Origin: Gigantopelta aegis
Lineage: Eukaryota; Mollusca; Gastropoda; Neomphalida; Peltospiridae
Direction of reading: 5' to 3'
Assembly (NCBI RefSeq): GCF_016097555.1
Contig: NC_054713.1
Location: forward strand, 8,792,867-8,856,866
Length of the DNA: 64,000 nt
Each line of letters opens with the position of its first letter. Within the stretch, counting starts at the first letter, position 1. The position numbers and the translations under genes are program-made. Below, piece by piece: positions 1-64,000 of the stretch. A model generated the notes under the pieces. That model was not told the DNA's origin. It did not search any database and saw only the letters and a list, made by a program, of their open reading frames with translations.

Positions 1-3000
1 CTACCACTGAACTATGCCTCTACCACTGAGCTACGACTCTACCACTGAGCTATGTCTCTACCACTGAGCTATGTCTCTACCACTGAGCTATGTCTCTACC
101 ACTGAGCTACGACTCTACCACTGAGCTACGACTCTACCACTGAGCTATGTCTCTACCACTGAGCTACGACTCTACCACTGAGCTACGACTCTACCACTGA
201 GCTACGACTCTACCACTGAACTATGTCTCTACCATTGAGCTATCTACCGGTGAGCTGTCTCTACCACTGAGCTGTTTTTACCAGTGAGCTGTCTCTACTA
301 CTGAGCTGTCTGTACCAGTGATCTGTTTCTACCACTGAGCTGCCTCTACCAGTGAGCTATCTCTACCAGTGAGCTGTCTCTACCAGTGTGCTATCTACCA
401 CTGAGCTGTCTCCACAACTGAGCTGTCTCTACCACTGAGCTGTCTCTACCACTGGGCTGTCTCTACAACTCAGCTGCCTCTACCACTGAGCTGTCTCTAC
501 AACTGGGCTGTCTCTACCACTGAGCTGTCTACCACTGACCTGTCTCCACAACTGAGCTGTCTCTACCAGTGAGCTGTCTACCAGTGAACTGTCTCTACCA
601 GTGAGCTATGTCTCTACCACTGAGCTGTCTCTACCACTGAGCTGTCTCTACCACTGGGCTATGTCTACCAGTGAGCTGTCTACCAGTGAGCTGTCTCTAC
701 CAGTGAGCCGTCTCTACCACTGAGCCTTCTCTACCACTGAGCTGTCTACCACTGAGCTGTCTCTGCCACTAAGCTGCCTCTACCCCTGAGCTGTCTCCAC
801 CACTGAGCTGTCTCCACCATTGAGCTTACTCCACCACTGAGCTGTCTCTACTACTGAGCTGTCTCTACCACTGAGCTGTCTACCAGTGAGCAGTCTCTAC
901 CAGTGAGCTGTCTCTGCCACTGAGCTGTCTCTACCCCTGAGCTGTCTCCACCACTGAGCTGTCTCCACCATTGAGCTGTCTCTATCATTGAGCTGTCTAC
1001 TAGTGAGCCGTCTCTACCAGTGAGCCGTCTCTACCACTGAGCTGTCTACCACTGAGCTGTCTCTGCCACTGAGCTGTCTCTACCCCTGAGCTGTCTCTAC
1101 CACTGAGCTGTCTACCACTGAGCTGTCTCTGCCACTGAGCTGTCTCTACCCCTGAGCTGTCTCCACCCCTGAGCTGTCTCCACCATTGAGCTGTCTCTAC
1201 TACTGAGCTGTCTCTACCACTGAGCTGTCTACCACTGAGCCGTCTCTACCAGTGAGCCGTCTCTACCACTGAGATGTCTACCACTGAGCTGTCTCTGCCA
1301 CTGAGCTGTCTCTACCCCTGAGCTGTCTCCACCACTGAGCTGTCTCCACCATTGAGCTGTCTACCACTGAGCTGTCTCTGCCACTGAGCTGTCTCTACCC
1401 CTGAGCTGTCTCCACCCCTGAGCTGTCTCCACCATTGAGCTGTCTCTACTACTGAGCTGTCTCTACCACTGAGCTGTCTACCACTGAGCCGTCTCTACCA
1501 GTGAGCCGTCTCTACCACTGAGATGTCTACCACTGAGCTGTCTCTGCCACTGAGCTGTCTCTACCCCTGAGCTGTCTCCACCACTGAGCTGTCTCCACCA
1601 TTGAGCTGTCTCTACCACTGAGCTGTCTACCAGTGAACTGTCTCTACCACTGAGCTGTCTCTACCAGTGAGCTGTCATCCACTGAGCTGTCTCTACCACT
1701 GAGCTGTCTCTACCACTGAGCTGTCTACCAGTGAGCTGTCTACCACTGAGCTGTCTACCACTGAGCTGTCTCTACCACTGAGCTGTCTACCAGTGAGCTG
1801 TCTCTGCCAGTGAGCTGTCTACCACTGAGCTGTCTACCACTGAGCTGTCTCTACCACTGAGCTGTCTACCAGTGAACTGTCTCTACCAGTGAGCCGTCTC
1901 TACCAGTGAGCCGTCTCTACCACTGAGCTGTCTACCAGTGAGCCGTCTCTACCACTGAGTTGTCTCTACACCTGAGCTGTCTCTACCACTGAGCTTTCTC
2001 CACTATTGAGCTTTCTCCACCACTGAGCTGTGTCTACCACTGAGCATTCTCTACCACTGAGCTGTCTCCACCATTGAGCTGTCTCTACCACTGAGCTGTC
2101 TCCACCATTGAGCTGTCTCTACCACTGAGCTGTCTACCAGTGAACTGTCTCTACCACTGAGCTGTCTCTACCAGTGAGCTGTCATCCACTGAGCTGCCTC
2201 TACCACTGAGCTGTCTCTACCACTGAGCTGTCTACCAGTGAGCTGTCTACCACTGAGCTGTCTACCACTGAGCTGTCTCTACCACTGAGCTGTCTACCAG
2301 TGAGCTGTCTCTGCCAGTGAGCTGTCTACCACTGAGCTGTCTACCACTGAGCTGTCTCTACCACTGAGCTGTCTACCAGTGAACTGTCTCTACCAGTGAG
2401 CCGTCTCTACCAGTGAGCCGTCTCTACCACTGAGCTGTCTACCAGTGAGCCGTCTCTACCACTGAGTTGTCTCTACCCCTGAGCTGTCTCTACCACTGAG
2501 CTTTCTCCACTATTGAGCTTTCTCCACCACTGAGCTGTGTCTACCACTGAGCATTCTCTACCACTGAGCTGTCTCCACCATTGAGCTGTCTCTACCACTG
2601 AGCTGTCTCCACCATTGAGCTGTCTCTACCACTGAGCTGTCTACCAGTGAACTGTCTCTACCACTGAGCTTTCTCTACCACTGAGCTGTCTACCACTGAG
2701 CTGTCTACCAGTGAGCTGTCTACCACTGAGCTGTCTACCAGTGAGCTGTCTACCACTGAGCTGTCTCTACCACTGAGCTGTCTACCAGTGAGCTGTCTAC
2801 CAGTGAGCTGTCTACCACTGAGCTGTCTACCACTGAGCTGTCTCTACCTCTGAGCTGTCTACCAGTGAGCTGTCTCTACCAGTGAGCCGTCTCTACCACT
2901 GAGCTGTCTACCAATGAGCCGTCTCTACCACTGTGTTGTCTCTACCCCTGAGCATTCTCTACCACTGAGCTGTCTCCACCATTGAGCTTTCTCCACCACT

Positions 3001-3175
3001 GAGCTGTGTCTACCACTGAGCTGTATCTGCCACTGAGCTGTCTACCAGTGAGCTGTCTCTACCAGTGAGTTGTCTCTACAACTGAGCTGTCTATACCAGT
3101 AAGCTGTCTCTACCAGTGATCTGTCTCTACCAGTGAGCAATATCTCTGCCACTAAGCTGCCTCTTTACCCAAGAT
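1..3175 (-). repeat. Minisatellite of tRNA A-box-like units
   Basis: A continuous tandem array starts before the window and stops near 3175. Units are 15-19 bp and alternate among variants such as gagctgtctctaccact and gagctacgactctaccact. Read on the minus strand, the units in about the first 240 bp contain TAGCTCAGTGGTAGAG, which matches the tRNA D-arm/Pol III A-box consensus TRGCNNAGYGG exactly. Most later units read CAGCTCAGTGG and differ at the first base. No B-box (GGTTCGANTCC) was seen. Longer blocks repeat inside the array, giving higher-order structure. Origin from a tRNA or SINE head is an inference; the array itself is plain. Confidence 0.95.
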
Positions 3176-3295
3176 GTACTGATGTGTCGTGAAACGCACA
3201 TTCCTTTTCTTTCCTGTCGAGGAGTATCGACTCTACCACTACGTTATTGGCCGATCAAAGGAAAGTGAAATTATTAAACAATGAACTGTACTTAC

Positions 3296-3367
3296 CACAG
3301 GTGCACGTGGCCGTATTAGCAGATTCATTTGCGGCACACGACAAGGCGCACGAAGTTACCTTCCATT
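3296..3367 (-). CDS. Short Cys-rich exon of the minus-strand secreted gene
   Basis: 72 nt between tttcag and gtaagt on the minus strand, phase 1-1. It encodes [11 protein letters not shown] followed by [13 protein letters not shown]. The pattern CxxxC...CxC fits half of an EGF-like module. It lies only about 120 bp from the end of the A-box minisatellite. Confidence 0.6.
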
Positions 3368-5194
3368 CTGAAATAATATATATTAAAGGTCCTATGTCAA
3401 AGTTGCAATAACGGCGGTTCCCGCCAGAAATATTTATTATTTTTTTGCTTTGAAACATAATTACAGGATATTAAACTCGCTTCCATTCCGCATCATGTTT
3501 ATGTCCCGAGTGAAATAATTTTCAGTTGTCACGAGCTGGTAGTGAGTTTAATATCTTATTTATTACCCCAAAACGATGTTAATTTATATCACTCAACTCA
3601 TTTGGTTGACGTTCCTGTAAGGTTGTAGTGCGCCAATCGATGACGTCACGAAGTGTTATCTCTCACTTCTAGTGGGACGTATCACTTTGATATGTACCAA
3701 GATATTGTTAACCATATGGGTAATAAAGTTTATATGCCTATAAAAAAAATGACAACTAAATATTTCAAGTCACTAGTAGAAACATTTTTATTTTAGGGGT
3801 GAATCTTGGGAGTGTGTCACACGCATTAACTAGTGACGTCACTGTTTTATGCGTACACATTCAACACACTAGATTACCTAGAAATTGTCAAAAGACAAAA
3901 TTAAAAATAGTGACTATGCTATATTTAGCTACAAATTGTTCGGTAAACCCTCTTGTCGTCCAGTACAAGCTTTTTAAAATTATTATTCTATGGTTAATTA
4001 TGGAAAGGTTAATTATGGAAAGGTTAATTATGGAAAGATTATGCGTGGGATCGATTACTTTGTAATTATTTATTACAAATAAATGTGAAAATAACGAAAT
4101 ATTGTAGTATCAGCTTTGACATAGTCCCTTAAACTGATTGATGATGCACACTTCACTGTTAAATAATGAAATAACTTCAAAATATGAAAATAATAAACCC
4201 ATTAAAAATGATGTTGTCTTGTGTTTTGGGGGCTTTTTATATATTGAACTCCGACGAAAACGTACAATTCATTCAATTTTTTTCAACCTATTTTCAGACT
4301 TATATCCTATTAAAGTTCAAGCACGCTGTCCTGGGCACACACCTCAGCTATCTGGGCTGTATGTCCAGAACAGTGGGTTATTGGTTAGTAAGAAAGAAGA
4401 GGGTGTAGTGGTCGTACACCTACCCACTGATTCGTTAAAACTCGCTCTGGGTGGGAGCTTATGCCGGGCTTCGAAAGAAACAAAGAAATGTTTTATTTAA
4501 CGACGCACTCAACACATGTTATTTACGGTTATATGGCGTCAGACATATGGCTAAGATTTTGAGAGGAAACCCGCTGTCGCCACTACATGGGCTACTCTTT
4601 CCGATTAGCAGCAAGGGATCTTTCATTTGCGCTTCCCACAGGCAGGATAGCACAAACCATGGACTTTGTTGAACCAGTTATGGATCACTGATCGGTGCAA
4701 GTGGTTTACACCTGCCCATTTAGCCTTGCGGAGCACTCACTCAGTGTTTGGAGTCGGTATCTGGATTAAAAATCCTATGCCTCGACTGGGATCCGAACCC
4801 AGTACCTACCAGCCTGTAGACCGATGGCCTAGCCACGATGCCACCGAGGCCGGTACCGGGCTTCGAAACCAGTACCTACCAACATTATATCCGATGGCTT
4901 AACCAGACACCACTGAGGCTGGTCACCCAATGTTCTGTTATTACTCTCGTGGCTCGTCTGAGGTGGCTAAAAACAACACCCACAATAACCCTAACCCTTG
5001 TATACATCTTTTGGCTTATTCACTGCCTACCATTATAAATTTTAATATTAAATATCTGTGATACACTGGATGAACGAAAAATAGTGCTAGTGAGCGCTTT
5101 ACCACTGGGCTACGTCCTGCCCTGGCAGCATGTATCAGCGACACACACAAACACACGCACACATACACACACACATACACGCACGCACGCGCGC

Positions 5195-5235
<41 letters not shown>

Positions 5236-5685
5236 TACATACAGCAACGGCATGGGACAATTTGTGAGGCCAGAAAGAATTTAATTATCCCCTGTGCCAG
5301 TGCGTTAATATCTATGTATGTAACAGTCAACCTCGACACTGTTCGTGCACGTAAGCGGGATCGACCGCGTAGATTGTAGGCCCCATGCATGTGGTTGAGT
5401 TAAAGAGCATCCTTTTTATGGATGCCTCGATAGCTCAGAGCGCATCGTGGTTAGTCTCGTAATTTGCGGGCGGTTCGGTGCCACAGGTTCGATTCCCAGC
5501 AATGGCATGGGACAATTTGTGAGGCCAGAAAGGATTTAATTATCCCCTGCGCCAGTGCCTTGATATCTACGTATGTAACAGTCAACCTCGACATACATAC
5601 AATATATAGATATTCATACATCAATACATACTAGCCAGTGCCAGGTCTGTCCACTGTCAACCTCGACATACATACACAGATATAT

Positions 5686-5760
<75 letters not shown>

Positions 5761-5828
5761 CCCCTGTGCCAGTGCATTAATACCAATGTATGTAACAGTC
5801 AACCTCTATCTATCTATCTATCTATTTA

Positions 5829-5865
<37 letters not shown>

Positions 5866-6863
5866 TAAAAACTCAATATGGTTATGTCCATTGTAAACTG
5901 AATCGAAAAATATCACATGCTTTGATTCTGCGGAATTTGTCGGATAAACAAAGTAGGGAAACCTAAAATATTAATGTTAATATCAACTATTAGACCGAAC
6001 ATACGTTTTGACCACAGACATCCTAGTAAAGAACGTTCAGGTCTGTTTATCAACACACCGAAACACATTCCATAGTTTGCACATGCATCACACAGTTTCC
6101 TCGTACATGTGCGTGGGGTGTCATTCTCGATTTTGACAATTTTCAGGAATGTCGATTAATCACTGTGGAACATTATTTCTGTCAATCTGTTTCATTCTGT
6201 TGATCATACAGTTGTTATTATTTTGTTTTTAGTCATTTTTATTGTTTGAATTTGCGATTTACTGATACAAAAAAACCCCGTCAACTTTCAAATTTCTCTT
6301 CTGACCCCAATCGTCCTTCAAGATCTTTGGTGGTCATAAAACCTACTGGAATACTGAACTACCGGTTGTAATGTCTGCCCAATTAATTTACTATTATCAT
6401 ATAACCATTCCCCACAGCTAATATAACTTACAATTTTGGCAATTGTAAATTCTTATTAGATTCCCCCTACTTTTTTTTGAAGAGTATATATATATATATA
6501 TATTTATTACCCATATGGTTAAAAATATATTGGTACATATCAAAGTGATACGTCCCACTAAAATGCCTAGTGGGACGTAACATTTTTGACGTCACACAAT
6601 GACGTCATCAACTGGTGCCCTACAACCTAAAAGGAACATCAACGAAACGAGATGAGTGATATAAATTAAGATCGATTATGGGTAATAAATAGGATATTAA
6701 ACGAGCTTCCATTTCGTATCATGTTTATGTCCCGAGTGAAATAATTTTCAGCTGTCACGAGCTACATCTAGTGACAATGAAAATTATTTCACGAGGGACA
6801 TAAACATGATACAAAATGATTAATATATATGCAGATACATATATACGCACACACACACACACA

Positions 6864-6922
<59 letters not shown>

Positions 6923-7283
6923 CCCCACACACTCACACACACACACACACACATATATACATACAAACATACATACATACAACCATACACCCACAGCCAC
7001 ATACACACACATACACATGCACGCACACACACACATACGCACACACGCACGCACACACACACATATATACATACAAACATACATACATACAACCATACAC
7101 CCACAGCCACATACACACACATACACATGCACGCACACCCACACATACGCACACACGCACACACACACCCACACACACACACATATATACATACAAACAT
7201 ACATACATACAACCATACACCCACAGCCACATACACACACATACACATGCACGCACACACACACACATACGCACACACGCACG

Positions 7284-7315
<32 letters not shown>

Positions 7316-7907
7316 TCTATATCATATACTATCCAATATATCCAGGGTAATCAAATCCTATATCTATAGCTCCTACCTTTATGGGTTCTGTTTACACTAA
7401 AGTGTACTTACGACACTCGTCTCCGGCGTGATCGGCATCGCAGTCACAAACGCATTTTACTGAATCAAGAGTTCCACCGTTGATGCACTCCAAACTGCAG
7501 GCTGCGTCTGAAACACGTGTTTAAAAAATATACTCACAGACAAAACAAATTCCTGTGAATGTATTGCACAAGGCATATCATATGGTAATAATGGGAAAAC
7601 CAAATCGTTTTAAAGAAATTATTTACTGGTCATTCGTAAACATTATGACAGATGATTTGTACAATTTTGTTTGAGGTACAGAGAAAGAGACAAGAAGCTA
7701 GAAGGGGTACACACCCAAAGGCGAGAAAAACAGAGGTAGAGACAGAGGCAAAGACAGAGACAGACAGAGAAAGAGAAATGCAGAGAAAGAAACAGAGAGA
7801 GACAGACAGACAGAGAGACACAGAGCGAGAGACAAAGAGTCACACACAGATAGAGAGAGAGACACAGACAGACACAGAAAGAGAGACAGACAGAGAGAGA
7901 GAGAGAG

Positions 7908-7944
<37 letters not shown>

Positions 7945-8033
7945 TAGAGAGAGAGAGAGACAGGAGAGAGAGACCGAGAGACAGAAGAGAGAGAGAAGAG
8001 GAGGAGAGAGACCAGACAGAGAGAAGAGAGAGA

Positions 8034-8081
<48 letters not shown>

Positions 8082-8104
8082 TGGACAGACGCAGACAGAC
8101 AGAG

Positions 8105-8200
<96 letters not shown>

Positions 8201-8212
8201 GTGAGAGAGTGA

Positions 8213-8245
<33 letters not shown>

Positions 8246-8879
8246 TCCATTCGTCCTCGTGAGTGTGAGAGGCAGGCGCGGAAACCAAGGAGGAGAATGG
8301 TCTGGTTACCAGCCACTGCTCAGCGATGTGCACATTTGTCTGGGACAAAAGAAAGAAAGAAATGTTTTATTTAACGACGCACTCAACACATTTTATTTAC
8401 GGTTATATGGCGTCAGACATATGGTTAAGGACCACACAGAGTTTGAGAGGAAACCCGCTGTCGCCACTACATGGGCTACTCTTCCGATTAGCAGCAAGGG
8501 ATCTTTTATTTGCGCTTCCCACAGGCAAGATAGCACAAGCCATGGCCTTTGTTGATCACTGGTCGGTACAAGTGGTTTACACCTACCCATTGAGCCTTGC
8601 GGAACACTCACTCAGGGTTTGGAGTCGGTATCTGGATTAAAAATCCCATGCCTCGACTGGGATCCGAACCCAGTACCTACCAGCCTGTAGACCGATGGCC
8701 TACCACGACACCACCGAGGCCGGTCTGACCTTTACGAAAACATTGATACAAAAATCGTTTCACATTCGGAAAAAAATCGAAAACCCTAAACTACACATAC
8801 AGTTAGATCATTAATACTTACAAGCACTTGCGGACAAAAATACGCACAGACAAGCGGACAAGAGCAGACGAGAAGTCAT
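3296..8879 (-). CDS. Secreted EGF-like protein, 5' part (three exons)
   Basis: I assembled this minus-strand gene from splice signals and cysteine pattern. Exon 1 (8879-8822) begins with ATG and encodes a hydrophobic signal peptide [19 protein letters not shown], then the donor gtaagt, phase 1. Exon 2 (7507-7412) follows an acceptor tttcag and encodes an EGF-like stretch with CxxxCxNGGT and CVCDC, then gtaagt. Exon 3 (3367-3296), between tttcag and gtaagt, encodes [13 protein letters not shown] and a CTC end. All junctions are phase 1, as is usual for shuffled extracellular modules. The next exon would lie in or beyond the satellite, so the 3' end is missing. It is probably secreted; its partner and substrate are unknown. 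It is head to head with the CAP gene, whose first exon has the same length and phase. Confidence 0.7.
3468..3740. repeat. Foldback element, copy 1
   Basis: The segment starts with gatattaaactcgcttcc and contains its own partial inverse (gagtttaatatcttattt). It carries tgacgtcac and ends with gtgggacgtatcactttgat followed by gggtaataaag. A related copy lies at 6505-6815 with its parts in different order and orientation, so this is an interspersed non-coding, probably non-autonomous, DNA element. Confidence 0.6.
3985..4042 (+). repeat. Short tandem repeat of 15 bp
   Basis: Three consecutive copies of ttaattatggaaagg with small changes. No gene is evident between 3740 and 4280. Confidence 0.7.
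4282..4922 (-). mobile_element. Type C SINE split by a nested SINE
   Basis: A minus-strand tRNA-derived SINE of the type whose plus sense starts with ccggcctcggtggtgtcgtg and ends with gcgtgcttgaaccttaattg. Its body is 4282-4476 and its head resumes at 4856-4922. A type B2 SINE sits between, flanked by the 13-bp direct repeat ccgggcttcgaaa (4464-4476 and 4856-4868). Confidence 0.85.
4477..4855 (-). mobile_element. Type B2 SINE nested in a type C SINE
   Basis: A near full-length minus-strand SINE. In plus sense it has the head ggcctcggtggcgtcgtgg, a middle with ccgactccaaaccctgagtg, the shared body gcaaataaaagatcccttgc and the tail gtcgttaaataaaacatttc. It is flanked by a perfect 13-bp target-site duplication inside another SINE. 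Confidence 0.9.
5140..5240. repeat. (CA)n microsatellite
   Basis: Long ca/cg/ta dinucleotide runs, adjacent to type D SINE fragments. Confidence 0.95.
5240..5810 (+). mobile_element. Type D SINE cluster with microsatellites
   Basis: The best copy (about 5420-5600) starts with a tRNA-like head (gatgcctcgatagctcag, then a B-box-like ggttcgattcccagc) and ends with gtaacagtcaacctcgacat and (catacata)n. Truncated copies of the same 3' part lie at about 5242-5345, 5630-5680 and 5757-5805. (CA)n and (TA)n runs at 5687-5755 and (TCTA)n/(TA)n at 5804-5862 extend the tails. The tRNA similarity belongs to a SINE head, not a tRNA gene. Confidence 0.75.
6505..6815. repeat. Foldback element, copy 2
   Basis: Starts with attacccatatggtt and gtgatacgtcccac, the reverse complement of the 3' part of 3468-3740. 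It carries gacgtcacacaatgacgtca and then the same gatattaaac block. It ends with a hairpin whose arms are catgtttatgtcccgagtga and its near-perfect inverse (6719-6815). It is non-coding. Confidence 0.65.
6835..7316. repeat. (CA)/(TA) microsatellite with three longer units
   Basis: Dinucleotide and tetranucleotide runs in which a unit of roughly 110-120 bp recurs three times, each with the marker catacacccacagccacat. Apparent ORFs on both strands are low-complexity artefacts. Confidence 0.95.
7412..7507 (-). CDS. EGF-like exon of the minus-strand secreted gene
   Basis: 96 nt, flanked by tttcag and gtaagt on the minus strand, phase 1-1. The translation has six cysteines with the EGF-like run CINGGT and the [14 protein letters not shown] end. 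The symmetric phase makes it a module that can be duplicated or skipped without frame change. Confidence 0.75.
7690..8246. repeat. (GA)n microsatellite
   Basis: About 550 bp of gagaga/gacaga. It lies in the intron between the signal-peptide exon and the EGF exon of the minus-strand gene. No gene content. Confidence 0.95.
8349..8725 (-). mobile_element. Type B2 SINE, near full length
   Basis: Minus-strand copy from the gaaagaaagaaatg tail side to the head complement ccaccgaggccggt. It also lies in intron 1 of the minus-strand EGF-like gene. Confidence 0.9.
8822..8879 (-). CDS. Signal-peptide exon of the EGF-like gene
   Basis: 58 nt from ATG to a gtaagtat donor on the minus strand. It encodes 19 residues with a hydrophobic core and small residues (SASA) at the likely cleavage site. 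This ATG is preferred because a TATA-like sequence lies about 75-85 nt upstream and the exon joins the EGF exon in phase. Confidence 0.65.
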
Positions 8880-8952
8880 TTTGATTAAAATAAAAACCAA
8901 CAAAAACAGTTTGTGCGAATCTTCAATAAAGTTAATGTATTTCGGTTAGGTT

Positions 8953-8964
8953 CTTATATATATG
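8953..8964 (-). promoter_or_regulatory. TATA-like box of the EGF-like gene
   Basis: On the minus strand the bases read CATATATATAAG about 75-85 nt upstream of the start codon at 8879. The spacing would leave a 5' UTR of roughly 45-55 nt. This is sequence inference only, and AT-rich repeats are common here. Confidence 0.4.
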
Positions 8965-9429
8965 CTCAACTCAAAAGTTTAACCATATTCAAATGTACCA
9001 TATGTTGTATGAAGGAAAAGGAAAGAATTTGAAAATTAAAAGAAAACAAGTTGTTAGGAAAGTATTATGGAAAACGTGCTGAGACCAAAGCCCGCGTGAC
9101 ACGACTGGTAATTCAAGTTAAGTGCGGTTGTTTAGCGCGTGACCAGTGTAAAAGTTTTGAAAAGTTTACAAACGATACGCTTTATTAATTTTGTTACTAG
9201 ACAGCCACCCGTATTTAGTTGGGACAAATATTGTTGTAGGATGAACGTCACGATTATTTTTCTGTCAATAATTATGGGCGTTTTATAATAAACAATGTAG
9301 ATCAAACGGGTACATGTTTAGAAACCTATGATTTTGTGGGTTAAGTAAGGGCAGTTCACAATTGTTGATATTGTGTGTGAGGGGGTGAAGGCTAATAGTT
9401 TTTAGGTCTCATACTCCGAAAGATAATCA

Positions 9430-9760
9430 TTTCTTTTGTTTAACTACACCACTAGAGAACATTGATTAATTAGACATCGGTATTGGATGGTAAACATTGT
9501 AATTCTGACAAGTAGTTTCAGAGAGAACCACTACATTTTTTCTTTAACAGCAAAGGATATTTTACATACACAGGACAGCACATGCCACAAGTATTTGATC
9601 CAGTGAAATTTTGAGTTTGTTTTGTTTGACAACACCAGTAGAGCACATTAATTATTAATTAATCATCGGCTATCGACATAATCTTCAGAGAAAACCCGTT
9701 ACAATTTTCCATTATATTTGTCCAGGTATTTTTTAAATGTACATTCTCCCAAGATGTGAC
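9430..9760 (-). mobile_element. Two truncated type A SINEs
   Basis: Two minus-strand fragments start at gtttaactacaccactagag and gtttgacaacaccagtagag, both complements of the type A tail. Each continues through a diverged aatcatcggctat-like part (about 9430-9605 and 9620-9755). Old copies. The stretch 8965-9430 holds nothing I recognise. Confidence 0.65.
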
Positions 9761-9947
9761 AGATGCAGATTTAGCTCAGTTGGTTGAGCGCCCGCCTGCG
9801 GAGCTTACGTCACAGGATCGAACCACCTCAGGGTTGTTGGGTTTTTTTGTGTTTTTTTTGTAGTTGTTGTTGTTGTTGTTTTTGTTTTGTTTTTTTGGGG
9901 GGGGGGGGGGGGGGTCTCGTTCCAAACAGTGCACCACAACTGGTCAA

Positions 9948-10284
9948 GAAGAAGAAGGAAATGTTTGATTTAACGACGTATTCAACACATTATATTTACG
10001 GTTATATGGCGTCGGACATATGGTTAAGGACCACACATAAAATGAGAGAGGAAACCTGCTGTCGCCACTTCATGGGCTACTCTTTTCGATTAGCAGCATG
10101 GGATATTTTATATGCACCATCCCACAGACAGGATAGTACATACCACGGCCTTTGTTACACAAGTTGTGGAGCACTGGCTGGAACGAGAAATAGCCCAATG
10201 GGTCCACCGACGGGGATCGATCCTAGACCGACCGCGCATCAAGCGAACGCTTTACCACTGGGCTACGTCCAACCCCCACCCCCT
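9948..10284 (-). mobile_element. Type B1 SINE nested in a type A SINE
   Basis: A full-length minus-strand copy; its head in plus sense reads gacgtagcccagtggtaaag. It is flanked by a perfect 12-bp duplication, acaactggtcaa, at 9936-9947 and 10285-10296. Confidence 0.92.
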
Positions 10285-10441
10285 ACAACTGGTCAAAGGC
10301 CGTGGTATGTGCTTTCCAGTATATTGGACAGTGCATATAAAAGATCCCTTGTTGCTAATGGAAAAATGTGGCGGGTTTTCTCTGATGACTACGAGTCAGA
10401 ATTATCAAATGTTTGACATCCAATAGCCGATGATTAATTAA

Positions 10442-10807
10442 AGGGACATTCCTGAGTTTGCTGCATTGTAAGATGTTTTCGACTAATAAAATATTTCTAT
10501 GATTGAACTTACTTATTTAGAAGATCAGTGTCTGTATATTCAATGTGTTTCTGGTCATCTTAATATTTGTAAATAGCCCAACCTAGATTTTGTCTTCAAA
10601 TAATTTTGTATGTACAAAAAAGCTATATTTTAGAAAATAAAATGTAATTTAACCTAGTATAAATATTAGAACGATCAGAAACACGTTTAATATAGAGCCA
10701 CTAATATTTTATGCAGAAAAATGTATTTAATATGTAATTACAATCGTTAAAAAATCTCTGTTAGTCGATAACATCTTAAAAGTTACAGCAAACTCAAAAG
10801 TATCCCT
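10442..10807. mobile_element. TTAA MITE with long inverted ends
   Basis: A 366-bp foldback element. The left end reads agggacattcctgagtttgc and the right end reads agcaaactcaaaagtatccct; the arms pair through most of the length. TTAA flanks both sides (10438-10441, 10808-10811). The uninterrupted SINE consensus shows a single TTAA there, so this is a true TTAA duplication. That target and the AGGG ends suggest a piggyBac- or Kolobok-type non-autonomous element; family assignment is inference. Confidence 0.85.
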
Positions 10808-11255
10808 TTAATCAGTGTTCTAGTGGTGTTGTTAAACAAAACACATTTTATTATACATTTTGAACGTATTAATAGAACGTGTATCTTTAAAATGAAAAAA
10901 AAAAACTCATGTAGTAATGTCATTCCATAATATATATTTACAAATATTTGCCATCCTTCTCTTTTCACGCAATGTACCTGTCACGGGTGTTCCGTTTCAA
11001 TGTGCTGTGATATCAATGTTTTCGTGGTCAGGATATTTTAACAAACTGAGCAAAGCTGTGTTAGTCTCGATTTTTGAGAAAGTAAAGATGAAAGGGAGGG
11101 ATGTTTACCTGTGGCGCTTGGGCGTGATAATGTGTTATAATCGTGGTTTCTCACTTTAAAAAAAAACAAAACAAAAACATTCACACTGAATGACCATGTT
11201 TTAATCACATTAAATAAACCGTGCTCCTATCAAGCCATGAGTGGGTACTGTATGG

Positions 11256-11581
11256 AGCGGGACGTAGCCCAGTGGTAAAGCGCTCGCTCGATGCGCGGTC
11301 GGCCTGGGATCGATCCCCGTCGATGAGCCCATTGGGCTATTTCTCGTTCCAGCCAGTGCACCACGACTGGTATATCAAAGGCCGTGGTATGTACTACCCT
11401 GTCTGTGGGATGGTGCATATAAAAGATCCCTAGCTGCTATTCGAAAAGAGTAGTCCACGAAGTGGCAACAGCGGGTTTCCTCTATCAATATCTGTGTGGT
11501 CCTTAACCATGTGTCTGACGCCATATAACCGTAAATAAAATGTGAGTGCGTTGTTAAATAAAACATTTTTTTTTTTTTTTC
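11256..11581 (+). mobile_element. Type B1 SINE, full length
   Basis: Head gggacgtagcccagtggtaa with A box and gggatcgatccccgtcgat in the B-box position, body gcatataaaagatccc, tail gttgttaaataaaacatt followed by a T run. Confidence 0.92.
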
Positions 11582-11721
11582 TGTAAGGGTATATTGTAAT
11601 ATAATAATTTTCGTTACAAATTAATTAACAATAAATCATAAATTAACTATTTTATCTTATCTTATCTTATCTTATTGCATCGCATCTTATTTTATCGCAT
11701 CGCATCTTATTTATTTATTCT

Positions 11722-11932
11722 CGTTCCAGCCAGTGGTTTATTGCAAAGGCCGTGGTATGGACTATCCTGTCCGTGGGATGGTACATATACATTATATCCC
11801 TTGCTGCTAATCTAAACGAGTAGCCCATGAAGTGGCGACAGCGGGTTTCTCTCAATATCTGTGTATGACGCAATATAACCGTAAATAAAATGTGTTGAGT
11901 GCGTCGTTAAATAAAACATTTACTTCCTTATT
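11722..11932 (+). mobile_element. Headless type B1 SINE
   Basis: Starts in the body at ctcgttccagccagtgg and runs to gtcgttaaataaaacattt. The tRNA-like head is absent. (TTAT) and (TTTA) simple repeats flank it, and 11933-12020 is (TTTA)n. Confidence 0.85.
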
Positions 11933-11984
11933 TATTTATCTTTTTATTTTAACTATATTTATTTATTTTTATTTATATATTCAT

Positions 11985-12019
<35 letters not shown>

Positions 12020-12041
12020 TTATATTTACTTAGGCCTAGTT

Positions 12042-12436
12042 GAGACCGGCCTCGGTGGCGTCATGGCAGGCCATCGGTCTACAGGCTGGTAGGTACTGGG
12101 CTTTGATCCCAGTCGAGGCATGGGATTTTTAATCCAGATACCGACTCCAAACCCTGAGTGAGTGCTCCGCAAGGCTCAATGGGTAGGTGTAAACCACTTG
12201 CACCGACCAGTGATCCATAACTGGTTCAACAAAGGCCATGGTTTGTGCTATCCTGCCTGTGGGAAGCGCAAATAAAAGATCCCTTGCTGCCAATCGGAAG
12301 AGTAGCCCATGTAGTGGCGACAGCGGGTTTCCTCTCAAAATATGTGTGGTCCTTAACCATATGTCTGACGCCATATAACCGTAAATAAAATGTGTTGAGT
12401 GCGTCGTTAGATAAAACACTTCTTTCTTCTTCTTTT
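12042..12436 (+). mobile_element. Type B2 SINE with 12-bp target-site duplication
   Basis: Full length, from gaccggcctcggtggcgtca to gtcgttagataaaacact and a tct-rich tail. The direct repeat ttaggcctagtt lies at 12030-12041 and 12437-12448. Confidence 0.92.
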
Positions 12437-12449
12437 TTAGGCCTAGTTA

Positions 12450-12638
12450 TTTGTTTTAATCACTTATTTACCTCTTTTTTTATTATTTAGTTATTTATAA
12501 TTTTTTTAATTATTATTTCTTTCTTTCTTTATTTATTTACTTATTTATTTATCAAGTATTTATTTATTTTATTTTGATTTATTTTGATTTTTATTATTAT
12601 TGTTGTTTTTTTGTGTGTTTTTTTTTTGGGGGGGGGGC

Positions 12639-12687
<49 letters not shown>

Positions 12688-12775
12688 ATGTAATATTATT
12701 ATATTTTTGTTTTGTTTTGTATTTATTTATTTATTTTATTTATTTATTTAAAAAAAAAATTATACATATTTTACC
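12450..12775. repeat. AT-rich simple repeats
   Basis: (TTTA), (TTAT) and (ATT) runs with short G and T homopolymers. No coding content. Confidence 0.9.
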
Positions 12776-13082
12776 GCAGCTACATGTAGGCGTTAATAAT
12801 CGTCATCATCACTGATCAAAGAAACAAAAATAAGAAGTGACTTATGAAAGAGAACGCGATGTTTACATACTGCAGTAGACGTCGACGTCGAGTTGGTGTC
12901 GTCACGGGTTTGTTTTAACAACAGGTGGTCACAGTGAACTTGTTTTCGCTTCACAGCAGTCGACGTGTTGTTTACTGAAGTCAGTTAAAAGCTGATGTTT
13001 GCATTAAGTCTGGGCACCTCATGTTACGTTAACTTAATGACAGTCTCAGACATAACAGAATTACTGACGATGGAGTGATATC

Positions 13083-13735
13083 GGTGATAATGATGATGAT
13101 GATGGTGATGATGATGGTGGTGATGATGGTGATGATGATAGTGGTGATGGTGATGATGATGGTGGTGATGATGGTGATGATGATGGTGGTGATGATGGTG
13201 ATGATGATAGTGGTGATGGTGATGATGATGGTGATGATGATAGTGGTGATGGTGATGATGATGGTGGTGATGATGGTGATGATGATAGTGGTGATGGTGA
13301 TGATGATGGTGGTGATGATGATGGTGGTGATGATGGCGATGATGATGGTGGTGATGATGATGATGGTGGTGATGATGGTGCTGCTGATGATGATGGTGAT
13401 GATGATGGTGGTGATGATGATGGTGATGATGGTGGTGGTGATGATGATGATGGTGGTGGTGATGATGATGGTGGTGGTGATGATGGTGGTGATGGTGGTG
13501 GTGATGATGGCGATGATGATGGTGCTGATGATGATGGTGATGATGATGGTAGTGATGATGATGCCATGATGATGATGCCATGATGATGATGCCATGATGA
13601 TGATGGTGCGGCTGCTGCTGGTGGTGGTGGTGATGATGATGATGATGGTGGTGATGATGATGGTGATGATGATGATGATGATGCCATGATGATGATGATA
13701 ATGATGATGATAATGATGATGATGATGATGAGGAC
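13083..13735. repeat. (GAT/GGT)n trinucleotide array
   Basis: About 650 bp of atggtgatgatg-type triplets with a few atgccatg interruptions. All reading frames are open because the period is 3, so predicted poly-His, poly-Ser or poly-Met/Val proteins are artefacts. It lies between the two head-to-head secreted genes. Confidence 0.95.
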
Positions 13736-14009
13736 GACGACGATGACAACAGCTAAACAATAATTATGATGATTATTGTGATGTCAACGACAAACACGAC
13801 AAGCGCTAATGACTGTACTGCTATAGCTACTACAACACTGGCGCTGTAAAAAGCGAGTGTTTTGTGGGTTGAAAGCATACCCTGTTTAAGCAAATGTTCT
13901 TCTTTTTTTTCCAATATATTTTCTGGGGAAACATTGCTCGACAGTTCCTATAAACGTCGCTGACCACAGCTGGACACCCTTCTATAACATCTGCTAAAAT
14001 CCCTGAACA

Positions 14010-14250
14010 CACACCTGTGTGTGTGTGTCTATGTGTATGTGTATACATGTATGCGCATTTGTGTATGTATGTGTGGCGTGGCGTGGCGTGGCGTGGCGTG
14101 CGTGTGGTGCGTGGCGTGCGTGTGGCGTGTATTTGGCGTGGCGTGTGTTTGTATATGTGTGTGTGTGTGTGTATTTACATGTGCATGTGTGTATATGTTA
14201 GTGTGTGTGTATATGTGGAATGTGTGTGTGTGTATATGTTATATGTGGAA

Positions 14251-14281
<31 letters not shown>

Positions 14282-14465
14282 TTCGTGCGTTTTCGTGTGT
14301 GTGTGTTTACGTGTGTGGCATGTTTGCTGTGTGTGTGTTTGTTGTGTTTCGTCTGTATGTGCATATGCTATGTGTTTGCTTGTGTGTGTCTGTGTGTATA
14401 TGTGGAGTGTGTGTGTGCGTGCGTGCGTGCGTGGGTGCGTGCGTTCGCGCTGCGTCCGTGTGTAT
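14010..14465. repeat. (GT)n microsatellite with GTGGC variant
   Basis: Dinucleotide gt runs with a (gtggc)n block at about 14072-14100. Located about 0.5-1 kb upstream of the CAP gene start. Confidence 0.95.
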
Positions 14466-14915
14466 GTGTTGTTTTACAAGGAAATTCACACGGTATAAGG
14501 TCATTTCTATTGGTTAAATGAAACCCTACGACAGGGCGGCATTATGCTATTTAAAAATACTGACGTTAAAAGCTAAATTCTTAACATTTACAATCAAACA
14601 CGAACGATATCGCACACACACGCCAACTTTCACAAAGTCAACAGGGAAACGCTTACAATTTAATCGAAACTGAAAAGCCTATTTTCGTCTGACTAACAAA
14701 ATAAACCGAGTCACTATTTTGATTGGCTTTCTAGACTTCTAACACACGCGTAATGACTTCCTATTAAAAATGATTACGCATTCGCGCGTGCAGTTCACAA
14801 TGTTAGCATACGCCACATAAAAGACGAACAAAAATATTGCAGACAAACTTTAAATTTACAAATAATTTTGAACTCGAACGACCGTGGTGCGGTTTCGACG
14901 TTACAAAGACTAGTG

Positions 14916-14955
14916 TATATATAAAGTGTTCAGGCAAATTCCGTTTTTGACGTCA
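14916..14955 (+). promoter_or_regulatory. TATA box and CRE-like site of the CAP gene
   Basis: tatatataaag starts at 14916, 54 nt before the ATG at 14970, and tgacgtca lies at about 14948-14955. Transcription starting about 30 nt after the TATA would leave a 5' UTR of some 25 nt. The position fits a core promoter; use is not shown. Confidence 0.5.
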
Positions 14956-14969
14956 GAGGCCACATCAAC

Positions 14970-15027
14970 ATGGACAGTGTTTTTATTTTACTCATCATTA
15001 GCATCGTCTTCCACGTCTCCTTGGCAG
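14970..15027 (+). CDS. CAP gene exon 1, signal peptide
   Basis: 58 nt, ATG to the gtaggt donor, phase 1. It has the same length and phase as exon 1 of the neighbouring minus-strand secreted gene, though the sequence differs. Confidence 0.75.
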
Positions 15028-17173
15028 GTAGGTTGCTTGACGTATTGTTAGAATTAAAGTTTTGTTCAACGACACCACTAGATATACGAATTACTCAATC
15101 TGTTATTTAGGTATTAAACATTTTGTTAATTTTTTATACCTAGCTTTAGAAAGAAGAAAAGAAATGTTTTATTTAACGACACACTCAACACATTTTATTT
15201 ATGGTTATATGGCGTCAGACATAAGGTTAAGGACTACACAGATATTGAGAGAGGAAACCTGCTGTCGCCACTTCTTGGGATACTCTTTTCGATTAACAGC
15301 AAGGGATCTTTTTATATGCACTTTCTGACAGACAGGACAACACATACCACGGCCTTTGATTATCAAGTCGTGGTACACTAGTTGAGATGGGGGAAAATCC
15401 AACCAGAGAATGGGTCCACTGAGGTTGCTCGATCCTTCGACGCAGGAAATACAAGCTAGGGCTCTATTGACTGAGTTAGACCCCATCATGTAAATTTTAT
15501 TTCATTTTAAACTTATTTTCGTGCTTATATCTAATTAAGATTCAAGCACGCTATCCTTGGCACACACCTCATAGATCTACCTGGAAAGTACCTTAGTGTG
15601 ATAGAAGTCACTGTATTGACAATACACCTACCCAGATGAGTCGTTGAAACACGTTCTGTGTAGAATCCGGTACCGAGGTACGAACCCGAACCAGTAGCTA
15701 CCAGTCTTAATTCCGATAGCTCAACCACTTCACAATAGAGTATGGTAGGGGAGATACAAAGTTGCACAATCATTTTTATTTTTATACGCGATGTCCCATT
15801 TACAATGCTGTATGTAGCCTAATTAAAAGATTATAAGTGAAAAACTAAAAGAAAATTGTGCATTCGTTGATTTAAAAAAAAAGAGCTACATTTCATACTT
15901 TTTATGGTCTAAGTTAATAAAAAAAGAGCTACATTTCATACTTTTTATGGTCTAAGTTAATAAAAAAAGAGCTACATTTCATACTTTTTATGGTCTAAGT
16001 TAATAAAAAAAGAGCTACATTTCATACTTTTTATGGTCTAAGTTAATAAAAAAAGAGCTACATTTCATACTTTTTATGGTCTAAGTTAATAAAAAAAGAG
16101 CTACATTTCATACTTTTTATGGTCTAAGTTAATAAAAAAAGAGCTACATTTCATACTTTTTATGGTCTAAGTTAATAAAAAAAGAGCTACATTTCATACT
16201 TTTTATGGTCTAAGTTAATAAAAAAAGAGCTACATTTCATACTTTTTATGGTCTAAGTTAATAAAAAAAGAGCTACATTTCATACTTTTTATGGTCTAAG
16301 TTAATAAAAAAAGAGCTACATTTCATACTTTTTATGGTCTAAGTTAATAAAAAAAGAGCTACATTTCATACTTTTTATGGTCTAAGTTAATAAAAAAAGA
16401 GCTACATTTCATACTTTTTATGGTCTAAGTTAATAAAATGTGTTGCCGAAAATGAAAGCGTAACTATGATAAAGTCAATGTATAATAATGTACGAAATTT
16501 TATGTTTTAGATTTTTTTTCCCCAACATTCATAATAATACATTATCACTTGGAGTTAAGCAAGGTGAACTTCTATCACATTATTTATTTATATTGTTTGT
16601 TAACAATATTCAGTGTGAACCTTTTGATATTCTTGATCCATTTAGATTTCTAAAAGACATTAAATAAATTGAGTAACAATCTGGGCAAGTGAATTTTAAA
16701 ATCCAATCACTCTACGGAAAGTGAATAAAAAGCAAATATTGAAACCCAGATTAACGACACATTCGTTCGTATTTCAACAATGTGCCATGTGTTCAGCTAC
16801 CAAAAGAAACATCGCAAAATCGCATTACACATCTCTGTGCAAACATACGTAATAAAAAATGTACTTTTTTTTTTTTTAGACAATTCGTCTGAACAGTTAA
16901 ATCGGGAAAAGCGACACGCGGTGAGTATTATATTTATTTATCTCCTTACAGAGAAGACACTTTTAATACACACCAACCAGAAGATAATGTTTTGATTAAT
17001 TTCATGCTACGATAAACAAAAAGCTGTTCGCGTAGCAATGGTAGGTACAAGTATGTATAAACTGTTTAAATAAACCTCCCCGTGTTTGTTGTGGTTGTAA
17101 CATGTTTCCGGCTAACAGAACATTTTAACGACTAACATTATACAACAAATATAATGTGTGCGACATTCAAAAA

Positions 17174-17254
<81 letters not shown>

Positions 17255-20200
17255 TGTATATCTCTTGGAGTTACGCAATGTGAACCTTTATCGCCTATCT
17301 CATTTATACATGTTGTCTAAATTTTTTGACAAAAATTGTATATTAAATACATTTTCTCGTTTAAAATGTTCATGCCTGTATATTCACCGCATTTCTGGTC
17401 GTCCTAATGTTTGTAGATGCTCAGACTGGATTACACCTCCAGTAATTTCGTACAGACGAACATATATATAAAATAAAATATAATAAAGTTTGAGCAACTA
17501 CAAACATTAGGACGAACAGAAACATACGAAATATCATAGAGACACTGATATTCCAAATCGGGCTCGGTGGCGTCGTGGTTAGGCCATCGGTCTACAGGCT
17601 GGTAGGTACTGGGTTCGGATCCCAGTCGAGGCATGGGACTTTTTAATCCAGATATCGACTCCAAACCCTGAGTGAGTGTTCCGCAAGGCTCAATGGGTAA
17701 GTGTAAAACACTTGCACCGACCAGTGATCCATAACTGGCTCAACAAAGGCCATGGTTTGTGCTATCATGCCTGTGGGAAGCGCAAATAAAAGACCCCTTG
17801 CTGTCTGTCGTAAAAGAGTAGCCTATATGGCGACAGCGTGTTTCCTCTAAAAAAAACAGTGTCAGAATGGCCATATGTTTGACGTCCAATAGCCGATGAT
17901 AAGATAAAAAATCAATGTGCTCTAGTGGCGTCGTTAAATAAAACAAACTTTACTGATATTCCAAAAACATCTAATATGTAATTGTAGTTGTTGGAAACAT
18001 CTTAATAACATGCCATTGTATTTAAACGAAAGCTATAATTTGTAGACATGCACCACCCAATACCGGGCCTTGCACTGGAGCCACACCATGTGTCTGTATG
18101 ACAAGGGCTCGATACGGAAGGTAGGAATCGGGGAGAGCTACGTCATCGTCAACAAACACAACGCCCTCCGCTCACGGGTGTCGCCGTCAGCCTACAGCAT
18201 GCAGAAAATGGTGAGTCCCTTTAAAAGAAAAAAATTAAAGAATCAGTATCATGGTTATTTCTAATGTTGGGAGCGGGACTTAGCCGAGAGGTACAGCTCT
18301 CGGCTGATGCGCGGTCAGTCTAGGATCGATCCCAAGCGATGGGTCGGGCCCACTGGGTTGTTTCTCTTTCGACCGCTATATCGAAAGCCGTGGTATGTCC
18401 TATCCTGTCTGTGGAATGGTGCATATAAATAAAACAACTTGCTACTAACAGAAACTGTAGCGGGTTTCTTCTCTAAAACTATATGTCAAAATTACCAAAT
18501 GTTTGACACCCAATAGCCGTTAATTAATAAATTAATATGCTCTAGTGGTGTCGTTAAAGAAAACAAACTTTAACTTTTAATGCAATAACATATAGAACAG
18601 GATCTCGTTTTACGAAGCGATCTTATCGCTAAAGTCACCCTTTAAGTGCGTACGGTAGTTAGGCTTTTAAAGTGACAGACCAAAGTTTTTAAATACTACG
18701 GCGTATTTTTAAAATTATTATTAGAGCAGTTTTTGATTATTGAAATCAAACATTACTTAGTTTTTATTGTTTAAAGTATCCGACGTGCTTCTGGTCATCC
18801 TGGTGTTTCTAATACATCGACATGCATGTTTTCGTTCATATTTTAAAAACGCACGTACCTCTGAAAAGTAACGGTTAGTCTATTTTTAATTGTATTTCCC
18901 AGTATTAAAGGCATACTGTCACAAATTTAATGACCTTATTTCTCAAAAAATTGATAATAAATGACAATTTTACAATTAGTAAGTGGAGTATGGTGGTTAC
19001 TTGAGAATAGTTGAATAAAGTACATTTAGGGACAGATCAAATTTATATTTGTTTAGGTAATACTTTGTTAGGCCATTTAATAGGTCAGTGGTCTGTGACA
19101 ATATGTCTTTAATATCACAGACTTGTTGCACTCAATTGTAACTTTACCCAAATGTGTTACATGTTTACAGATTAAACAAACTTCGTGTCTTATTTTCACG
19201 GGTTGAGAGTAGGATCTGCGACTTTAAATAGACCAATTCTGTCTTTGTTGTAGGTGTGGGATAACGAGCTAGCTGCCATTGCTGGCAAGTGGGCCGCCCA
19301 GTGTACTCTGTCTAACGAGAGTGAGCCATCAAGGAGAGCATCTGTTAGTGAGTAGCATAGCAGGGGCGGATCCGGTGGGTGTTACGGTGACCGCCTCACA
19401 CTTGAAATTCAGTGCCCCAAAAAATCTCCAAAATGAAAATTAGACCATCATGAATGAAGGTGGTTTCGCAGTACATGATGCATACTAGACAGGATAGCAC
19501 ATACCATATATTTGGATACGTCAGTCATAGTGCACTGGCTGTACAATTTTGTTTAAAACATTTTTTGTTGGGTTTGGGTTTTTTGTTTGTTTCTTGTTTG
19601 TGGGTGGGTTTTTTTTGTTTTTTTGTGGGGGGGGGGGGGTTTGAGGAGGTTGTGAGGTGGGTTTTTGTTTTTGTATTTTTTGTTTTGTTTGTTTAACTGC
19701 TCCTTTATTATTATTTTTTATTAAAGTTTTGCTAAACCAAATCATCCATCTGGTGGTCAAAAGTAACCAACTATTACATACTTTTCTCACATCTCTATTC
19801 CCGCCGCTGAAAGACAACCCACCTCATATAATCTTTCTTCTGCGTGGTTTTGATAGAGTATCTTTTTTTCCACACGCTTCCATCAGATAATTGATCACGT
19901 ATGCCTGTTGTGGGCATACACTCTGACTTCACTTTCTGAATCTGTGCTAATTCTAGTGCTAGTCATTGACTTCTGAATTGCGACCCCTCCCACCCACCCC
20001 CCCCCCCCCCCCCCCCATATAAATGTCCAGTTACACCCATCTGGTTTCTTCCGGCGGTATGTAGCCCAGTGGTAAAGCGTTTGCTTGATTCGCGGTCGTC
20101 TAGGATCGATCCCCGTCGGTAGACCCATTGGGCTATTTCTCGTTCCAGCCAGTGCTCCACTACTGGTGTAACAAAGGCCGTGGTATGTGCTATCCTGTCT

Positions 20201-23200
20201 ATGGGATGATGCATATAAAAGATTCCCTGGTGCTAATCGAAAAGAGTAGCCCATGAAGTGGCGACAGCGGGTTTTCTCTCTCAATATCTGTGTGGTCCTT
20301 AACCATATGTCTGACGCATGTAACCGTAAAAAAAATGTGTTACGTGTGTCGTTAAATAAACTATTTTCTTTCTTTCTTCCTAAAATAAAAAAAACATGTT
20401 ATTTCGTTTTAAGATCTACCGGGAATTAAGATTGGTCAGAATGTCGGAAGGGGTTCCCCAGTGACGTCATTTGAGTCAATTATCGACCAATGGTTCAGCG
20501 AAAGACAGAACTTCCATTACGGCAGGGGTTCCCGCAACGGACTCGCCACGTCTCACTATACACAGGTGAGTGATGTGAGAGCTCCAGGTTTACGCGAAGA
20601 GTTACCTCCCTTATACTAATACAGAAACCGTGTTCCAGATGCCGGGTGCTCATAAGCATACGATACCGGGGTGAGGTGAGGGGGAGGGATAGGGGCCAAC
20701 TTACCTGAGTTTGCCTAAAAACGTTTCGATATGTATTTCCATCATTCTACCCACAATATTAGTTGTAGTCCATGAAAAAAACAAATGCGTAGTGATTCGT
20801 TTGCAATCCAATATCGCTATTTAGCAGTAATTCAACTTGGTCCGATTACTCTGACTGTAAGAGAACTAGACGGAGATTTGGACAGTTATACCCTCTCATT
20901 ACAGCGTATAACTGTCCAAATGTCCGACTAGCTGTCTTAAAGTCAGAGTACTCGGGCTATAATGCACCTATGAATAAATGCTGTTATCCAGATTCCGGAA
21001 TTTTCGTTTAATTCGGGCAAAAATCAGCCTGCCGCTTTACAGAAATGGGAGCCCGTACGCCTAGGCGGGTACATGTGTCGACTGACTGTTTTTTGCACAT
21101 AACGTTAAATGAATACGATATGATAGGACATGTTAAAAACCAGTCGAATTGTTCACAAGCGCTCGGGGTTCTTTGGGGGGGGGGGGGGGGGGGGGGGGGG
21201 GTTAGGGTTAGGGTTAGGTTTTTTGTTGTTGTTGTTGTTATTTTTATGTTGTTGTTTTGTTTTAGGGCTGAAGGAACTACTACAGCCCATCTTAACTTTC
21301 CCATGTGACGTGTACAGGTTACATCTAGTCGAAAACAATCTATAATTTGAAAAGCTATCAGAGAAAAAAAAACATCAATGGATTCTGTTTAGTAACTTGC
21401 GATTTATTTTTTTTTTTTTTTATTTATTTTTTTTTTTGCTATTAATAACTGTTTATTTTTTTTTGACCATTCCCTTGTTGACAAATATCAACCCATGCAA
21501 CTTGCGATTTTACCAGCATTCGTCTTTACCAAAAAGAAAAAAAGAAAAGAAAACAACAAAAACAAAAACAAAAAAACAACAACCCAGAAATGAAATCCGT
21601 AAAACCCCACTGCGATTGTAAGAACACATTTAATAGCTGGAGTTTTCATTTCGTTTCATTTCAAATTATTTTCGTGCTTATATCTACTTAAGGTTCAAGC
21701 ACGCTGTCCTAGGCACACATACCTCAGCTATCTGGGTTGTCTGTCCAGGACAGTGGGTTAGTTTTTAATAGTTAATGGTTAGTGAGAGAGAAGAGGGTGT
21801 AGTGGTCTTACACCTACCAATTGACTCGTTAAAAATCGTGGGAGCCGGTACCGGGCTGCGAACCCTGTACCTAGCAGCCTTATGTCCGATGGCTTAACCA
21901 CGACACCACCGAGGCTGGTGCTGGAGTTTTAATATGGATGAAACAATCATAAAAACCACCAACTATAATATATTATGCTATAAGTTGTAATGATTGTAAA
22001 CTGTTTATTTTCAGATGGTTCAAGGGGCCGCCACGAGAGTAGGGTGTGGTCAGGCTAACTGCGCGGATGGATACACATACTTTGTTTGCAACTATGCGGG
22101 ACAGTGAGTATGAAATAACTGACAGCTGCCCCTTGAGAATGTGCCCAAGACAGACGTGCTTGAACCTTAAGTAGACTGACTGACAACTAACCAATAACCC
22201 ACCGTCCTGGACAGACATCCCATATAGCTGAGACCAGTGGCAAAGCGCTCGCCTGATGCGCGGTCTGTCTGGAATCGACCCTCGTCGGTGGACCCACTGA
22301 GCTATTTCTTGTTCCAGTGCACCACGACCGTGGTATGTGCTATCTTGTCTGTAGGATGGTGCATATAAAAAGATCCCTTGCTACTAATAGACTATATGTC
22401 AAAATGACCAAATGTCTGACATCCAATAACCGATGGTTAAATGAATCAATGTGCACTAGTGGTGTCGTTGAACAAAACAAACTTCTACTATAGATAACTG
22501 AGGCATGGGCCCAGGTCAGCGAGCTTGAACCTTAAGGCGACGCCACGCGGTACGAGAATAGAGGAAGAAAGAAAGAAATGTTTTATTTAACGACGCACTC
22601 AACACATTTTATTTACGGTTATATGGCGTCGGACATATGGTTAAGGACCACACAAATATTGAGAGAGGAAACCCGCTGTCGTCACTCCATGAGCTACTCT
22701 TTTCGATTAGCAGCAAGGGATATTTTATATGCACCATCCAACAGACAGAATAACACATACCACGGCCTTTGATATACCAGTCGTGGTGCACTGGTTGGAG
22801 CGAGAAATAGCCCAATGGGCCCACCGACGGGGATCGATCCCAGACCGACCGCACATCAAGCGAAAGCTTTACCACTGGGCTATACTCCCCATACACACAC
22901 ACGCACGTGAGCAGGCATGCAAATATTACCTATCTAAATTAACGCAGACACAACTGATGAGCATTCAGTGTATTGTTATTTTATTCCAGGCCCCAAGGAC
23001 TAGTGAACACGGATATCAAGCCATACGAAGCGTGTTTCTTACCGAGATGTGGAGTTTGCGGCAGTAAACGTCTGTGTGGTATGACGTTTTACTTAATAAA
23101 TATAACGAACACCGATATATCGAACTTTCATCATCATCACGACCATGGTTTATCACCATCACCGCCAACATCACCATCATCACCACCATCATCATCATCA

Positions 23201-24719
23201 CCACCACCACCATCATCATCATCATCATTACCACCATCATCATCATCATATTCATCATCATCATTACCACCATCATCATCATAATCATCATCATCATCAC
23301 GATCACCTTTATCATCATCATCGTCACCACCACCGCCATCATAATCACCATGCATACACACATGCAGGTACACAAATAGTCACACATCACGATCGTCATC
23401 ATAATCATCATCATCATCATCATCATATTGCCATATTATTATATCATGATCATAGCCAAAATCACAACCTCCATCATCGTCATCACCACTGACATATTAT
23501 TATATCGTCATTAGCGTCGTCGTCTTCGTCGTCGTCGTCATCACCACCATCATCTATTTCTTGAGTCAAGTGGTCTTCAAACCATGCTGATTTTAGTTTT
23601 TAAATTAACAGATTGTGGAGGTTTAGTCTGTCTCAACCATGGACAAATGGATGCTGGTTCGTGCACCTGTAAATGCCAGCCTGGGTTTTACGGACGCCAG
23701 TGTGGATTTGGTAATTGTTTTTGTTTTCGTTTTACTCTATAAACAGGTTCCCATAATTCTTGCACGCATCACAGAACGCTGCAACAGGCCCACGCAGGTT
23801 GTCGCACAGCAAACACCTTTGATAAAAGAAAATATCAGTGTGTTGCCATCTTTGGGGCGGGACGTAGCTGTTAGTGGTAAAGCGCTCGCCTGATGCGCGG
23901 TTGGTCTAGGATCGATACCCGTCGATGAGCCCATTGGGCTATTTCTCGTTCCCGCCAGTACACCACGACTGGTATATCAAAGGCCGTGGTATCAGCTATC
24001 CTGTCTGTGGGAGAGTGCATATAAAAGATATCTTGTTACAAATGGAAATAGGTAGCAAGTTTCCGTTCTAAGACTATATGTCAGAATTACCTAATCTTTG
24101 ACGTCCAATCGCCGATGAATAATATACCAATGTGCTTTAGTGGTGTCGTTAAACAAAACAAACTTTAACACATTATTTTAGCTTGGTTTCCATAAAATAT
24201 GACACACAACACAGAACGCTGCTTAATATCGACACAGGTAGTTGCACACTCAAGACCTTTGGCAAATGCAAATGTTAATTTGTTGTCATCTTGTAATAAA
24301 AATACACACTTAATAGTCAGTGGTTGAAGAACGCGATTTGTGTGTTAAATCTCTCTCTCACATTTATGATTTCACATAAAACAAATTTCTCTTTCTCTCT
24401 CTTCCAGTGGACTGTTCAGCTGCCAAAGATGCGTGGTTCTGTCCGGGTAAAGAGAATTCCTGCGGAACGATTCCATATTTCTCACAGAGTTGTCCGTTCA
24501 CGTGTAGAGTTTGCCAACCAGGTAAGATGAGATTAACCGGTATCGGTGGTGTTGTGGGGTTAAGTCATCGGACATAAGGGCTTGCATAAGGTACATGGTT
24601 CGCAGCCCCTGGTCCCAGGTACCGGCTCCAACACAGAGCGCGAGTTTTAACGACTCTAGAGTAGGTGTAAGACTAAATAACCCCTCTTCTCTCTTCTCTT
24701 CTCGTCTCTCTCTTCTCCT

Positions 24720-24776
<57 letters not shown>

Positions 24777-25169
24777 TCTCTCTCACTAGCCACTAATAAT
24801 TAACAACTAACCCCTCTGTCCTGGGACCGGCAGCAGCCCCAGATAGCTGAGGTGTTGGTGTGCCCAGGACAGCGTGCCTTGTACCCTAATTATATATTAA
24901 GAAAGGTTTATTGACTGTCTAAGCTAGCCGTCATGAAGTCGGTATATGCGGCTGCGGGGCTGGTATGTTTTCGTTAAGCCGGTCAGATTTGTACGATCGT
25001 CCATCCGTTCGTCGTTGCGTTCGTTCGTTCCGCCGTGTGCAGTCAGTCCCCCGTCAAAAAGCGAGGTGGGGCTAGGAAATAATAAGGGAAGGGAAAATAC
25101 AAAAAACAAAAGAACACCTCCTGTTCACCTGAAATATCCACTTACTCGTACACTCCCGCTAATAACTCT

Positions 25170-25223
<54 letters not shown>

Positions 25224-25227
25224 GCTC

Positions 25228-25258
<31 letters not shown>

Positions 25259-25738
25259 CGGTTATGGGGGTCCCAATGTCATGACGATGAATGTCAAGAG
25301 AACTTTGGGTGTGATTGGAGGGGAACCCCCCCCCTCATTTATTATAACTGTCGCAAAATTTAGGGGAGTAGGCCACTGCCACCCCCCCCCCCCCACCCAC
25401 CCCACCCCCCGATCCGCCTCTGCGCTCTCATTATGGCCAGAGAAAACTGTATATAAAAACTGCGGAATCTATGTATACCAAACGGTATTCAAGGATTCCC
25501 GCTCTAATACAACAACAATCCTATGTTTGACGTTAAACACCTTTACGTCAATCGTAACTTAAGGACACCACATCTGACGTTATGATAATACGATGAAGGT
25601 TTGTAAAACCAACGATGTTCTTGTCTGTATTTGAAGTGACTCCACACATTCAGTGTTCCACAAAGTGTCAGAATGGCGGAACCGAACAACACGACTGCTC
25701 CTGCAGATGTCCTAGATCCTACACAGGGCGTTACTGTG
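14970..25738 (+). CDS. Secreted CAP-domain protein with EGF and ShK modules (3' end missing)
   Basis: Ten exons join in frame: 14970-15027, 16880-16920, 18046-18210, 19254-19347, 20414-20565, 22015-22103, 22990-23078, 23612-23710, 24408-24521 and 25637-25738, about 334 codons. Order: signal peptide (MDSVFILLIISIVFHVSLA); a short exon ending REKRHA, a possible furin-type site; a CAP domain (IVNKHNALRSRVSPSAY, IGQNVG, TSHYTQMVQGAATRVGCG, YFVCNYAGQ); an EGF-like module; a six-Cys ShK-like module; a second EGF-like module. The product should be extracellular. CAP proteins of this kind occur in venoms, mucus and immunity, but the role here is unknown. The CAP1 signature usually has Trp after HYTQ-hydrophobic-hydrophobic; here it is Gln. 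The 3' end falls in an assembly gap at 25899-26098. Confidence 0.85.
15146..15490 (-). mobile_element. Type B1 SINE with unusual head
   Basis: Minus-strand body and tail are typical (gtttTATTTAACGACACACTC side). The head region (15390-15490) departs from the B1 consensus. A diverged type C SINE follows directly. Confidence 0.7.
15492..15745 (-). mobile_element. Diverged type C SINE
   Basis: Minus strand, recognisable by gtgcttatatctaattaag, caagcacgctatcctt and the head complement tccgatagctcaaccac. Many substitutions suggest an old copy. Confidence 0.7.
15876..16437 (+). repeat. 43-bp tandem repeat, about 13 near-identical copies
   Basis: The unit contains aaaaaaagagctacatttc and atactttttatggtctaag. 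Copies are almost identical over about 560 bp in CAP gene intron 1, which implies recent amplification. Confidence 0.97.
16535..16665 (+). mobile_element. LINE reverse-transcriptase relic
   Basis: The plus frame reads LGVKQGELLSHYLFILFVNN, a decayed form of the LINE RT motif GVRQGDPLSPYLF. A second relic of the same motif is at 17263-17320 (LGVTQCEPLSPISF). Both are in CAP gene introns. Confidence 0.6.
17172..17260. repeat. (TA)n(CA)n microsatellite
   Basis: Pure ta run followed by a ca run, in a CAP gene intron between two LINE RT relics. Confidence 0.95.
17375..18012. mobile_element. Degenerate TTAA-MITE relative split by a SINE
   Basis: Inverted arms are recognisable around tttctggtcgtcctaatgtt (17391) and its inverse acaaacattaggacgaacag (17502). 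A SINE is inserted at 17558-17951. Related to the element at 10442-10807. Confidence 0.55.
17558..17951 (+). mobile_element. Chimeric SINE: B2 head with type A tail
   Basis: Head and middle match type B2 (gctcggtggcgtcgtggtta, ccgactccaaaccctgag region), but the 3' end is the type A tail (gacgtccaatagccgatgat ... tctagtggcgtcgttaaata). It is flanked by the 14-bp duplication actgatattccaaa at 17544-17557 and 17952-17965, so the chimera was inserted as one unit. Confidence 0.85.
18046..18210 (+). CDS. CAP gene exon 3, start of CAP domain
   Basis: 55 codons between tgtag and gtgagt. It encodes a Cys-containing lead (TCTTQYRALHWSHTMC) and the first CAP helix IVNKHNALRSRVSPSAYSMQ. His of NKHN is the expected first cavity His. 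Confidence 0.85.
18270..18580 (+). mobile_element. Type A SINE
   Basis: Head gcgggacttagccgagaggt, B-box-like ggatcgatcccaagc, tail tggtgtcgttaaagaaaaca. Lies just 3' of CAP exon 3. Confidence 0.85.
18640..19237 (+). repeat. Interspersed repeat, family F, degenerate
   Basis: Shares collinear blocks with 27414-28190, for example cttctggtcatcctggtgtt, aaacgcacgtacctctgaaaag and aactttacccaaatgtgtta. It is a non-coding element; the other copy has TTAA-flanked AGGGACA ends. Confidence 0.6.
19254..20565 (+). CDS. CAP gene exons 4-5, CAP core
   Basis: Exon 4 (19254-19347) encodes VWDNELAAIAGKWAAQCTLS; exon 5 (20414-20565) encodes IKIGQNVGRGSPVTSFESII, then QWFSER and ends at HYTQ. GQN replaces the GEN seen in many family members. 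The 1.07-kb intron holds a type B1 SINE (20053-20378), a B1 fragment (19482-19540) and G runs. Confidence 0.85.
20053..20378 (+). mobile_element. Type B1 SINE
   Basis: Head gtatgtagcccagtggtaaa to tail gtcgttaaataaactatt and a (tttc) run, in a CAP gene intron next to a C homopolymer at about 20000-20016. Confidence 0.9.
20700..21085. repeat. Interspersed repeat, family G, with internal hairpin
   Basis: Shares tgtatttccatcattctac and the gtacgcctag end with 26645-26880, and in inverse with about 31008-31190. The middle (about 20840-20956) is a hairpin with arms around gatttggacagttatac and gtataactgtccaaatg, absent from 26645-26880 and therefore probably a MITE inserted later. Confidence 0.6.
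21177..21219 (+). repeat. Poly-G run with short telomere-like repeat
   Basis: About 24 G residues lead directly into gttagggttagggttagg. That is about three TTAGGG units, the metazoan telomere repeat. Confidence 0.85.
21647..21917 (-). mobile_element. Type C SINE with 11-bp target-site duplication
   Basis: Full-length minus-strand copy. gctggagtttt occurs on both sides (about 21636-21646 and 21918-21928). Confidence 0.85.
22015..23078 (+). CDS. CAP gene exons 6-7, end of CAP domain and hinge
   Basis: Exon 6 (22015-22103) encodes MVQGAATRVGCGQANCADGY and the CAP2-like FVCNYAGQ. Exon 7 (22990-23078) encodes a Cys-rich hinge ending CGVCGSKRLC. Donors are gtgagt and gtatga. The intron carries a rearranged type C SINE, a type A SINE and a type B1 SINE. 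Confidence 0.85.
22105..22535 (+). mobile_element. Type A SINE inside a rearranged type C SINE
   Basis: Type C pieces at about 22140-22205 and 22495-22535 flank a type A SINE at 22206-22492 (agtggcaaagcgctcgcctg to gtcgttgaacaaaacaaact). Confidence 0.7.
22565..22890 (-). mobile_element. Type B1 SINE
   Basis: Minus strand, near full length, in the CAP gene intron before exon 7. Confidence 0.9.
23125..23560. repeat. (CAT/CAC)n trinucleotide array
   Basis: Triplet-rich tract in the intron after exon 7. Long ORFs on both strands are artefacts of the period. Confidence 0.95.
23612..23710 (+). CDS. CAP gene exon 8, EGF-like module
   Basis: 33 codons, phase 1-1. Encodes CGGLVCLNHGQMDAG and then CTCKCQPGFYGRQCG, a clear EGF-like ending. 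Confidence 0.85.
23855..24170 (+). mobile_element. Type A SINE between diverged direct repeats
   Basis: Head gggcgggacgtagctgttag to tail tggtgtcgttaaacaaaaca. The 110-bp sequences before (23743-23855) and after (24183-24292) are diverged copies of each other, sharing cacagaacgctgc. Confidence 0.85.
24408..24521 (+). CDS. CAP gene exon 9, ShK-like module
   Basis: 38 codons, phase 1-1, with six cysteines in DCSAAKDAWFCPG, SCGT, SCPFTCRVC. The spacing fits the ShKT toxin-like fold, which in CAP proteins and peptidases is a common accessory domain. Acceptor cttccag, donor gtaaga. Confidence 0.85.
24538..24900 (+). mobile_element. Type C SINE with an internal (CT)n expansion
   Basis: Head ggtatcggtggtgttgtg, 3' part cagcgtgccttgtaccctaa. 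The usual short ctcttctctctcacta element is expanded to about 100 bp of ct (24684-24786). Confidence 0.85.
24955..25175 (-). repeat. Interspersed repeat, family E
   Basis: Its inverse matches about 28440-28660: shared agtgtacgagtaagtg, ccttattattcctagcccca and cgaacggatggacgatcg in the same order. Non-coding. Confidence 0.55.
25165..25262. repeat. (CT)n microsatellite
   Basis: About 95 bp of tctctc with a few interruptions, directly after the family E repeat. Confidence 0.95.
25637..25738 (+). CDS. CAP gene exon 10, second EGF-like module
   Basis: 34 codons, phase 1-1, encoding CSTKCQNGGTEQHDCSC and RCPRSYTGRYC, with donor gtaagt. Its last 24-26 bases plus donor are repeated downstream (see the repeat at 25717-25898). 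Confidence 0.8.
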
Positions 25739-25898
25739 GTAAGTACGGTAATACGAATATTCGATCTACACAGGGCGTTACTGTGGTAAGTACGATAATT
25801 AGAGTTTTCGATCTACACAGGGCGTTACTGTGGTAAATATGGTAATCAGTCTTCGATACACAGGGCGTCACGTGGGAGGAGGTAAGCAAAGGGCCTTC
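25717..25898 (+). repeat. Tandem duplications of exon 10 end plus splice donor
   Basis: The sequence ctacacagggcgttactgtg followed by gtaagta recurs at about 25718, 25767 and 25814, with a fourth, shorter copy (atacacagggcgtcacgtgg) near 25856. Spacing is about 45-50 bp. Each of the first three copies preserves an exon-like end and a GT donor. The series runs into the N gap. Confidence 0.85.
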
Positions 25899-26098
25899 NN
25901 NNNNNNNNNNNNNNNNNNNNNNNNNNNNNNNNNNNNNNNNNNNNNNNNNNNNNNNNNNNNNNNNNNNNNNNNNNNNNNNNNNNNNNNNNNNNNNNNNNNN
26001 NNNNNNNNNNNNNNNNNNNNNNNNNNNNNNNNNNNNNNNNNNNNNNNNNNNNNNNNNNNNNNNNNNNNNNNNNNNNNNNNNNNNNNNNNNNNNNNNNN
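25899..26098. other. Assembly gap (200 N)
   Basis: Exactly 200 N, probably a fixed-size scaffold gap. It starts within the duplicated donor series, so the array is probably longer than shown. The 3' exons of the CAP gene may be lost here or lie beyond it. Confidence 0.98.
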
Positions 26099-26644
26099 CT
26101 GCTAAAGTATTGCGAGAAAAATACAATGTCATGTTACTATCAACCAAACGATAAATTGAAAAGCCCATCTTTTTTTCTCCCGTTAATAACATCAGAAATA
26201 TTGAAATTACTGGGCAAACACGTCAAATATGTCAGGCGTGATAGATCGCGTACGTCAAAATTAATTAGTGACAGTGGCCGAACTGCGTGCGTCATTTACA
26301 CTTCAGGTATGTTCTCCTTTCAAGAGAGTCGTCCTGTGATTTAAGGTAAGCTGGAAGTTATGTTTCGTCTTAACACAATTACGGGAAAATAATGTAACAG
26401 TAATTATCTTTAAAGCAATACATCAGTATGTTTTAAAGAACAGCTGTCGAAACAATCACATTTTTGGTATTTAGTATTATAAATTTTGTTTAGGTTTCGA
26501 CAGAAAGAGATGTGTTTACATATTATTGGACCATAAACGTACGAGTCGGGGGTTGAGGAGGGGGGCCACGAGGGGCTGTTAGGGCTGGAACAACTCATCA
26601 AGTTCGGGCAAAAAAACATAGATATTCGAAAAAAAATTAGCTTG

Positions 26645-26885
26645 CTTCAAATTTTTACCTTTACTGTGTATTTCCATCATTCTACGCACAATATTAGTTG
26701 TGATCCATGTAAAGAGGCGTAGTGGTTCGTTTGTAACCATATATAGCTGTTTGGCAGTAATGCTAATACATGTACGAATAAATGTTATCTAGATTCGGGC
26801 ATTTTCGTTTTATTCCGGCAAAAGTCAGCTTGTCCACCTACCCCTTACAAAACTGCGAGCACGTACGCCTATGTATTGGACATTA
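26645..26885. repeat. Interspersed repeat, family G
   Basis: Collinear with 20700-21085 without the hairpin insertion. The adjoining 26885-27240 holds GT-rich and (GTTT)/(TTTA)/(GTT) simple repeats. 26100-26645 shows nothing I recognise. Confidence 0.6.
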
Positions 26886-27413
26886 TTTGAAGCTTTACCT
26901 ATATTTACGATTCGTGGTATTTGGGGTTGGGGTTGAGGTTGAGGATAGGGGTTGGGTCGCTTTGGTTCCATTTGGTTACTTTGAAGCTTAAATGTGTCTT
27001 GTTTACTATTAATTAAGGAAGACATTATTTGGTCGCGTTCGTTTATTTGTTTGTTTGTTTGTTTGTTTGTTTATTTATAAATGTATTTATATATTTATTT
27101 ATTTATTTTTTTATGTGTTTTATGTGTTTGTTTTCAATTATTTTATACACTAATCCAAACTGAATGCTTTTTTGGTTTATTGTTGTTGTAGATGTTGTTG
27201 TTGTTGTTGTTGTTATTATTGCCGTTGTTTAAACTTTTCTTGAACAAAGGTTAACAAAGCCAACATTGCGTGATGAAAAACTTAAGGATAAAAACGAAGA
27301 CAATCTATCCCCTGAAAAACCCCCTTCTAAAACACAAAAATAAAACCCACACACAAAACAAAACAAAAACAACAACGAATAAACAACAATAAAAACCCTG
27401 CACTATAAGTTAA

Positions 27414-28343
27414 AGGGACATACCCTAATTTTTAAACACTAAGATATCTGTTTGACTATTAGAGCCGTTTTCATAAACTGAAATCATACTTTACTTAGAT
27501 TTTATGGTTTGGATTATCAATTTCCGTACATTCAAAGGGTTTTTGGTCATACTGGTGTTTTTAATATCACAAAATGCATTTCTCGTATTTTTACAAACGC
27601 ACGTGCGTCTGAGAAGTAACAGTTATGGAGTCAAGTTTTAGTCTATTTTTAGAGGGTATTTCACCATTTCAAAAAACGAAAGAAATGTTTTATTTAACGA
27701 CGCACTCAACACATTTTATTTACGGTTATATGGCGTCAGACATATGGTTAAGGACCACACAGATTTTGAGAGGAAACCCGCTGTCGCCACTTCATGGGCT
27801 ACTCTTTCCGATTAGCAGCAAGGGATATTTTATTTGCACTTCCTACAGGCAGGATAGCACAAACCATGGCCTTTGTTGAACCAGTTATGGATCACTGGTC
27901 GGTGCAAGTGGTTTACACCTACCCATTGAGCCTTGCGGAGCACTCACTCAGGGTTTGGAGTCGGTATCTGGATTAAAAATCCCATGCCTCGACTGGGATC
28001 CGAACCCAGTACCTACCAGCCTGTTGACCGATGGCCTAACCACGACGCCACCGAGGCCGGTTTCACCATTTCAAAGTCACAGACTCCTGTTTCACTCAGT
28101 TGTAACTTTATCCAAATGTGTTACAGGTTTGTAGATTAATTAAACTTAGTGTTAATTTTCACAGGTTGAAACTAGGGTCTGTCCCTTTAACTAAACTTAG
28201 TGTTAGTTTTGACAGGTTGAAACTAGGGTCTGTCCGTTTAACTAAACTTAGTGTTAATATTCACGGGTTGAAACCAGGGTCTGTCCCTTTAACTAAACTT
28301 AGTGTTAATTTTCACGGGCTGAAACCAGGGTCTGTCCCTTTAA
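27414..28343 (+). mobile_element. Family F TTAA element with nested SINE and amplified end
   Basis: The left end agggacataccctaattttt follows a TTAA (27410-27413). The right end gggtctgtccct precedes TTAA at 28187. The terminal 51 bp is repeated in tandem (28140-28343, four copies), each ending in TTAA. A type B2 SINE is inserted at 27674-28060. Confidence 0.75.
27674..28060 (-). mobile_element. Type B2 SINE with 15-bp target-site duplication
   Basis: Full-length minus-strand copy; tttcaccatttcaaa occurs at 27659-27673 and 28061-28075. Confidence 0.93.
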
Positions 28344-28439
28344 TAGTAAACTGGTCTAAAATATGGAAACAATATTTCATTCAGTTGTTGTTGTTGTTGT
28401 GGTTGTAGTAGTAGTAGTAGTAGTAGTAGGGGGGGGGGG

Positions 28440-28665
28440 GGGGGGGATTATTAGCGGGAATGTACGAGTAAGTGTGGTTTCGTGAAAAATGTTATTGTCC
28501 CTTATTATTCCTAGCCCCATGTGGGTGACTTAATTATGTTTCACGAATCCACATTTTCGACAGACTGACCGACGGACCGATGGATGAACGAACGGATGGA
28601 CGATCGGACCGACGGACGGACAGACCCGCAGACTGACTGCATGACGCGCTTAGACAGTCGGTCAG
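28440..28665 (+). repeat. Family E repeat with GACG-rich stretch
   Basis: A G run (28430-28446) is followed by sequence that matches the inverse of 24955-25175, ending in a gaccgacggacgga-type degenerate tetranucleotide stretch. 28665-29035 holds nothing recognised. Confidence 0.55.
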
Positions 28666-29046
28666 TCAGTCACTTACTCATCAAACTAGTGCAGGGCGCA
28701 CATTAAGTCAATAATTTTCTTAATGTGCATGGCGAGTTGCTTCCCTCTATTTAGCAAATTTAAAATGGCGGGAAAATGTTTTATGTTGTCGTTGGAAGAT
28801 TTGTTTTATTAATAATGATGCAAGTACTTCAATGGGGATTTAGTGAGTACGGTAGGTTATACATTTTTGGTCTCCGTGTCCATTTGTTGCACTATTTCGG
28901 TTGAGAAATGGTTGAAACATGGTGCCACAAGTTTTCAATGCCAGCTGTATATATAAAGTACGTAACAGTATCCAGACGTAGAGAGAACCACACTTTCTAC
29001 GTCCCTTCGGACTATCATCAAACTACCCATTCACTCCATTATCCGA

Positions 29047-29533
29047 GGGGCGGGACGTAGCCAGTGGTACAGCGCTCGCTCGATACGCGGTCGGTGTGGG
29101 GTCGATCCCCGTCGGTGGGCCCATTTGGGCTATTTCTTGTTCCAGCCAGTGCACCACGACTGGTATATCAAAGACTGTTGTATGTGGTATCCTGTCTTTG
29201 AGATGGTGCATATAAAAGATCCCTTGCTGCTAATCGAAAAGAGTAGCCCATGAACTGGCAATAGCGGGTTTCCTCTCTCAATATCTGTGTGGTTCTTAAC
29301 CATATATCCGACGCGATATAAAACCGTAAGTAAATGTGCTGAGTGCGTCGTTAAATAAAACATTTCCTCTTTCCTTGTTCAGATTACAGCAAATAACATT
29401 TAAGAAAAAAAGAAACCCCACACACATACATATATTACATACACACAGAAAAAAATATCCCACAAAACCATGGAACAATAAGTCCAGACCAAAATGTGTT
29501 GAGTGTGTCGTTAAATAAAACATTTCTTTCTTT
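29047..29533 (+). mobile_element. Type B1 SINE with two 3' tails
   Basis: A normal B1 copy ends at about 29367 (gtcgttaaataaaacatttc). About 120 bp of unrelated sequence and a second tail (tgagtgtgtcgttaaataaa) follow. The duplication ccattatccga at 29036-29046 and 29534-29544 encloses both tails, so the whole was inserted or altered as one unit. Confidence 0.8.
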
Positions 29534-29594
29534 CCATTATCCGATTTTGGCCTTTCGGTGTAGTGGCTAATAAAACTAGTGAATGCGATTTTCA

Positions 29595-29975
29595 ATATGG
29601 GGGGTCGATCCTGCTACCTACTGCATTTCGGGAGATTAAAAACGCAACCGCGGAATCACATGTCATTTGGGAATCGAACGCTACCACGGAATCACATGAA
29701 ATTTGGGGGTTATTCCTGCTACCTACTGCATTCCGGGAGATTAAAAACGCTACCGCGTAATCACGTGCCATTTGGTGGGTCGATCCTGCTACCTACTGCA
29801 TTCCGAGAGATTAAAAACTCTACCACGGAATGACATGACATTTGAGGGGTCGATCCTGCAACCTGCTGCATTTTGGGAAATTAAAAACGTTACCACGGAA
29901 TCACATGCCTTTTGGGGTTCGATCTTGGTACCTACTGCATTCCGGGAGATTAAAAACGCTACCACAGAATAACAT
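29595..29975 (+). repeat. 70-bp tandem repeat, about five to six diverged copies
   Basis: The unit carries cgatcctgctacctactgca, gggagattaaaaacgctacc and acggaatcacatg. Copies differ by several bases each, so the array is older than the 43-bp array. Confidence 0.9.
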
Positions 29976-30299
29976 GCCAATCGCATGAACTCGGAGTTGG
30001 TAACATGCCTCGGGTTCAAGATTAGCAGAATGACACACTGCTTGTCCTGAAACCTATTTGACAGGTGTCGATATGTCCAAAGTCAAGTGAAGGGAAAGCT
30101 GTTACTGTAGACAAGAAATTTTGCTTCGACAAGGCTACGTCACACACTGGCGCATTTATTCAACCTTCAGGCGTCAAGTGATTCCAGTCCCGACTGACGG
30201 AACATCAATCACAAATGCTGGAAACATCTGCTCATTTTTCAAACAGTTCGTGAGTTTCCGTGAATACTCGTCGAAAAGTACGTCGCAGATTAAAAAAAA

Positions 30300-30310
30300 A
30301 AAAAGTTTAA

Positions 30311-30344
<34 letters not shown>

Positions 30345-30345
30345 T
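30300..30345. repeat. (TTA)n microsatellite
   Basis: Short A run followed by (tta)n. 29980-30300 has no gene I can support; a possible short terminal exon of the CAP gene near 30061 is discussed under rejected items. Confidence 0.9.
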
Positions 30346-30510
30346 TATTTGTTTCTAAAATTTCATAATTATGCGGGTGATGATAATTTGACTCGAGATG
30401 AAGTTCATTCACATTGTTTTTCAGTGGGACGAAATATTATCGTTCGTCTGTTTCTGTCAACCATGGATAGCGTTGACATGTAATTTTAGTTCAGCTTTCT
30501 CCGTATTCAG

Positions 30511-30835
30511 AAAGAAATGTTTTATTTAACTAAGCACTCAACACATTTTATTTACGGTTATATGGCGTCAGCCATATGGTTAAAGACCATACAGATATTG
30601 AGAGAAGAAACCCGCTGTCGTCACTTCATGGGCTACTCTTTTCGATTAGCAGCAAGGGATCTTTTATATGCACCATGCCACATACAGGATAGCACATACC
30701 ACGGCCTTTGATATACCAGTCGTGGTGCACTGGCTGGAGCGAGAAATAGCCCAATGGACCCACTCACGGGGATCGATCCCAAACCGACTGCGCATCAAGC
30801 GAACGCTTTACCACTGGGGTACGTCCCGCCACTTA
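30511..30835 (-). mobile_element. Type B1 SINE with a 53-bp flanking duplication
   Basis: Minus-strand full-length copy. The flank starting caaccatgg(a/t)tagcgt and ending ctttctccgtattcag is present on both sides (30458-30510 and 30836-30888) with a few mismatches. Confidence 0.88.
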
Positions 30836-30888
30836 CAACCATGGTTAGCGTCCACATGTAATTTTAGTTCAGCTTTCTCCGTATTCAG

Positions 30889-30933
<45 letters not shown>
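30889..30933. repeat. (GAT)n microsatellite
   Basis: Pure triplet run next to the SINE flank. Confidence 0.95.
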
Positions 30934-30935
<2 letters not shown>

Positions 30936-31007
30936 ATAATCATCAAAAAACAACAGCAGACATATTCACGTCAGCAAATTGCCTTGATTGCCACCATAAT
31001 CATGGGA

Positions 31008-31345
31008 GTACGGGCTCCCATTAGTGTAGGGGCGGGGGTGGTTGGGTGGGGGTTGGGGGTGAGGGGGCAGGCTGATATTTGCCCGAAAATTAATCGAAAA
31101 TGTCCGAATCTGGATAACAACATATTTTTATTCATGTTAGCATTACTGTGAAGTTACACCTAATAATGTGGGTTCAGTTATGGAAATCCGAAGTAAAAGT
31201 AAAACATTTCCAGGCAAGCTCATTTTGCCCAAATATCTTTATATTTTTTTCCTGAATTTGAAGATGTCCTCCAGCTCTGGGGGGAGGGGGGATAGCTGAC
31301 CCCCCTCCCCCCCAACACCCCCACCCCCGCCCCTGTCTCGTACGC
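31008..31345 (-). repeat. Interspersed repeat, family G, inverted
   Basis: gtacgggctcccattagtg, tgcccgaaaattaatcgaaa and gaatctggataacaac are the inverse of blocks in 20970-21065. G- and C-rich runs are present. Confidence 0.55.
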
Positions 31346-31529
31346 TTATGATAATTATCAGCAGCAGCAACAGGAGCAATGACATTTCCTTCTTCTTCCT
31401 TCTTATACAAACATTCCTGTCCTTTCGTTCTCAGAGGTAGCAGTCTTAACGCCTCAATAATTGCGGTTCAGGGAGTTGCCTCCCCTATGTTATATGAATC
31501 AATGACGTCTGTCTCGGCGAAAATGTGTG

Positions 31530-31680
31530 CACGTGTAGGTGTAAGGCCACTACACCCTCTTCTCTCTCACTAACCACTAACAACTAACAACTAACCCATT
31601 GTTGTGGACAGCCCAGATAGTTGAGGTGTGTGCCCAGGGCAGCGTGCTTGAACCTTAATTGAAGGTTGAAATGAAATGAT
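31530..31680 (+). mobile_element. Truncated type C SINE upstream of GPCR copy 1
   Basis: gtaggtgtaaggccactaca to cagcgtgcttgaaccttaat and aaatgaaatga. The same truncated SINE lies at the same place upstream of GPCR copy 2 (42752-42900), so it was present before the gene duplicated. Confidence 0.8.
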
Positions 31681-31786
31681 TGAAAAATATGTAAAATGGT
31701 TGGTCAATAGGTATCAATTTTTTTTATCAATTCTATTTACTTTTCTTTCACCAGCAGACTCTACATCTACAAAACCCCGCCAGACA

Positions 31787-32012
31787 ATGTCTGGGGACGA
31801 TGAAAACGAAACCGGTGTCGGACAACACCGGAACATCAACCTTGAAATCGAATACGACCATGAGGACAGCGACAACATCCCCTTCACCATCGTCTACTGC
31901 ATTTTCATCCTGCTCATCATCATCGGCAACAGCATGATTCTCACTGTGATCATCTGGAGGAGAGAACTGAAAACGCCGAGAATCGTGTACATCGTGTCCC
32001 TCATCACATCAG
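31787..32012 (+). CDS. GPCR copy 1 exon 1 (N-terminus, TM1, ICL1)
   Basis: Preceded by an acceptor ctttcaccag at 31745-31754 and ends at CATCAG with donor gtaaaa. Encodes the acidic N-terminus, TM1 and TPRIVYIVSLITSG. Confidence 0.85.
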
Positions 32013-32275
32013 GTAAAACAAAATTGTTTCTGTTTAGCGACACCACTGGAGTACTTTGAGTAATTAATCACCAGCTATTGGATGTAAAACATTTGGAAAT
32101 TCCTACTCGTAGTCATGAGAGGAAACCCGCTAAATTTGTGTTCTAATACAGTAAGGGATCTGACAGACAGACAGACAGACGCACATAGGCCTACATGCAA
32201 CCAAACAGACAAACAAAAAGAAAGAAAAAAAAATGAACGAAGAAAAGAAAGAAAGATAGATAAGCAGATAAATAA

Positions 32276-32318
<43 letters not shown>

Positions 32319-32331
32319 GATAGGTATATAA

Positions 32332-32378
<47 letters not shown>

Positions 32379-33400
32379 TAATGAATAAATGAAACAAGAA
32401 TGAAGAAAGAGTAAGAAAGAAATACAGAGAGACAGAAAGAAAGACCTATATTAATCGTCTTGCATTAGTACAGTCAGTAAAACATTTATTTGAACTTTCA
32501 GATATGATGGTGGCTTCCATCGTCATCCCTCTCGCCATCTTAACGCAGTATAAACTATTCCTGGGATCGTCCGTCGTCTGCAAGATTACCATGTTTCTCA
32601 AATACGTCACCGTAACCGCCAACCTGTACTGCATCGTCGCCATAGCAACGGACCGTCACCAAGTCATCATGAGCATCTTCAAGTCGAGACCGCAGAAATC
32701 GCGATCGGCTCTGTTCGTGTTCTTCGTCTGGATGTTTGCGGCTCTTTACAGTCTTCGGCCGGGCTTCACGTATGGCCTGACGCACCACGAGGACAAGGTC
32801 ATACGCCAGCACATGCACATGAACCACTCCCTGGACAGTGTGGAACACGAACACATGCGGAACGAGACGGACTTCTTGACGCACACGACGTGCGGGCTGG
32901 AATTCGAGCGGTTCCGCCACCTCTTCATCATCCTCGACTTCCTCATCATCTGTCTGCTCCCGCTCTTCATCATCAGCGTCCTGTACATCCGGGTGATCGC
33001 GTGGCTCGTGCGGCAGAGGAAGAGGAACTGCGCAGTCTCGAGGACGAAGAACCAGAACGTGAAACTCATCCAGATGGTCCTGGTGATTGTGGTCACCTAC
33101 ACCGTCTGCCAGCTGCCCTCACACGTCTTCCAGATGTACGTCTACTTCGGGCCCGGCGTCGACAACGACGCAGAGTTCATCTACGACGTCCTCACCATCT
33201 TCACCTACTTGAACAGCGTCCTCAACGTCTGCATCTACTCCCTGTTCGACACTAGGATTTACCGTTTCGTCAAGATGGCCTTCTGCTGTGATCGCACGGT
33301 CTCCGTTCAGGACATTGCCAGCATCTCACAGACTCCCACGTCACCGCGTAGTGGCCGCTCTGCTGCGAACGGAAGGACGCCTCCAAATTCTTACTTGTGA
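31787..33400 (+). CDS. Rhodopsin-like GPCR, copy 1
   Basis: Two exons, 31787-32012 and 32502-33400, give 374 residues. Start MSGDDENETG has an N-glycosylation site. TM1 is PFTIVYCIFILLIIIGNSMI with the conserved GN. TM2 carries Asp2.50 (SGDMMVASIVIPLAIL), whose codon is split by the intron. TM3 ends AIATDRH, a DRY variant. TM4 has the conserved Trp (FVFFVWMFAAL), ECL2 is long and His-rich with CGLE for the TM3 disulfide, TM6 has CQLP instead of CWxP, and TM7 has NSVLNVCIY in place of NPxxY. CC near the tail could be palmitoylated. It is a plasma-membrane receptor, probably for a peptide, but I cannot name the ligand. AATAAA follows the stop at once. An ATG further 5' would put an intron-like tract and the acceptor into the protein, so 31787 is chosen. 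Confidence 0.9.
32055..32400. repeat. SINE fragment and (GATA)n in GPCR copy 1 intron
   Basis: A minus-strand type A SINE tail (agcgacaccactggagtac) opens the intron; (gata)n follows at about 32275-32378. There is no 34-bp array here. Confidence 0.8.
32502..33400 (+). CDS. GPCR copy 1 exon 2 (TM2 to C-terminus)
   Basis: Acceptor gaactttcag, then G+AT completes Asp2.50. The exon runs to the stop TGA at 33398-33400. Third positions are C/G-rich compared with the AT-rich surroundings. Confidence 0.93.
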
Positions 33401-33675
33401 AAATAAAATATTTTTAGACTGGGAACCATAGTATAAAATGTGTTTAGGGCGCTTGCAGGAAGCGTAAAGGCTCATGTAGAACTGGTGTGGTTTGATTGTT
33501 CCGTCTGATGAGTCTGTAGCTTGCGTTTTGGGCATATACACCCATATACGATTATTTCATTGCGGCTGGCCGCATACGTTTTGCAGACGCATGTATCGCA
33601 CGCATCCGGTCTAAACGCTCTCAGTGAAACATGTATTTCGATTGTTTATAGCTGACTCGCTCGCTCCTGTGGCAT

Positions 33676-33827
33676 CCAGGGCCAATATTTTCGAAGCTAT
33701 CTTAGCCTACGAAATCGTAAAATCATCGTAAGCTATGACGTCACTATGGCGTGTGCTGTAGTGACGTCACAACCTACGACGGTTTTACGATTTCGTAACG
33801 CTAAGATGGCTTCGAAAATATGGGCCC
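33676..33827. mobile_element. Foldback MITE with CAGGGCC ends
   Basis: The left end cagggccaatattttcgaag pairs with the right end cttcgaaaatatgggccctg. Inner arms contain acgaaatcgtaaaa, and gacgtcac sites flank the loop. 152 bp. No clear target duplication. Confidence 0.8.
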
Positions 33828-34110
33828 TGTATCGTTTCGCGTCTTTCATTCTGGAATTATTTAATATTGTGACGTAGTATCGATGTTGAGAGGACCTAAT
33901 AGTTACGTTTGAGATATTGGCAGTTGGAGATAAACCAAACAGTTCTTGAAAATTGTTAATGTTTAAATTACCAAATGTTTGACATCCAGTAGCCCAGGTT
34001 TAATAATTCAATGTGTTCTAGTGGTGTCGGTAAACAAAACAAACGTTTTTGTTATAGTTTTGACTTTGACATATCCAATGTTCTGTGATTACATAGGTCG
34101 AGATAACTGT

Positions 34111-34114
<4 letters not shown>

Positions 34115-34147
<33 letters not shown>

Positions 34148-34205
34148 CGCGCGCGCGTGTGTGTGTGTTTGTGCGTGCGTGTTTGTGTGTATGAGTGCGT
34201 GTTTG
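34115..34205. repeat. (GT)n microsatellite
   Basis: gtgtgt with gcgcgc interruptions. Confidence 0.95.
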
Positions 34206-34295
34206 TAACCATATGTATTGTAAATACAGGATTGATTTGACAAAATGTGTTTCTTTGTTCTTTCGTATCAACTAATAAATGGAAGGAAGGAAGGG

Positions 34296-34720
34296 AGGTA
34301 ATGTTTTATTTAACGACGCACTCAACACATTTTATTTACGGTTATATGACGTCGGACATATGGCCCAATACATGGTTGCACTGTTCGCAGTTTATTTCAG
34401 GCAGAGATTAAACGCCCGCAGTAATCAACATGCTGATCTTCTCAGTTCCTGTGCACTACGACTGGTATATCAATGTCATGGTATGTGCTGCCATGTATGT
34501 ATGATAGTGCATATAAAAGATCGAACCACCTATGTGGATCCATTCAATTGTTGTTGTTTTGTGCTTCCTTGCCTGTGGGAAAATGCATGTAATAGATCCC
34601 TTGCTGCATTAGGAAACATGTAGCAGGTTTCCTCTGATGACTACCAATTACTTGCCATCCAATAACCGATGATTAATTAATCAATGTGCTCTAGAGGTGT
34701 CGTTAAAGAAAACAAACTTT
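34296..34720. mobile_element. Composite SINE remnants at the start of the duplicated flank
   Basis: A minus-strand B1 tail (34297-34365) is joined to plus-strand type A pieces ending tcgttaaagaaaacaaactt. From gttcgcagtttatttcaggc (34386) onward the segment matches 57405-58170, the paralogous flank. Confidence 0.7.
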
Positions 34721-34787
34721 ACCTCTTCTCATTCTCTGTATTTAAAAAATTGGTTTATGTTTTAAGTTGGACACGTAATGCCTTCGT

Positions 34788-37190
34788 TAGATAGGCATTT
34801 CTCGGGATGGTTGTAGTTAGATAGGCATTTCTCGGGATGGTTGTAGGTAGATAGGCATTTCTCGGGATGGTTGTAGTTAGATAGGCATTTCTCGGGATGG
34901 TTGTAGTTAGATAGGCATTTCTCGGGATGGTTGTAGTTAGATAGCCATTTCTCGGGATGGTTGTAGTTAGATAGGCATTTCTCTTGATGGTTGTAGTTAG
35001 ATAGGCATTTCTCGAGATAGTTGTAGTTAGGTAGCATTTCTGGGGATGGTTGCAGTTAGATAGGCATTTCTCGGGATGGTTGTAGTTAGATAGGCATTTT
35101 TCGGGATAGTTGTAGTTAGATAGGCATTTCTCGGGATGGTTGTAGTTAGATAGGCATTTCTCGGGTTGGTTGTAGTTGGTTGTTGTAGTTAGATAGGCAT
35201 GGTTGTTTTCGGGATGGATGGTTGTAGTTAGATAGGCATTTCTCGGGATGGTTGTAGTTAGATAGCCATTTCTCGGGATGGTTGTAGTTAGATAGGCATT
35301 TCTCGGGATGGTTGTAGTTAGGTAGGCCTTTCTGGGATGGTTGTAGTTAGATAGGCATTTCTCTGGATGGTTGTAGTTAGATAGGCATTTCTCGGGATGG
35401 TTTTAGTTAGATAGGCATTTCTCGGGATGGTTGTAGTTAGATAGGCATTTATGGGGATGGTTTATAGTTAGGTAGGCATTTCTCGGGATTATTTTAGTTA
35501 GATAGGCATTTCGCCGGATGGTTGTAGTTAGATATGCATTTCTCGGGATGGTTGTAGTTAGATAGGCATTTCTCGGGATGGTTGTTGTTAGATAGGCATT
35601 TTCCGGTATGGTTGTAATTAGATTGGCATTTCTCGGGATGGTTGTAGTTAGATAGGCATTTCTTGGGATGGTTGTAGTTAGATAGCCATTTCTCGGGATG
35701 GTTGTAGTTAGATAGGCATTTCTCGGGATGGTTGTAGTTAGTTATTTTTCGGTAGGCCTTTTTGGGATGGTTGTAGTTAGATAGGCATTTCTCTGGGATG
35801 GTTGTAGTTAGATAGGCATTTCTCTGGATGGTTGTAGGATGGCATTTTTTAGTTAGATAGGCATTTCTCGGGATGGTTGTAGTTAGATAGGCATTTATGG
35901 GGATGGTTTATAGTTAGGTAGGCATTTCTCGGGATTATTTTAGTTAGATAGGCATTTCGCCGGATGGTTGTAGTTAGATATGCATTTCTCGGGATGGTTG
36001 TAGTTAGATAGGCATTTCTCGGGATGGTTGGGATAGGCATTTTCCGGTATGGTTGTAATTAGATTGGGCTTTTCTTGGGATGTTGTAGTTAGATAGGCAT
36101 TTCTCGGGATGGTTGTAGTTGATAGGCATTTTAGATTGGCATTTCTCGGGATGGTTGTAGTTAGATAGGCATTTCTCGGGATGGTTGTAGTTAGATAGGC
36201 ATTTCTTGGGATGGTTGTAGTTAGATAGGCATTTCTCGGGATGGTTGTAGTTAGATAGGCATTTCTCGGGATGGTTGTAGTTAGATAGGCATTTCTCGGG
36301 ATTAGATTAGCCATTTTGTAGATAGCATTTCTCGGGATATAGGCATTTCTCGGGATGGTTGTAGTTAGATAGGCATTTCTCGGGATGGTTGTAGTTAGAT
36401 AGGCATTTCTCGGGATGGTGTAGTAGATAGCATTTTAGCCATTTCTCGGGGTGGTTGTAGTTATATAGGCATTTCTCGGGATGGTTGTAGTTAGATAGGC
36501 ATTTCTCGGGATGGTTGTAGTTAGATAGGCATTTCTCGGGATGGTTGTAGTTAGATAGGCATTTCTCGGGATGGTTGTAGTTAGATATCCATTTTTCGGG
36601 ATGGTTGTAGTTAGATAGGCATTTCTCGGGATGGTTGAAGTTAGATAGGCATTTCTCGGGATGGTTGTAGTTAGATAGGCATTTCTCGGGATGGTTGTAG
36701 TTAGATAGGCATTTCTCGGGATGGTTGTAGTTAGCCAGTTTAGATAGGCATTTCTCGGGATGGTTGTAGTTAGATAGGCATTTCTCGGGATGGTTGTAGT
36801 TAGATAGGCATTTCTCGGGATGGTTGTAGTTAGCCATTTCTCGGGGTGGTTGTAGTTATATAGGCATTTCTCGGGATGGTTGTAGTTAGATAGGCATTTC
36901 TCGGGATGGTTGTAGTTAGATAGGCATTTCTCGGGATGGTTGTAGTTAGATAGGCATTTCTCGGGATGGTTGTAGTTAGATATCCATTTTTCGGGATGGT
37001 TGTAGTTAGATAGGCATTTCTCGGGATGGTTGAAGTTAGATAGGCATTTCTCGGGATGGTTGTAGTTAGATAGGCATTTCTTGGGATGTTTGTAGTTAGA
37101 TAGGCATTTCTCGGGATGGTTGTAGTTATATAGGCATTTCTCGGGATGGTTGTAGTTAGATAGGCATTTCTCGGGATGGTTTTAGTGTAC
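34788..37190 (-). repeat. 30-bp minisatellite, about 80 copies
   Basis: The unit contains ataggcatttctcgggatgg and ttgtagttag. Being 30 bp it keeps frame, so the minus strand shows open decapeptide repeats (NYNHPEKCLS). Copies vary by substitutions and partial units, with blocks repeated at longer range (about 36430-36730 and 36835-37130). No start context or domain supports a real protein. Confidence 0.97.
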
Positions 37191-37284
37191 CTTCTAAATA
37201 GTTTAGGTGAGTTGCATCCCCTGCCTAGAACCATTATGCACCGGTCTTAAATATGGATATAATAAGTGGTTAATAAAAAAATAA

Positions 37285-37560
37285 CCGGCTTCGGTGGTGT
37301 CTTGGTTAAGCCATCGGACAATAAGGCTGGTAGGTGCAGGGTTCGCAGCCCGCTACCAGCTCCCACCCGGAGCGAGTTTTAACGACTCAATGGGTAGGTG
37401 TAAGACCACTACACCGTCTTCTCTCTCACTAACAATTCACAACTAACTCACTAACATAGACAGACAGCCCAGATAGCTGACGTGTATGCCCAGGACAGCG
37501 TGCTTGAACCTTAATTGGAAATAAGCACGAAAATATGTTGAAATAAAATGAAATGAAAAA
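37285..37560 (+). mobile_element. Type C SINE with empty site in the paralogous flank
   Basis: Full length, flanked by aaaaataac on both sides. The paralogous segment at about 58963 reads ttaattaaaaataacagcat with no SINE. Confidence 0.9.
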
Positions 37561-37721
37561 TAACAGCAAAACATTTTCTCTTTCCGACTTTTATTCCATC
37601 ATCTCTCTAGTTTAAGAAATATGGTGTTACCAAACAATACTACATTTTTAGAGGTTCTCTCTGTAAGATAAAACTTGACTCGCCTATCTATGGCAACTTA
37701 AGTTATACGTAATCGTTTATG

Positions 37722-38152
37722 TAATACTAACGCTTACGGTTGTACTACAGAAAATAAAATTCCATAGTCGACCACGTTAACGTTTGTGTTTAAAAACACT
37801 ATATGCAATATATCAACCAAACTATGACCCACAAATATCAGTACTACAAACCCTACACTTGAGTACTTGTTTTCACAGGTACCCCATACATGTTTGAAGC
37901 ACAAGGCTACTTGACACAGCGGTACAAGATGAAATAAAACTGCATACTTGTTTTGACCAGATGACTCTTTTTTTTTTCTTTTTTTACAACCAACACTTTT
38001 ACATGTATCACCAATCACAAGACTTGTGGTGTTCACTTCTCTATCAAAATTTCGCTGCACCTCGAACTTTGACCCAGCCGGAAGTTATATGATTTAGTAC
38101 TACCTGAAGGGCGGGGAAAACGTTATTACATGGCGCACATATGTATGAAAGC
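37722..38152. other. Segment without counterpart in the paralogous flank
   Basis: About 430 bp present here but absent at about 59580 in the duplicate. A 108-residue minus-strand ORF (37734-38060) has no recognisable domain. It could be an insertion here or a deletion there. Confidence 0.5.
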
Positions 38153-38204
38153 TTATCTACGAATGTCAAAAATAGCTTTAAGCTTTTACTGCCCACCAAT
38201 ATGG

Positions 38205-38512
38205 GTGGGATGTAGTCCAGTGGTATAGCGCTCACGTGATGCGCGGTCGGTCTAGGATCGATCTTCGTCGGTGGGCCCATTGGGCAATTTCACGTTCCAG
38301 CCAGTGCAGCACAACAGGTATAACAAAGGTTGTGGTATGTGCTGTCCTGTCTTTGGGAAAGTGCATATCAAAGAACCCATGCTACCAATAAAAAAAAATG
38401 TGGCGGCTTTCTTCTCTAAGACTATATATCAAAATTATAAAATGTTTGATATCCGATAATTAATGAATCAATGTGCTCTAGTGGTGTTGTTAAAGAAAAC
38501 AAACTTTAATTC
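38205..38512 (+). mobile_element. Type A SINE shared with the paralogous flank
   Basis: gggatgtagtccagtggtat to gtggtgttgttaaagaaaac. The same insertion is at 59632-59942, so it is older than the segmental duplication. Confidence 0.85.
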
Positions 38513-38774
38513 TGTACTGTCCAGCGTGTCCAGACTCAACGGGTAGGTGCAAGGACACTAGTCCCGACTTTATTCTCTCACAGTAACCACAAATAACTGA
38601 CTACTAAAACTGAACGATAAACGCCCTGTCCTTTTTTAAAGTCATATCTTTGCACACGGCAGAGTCAAAAGGGTGTCTCGAGATGTCGAGAGTCTTCTAC
38701 TGACTCACTGGCAGGTGCTTCGTGTATTAGGGAACTACTTTTCAGTGGTCCATTCCACGAAGCGATCTTTGCCC

Positions 38775-39135
38775 TAAAGGAACATTCCTGAGTTTTCTGC
38801 AATGTTTAAGATGTTATCGACTAACAGAGACTTTTTAACGATTGTAATTACATATCAAATATATTTTTCTGCAAAAATATATTAGTGGATGTATAGTAAA
38901 TGTGTTTCTGATCGTTCTAATATCTGTACTAGGTTAAATTTCATTTTATTTCCTAAAAAACAAACATTTGAAGACAAAATCCAGTTTGGGCTTCTTACAA
39001 ATATTAAGACGACCAGAAACACATTGAATATACATACGCTGATATTCTAAACAAGAAAATATATTTAATATGTAAGTTGAATCGTTGAAATATTTTTTTA
39101 GACGGAAACATCTTACAATGCAGCAAACTCAAATT
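38775..39135. mobile_element. TTAA MITE, second copy
   Basis: Left end aggaacattcctgagttttc, right end cttacaatgcagcaaactca, with the same foldback structure as 10442-10807; the extreme ends have decayed. Confidence 0.75.
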
Positions 39136-39483
39136 TTGCGCTGAACTAGGGCAGTCATAGATGCTACCCGTTATCTCTGAAATGAGCAGCTTCACTCCTA
39201 ATGCTTTTTTTGTATTCACTTTAAGAGTGAGGGGTGGTAGTATTTATATCTGTGGTGTTTATGTCGATTGATACACTTTAGGTAGGAGTTTTAGCCACAT
39301 ATATTACTATTGTCGGCTATGGGATTTGATTTGGTAGTATACACCCATTAGCTTTTGGCGAAACTTAAACGGTTCCCAAGACAGCAAGCTGGGACACGAA
39401 TCGTACAATTCCTTCCAATAAGATTAAATGATCCGTACAAATGCATAGACGTTACGCACAATGTTCGTTCTTACACAATAATA

Positions 39484-40965
39484 TGTGAATGAATGAATGA
39501 ATGAATGAATGAATGAATGTTTAACGACACCCCAGCACGAAAAATACATCGGCTATTGGGTGTCAAACTATGGTAAATGGAACATTTGATGATCAACATC
39601 AATATAAAAATTCAACAATTAAACTAACACACAGTGTAAAGAACTGTGCAAAAATATAAATATCACAGATAGATACTGACTGTCACGTACTAGCAACTAT
39701 GAAGAACAACATAATTCAGGATATAAACAATAATTTTAATTTACTATAATCTCATAAATATTCACAAATATAACACACCATACCCTTTCATACCACCCAT
39801 CGATTTCATATTTAACACAATCATTCATTCCCGCATACCATTCACACCAAATTCACAACAATAGTTTACAATATTATGTCGTCACATAATATTGCATAAT
39901 AGTCCACCAACAAACTATCAATGAATCACACAAGTTGCAAAGTCATGTTATTACACAAGTAACCAGTTCTCTGTCCACGGAGCACATAGTATCTACTTAG
40001 ATACACCAAACACCGAATTCACCACCTCTCTCAGTTCTCCATCCAGTTTTCCATTGCATCATCTCTTACGAACTAAGAGACCCCTCAACATCACGAAAGA
40101 CAGCCCTGACTCCGTGACGCACCTCTTGTTATAACTTCCACCGCACCTGGGGCACATATCACGTAGCATAAAAACTACAACAAAAGATTATTGAAATCAC
40201 TACACTGTACCACATCCATATTTAACCACATACCCAGTACTAGTTCACATACATACATACATGTATTACACGCTCATAAACTAGTTCAGTTATTAATACA
40301 TTCAATTAATAATCCATTCCTTTCTTCGTTTACACAAACTCATAATATGCATACAATGTTTAAATACATAAAGATCCACAAACCAACATTTATCTCATAT
40401 CACATATTTTACAAGCTTTAACATTTAAGCTTAATGTAAAACATATACACATGATTCTACTCACGCTCTTATACCAGCTTTTAATGTACACCCACATATC
40501 TCGTTCCAATATATTTTTCCAAACGTCTCTACCAAAGAATGTGTTACCAGTGACCAGTACACTACACCACACTGCTTTTATTCACCAAAACTACTCACAC
40601 CCAAGCTCCCAAAGCATGCACCACACAGTATTTCATACCCACACTCTACAGTCATTCTCAACAACTACAAGCCAAGCTACAGCTCTATTGTTCTATTGCA
40701 TTAATAGTAACGCACAAGGCTGTCAATAATTATACACCAAGCTATTTCTGACTTCTAATGCTACATTGCCTCAGCTACACAAAACATACTGACAAAGTGA
40801 ACAGTGACAATGTAGCTCAATACAAAAAATAATAATAATAATTTACAAAATACATTTGACTTGTGACACTGACTTTTACTCAAAATTTAAATTTGTGCTG
40901 TATTGGCCATTGTCAAAGAGAATGTTACACCCCTGCACCACGGTGAGGTTACAGCACGCGCAGGG
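39484..40965 (-). mobile_element. LINE-tailed retroposon interrupted by a solo LTR
   Basis: On the minus strand the element has a 5' part ctgtaacctcaccgtggtgc, a middle with gaatgttacac complement and the tail ccaatagccgatg...gtgctggggtgtcgttaaac plus (attc)n. The same element, uninterrupted, is at 48317-48565. An LTR-like insertion occupies 39681-40868. Confidence 0.75.
39681..40868. mobile_element. Solo LTR (fossil)
   Basis: 1188 bp beginning tgtcacgtac and ending cttgtgaca, i.e. TG...CA with short inverted ends, flanked by the 5-bp duplication ctgac (39676-39680 and 40869-40873). The uninterrupted relative at 48317-48565 shows a single ctgac. No internal genes are present. Intact target duplication suggests a moderate age. 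LTR family not assignable by eye. Confidence 0.8.
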
Positions 40966-41171
40966 GAAATAATATGTACGTCCCATTACCTTAAATCTCC
41001 TGTAATAAGCATAATTCGGAACGTACATTTATGTTTTATGCCTCAAATTAATTCCAGAACATTTGCCTATATGGATTTATAGCTATATAATATGAATTAT
41101 CCCACATTAATTATTTACACGAGACAAAAAACATTGCAAAACGTCGAAAACGCTATGTAGACGGGTAACAT

Positions 41172-41508
41172 TTGCAAAAGAAAGAAAGAAATGTTTTATT
41201 TAACGACGCACTCAACACATTGTATTTACGGTTATATGGCGTCATACATATGATTAAGAACCACACAGATATTGAGAGAGGAAACTCGCTGTCGCCACTT
41301 CATGGTCTACTCTTTTCGATTAGCAGCAAGGGATATTTTATATGCACCATCCCACAGACAGGGTAGTGCATACCACGGCCTTTGATATACCAGTTGTGGT
41401 GCACTGGCTGGAATGAGAAATCGCCCAGTGGGCCCACCGTTGGGGATCGATCCCAGACCGACCGCGCATCGAGCGAGCGCTTTACCATTGGGCTACGTCC
41501 CGCCCCCA
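41172..41508 (-). mobile_element. Type B1 SINE
   Basis: Minus strand, near full length, with imperfect direct repeats around catttg(c/g)aaaa. 41510-42440 holds no gene I can support. Confidence 0.88.
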
Positions 41509-42175
41509 TTTGGAAAACACGTTTTATACAAAAGCGCCGAAATTTCTCTCATGAACGTGGGAAAATGCTCGAAAATGTGCCCACAATATCACCTGAAAAT
41601 GACGTAACTGAAGTAACTGCAATTATGGAAGTAAAAGATGTTTAGACAGAAATGTAGACGCCTGTAAAATGTGTCAACATTTGAGGAGGGTGAGTCTGCA
41701 TTATTGTAAGCAAAATTACTGTTTTAGCATTTCTTCCTAAATAAAGTCATATTTGACATATTGTTTGCGCAAAATAATTGTATGAAAAATGAAACTGCTT
41801 TAACATTGCTATGTTTCGAAAAATTTGCTTATGCTTGTGTCCAATAAAATGTCACAAAATCGAAAAAATATGCAGTTTATCGTAGATGTGCATATCGTAT
41901 GGTCAAATATTTAATATTTAATGTTTGATTTGTCATATCTATCTCTTTATTCTACATATTATTTTTCATAAAATTAAAAAAGTATAACATGCTCATATAT
42001 AAATGGATTTTAAAATAACATAGCAAATTACCTATGTCCAGGGAAATGTCACAAAATGAATATATAGTGTGGTCAAATTTGGGCGATATTGTGACACGTT
42101 GACCCAAAATACAAAATTTGGCACAGTTGTACCTTTACCTTGGGATCATATAATTGTTTTGAGGAGCTACGCCAT

Positions 42176-42215
42176 TTTAGAGGTCACGGTCAAGGTCAGG
42201 TCAAGGTCAAAAGTC
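42176..42215 (+). promoter_or_regulatory. Cluster of AGGTCA half-sites
   Basis: ggtcaaggtcaggtcaaggtc carries two TCAAGGTCA motifs and further AGGTCA half-sites, as bound by ERR/FTZ-F1-type nuclear receptors. About 0.8 kb upstream of GPCR copy 2. It may be only a repeat. Confidence 0.3.
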
Positions 42216-42439
42216 AGACCTGTCAAATACGGGCCTGTGAAATATGATGAAAATGGTGTCATAACCAACTAAACTGGATAAACTTGTAAATATGTTCAGG
42301 TTTTATTAATATTATTACAAGTGTTTCGAATGAGGATATAAGATAAGACAGTTATTATTTGTTAATAACAGTTACAGGAAGTATTACTAATTAAAATAAT
42401 TTAAAAAACAACAAAAAAACAAACAAGAACAACCCACAC

Positions 42440-42640
42440 ATATTAAAATAGTGATTAAAGGGTATTTCTTAGACATTACTATCTAAGAAAGAGGGAGAGT
42501 GTCGATAATGTGTTTAGGTTGATAAATTATGTTATTTGCATTGCGAGGTGCATTACAATGACGTGACGTCATTGCTTAATCAACTGATTGGGAATGACGT
42601 CAACGATATTTCACAGTTGTAAGAAATTATATAGGTTTTT
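42440..42640 (+). repeat. Interspersed repeat with TGACGTCA palindrome
   Basis: Inverse of about 56255-56400: shared gcgaggtgcattacaatgac, gacgtcattg and cattcctaatc-type blocks. Probably a non-autonomous element. Confidence 0.6.
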
Positions 42641-42751
42641 AATTTGAAGTCACTATATATTTTACAGTTAAAGAACTAAATATTTGGATTCATCAGCGTG
42701 TTGTGTAATTGGTATTTTATGTGCACGGTTTTTTTTTTTTTTTTTTTTTAG

Positions 42752-42900
42752 GTTCACTACAAGGCCACTACACCGACTACTCTCTCACTAACCACTAACC
42801 CACTGTTCTAGACAGACAACCCAGATTGCTGAAGTGACAGCGTCCTTGAACGTTAATTTGATATAAGCACAAAAGATATGTTCAAATGAAATGAATGAAC
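42752..42900 (+). mobile_element. Truncated type C SINE upstream of GPCR copy 2
   Basis: Same truncation zone and same distance to the exon as 31530-31680, so it is a shared ancestral insertion. Confidence 0.75.
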
Positions 42901-43012
42901 AATTTATAAAATGTTTAATCAATAGGTATCAAAATCACTAAAACATGTTTTATCAATTGTATTTATTTGTCTTTCACCAGCCGACTTTGCATTTGTAAAA
43001 CACCGCCAGCCA

Positions 43013-43244
43013 ATGTCCGTGCACGATGAAAACGAAACTGGTTTCGGTGTACACCTGAACCAGAAAATCAACCTTGAAATCGATTACGACCATGTAGACA
43101 ACGACAACATCCCCTTCACCATCGTCTACTGCATTTTCATCCTGCTCATCATCGTCGGCAACAGCATGATTCTCATTGTGATCATCTGGAGGAGAGAACT
43201 GAGGACTCCCAGAAACGTGTACATCGTGTCCCTCATCACATCAG
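43013..43244 (+). CDS. GPCR copy 2 exon 1
   Basis: Ends VYIVSLITSG at CATCAG with donor gtaaat. The final part of this exon plus the donor is the founder unit of the adjoining array. Confidence 0.85.
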
Positions 43245-46200
43245 GTAAATATCTACATCGTGTCCCTACTCACATCAGGTCAATATCTACATCGTGTCCC
43301 TCATCACATCCGGTCAATATCTACATCGTGTCCTTTATCACATCAGGTAAATATCTACATCGGGTCCATCATCACATCAGGTCAATAAATACATCTTGTT
43401 CCTCATCCCGTCAAGTCAATATCTACATCGTGTCCCTCATCAGTTCAGGTTAATATCTACATCGTGTCCCTCATCACATCAGGTCAATATCTACATCGTG
43501 TCCCTCATCACGTCAGGTCAATATCTACATCGTGTCCCTCATCACATCAGGTCAACATCTACATCATGTCCCTCATCACATCCGGTCAATATCGACATCG
43601 TGCCCCTCATCACATCAGGTCAATATCTACATCTTGTCCCTCATCACATCACGTAAATATCTACATCATGTCCCTCATCACATCACGTCAATATCTACAT
43701 CGTACCCCTCATCACATGAGGTAAATATCTACATAGTGTCCCTCATCACATCAGGTCAATATCTACATCGTACCCCTCATCACATCAGGTCAATATCTAC
43801 ATCGTGTCCACCATCACGTCAGGTAAATATCTACATCGTGTCCCTCATCACATCAGGTCAATATCTACATCGTACCCCTCATCACATGAGGTAAATATCT
43901 ACATAGTGTCCCTCATCACATCAGGTCAATATCTACATCGTACCCCTCATCACATCAGGTCAATATCTACATCGTGTCCACCATCACATCAGGTCAATCA
44001 CAACGTATATCTACATCGTCCCTCATCACGTCAGGTAAATATCTACATCGTGTCCCTCATCACATCAGGTCAATATCTACATCGTACCCCTCATCACATC
44101 AGGTCAATATCTACATCGTGTCCACCATCACATCAGGTCAATAAATATATCTTGTCCCTCATCACGTCAGGTAAATATCTACATCGTGTCCCTCATCACA
44201 TCAGGTCAATATCTATATCGTGTCCCTCATCACATCAGGTAAATAAATACATCGTGTCCCTCATCACATCAGGTCAATATCTACATCGTCTCCCTCATCA
44301 CGTCAGGTCAATATCTACATCGTGTCCCTCATCACATCAGGTCAATATCTACATCATGTCCCTCATCACATCAGGTCAATATCGACATCGTGCCCCTCAT
44401 CACATCAGGTCAATATCTACATCTTGTCCCTCATCACATCACGTAAATATCTACATCATGTCCCTCATCACATCACGTCAATATTTACATCGTACCCCTC
44501 ATCACATGAGGTAAATATCTACATCGTGTCCCTCATCACATCAGGTCAATATCTACATCGTGTCCACCATCACATCAGGTCAATAAATATATCTTGTCCC
44601 TCATCACATTAGGTCAATATCTACATCGTGTCCCTCATCATATCAGGTCAATATCTACATCGTGTCCCTCATCATATAGGTCAATATCTACATCGTGTCC
44701 ATCATCACATCTGGTCAATATCTACATCTTGTCCCTCATCACATCACGTAAATATCTACATCATGTCCCTCATCACATCAAGTCAATATCTACATCGTAC
44801 CCCTCATCACATCAGGTCAATATCTACATCGTGTCCACCATCACATCAGGTCAATAAATATATCTTGTCCCTCATCACGTCAGGTAAATATCTACATCGT
44901 GTCCCTCATCACATCAGGTCAATATCTATATCGTGTCCCTCATCACATCAGGTAAATAAACACATCGTGTCCCTCATCACATCAGGTCAATATCTATATC
45001 GTGTCACTCATCACATTAGGTTAATATTTACATCGTGTCCCTCATCACATCAGGTCAATATCTTCATCGTGTCCCTCATCACATCAGGTCAACATCTACA
45101 TCGTGTCCTTCATCACATCAGGTAAATATCTACACCGTGTCCCTCATCACTTCAGTTCAAAAACTACATCGTGTCCCTCATCACATCAAGTAAATATCTA
45201 CATCGTGTCCCTCATCACATCAGATCAATATTTACATCGTGTCCCTCATCACATCAGGTCAATATCTTCATCGTGTCCCTCATCACAGCAGGTCAATATC
45301 TACATCGTGTCCTTCATCACATCAGATAAATATCTACATCGTGTCCCTCATCACATCAGGTCAATAAATACATCTTGTCCCTCATCGCATCAAGTAAATA
45401 AACACATCGTGTCCCTCATCACATCAGTTCAATAACTACATCGTGTCCCTCATCACATCAAGTAAATATCTACATCGTGTCCCTCATCACATCAGATCAA
45501 TATTTACATCGTGTTCTTCATCACATCAGGTAAATATCTACATCGTGTCCCTCATCACATCAGGTCAATAAGTACATCTTGTCCCTCATCGCATCAGGTA
45601 AATAAATACATCGTGTCACTCATCACATCAGGTAAATATCTACATCGTGTCCTTCATCACATCAGGTCACTGTCTCCATCGTGTCCCTCATCACATTAGG
45701 TCAATGTCTCCATCGTGTCCCTCATCACATCAGGTCAATAAATACATCTTGTCCCTCATCGCTTCAGGTCAATGAATACATCTTGTCCCTCATCACATCA
45801 GACTAATATCTACATCGTGCACCTCATGACATCAGGAAAATATCTACATCGTACACCTCATCACAGCAGGTAAATATCTACATCGTGTCCCTCATCACAT
45901 CAGGTAAATAAATGCATCGTGTCCCTCATCACATCATGTCAATATCTACATCTTGTCCCTCATCACATCAGGTCAATATCTACATCGTGTCCCTCATCGC
46001 ATCAGGTCAATATCTATATCGTGTCCCTCATCACATCAGGTCAATAAATACATCTTGTCCCTCATCGCATCAGGTAAATAAATATATCTTGTCCCTCATC
46101 ACGTCAGGTAAATATCTACATCGTGTCCCTCATCGCATCCAGTCAATATCTATATCGTGTCATTCATCACATCAGGTAAATATCTACATCGTGTCCCTCA

Positions 46201-48652
46201 TCACATCAGGTAAATATCTACATCGTGTCCCTCATCACATCAGACCAATATCTACATCGTGCACCTCATCACATCAGGTCAATATCTACATCGTCATCAC
46301 ATTAGGTCAATATCTACATCGTGTCCCTCATCACATCAGGTAAAGAAATGCATCGTGTCCACCATCACATCAGGTCAATATCTACATCGTGTCCACCATC
46401 ACATCAGATCAATATCTACATCGTGTCCCTCATCACATCAGGTCAATATCTACATCGTGTCCCTCATCACATCAGGTCAATATCTACATCGTGTCCACCA
46501 TCACATCAGGTCAATATCTACATCGTGTCCACCATCACATCAGATCAATATCTACATCGTGTCCACCATCACATCAGGTCAATATCTACAGGGCGGACCT
46601 ACGATTTAGTAAAGGAGGGGAGGGTGGTGGTGAAAGAATCTAATTTGCGTTTTTCGCAAAGAGAGCATAATTTTTAGGGAGATTCGTGGCCATGTGCCCA
46701 TTAAAAGTTGGAAATAAAGATTTTAAGAGACGTGTTTTCGGGGCAGTTTAATTTATAAAACCAAAACCAAAGTCATTTAAAAAGGCATTTTGTTAATTAT
46801 CTGCAACATGCTCACTAGAACCTTGGATAATTATCTGTAGTATGTTCCTTGTCATCTCGGGTAACTAACTACAGTTGCCGCTTAACACTTTATGTTAACT
46901 GTCGTCTACAATTCTCATGAGATCTGGGCCCATGCTTATATAACTTTTAGAGTCCAGACTCAATCTCTAATGAGGTCACACGCATACAATTTGTATGGCG
47001 TGTTTTCATGACATTACTGTCGCAGACTCTATTAGAGTCTCGAGTCTAGACTCCAATGCCGCCACACACGTACAATTCGTATGACGTTGTCATGGCATTA
47101 CTGTCGCAGACTCTATTAGAGTCTCGAGTCTAGACTCTAATGCCGCCACACACGTAAAATTCGTATGGCGTTGTCATGGCATTACTGTCGCAGACTCTAT
47201 TAGAGTCTCGAGTCTAGACTCTAAATCTGTTATAAGCACCAGGCCAGGTTCCTGCATTGTGTCCCTCGTACACCTATCTACGCTTTATCCATCAGCACCA
47301 CAGGGCGTGCAGGAATTTTAGCAGGGTTGGGTCTAGACTGACGACCAAAGTATAATGGGGGGACAACTATCTACAACATACCCTTAGGAAATTCGTGTAA
47401 TTATGATATACCAGTCGTGGTGCAATGGCTGGGACGAGAATAGCTCTTCATACTTACAGGGATTAGTATCTATATCATGCTCTTCAAAACCACGGGTAAC
47501 TGAATACATTATGACTCTTACAACATCGGGCAAATATCTACATTATCCCCTTAGGATATCCGGGTAATTATCTACATCATGGTGCCCCGGGAAATATATT
47601 GAATAAAAAAGAACATTTGCTTGAGCAAGGAGGGGATTTGACCCCAAAACCTTTCTCCCTGCACCTGCGAACGCATTTAACTATCAGCACTTAGAACCTC
47701 AATATTGTGTCCACCGTTACCTGAGGTAACCATCTAGATTGAGTCCCTTAGAATACCAGGTAAGTATCAGTAACGTGTCCCTCATCATATCGGTTATCTA
47801 ACTATTCATACCATGTCCCTTTATTACTGACCGGCCTCGGTGGCGTCGTGGCAGGCCATCGGTCTACAGGCTGGTAGGTACTGGGTTCGGATCCCAGTCG
47901 AGGCATGGGATTTTTAATCCAGATACCGACTCCAAACCTTGAGTGAGTGCTCCGCAAGGCTCAGTGGGTAGGTGTAAACCACTTGCACCGACCAGTGATC
48001 CATAACTGGTTCAACAAAGGCCATGGTTTGTGCTATCCTGCCTGTGGGAAGCGCAAATAAAAGATCCCTTGCTGCTAATCGGAAGAGTAGCCCATGTAGT
48101 GGCGACAGAGGGTTTCCTCTCAAACTCTGTATGGTCCTTAACCATATGTCTGACGCCATATAACCGTAAATAAAATGTGTTGAGTGCGTCGTTAAATAAA
48201 ACACTTCTTTTTCTTTCTTTTTTTATTACTGCGAGCAACTATCTACTTTGTAGCGATCCGACAGACAGTGAGACAGACATATATACGCACGCATGCACAC
48301 GTACATACACACAACCAATGAATGAATGAATGAATGAATGAATGTTTAACGACACCCCAGCACGAAATATACATCGGCTATTGGGTGTCACACTATGGTA
48401 AAGATTTAAATAAAAACACAGTGTAAAGAACTGTGCAAAAATACAAACATCACAGATAGATACTGACTTTTACTAAAAATTTCAATTTTCGCTGTATTGG
48501 CCATTCTCAAAGAGAATGTTACACCCCTGCACCACGGTAGGGTTACAGCAGGCGCAGGGGAACATGCAACCATACACACATAGACAGAAAGGAAGGAAGA
48601 AAGAAAGAAAGAGAGAGACAGAGAGAAAGACGGAGAGACAGAAGGAAAGAAA

Positions 48653-48693
<41 letters not shown>

Positions 48694-49603
48694 AATGAGA
48701 AAGAGATACACACAGACTTATAGTGATTGCCTTGCTTAGTAACAGTTACTAAACCATTTATTTGAACTTTCAGATTTGATGGTGGCTTCCATTGTCATCC
48801 CTCTCGCCATCTTAACGCAGTATAAACAATTCCAGGAATCTTCCTTCGTCTGCAAGATTACCATGTTTCTCAAATACGTCACCGTCACCGCCAACCTGTA
48901 CTGCATCGTCGCCATAGCAACGGATCGTCACCAAGTGATCATGAGTATCTTCAAGGCGAGACTGCAGAAATCGCGATCGACTCTGTTCGTGTTCTTCGTC
49001 TGGATGTTTGCGGCTCTTTACAGTCTTCGGCCGGGCTTCACGTACGGCCTGACGCACCACGAGGATAAGGTCATAGACCAGCACATGCACATGAACCACT
49101 CCCTGGACAGCGTGGAACGCGTGCACGTGCAGAACGAGACGGACTTCGTGAATCACACGATATGCGGGCTGGAGCTCGAGCGGTTCCGCCACCTCTTCAT
49201 CATCCTCGACTTCCTCATCATCTGTCTTCTCCCGCTCCTTATCATCAGCGTCCTGTACATCCGGGTGATCGCGTGGCTCGTTCTGCAGAGGCAGAGAAAC
49301 TACGCGGTCTCGAGGACGAAGAACCACAACGTAAAGCTCATCCAGATGGTGCTGGTGATTGTGGTCACCTACACTGTCTGCCAGCTGCCCTCACACGTGT
49401 TCCAGATGTACGTCTACTTCGGGCCCGGCGTCGACAACGACGCAGAGTTCATCTACGACGTCCTCACCATCTTCACCTACTTGAACAGCGTCCTCAACGT
49501 CTGCATCTACTCTTTGTTCGACCCTCGGATTTACCGTTTCGTCAAGATGGCCTTCTGCTGTGATCGCACGATCTTAGTTCAAGACATCGCCAGCACCTCA
49601 TAG
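43013..49603 (+). CDS. Rhodopsin-like GPCR, copy 2
   Basis: Exons 43013-43244 and 48774-49603 give 353 residues, closely similar to copy 1 throughout. N-terminus MSVHDENETG, TM1 with GNS, SGDLMVASIVIPL in TM2 (copy 1 has DMM), ATDRH after TM3, CQLP in TM6, NSVLNVCIY in TM7. The reading frame stops at TAG (49601), 22 codons short of copy 1, although the following sequence still resembles copy 1's tail in the same frame. The intron has grown to 5.5 kb through a 34-bp array, a B2 SINE and others. Splice sites look intact, but whether exon 1 is spliced correctly past about 100 donor-like repeats is open. Ligand unknown. Confidence 0.85.
43245..46594 (+). repeat. 34-bp array derived from exon end plus splice donor
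   Basis: About 100 head-to-tail units begin directly at the exon 1 donor. Each unit reads atctacatcgtgtccctcat then cacatcag and gtcaat or gtaaat. The first 27 bases copy the exon (IYIVSLITSG), the rest copies the donor. Variants such as accctcat, ccaccat and tataaat are scattered. The array ends at about 46594. Confidence 0.97.
46775..47820 (+). repeat. Strongly diverged relics of the 34-bp unit
   Basis: Segments such as gataattatctgtagtatgt (46830), gcaaatatctacattatccc (47530) and agtaacgtgtccctcatcat (47770) keep the order tatct-acat-cctc-atc-gggtaa of the unit. They look like old array members interrupted by other insertions. Confidence 0.6.
46928..47240. mobile_element. GGGCCC foldback MITE with internal repeats
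   Basis: The left end gggcccatgcttatataac pairs with the right end gttataagcaccaggcc. An 84-bp unit with cgcagactctattagagtct and gagtctagactc palindromes is present three times inside. Ends are like those of the element at 52948. Confidence 0.75.
47830..48231 (+). mobile_element. Type B2 SINE in GPCR copy 2 intron
   Basis: Full length; duplication tttattactg at 47820-47829 and 48232-48241. Confidence 0.92.
48317..48565 (-). mobile_element. LINE-tailed retroposon, uninterrupted
   Basis: About 245 bp, same ends as 39484-40965. The minus-strand 3' end carries acacccaatagccgatgtat, gtgctggggtgtcgttaaac and (attc)n. Confidence 0.75.
48590..48700. repeat. (GAAA)n microsatellite
   Basis: gaaa/gaga runs about 75 bp before the GPCR copy 2 exon 2 acceptor. 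Confidence 0.95.
48774..49603 (+). CDS. GPCR copy 2 exon 2
   Basis: Acceptor gaactttcag as in copy 1; begins AT to complete Asp2.50. Ends at an early TAG after DIASTS. Confidence 0.9.
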
Positions 49604-49892
49604 TTTCCCATGTCACCGCGTATCGGCCGCTCGGCGACGAATGGAAGGACGCCTCCAAACTGGTATTTTTGAAAGTAAACTGTTTTTAGCAGACAGGGAA
49701 ACATGGTATCTGTCATGGATGAAAGAGTTGGCTCGAGTCAGAACCTTTGCGCCCATGGCAGGCGTGTGTTACAACAGCTTGTTGTGAACGTGAACGTAAA
49801 GCACTAATTCACTCACTTTCTCAACCATGGTGTAAAATGTGTTTAGGAAGTTCGCAGGAAAGGTACAGGCTCATACAGATTGATATAGATAT

Positions 49893-50335
49893 ATACCTGA
49901 TGTGATGAGGGACATGATGTAGATATTGACCTGATGTGATAATGCGATGTAGATATTGACCTGATGTGATGAGGGACACGATGTAGATATTGATCTGATG
50001 AGATGAGACACACGATGTAGATATTGACCTGATGTGATGAGGGACACGATGTAGATATTGACCTGATGTGATGAGGGACACGATGTAGATATTGACCTGA
50101 TGTGATAAGGGAAAAGATATAGATATTGACCTCATGTGATGAGGGATACGATGTAGATATTGACCTGATGTGATGAGGGACACAATGTAGATATTGACCT
50201 GATGTGAGAAGGGAAAAGATGTAGATATTCACCTGATGTGATAAGGGACACGATGTAGATATTGACTTGATGAGATGAGGGACACGATGCAGATATTGAC
50301 TTGATGTGATGACGGACACGATGTAGATGCCAAAA
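49893..50335 (-). repeat. Inverted array of the 34-bp unit
   Basis: About 13 units of the same GPCR exon/donor repeat in reverse orientation (cacctgatgtgatgagggac, acgatgtagatattgac), starting about 290 bp after the GPCR copy 2 stop. It is directly followed by a LINE fragment. Confidence 0.95.
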
Positions 50336-50540
50336 CGTCCTGCACATAATGTGGTTTTGATAACAAATTTATGAAATATGGGAAGCCAAATGCCGTCCGA
50401 ACATCTGGTCTTCGCATTAAGCAGTTTTTATCAGTTTCCAACATTGATTTAATGGACAATTCCCTGTTTCAAAAGCCCTCACTCTGTTTGTCCGAGACAG
50501 TGGAAGATAGGCCACAGGAGGACCAGGTAATGGCTTTGAT
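50326..50540 (+). mobile_element. Fragment of an RNase-H-type LINE
   Basis: Encodes KPNAVRTSGLRIKQFLSVS, nearly the same as at 55420-55480 (NAIRTFGLRIKQFLSVS) in the larger LINE. Only this short part remains. Confidence 0.75.
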
Positions 50541-53225
50541 CTGTAATGTTTGCAAGTATTGCAAAACTTAATGATGGATTTCACTCGACTTCTTAACGTT
50601 TCTACCCAGTATGTTTCTCTCACTATTACCATGGTCATAGCAACTCCACCGTGTAGCGTGATAGCTTGAGTATTCAGTATAATCATATTCGTCAACTGAT
50701 GATCAGTAGGAAGATAAATTGGATACTCTCCAATGATACGTCCTCTGCATCGAAACATTCCATTTACATCCTCTTGAAGCTGAAGTTGCTTTGCAGTCTC
50801 AGTATATGTTTCATGTAAAGTTGCATCCTTTTGTGCGAACTTTATCCAAAGTAATTCAGCATTCTGAATATCCTGTGGTGTTAATATTTCTCTTAATTTC
50901 GGTTTTCATGGAAGGTAATTAACAAACCTTAGGATCCATCCAGTTACTAGTAAACGTTTCCAGAAGGAAAACGTTTCCAGTAGATTATTGAAAGTGTTTT
51001 GAGTTTCTTTCAGTGCTGTCGTGTGCAGTTCTTTTGTCAGCTTAGCCTCTTCATCAGTTTCCTCACTTCTACTGATAAGCATTTCGAGTGGCCAACTCTC
51101 ATTGTGAAATAACCACGAAGGTTCATTAAACCAGAGCATAGATATTTGATTTTCTTTAGCACCTCGACTTCCAATATCTCCAGGATTTTCAGAAGTAGGG
51201 CGGAGTTTCCAAGTTATACAACTATACTGATTGATCTTTTCCACCCAGTTAGACACAAATTGTTTTGACTGACCATGGCGATTGTTAATCCGGTAGAGTG
51301 CTACTGCAATATCCAGTTATGCATATTTATTAATTATCGTGTAGCCCTCCATAGCCATTTTCACATTCTACATTAGGTTAACCAACATGTGACCAGATTT
51401 AAGTTCCAACCTTGGTATAGAAATACCTCTCTTAGATATTCTTCACTTGGCTGTTAGTGAACCGTGACTAAGCTGATTGCCTTGATAAACAACTGCGTAA
51501 GCAACGCAGCTGCATCCCAATTTACTAGCATCTCCATAGCCATGAAGTTCAATTCCTGTTACTTTGGTATATGTGGTTGGTATGCTCCTAGGTACAGAGT
51601 TGTTCAGGAAGATACCCAAGCCATTTCTTCCACAAACTTTCCATTTCTATTGACAAAAGTTTATCACATGAATTACTGTTGTCACAAGCCAGACGACAAA
51701 GAGTTTATCTTCTAGCAGAATTGGTGAGGCAAAATCTAGTGGATCATACACCTTTGCCAAAGCACGTAGCATACCTGTTTTAGTTTACTCAGTGGTCGCT
51801 TTGCATTCAGAGAAATCAACTGCTAGAGTCCTCAAGTTTATCCCATTTCATTCCAAGTATCATAGTATCAGCTGAATCTACCTCTAGACTTTCTTCAGCG
51901 TAGGTTTGCTCAATATCACACTTTGCAATTGATTGCAGGGGTTCTAGATTATGGTAGCCCCACTCCCATGACAAGTGATATTCAATGTTGGGTTAGCAAA
52001 TAACTGCTATTGCCATGCCCGATGGCTAATGCATTTTTTTGTCAAATGTTGCAGTTAAGTCTATTTTTTTAAATATGTAAATATGAATACCCTGCCCCAA
52101 CCCCAACTCTCCAATGTTAGTGTTTTTAAGCTCTATCTCCCTCTTTAGGTGACATCTGATTACTATTATTATTTAGTAACCTTTTATTAACTTAAAGAAA
52201 AGTAGGGCTAGTGAATTTTTAATCATGGCTAGTGATTGCTCTAATTCTGGAACATTAGACTGCCATTTATGTAGGGAGAACCCACCTTCCTTGAAGATTT
52301 GCACAGCATCTTCCTTAAAAGCAAGAACATCCGAAACAATATTTCTAGCATTATCTACATAAAAAGACCTTTTCCAAGTTCTAAAGTTGTTCTCGTGTAG
52401 ATAAATAGAGTTTCAAATGTTCTTTTGAAGTTCCACCTAGTAGGAAGGGACTAGGACCATATCCAAATATCACTCTTGTGAACCGGAGTTTGATAATTTC
52501 TAGAGATCTGAATGAATACTCGTTTAATAACTCCAATTAGTGTTATCGGTTCCAGACGGTTCCTCGTTAAAACGGTGTGCAACAGTGGTTGTGATGAGGG
52601 TCTGATGTGCAAACAATCATTTAATGACGATGAAGTGTTATTTTCCCGAGCTGAGGCATCACAAATAATTCTCATTTTTGGTAGTTTCAGCCTTCTTTCG
52701 GATAACAGGTCTGTGTGGCATGTAAAACAGATGTTTTCCAGATAGTACTTCAGGGGCATGTTCCAGCTGTTTAGTAATTATCACAGATTTCACGAAATAT
52801 AGGGCACTTGTATTGCCGTTTCCAGTACTCATCAGCGTCCATCCAAAGAGCGTTTCGTCAGCAGTTGGATTGGCAGTGACACTGAGTGTTTTCCTATTTT
52901 ACAAGTTAGTTTTAATTCTTGCAAAGTCTCCCGCCCCAAGAATAAGGGCCCGTGCTTATAAAATTTAAAGTCTAGACTTTAATAAAGTCCAGACTTTAAC
53001 GTAATGCTATTTGAATGGTGTTCCCATGACGTTAAAGTCTGGACTTTATTAAAGTCTAAACTTTAAGGTTTATAAGCACGGGGCTTGATGAATTGCGTGT
53101 TACTGTAACTGAGTTCAGCTCTCTCATCTTCGTTGTCACATTTCAGATCCTGGATATGCTGAAATGTTATCTTGAGTGGTGTTGTTCAGCACAGTTATTA
53201 CTGGCCGATTCAAACTTATTTGACC
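50400..53225 (-). mobile_element. BEL/Pao LTR retrotransposon pol (fossil)
   Basis: Minus-strand pieces match BEL/Pao pol in order: a reverse-transcriptase piece with RIICDASA and SLNDCLHIRPS (about 52450-52760), the RNase H-to-integrase linker with ENPGDIGSRG and NEPSWL (50906-51256), and the integrase zinc-binding region with RETYWVETLRS and CNTCKHYRSKPLPG (50417-50758). No LTRs were identified. It is broken in many places and looks old. A hairpin MITE is inserted at 52948-53087. Confidence 0.8.
52948..53087. mobile_element. GGGCCC hairpin MITE in the BEL/Pao fossil
   Basis: A near-perfect palindrome of about 140 bp: left arm gggcccgtgcttataaa and taaagtctagactttaataa, right arm the inverse, ending tttataagcacggggc. 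Confidence 0.85.
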
Positions 53226-53488
53226 ATCAGTAGAATTCAAAAGTTATGTTATAAACAGCCATTTTCAGACGAACTGTACCAGTCATAGTTTCAATACTTT
53301 TGAATTCCCAATATGCTGGACAAGTTGAAGAAATGTGTTTGATGCAAAATAACTTCCAGCTCCAATATATATATACATAAAGATGTATGGTGTCTTTCAC
53401 TGCATTTATCACAGTTTCCACTTCTGCAGGTAGAAGTTCCATGAGTAGCTCCTGAGCAATGGCAGTATAACCTTTTCTTCTTTTGAGC

Positions 53489-53662
53489 AAGGGTGGATCC
53501 AAGGGTGGGGACCAGGGGGAACTATCACTCCCCCTAAAAAATGTGCCCCCTTTTTTAACAATTTATTTACAATTTTCATTGAAATACCCTTTTCAGGTTG
53601 TTGCTCTATGTGCCCTTTACCCTTGGTCCCCTCCCTAAAATGTGTCCTGGGTCCACCCTTGT
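53489..53662. mobile_element. Foldback element with CAAGGGTGGA ends
   Basis: Left end caagggtggatccaagg, right end cctgggtccacccttg, with ggggaccag and ttggtcccct as inner arms. About 170 bp, non-coding. Confidence 0.65.
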
Positions 53663-53999
53663 TGAGTATTTCTCTCCTCTCCTTTACTTCATGAACTTGT
53701 GTACACTCAATGCTTCTGTGTTCTGGAGATTCATAGTATACACATTGATGCTTTCATCCATAATCAACATTTGGTATGGGCCTTTTTTTTACCTCGAGAA
53801 AGCTTATGATACCAAGTGGAAGTATCGGATTTTGAAAGACCTCCATGACATGGGCTTAAGAGGCTGTATGACTGACTTTTATTTCAAATTTCTTACAGAA
53901 TAGGTCTTTCAAAGTACGAGTGGGATCTGCGTTATCCAATTCTCACTCCCATGAGATGGGTGTGCCTTAACGTAGCATCCTTTCAGTAACTTTATTGGG

Positions 54000-54795
54000 T
54001 GAGTGTGGTAGGGTCCATCTTCAACTTATTTATATGACAAGAGTTATCAAATATTGGTGTAAACTTATCCAGCTACCACTTTTCAGATTACCTTGTCAAA
54101 GTTATTTGATGTTAAGATCTTTAGATGATGCTGGGTACATAAATTGGGCTACAAAAGTGAAACAAATTTTATTTAATTATGGTTTTGGTTTTGTATGGCT
54201 GTGTCAGGAAATAGGTAATATTGATTTGTTTATCTCATTGTTTAAACAGAGACTATGACAATTTAAAGCAACAATGGTCAGCTGATATAAATATATCTGC
54301 CTCATGTTATTATTGCAAGCAGTATAAATCTCTATTGAATATCGAACGGTACTTGCGACTTAACTTTGTGGTGCATGTGAAAAGGGCCTTGTCGAAGTTT
54401 GGATGCAATAACTATGGATTAGCTGTAGACTGGCAAATTTAACAATATAACATATGAACAAAGATATTTCCCTTTTTCTAGAAATACTGATGAGTTTGTT
54501 TTTATTAAAGACCAACTACATGTATTACTCGAGGGTAAAAAGTATACGGACTTAAGAAAACAGTTTATTTTTAATTTTATCAATAAATATTCGCATGTAC
54601 CACCTTCGATTATTCTTGTGAAGCTGATGTCATCTACAAATGAACTATTGCTGTACAATTTGTTATTGTTTTTATATCAGGTATCTGTAATACGAAAGCT
54701 AAGTGATATGCGACAAAATATATATGATGGGTGTTTTTTTTTTGTGTATTTTGGGCCTGTGGCCTTAATATTGAATAAACTTCTTGTTCTTGTTC
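54000..54795 (+). mobile_element. 5'-truncated LINE nested in the RNase-H LINE
   Basis: Encodes the region after the RT of a second LINE type: INWATKVKQILFNYGFGFVW, LFKQRL, NIERYLRLNF. Ends ttgggcctgtggccttaata, ttgaataaactt and (cttgtt)n. It splits the host LINE between RSILSVTL and YVDDF. Confidence 0.8.
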
Positions 54796-55406
54796 TTGTT
54801 CTATGTCGACGATTTTCAGATTTGCTACATGTCGACCAGTATGAGTATCATTGAATGTCAGTTGCAGCTTTGTTTGAATAAAATTCAACAATGGGCAACT
54901 GACAATGGATTTCGATTCTCAAAGTCAAAAACCGTCTATATGCATATCTGCCAGAAAAGAGGTCACCATTCAGATCCTCAGCTGCTTCTGGACAAAATTC
55001 CGGTTCCAGTTGTGGAGGAGACCAAATTTCTGGGGGTTAGATTTTTACAGGAGGCTATCTTTCCTCATTTATGGTATGTGAAAAAATAAAGGCTTAAAGG
55101 CCCTCAATGTCTTAACATTATTGGCAAAACTGAATGGGGAGCAGATCGAATGGTTATGCTACGACTTTATAGATCTTTAGTTCAGTCTAAACTTGATTAT
55201 GTGCATGGGTCCTATGCACAACCAGGAACTTAGGCTTTGTCTTGGTGCTTTCAAAACATATCCTGTGGAGAGCTTGTACGTCGATGCACACGACTTAGTT
55301 TGGTGCTAGACATGCAAAGCTTTCTCTGCACTATGCTACAAAGATTAAATCAATGCCAAAACATCCTGCACATAATGCGGTGTTTGATACAAATATATGA
55401 AGTTAT

Positions 55407-56015
55407 TTGATGCCAAATCGAATGCCATTCGAACATTTGGTCTTCGCATTAAGCAGTTTTTATCAGTTTCCAGACATTTTAAAAACGCCTTCATATTTTA
55501 TTTTGCCACCTTGGTGTATCAAACCACCAAAAATTGTATTCGATCTTGTGCATCTAAAGAAAGATCGCACAGATGCAGTTATTTATAAACAACATTTCAT
55601 AAAAATCCAAGAGAGTTACTGTGATTACATTCCTGTTTACACAGACGGATCACGGGATGGGAATTCTATGGCTTCTGCTACAGTTTTCCCACCAGACGCA
55701 ATAATTTCCATGAGACTGCCTGATTCAGCATCAATCTTTACTGCTGAAATTTGGGCAATCACTGAAGCCCTGGAACAGATTGAGGATTCATGTGCATCAA
55801 AATATATTATTTTTACAGACTCACTTTCGGGTCTCCAAGTTTTACAGTGCATGAAATTGGAGCATCCCTTAGTTGGGATGGTCATACGAAAGTGTGTCTT
55901 TCTATCAATTGCCAATAAAGATGTTATATTTTGTTGGGTACCTAGCCACACTGGCATTAAGGGTAACGAAAAGGCAGATGTTGCTGCCAAGTCTGCTTTG
56001 GTGTATTGCCAATAA
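55407..56015 (+). CDS. RNase H ORF of the degenerate LINE
   Basis: 202 codons, of which roughly the last 135 form an RNase H domain (Asp in YTDGS, Glu in TAEIWAI, Asp in FTDSLSG, His/Asp near WVPSHTGIKGNEKAD). The first part is in a different frame from the upstream RT. It degrades RNA in RNA-DNA hybrids in related elements; here it is part of a dead copy. Confidence 0.75.
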   Translation: MMPNRMPFEHLVFALSSFYQFPDILKTPSYFILPPWCIKPPKIVFDLVHLKKDRTDAVIYKQHFIKIQESYCDYIPVYTDGSRDGNSMASATVFPPDAIISMRLPDSASIFTAEIWAITEALEQIEDSCASKYIIFTDSLSGLQVLQCMKLEHPLVGMVIRKCVFLSIANKDVIFCWVPSHTGIKGNEKADVAAKSALVYCQ

Positions 56016-56254
56016 AACGAACATGTTATAATCCTTTCTTTCTTAAGTGGTCGAATACTGGAGCCGTTGCCCTATTATACTTTTCCCCAACAGCTCCTTA
56101 CACTGTGGTTTTACATACATATATATAAATAATATTTTCATATAGGCCTACTTACCATTTGTGACCCCCAATAGCCGATGTGTATTTTTGTGCTAGGGTG
56201 TCGTTAAACATTCACTCCCTCACTAAACTTAAAACACCTACAATAAGTTCTTAC

Positions 56255-56400
56255 AACCGTCAAATTATCCCTGACGTCATTCTCAATCTGCTGATTAAAC
56301 AATGACGTCACGTCATTGTAACGCACCTCGCAATGTAATTAAAATAAATTTCGTATAGACCTAAACACATTACCGACATGGGGTGGGTGGGGGATAGACA
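56255..56400 (-). repeat. TGACGTCA-bearing repeat, second copy
   Basis: Inverse of 42440-42640. 56400-57120 is T-rich sequence with homopolymers; nothing coding is recognised. Confidence 0.6.
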
Positions 56401-57127
56401 CTGTGGATTACGAAAGATGATTCGTATTTCTTAAAGGACCATGTACAGTACTTTTGAATGCATGTCGGTGTTTGGTTCGGTTTTATTTGTAGATTTGTTT
56501 AGCTACTCCGTGTGCATGCTAGGGGCTAATGGAATATCAGTGTGTGTTTCGGGGCGTTTTGTTTATTTTATTTTTTATTATTGTTTAAAAAAAAAAAAAA
56601 ATTGTATGTGGGTTTTTTTTTTTTATGTTTCTTTTTTTTTAATTTCGTTCTCTATTTGATAAAGGGTTTGTTTGTAGACGTTCGTACAATGTTGGGTAGT
56701 TTACATCTCTATTGGTGTAGTTAATCAAACCAAACTTTAACTTAACTTTCTCTTTCCTGCCAGTTTAATAGACGCGTGGGTGGATGTTGTGGATGGGGTA
56801 TGGCCCAGGTGTGTCGCATATAAACATAACAGGGCTAGAGGACAGTCGAGCTAGACTAGTTCCTAATTCAGTTTGATACAGAACAAGCCGTTCAACCTAG
56901 GTTGGTCTAATACGCAAGTTTAAGGTTTACCCAACATATGTGTGTGCTGAATATTTACCTACCTCGTTATTCAGCACAATAATGAGCACACCAAAGACTA
57001 TATGGCACTGGCGTAGCAAGAGGGGGTGGGAGGTGTGGTGGCAAAGTGCCACACACACATTTTTGGAAACAGTAGCAGCAGTGATGTTTCATTAGCGTGT
57101 TGTGTATACTTGTGAAATTTGTATTTT

Positions 57128-57350
57128 CTGTGTAGTTGCGCTTCCCACATGCTGAATAGCACAAACCATGGCCTTTGTTGATACAGTTATGGATCACTGG
57201 TCGGTGCAAGTGGTTTACACCTACCCACTGAGCCTTGCGGAGCACTCATTCAGGGTTTGGAGTCGGTATCTGGATTAAAAATCCTATGCCTCGACCCAGT
57301 ACCTACCAGCCTGTAGACCGATGACCTAACCACGACGCCACCGAGGCCGA
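57128..57350 (-). mobile_element. 5' part of a type B2 SINE
   Basis: Minus strand, from gcgcttcccacatgctg to ccaccgaggccga. The tail half is missing. It abuts the GPCR relic. Confidence 0.85.
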
Positions 57351-57351
57351 T

Positions 57352-57386
57352 AGTCTGCAAGATCACCATGTTTCTCAAATGCGTCC
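57352..57386 (+). pseudogene. Relic of a third GPCR copy
   Basis: gtctgcaagatcaccatgtt and tctcaaatgcgtc match the TM3 start of both GPCR copies (VCKITMFLKYV) with two to three changes. Sequence on both sides is repeat or duplicated flank. It is directly followed by the paralog of copy 1's 3' flank. Confidence 0.75.
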
Positions 57387-58289
57387 AATAAATGGTGGCA
57401 TTGTTCGCAGTTTATTTCGGGCAGAGATTAAACTCAGGTCCAGTGCATTACCACTGGTATATCAAGGCCATGGTATGTGCTACCCTGTCTGTAGGATAGT
57501 GCATATAAAAGATCTAACCACCTCTGTGGATCCATTCAAATGTTTTTTCTCGTTCCAACCAGTGCACCAGAACTGGTAAAAGGCTGTGGTGTGAGCTTTT
57601 TTCTCTGTGGGAAAATGCATATAAAAAAATCCCTTGTTATAAAATGACTAATATCGAAAACCTCAATTAAAATACATCTCAATAATGAACACTATGGCGG
57701 CTATCTTGACAAATGGACGCCATATTGAACATTCAGGTGTTTCATTACTTGGATTTGACGAACGCCCCAGAGAGATCATCTGTGCCATTATTCATGTTTC
57801 TTTCATCATTTGAAAGGTTCTAATAACTATCTGTTCTCCCAATAGTGCTATTAGTAATTGACCCTGTTTTTGGGAGGGGGCCCTACTTTGACCCCCATAT
57901 TTGCCACACCCACCACTAGAAGCCTGTTTACCAAAACTTTTTTGTTAACATATACGATGAGGAATACAAAAAAGTAGGTCTACATAATGTCCTCTCCGGG
58001 TGGGACACATTCTGAAGCCGGTCTATTGCTACATTAAGAATAATGTAGCGGGTTTCCTCTCATGACTACGTGTCCGAATTGCCAATTCTTTGACATCCCA
58101 TAACCGGTGATTAATTAACTGATGTGCCCTAGTGGTGTCGTTAAACAAAACAAACTTTAACTCTTTTCATTCTCTGTATTTAGTAAATTGGTTTATGTTT
58201 TAAGTTGGGACACATAATGCCTTCGTTAGATACTTCGATGATTGTAGTGTACCTTCTGAATACAGTCTGCTCACCGTCACTCGCATTAA

Positions 58290-58806
58290 AGGGACATTCC
58301 TGAGTTTGCTGCATGTTTTAAGATGTTATCGACTAACAGAAACTTTTTAACGATTGTAATTACATATCAACTATATTGTTCTGCATAAATTATTGGTGTT
58401 TATATAATAAACGTGTTTCTGGTCGTTTTAATATGTGTACTAGGTTAAATTTCATTTTAATTCCTAAATATATTTTTTCGAACGTACAAAATTATTTGAA
58501 GACAAAATCCAGTTTGGGTTTCTTACAAATATTAAGACGACCAGAAACACATTGAATATGCAGACACTAATATTCTAAACAAAGCATTATAAACGTAGTC
58601 TTTACCATCTTGAGAAAGCCAGTATGTTGACTACAGGGCAGCACATACCATGGCTTTGATATACCAGTCGTAGTACATAGGAGCTGAGAAGATCAGTATG
58701 TTGAGTAATCCGGGTGTTTAATCTATAGTTAATAAGTAAGTTTAACCGTAGAAATATTTTATTAGTCGAAAACATCTTACAATGCAGCAAACTCAGTAAT
58801 GTCCCT
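58290..58806. mobile_element. TTAA MITE, third copy, with SINE fragment inside
   Basis: Ends agggacattcctgagtttgc and gcagcaaactcagtaatgtccct; TTAA at 58286-58289 and 58807-58810. A SINE-derived fragment (about 58597-58720) interrupts it. Confidence 0.85.
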
Positions 58807-58857
58807 TTAATTTAGGGAAGCGTTAATTGCAGGATCTACAGTAGTTTGGGCGAGTTA

Positions 58858-58860
<3 letters not shown>

Positions 58861-58909
<49 letters not shown>
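58861..58909. repeat. Poly-C run of about 49 nt
   Basis: An unbroken C homopolymer where the paralogous flank (37215) has only gcatcccctgcct. Confidence 0.95.
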
Positions 58910-58911
<2 letters not shown>

Positions 58912-59109
58912 GAACCGTTATACATCGGTCTCAAATATGGATATAATAAGAGGTTAATTAAAAATAACAGCATAACATTTTCTCTTTCCGACTTTTATTC
59001 CAACATCTCTCTAGTTTTAGAGATATGGTGCTACCAAACTTAATAATATATGGAATTAACAGCACATGTAAAACGTGTACGGATGGTACTTCACCCACTA
59101 CTCAAAGAT

Positions 59110-59520
59110 TTTAGAAAAAAGAAAGAAAGAAATGTTTTATTTAACGTCGTACTCAACACATTTTATTTACGGTTATATGGCGTCAGACCACGACCTTTGA
59201 TATACCAGTCGTGGTGCACTGGGCCCACAGACGAGGATCGATCCCAGACCGACCGGATTTCCTCTCTCAATATCTGTGTGGTTAAAGACCACAAAGATAT
59301 TGAGAGAGGAAACCCGCTGTCGCCACTTCATAGGCTACTCTTTTCGAATAGCAGCAAGGGTTCTTTTATATGCACCATCATACATACCACGGCCTTTGAT
59401 ATACCAGTCGTGGTGCACTGGCTGGAACGAGAAATAGCCCAAAAGGCCTACCGACGGGGATCGATCCCAGACCGACCGCGCATTGAGGGAGCACTTTACC
59501 ACTGGACTACTTCCCGCCTC
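59110..59520 (-). mobile_element. Rearranged type B1 SINE
   Basis: Minus-strand B1 with an internal inverted duplication: the head part (gtgcactgggcccacagacg) appears early and again normally at 59400-59510. Absent from the paralogous flank. Confidence 0.75.
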
Positions 59521-59631
59521 CGTTTTTAGAGGTTATCTCTGTAAAATACAACTTAACGTAAGTTATAATAATGTAATCGTTTATGTACGAATGTCAAAAA
59601 TAGCTTTAAGCTTTTACTGCCCAGCAATAGG

Positions 59632-59942
59632 GGTGGGATGTAGCTCAGTAGTACAGTGCTCGCTTGATGCGCGGTCGGACTGGGAATGATCCCCGTCTGT
59701 GGGTCCATCGGGCTATTTCACGTTTCAGCCAGTGCAGCACGACTGATATATCAAAGGTCGTGGTATGTGCTGTCCTGTATGGAAAAGTACATATAAAAGA
59801 TCACTTGCTACTAATATAAAAATAAAATTGTAGCGGGTTTCTTCCCTAAGACTATGTCAAAATTATCAAATGTTTGAGATGCGATAGCCGATGATTAATA
59901 TGTCAATGTGCTCTAGTGGTGTCGTTAAACAAAACAAAGTTT
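59632..59942 (+). mobile_element. Type A SINE shared with 38205-38512
   Basis: Same flanks (tttaagcttttactgccca) as the copy in the other flank. Tail tggtgtcgttaaacaaaac. Confidence 0.85.
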
Positions 59943-60043
59943 CAGCTTTCTACTGTGCAGCGTATACAGACTCAACGAGGCTGTGTATGGACACTAGTCC
60001 CGACTCACAGTAACCACAAATAGCTGACCACTAAATCTAAACA

Positions 60044-60245
60044 GCGGGACGTAGCCCAGTGTTAAAGCGCTCGCTCGATGCACGGTCGTTCTGGGATCGA
60101 TCCTCGTCGGTGGGCCCATCGTTCCAGCCAGTGCACCACGACTAGTATATCAAAGGCCGTGGTATGTACCATATGCCTGACGTCATATAACCGTAAATAA
60201 AATGTGTTGAGTGCGTCGTTAAATAAAACATTTCTTTCTTTCTTT
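60044..60245 (+). mobile_element. Internally deleted type B1 SINE
   Basis: Head gggacgtagcccagtgttaa, then a jump from ggtatgtaccatatgcctg to the tail; about 130 bp of the body is missing. Confidence 0.85.
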
Positions 60246-60311
60246 TTACTGAATCCAAACTATAAAGCGTCTTTCCGTTTTTTTAAATCGAATCTCTGTA
60301 CAAGGGTCAGG

Positions 60312-60632
60312 GCCTCATTCAGCTTAGTCGTTTGAGCGCTGCCTGAGGTGCTTGCGTCGCAGGATCGAACCTCCTCGGTGGATCCATTCACCTGATTGGG
60401 TTTTCTCCGTTCTAACCAGTGCACCACAACTGATCAACGGCCGTGGTATGTGCTTTCCTGTACGTGGGGAAGTGCATATTAAAAGAAATCCCTAGCTGCA
60501 TTAGAAAAATGTACCGGTTTCCTTTGATGACGACGTGTCATAATTACCATATGTTTGACATCCGATAGCCGATTATTAATTAAGCAATGTGCTCTAGTGG
60601 TGTCATTAAACGAAACAAACTTTACTTTTATT
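60312..60632 (+). mobile_element. Type A SINE
   Basis: Head cattcagcttagtcgtttga with gcaggatcgaacctcctc; tail tggtgtcattaaacgaaac. Confidence 0.85.
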
Positions 60633-60721
60633 TTCTCACAAGAATCACAAATAATCATGGACTACTAAAACCGAACGAAAATTGGGCTTTCCTTTTTCAA
60701 AGTCGTATCTCTGCAAAAGGC

Positions 60722-61683
60722 GACTTCCAAGCTAACTTGCGATGAGGACAGACGGGAGGGGGGGGGGGACCAAAACTGGCGGCGGTCCCTTCTGCGACGC
60801 CGCCCCCAGCCCAGCCTGAGTCGAGGAAACCAGCTACGCCGGAACCGTCGAGCACCGAGAGGGACAGACTCAACACCGCGGTGTGTGAGACGCCCCGTAA
60901 AGGCCCTCAATCGCCGATCACTACGTGGCCCAGACAGAACTGGCCGGTATCCCCGGTACTGCCAGTCGTCAAGCCACCGGCCCGATCAGCCGCCGTTGGA
61001 AAGAGGAAGGCCGTTGCTCAGCCGAGCGACCAACCTGACACGGCCCGGCCTCCTCCAACACTCGCACCGTCCCCCTCCGACTCGGAAGCCGTCTGGAAAG
61101 TTCAGATCGGGAAAATCAGGTCTGGCTGCCTGAAGTTCGTGCAGGTGGGACACCTCGGATCCGGCATCATTGATGGGCGGACTAGTGAAACCAGAACTAA
61201 AACAACTGCCTGATGGAAGGGCTTACGAGCTACACACCATCAAATCTACAGCCGGCAAGACGGGGTTGGTACTAACTCAGCGCCGAGAAGGAGTCTACCG
61301 ACAAGCGGTCCTGATTAAAGAGATGGATAGCCACACCATCCACAGGATCGTCAAGGCCCTTTTCGGCAACGACTACCGGAGTGTCATAAGCAATTCATCC
61401 CCGCCTTTGACGGTTCTCCGGCCATCGGTTCGCCGTAGGCCAACCTTCAACGGCCTTAACGAGGCCACTCACGTGGACATATAGATCGGACTTTAAACAT
61501 TTAGATCTTCGTTCAAAATTTTATGTCGAAATTACTTCTTTTTTAAAAAAAATATTATTAAATAGTCCGATCCACTCTTCTTTCTCTTATTTATTTTTGG
61601 ACTGTTCTTCTAAAAATGCTCCAAATTATATAAATATTCACACAACTCGAGTCAGGATGGGCACGTTAAACTAGTTATCATCA
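60722..61683 (+). mobile_element. Retroposon-like insertion with unrecognised ORFs
   Basis: About 960 bp flanked by the 12-bp duplication tctgcaaaaggc (60710-60721 and 61684-61695). The other copy of this flank (about 38670) has no insertion. The 3' end gggcacgttaaactagttat plus catcatc resembles LINE tails, as at 62600-62625. It is GC-rich and contains two overlapping frames: a Pro-rich one ending near 61213 (EAVWKVQIGKIRSGCLKFVQ) and one at 61170-61484 (LPDGRAYELHTIKSTAGKTG, LVLTQRREGVYR). I do not recognise either domain. It could be a processed copy of a host transcript, or a deleted LINE carrying only its first ORF. Confidence 0.75.
61170..61484 (+). CDS. Unrecognised ORF in the retroposon
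   Basis: 104 codons. The C-terminal part reads like a folded domain (VLIKEMDSHTIHRIVKALFG) and ends DI before TAG. The N-terminal part overlaps the Pro-rich frame, so a frame change between them is possible. No known motif. Confidence 0.45.
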   Translation: MMGGLVKPELKQLPDGRAYELHTIKSTAGKTGLVLTQRREGVYRQAVLIKEMDSHTIHRIVKALFGNDYRSVISNSSPPLTVLRPSVRRRPTFNGLNEATHVDI

Positions 61684-62369
61684 TCTGCAAAAGGCAGTGT
61701 CAAAGGGATATCTCGACAATGTCGAAGATCGTGCAGTGACAGTCAGGTGCCTCATATATAGGGGAGCTACTTTCAGGATGATACATCTTTATACTGCACA
61801 GGATGGGAATCAGTTGCACTAAACATCGTGGACGTAGTTTTCCACGTAAACGTATATCTACGACTAAACCACAATTCTTATTACTACTAACTAATATAGT
61901 TTAAAGTATACATATTTCATTTTCATTCGTCCTATCAGGGGCAGATTATGCTTTATCTAAGGGGTGGGTGGGTTCCGAAACAATATGTAAATGTTTATAA
62001 TTTGAAATTATAAATTTTACGTGGACATCAATTTAGATCTACGTAGTGGGGTTGGGATTTGGGGGGAGGGGGTGGCCATGGTGGGACTGGGACACCCCCC
62101 CCCCCCATAATCCGCCCCTGCCTAACAATGCTTTATAATATGTTTGCCATGGCACTTAACCTTGCAGTTCGGTACCCGCAATTGTTCTCAATGGGTTTTT
62201 TTTACATCTGTGAAAGGTGCTGACTGAGGTCCGAGGGATCCAAACTTGTCAACCTTGAGCATTTTGTAAATATTCAATATGGTGTCCAATATGGCTGCAT
62301 AACAACAGAACTGACAATATCTTCAGTAATGGTGTAATGATGAAATATATGTAGCCGTACGACAGGTAT

Positions 62370-62625
62370 AAATGCTATACTAGTCGGAAACGTGGAACGA
62401 CAAAACCGTATTCCGATATGAAAATCGTATCCCTGCACAAAGTAGAGTTAAAAGGATGTTTTAGGCGAAGTCGTGATCGCTTCCATGATCCACTATGAGG
62501 TACTCGTCCTTAGGAGGACCTACACTCCTCAGGTCACCGATCTTATCGGAGGTCGGACTCGGGATGGGCGTGTTCGAAACCCTAGTGGTATATGGGCATG
62601 TTAAACCAGTTATCATCATCATCTA
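62370..62625 (+). mobile_element. LINE 3' end with (ATC) tail
   Basis: gggatgggcgtgttcgaaac, cctagtggtatatgggcatg, ttaaaccagttatcatcatc. 5'-truncated, no coding part visible. Confidence 0.65.
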
Positions 62626-63045
62626 GGAGATACGTAACACGATGTTCCATCACTCTTGCACTGCCCGTAAGAGGACTGCCTCTCTCAAGACTAGCTTAGA
62701 AAACTCAGACTTATGATGCCAGTGGTGGATTTAAGGAAGGTGGCATAGGGGCCAGCACCCCCACCCACCCACCCATCTTCCTAAAATTTGCGACAGTTAT
62801 GTTATTATTTCGGGGGTTTTTCATTTTTGTTTTGCGTTGAATAATCCTAGGAATACCTCTGTGAACGTTTGTCACATGTCACTGACAATTTCATTTTGTT
62901 TCGCCAATGAATGGATGTTTTGTGAAATTGGTTCCAGAAAGACTGCTAAGGTGTCCAGAACAGCTTATTTGGACCTAAATTGGATAACAAAAAAACACAA
63001 AAATCAAACAAAAACAAAGAAGAAGAAATAATCCACGTGCTCGCG

Positions 63046-63768
63046 CTAAGTCTCTTTCTTGTTCTGGTTGTTCACTATCATCCAGACAAGACATTTCTCC
63101 AGAGATTTGTTTATCTCTTTTTCGTGTAACACAGTGTCGTCTGCGTCGCCGCCATCTTGTTTTTCTCCATAAACCACCGTCTCCACACTCTCCATTGCAC
63201 ACGCGAGATGATCTCCACAGAGAGACCGTCGCTTGGGGGGAGTGTCCGGGTTTGAATCCTGCTTGGTTATATCGCCTGTTAACCTCGGCACAGATTCCTT
63301 TTCGTAGACATCCAAAAACCGAAGACGCCCGGGTGTATTTTCATTTTTAAGCGATCGGCTATTTCCGGTATCGGCCGCCCTTGTCGTTCCGGTATTTCCA
63401 GTACCGACATCTTTAATCGGTCTGCTACTATTTCCAGTACCAGCCTCCCTAGTCAATCGGTCACTTCCGGTAAAAGTGTCCTTAGTTGTTAGGCTATTTC
63501 CGGTACCGGTCTCCTTTGGTATTCGGCTACGTCCGGTACCAGCCGTCTTAGTCAGTCGGCTCTTCCCGACGCTGGGGTCAGGTGATTCACTAATGTAACC
63601 GGAAGATCCGGTTTCGCTTTCGTCGATGGGACATAATTTCCACGGCGCGTCTTGTTTCGCCATGTCCATGGCAAGTTTGGCCTCTCGGGACATGCGGTCC
63701 GAGACTCTTTCCTTTAGCCTACTACACCCAAACCGCATTGACATAGATGTAGCTTCCGGTCCTGACAT
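63046..63768 (-). CDS. Unknown 240-aa protein or first exon, Thr/Gly/Ser-rich repeats
   Basis: The ATG at 63768 opens MSGPEATSMSMRFGCSRLKE; the frame ends at TAG (63046). Residues about 75-145 hold imperfect repeats of 11-13 residues built around (E/D)xGTGNS and (K/R)xxGTG, recurring five to six times. The rest is charged and hydrophilic, with no signal peptide or membrane segment, so it is probably intracellular. Codon use is richer in G/C than the flanks. I do not recognise a family. A further exon to the left cannot be excluded, since VNNQNKKET is a weak ending. Confidence 0.55.
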   Translation of the reverse strand: MSGPEATSMSMRFGCSRLKERVSDRMSREAKLAMDMAKQDAPWKLCPIDESETGSSGYISESPDPSVGKSRLTKTAGTGRSRIPKETGTGNSLTTKDTFTGSDRLTREAGTGNSSRPIKDVGTGNTGTTRAADTGNSRSLKNENTPGRLRFLDVYEKESVPRLTGDITKQDSNPDTPPKRRSLCGDHLACAMESVETVVYGEKQDGGDADDTVLHEKEINKSLEKCLVWMIVNNQNKKET

Positions 63769-63884
63769 GTTTCATTTTTCTTGTGTAGCTTAAGCCATTT
63801 TTCTCACTGACGGTCTGAAATATAAAAAAAAACGAATTATAAAGATTTCTTCTTTGTTTTAGGAGGACTACTTTTGAATTCGTT

Positions 63885-64000
63885 TCAACTTATTTTCGTG
63901 CTTATATCCAATTGATGTTCAAGCACACTGTCCTGGGCACACACCTCAGCTATCTGGACCTCAGGTATCTGGGCTGTCTGTCCAGGACAGTGGGTTAGTT
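63885..64000 (-). mobile_element. Type C SINE cut by the window end
   Basis: gtgcttatatccaattgatg, caagcacactgtcctgggca. A ctatctgg element is duplicated in its middle (63948-63978). Confidence 0.8.

Follow-up and report, generated by a model that had tools for sequence, protein, structure and literature searches.

The closest described systems are amphioxus repeats in which exon-intron boundaries are duplicated in tandem; they are reported in globin genes (PMC3087553), had earlier been named 'mirages' in Adh3 (Canestro 2002, as cited in PMC3087553), and also occur in PGBD5 and troponin C (PMC3902484). According to the available portions of these sources, many mirage units carry AG/GT, array length varies by haplotype, and regular splicing is undisturbed as judged by RT-PCR (PMC3087553). 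Where the same portions give figures, amphioxus mirages outside Adh3 have 2 to 7 units of 60 to 160 bp. The Adh3 units are 10 to 72 bp long, and a further globin gene has degenerate repeats in one of its introns.

A human parallel is IFI6 (6-16), whose minisatellite has a 12-bp unit. By its title, an article by Turri, Cuin, and Porter from 1995 reportedly describes this minisatellite as having multiple splice donor sites. The accessible part of a further report states that the repeat units are used as splice donors (PMC4526556). A preliminary description of the locus presented here, made from the sequence alone, held that no class of satellite seeded by a 5' splice site had been described; that claim fails because amphioxus mirages and the IFI6 minisatellite, as set out in these partial texts, precede it.

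Two other kinds of repeat are relevant. Intron 3 of an abalone TSSK1-like gene contains a minisatellite with a 27-bp unit and 62 repeats in the copy shown; like the snail array it is intronic and from a gastropod, and its repeat number varies among individuals, but the portion of text available does not place it at an exon-intron boundary (PMC6905558). Introns are also described as arising when an AGGT segment or an intron-exon boundary is duplicated in tandem; in the available text, this process shares with the snail array the crossing of a splice boundary and the inheritance of splice signals (PMC4974935). A literature search found no molluscan exon-intron mirage, which does not prove that none has been described.

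Gigantopelta aegis is a deep-sea vent snail. In the window, a 64-kb stretch of its genome, one of two related receptor genes has its exon end and splice donor repeated 99 times within the intron. This array is very probably a mirage-type minisatellite that formed from the exon-intron junction of the gene, grew, decayed at its distal edge, and is spliced at the first donor; by comparison with the described systems, it is best read as an unusually large mirage in a mollusc. In the sources as available, such minisatellites have hitherto been described for amphioxus, with IFI6 as a human parallel, and this reading would place one in a mollusc, with a copy number far above the amphioxus figures given there and with an old, decayed edge that is still readable.

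Two receptor genes with a shared intron position

Both genes are on the plus strand and code for rhodopsin-type receptors (Pfam 7tm_1); in a sequence comparison with solved structures, the top scores went to neuropeptide Y, neuromedin U, and apelin receptors. Gene 1, the paralog (31787-33400), has the donor GTAAAACAA and the plain 489-bp intron noted in the preliminary description, and its spliced product is identical to P0002 ('neuropeptide Y receptor type 1-like,' Gigantopelta aegis). Gene 2, about 10 kb from this array-free copy, has a first exon at 42981-43244 (ATG at 43013) that ends in the seed of the array, a 5529-bp intron at 43245-48773 with CAGGTAAAT as its first donor, and a second exon at 48774-49603 that codes for the remainder of the receptor through the stop; the acceptor AG ends at 48773, as had been proposed. 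Exon 1, from the first donor, joined to exon 2 gives a product identical to P0001 ('apelin receptor-like,' Gigantopelta aegis), although the P0001 and P0002 records may be predictions only. Upstream of the seed exon is a pyrimidine-rich, acceptor-like site, read by eye, with a likely acceptor AG ending at 42980.

The intron is at the same codon in the two genes, and the exon of the paralog closes with the same 25 bases as that of gene 2, in one copy and with no array. These 25 bases encode the start of TM2 in a conserved reading frame. The genes align across 42948-43249, through the exon end and GTAAA, and again at 48572-49709, with weaker matches from 48252, so the extra sequence in gene 2 begins right behind the donor. 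Intron gain by tandem duplication was considered and rejected, since the intron position is common to the paralog, the only relative for which DNA was compared; duplications of that type create an intron, whereas none was gained in gene 2.

At the sequence level gene 2 is open and constrained, yet it is changing faster than its paralog. Overall, the dN/dS ratio between the genes is 0.32; exon 1 gives 0.49 (with only 20 differences) and exon 2 gives 0.28 (bootstrap 0.16-0.49). With P0003 taken as the outgroup, an assumption that the pairwise counts fit, gene 2 has 12 unique residues over 274 sites and gene 1 has 3 (p = 0.035). The genes are identical to each other at 249 of these sites and match P0003 at 232 (gene 1) and 223 (gene 2), while 29 more sites are common to both genes and 10 are different in all three sequences; no locus encoding a relative of P0003 was found in genome_contigs or viral_contigs. 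The faster change of gene 2 fits relaxed use as well as adaptation and does not separate the two, and the extra unique residues together with the shorter C terminus would also fit a partial loss of function. The tail of gene 2 (49560-49603) is shorter than that of the paralog, with predicted products of 353 and 374 aa, respectively.

A 34-bp unit that crosses the exon-intron boundary

The main array occupies 43220-46590 on the plus strand and was reported by TRF with a period of 34, 99.1 copies, and 86% matches. Cyclic alignment resolves it into 99 head-to-tail units plus 4 bases, with the borders of units 23 and 24 approximate because of an insertion at that point, and mean pairwise identity among the units is 0.873. 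Each unit consists of 25 exon bases, TACATCGTGTCCCTCATCACATCAG, followed by 9 intron bases that in most units read GTCAATATC or GTAAATATC. Unit 1 is the genuine exon end (43220-43244) and donor, without a gap. The preliminary description was therefore right that a receptor exon end and its donor are amplified about 100-fold within the intron and that the array adjoins the true donor; its count of 27 exon bases per unit and its array start at 43225 are both slightly off.

As in amphioxus mirages, to the extent that the available text describes them, the units are minisatellite-like, cross an exon-intron boundary, and carry AG/GT splice signals in many but not all copies: GT is retained in 89 of the 99 units and AGGT in 74. 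The amphioxus figures of 2 to 7 units stand against 99 here, and the long decayed tail and the inverted array past the gene, both described below, are further differences. Of 7994 scored candidates, none was a protein relative of the translated stretch 43720-44511 at E <= 0.001, and no RNA family matched at gathering scores within 42900-50500.

Both genes have the same protein-coding exon end, so the likely direction is from exon to array. Alternatively, a dispersed satellite of independent origin might by chance share the exon end or have overwritten it. This would account for a second array outside the gene and for the abundance of other minisatellites in the window, but on the evidence of this one window it is considered very unlikely because those 25 bases also close the coding exon of the paralog, in a conserved frame and with no array. 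A search with the 25-mer, allowing up to 3 mismatches, gave 106 matches in the whole window (maximum of 0 in 100 shuffles), of which 1 is the paralog exon, 95 are in the main array (unit 1 counted), and 10 are in the inverted array (49897-50325), with none elsewhere in this single 64-kb window. By the preliminary description, lack of the match in the paralog exon would have refuted its reading; the match is present.

An array of this size could also reflect a repeat collapsed or inflated during assembly. A published host assembly, not necessarily the one containing this window, was built from PacBio subreads with Canu correction and wtdbg2, but its correction step kept reads of at least 8 kb, compared with an array of 3.4 kb, according to the part of that report available (PMC7895826). 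Moreover, the units differ along the array, and decayed units and an inverted copy are present. An artifact is thus extremely unlikely as the source of the array, although the copy number may be off from the true value.

Decayed units and an inverted array

Between the main array and the acceptor, the plus-strand interval 46821-47820 contains decayed 34-bp units amid other sequence, identified by profile matches and by site spacing. The preliminary description mentions neither these units nor the inverted array. A two-unit profile scored 71.6 bits against 46600-47822, with 7 hits (two overlapping), whereas 500 shuffles peaked at 14.1; among 112 control stretches elsewhere in the window, which overlap each other and exclude the arrays and the paralog exon end, there was no hit of 4 bits. 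Donor-like sites in this region are still 34 bases apart (47496/47530/47564 and 47726/47760). Because the site-spacing pattern cannot match GTCAA, donors in the decayed units were typed from the profile alignments, in which the +3 base, counted manually, is A at 7 of 8 readable sites, T at 1, and C at none, with one further site obscured by an insertion. The decayed units are thus mostly +3 A, compared with GTCAAT in 56 of the 99 main-array units, which suggests that the majority GTC form of the main array is derived. In the part of the amphioxus report available, the degenerate intronic repeats of a further globin gene offer a comparison for these decayed units.

An 84-bp tandem repeat of 3.1 copies (46965-47224) is situated amid the decayed units. 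The decayed part of the intron is followed at 47820-48230 by a presumed tRNA-SINE-like element.

Just past gene 2, TRF reports 13 copies of the unit on the minus strand (49882-50328). Homology to the 3' flank of the paralog stops at 49879, immediately before this inverted array. By manual count, GTCAAT is present in 10 of the 13 units, so the inverted array probably came from the grown array and not anew from the exon. The same majority, a trait of the grown array but not of unit 1, further argues against an independent satellite. Beyond the inverted array, at 50417-51316, are minus-strand open frames that we take to resemble the integrase region of a BEL/Pao-type retrotransposon.

Probable origin and growth of the array

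The main array contains block duplications of 9 units at a lag of 23 and of 6 units at a lag of 21, with no more than one difference per unit; among 1000 shuffles of unit order, the longest run was 6, seen once. Turnover by block duplication is thus evident within the array, as in the mirage type. Divergence shows no clear gradient along the main array in 9 bins of 11 units.

From these features we infer an order of events. A tandem duplication across the junction of an apelin/NPY-receptor-like gene would have created the 34-bp unit of 25 exon and 9 intron bases, and the duplicate, sitting in the intron behind an intact first donor, would have been tolerated. The array probably grew to 99 units by unequal exchange, together with block duplication, while its distal edge would have decayed and one piece would have ended up inverted past gene 2.

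Donor strength and predicted splicing

Donor types differ among the units, with GTCAAT in 56 of 99 and GTAAAT in 27, and the full CAGGTAAAT donor is present in 18, unit 1 counted. Donors were scored with a 5' splice-site matrix and the U1 5' end, and on this matrix 71 of the 89 GT units score below unit 1, 18 are equal to it (unit 1 counted), and none is better. GTCAAT, the weaker form, is thus the more common one. The preliminary description had many units keeping CAGgtaaat, which holds for 18 of them, and called the array a run of near-perfect decoys, which overstates their strength given the 71 lower-scoring units and the 56 with GTCAAT. Along the array there is no trend for GTA units (p = 0.67) or for CAGGTAAAT units (p = 0.30), and selection keeping strong donors near the exon was dismissed in the absence of a positional trend in donor type. 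Among 98 copies, G+1 is changed in 9, G-1 in 12, and T+2 in 3, within a range of 0 to 32 across all columns.

The 18 units with the same 9-base donor, unit 1 counted, mean that use of the first donor is not implied by donor strength. The first donor, as strong as that of any unit, is the one closest to the upstream acceptor-like site ending at 42980, and together they would define a 264-base exon; this closeness would favor its use, and most likely splicing proceeds from this donor. Internal donors would be minor sites at most, mostly yielding frame-shifted, unstable messages.

A functional role for the repeated donors is quite improbable. Under this alternative, about 90 downstream donors would compete for U1 or for the acceptor and lead to retention or nonsense products that dampen the receptor, with a strength set by array length. 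The idea that decoy splice sites can promote intron retention is already described, in the sources as available, and retention of the gene 2 intron is predicted to reach a stop after 146 codons; the retention of GT in 89 units and AGGT in 74, the identical donor in 18 units (unit 1 counted), and the faster change of the array-bearing gene (12 to 3) would also fit. Nonetheless, the majority donor is the weaker one, neither GTA nor CAGGTAAAT units show a trend along the array, the splice bases show no special conservation among the 98 copies, exon 2 is still constrained, and the amphioxus precedents are reported with normal splicing in the text available.

The reading frames of the 89 GT donors bear on what internal splicing would produce: 57 are predicted to shift frame, as the preliminary description had anticipated for internal donors, suggesting that such shifts could tune or silence the receptor, and 32 are in frame. 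A stop-free receptor is predicted only from donors 1, 4, and 7, so not every internal donor would break the protein. Unit 4 (43322-43355, plus strand) has the CAGGTAAAT donor, with its GT at 43347, and its use would add 102 nt in frame without a stop, giving 34 more aa followed by a re-created TM2 start. A low-level isoform from this donor, its intracellular loop 1 lengthened by the 34 residues (by 68 with the donor of unit 7), is unlikely as judged from the predicted product, though it may coexist with the mirage reading. The candidate has a parallel in IFI6, where repeat units further downstream reportedly serve as donors (PMC4526556, available portion), whereas the internal donors of the snail array are predicted candidates. 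Intracellular loop 1 is short in receptors of the rhodopsin type. An insert of this kind in loop 1 would likely be harmful.

A broader version of the same idea, in which early units are live donors, unit 4 gives the in-frame form with 34 additional residues, and other donors lead to decay, would make the array a splice rheostat; from sequence we consider this distinctly unlikely. If true, the array would be length variable and receptor output would depend on its composition. Under the preferred reading of a mirage-type minisatellite spliced at its first donor, the locus offers a natural test case for the choice of a single donor from about 90 similar ones spread over 3.3 kb.

Other repeats in the window

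Three further tandem arrays are present in the window. A 17-bp array of about 190 copies (1-3164) starts at the first base of the window, and a 30-bp array of about 80 copies is located between the two receptor genes at 34786-37186 and does not match the 34-bp unit. The third, at 15872-16438, has 13 copies of a 43-bp unit with 99% matches and looks like a recent tandem expansion.
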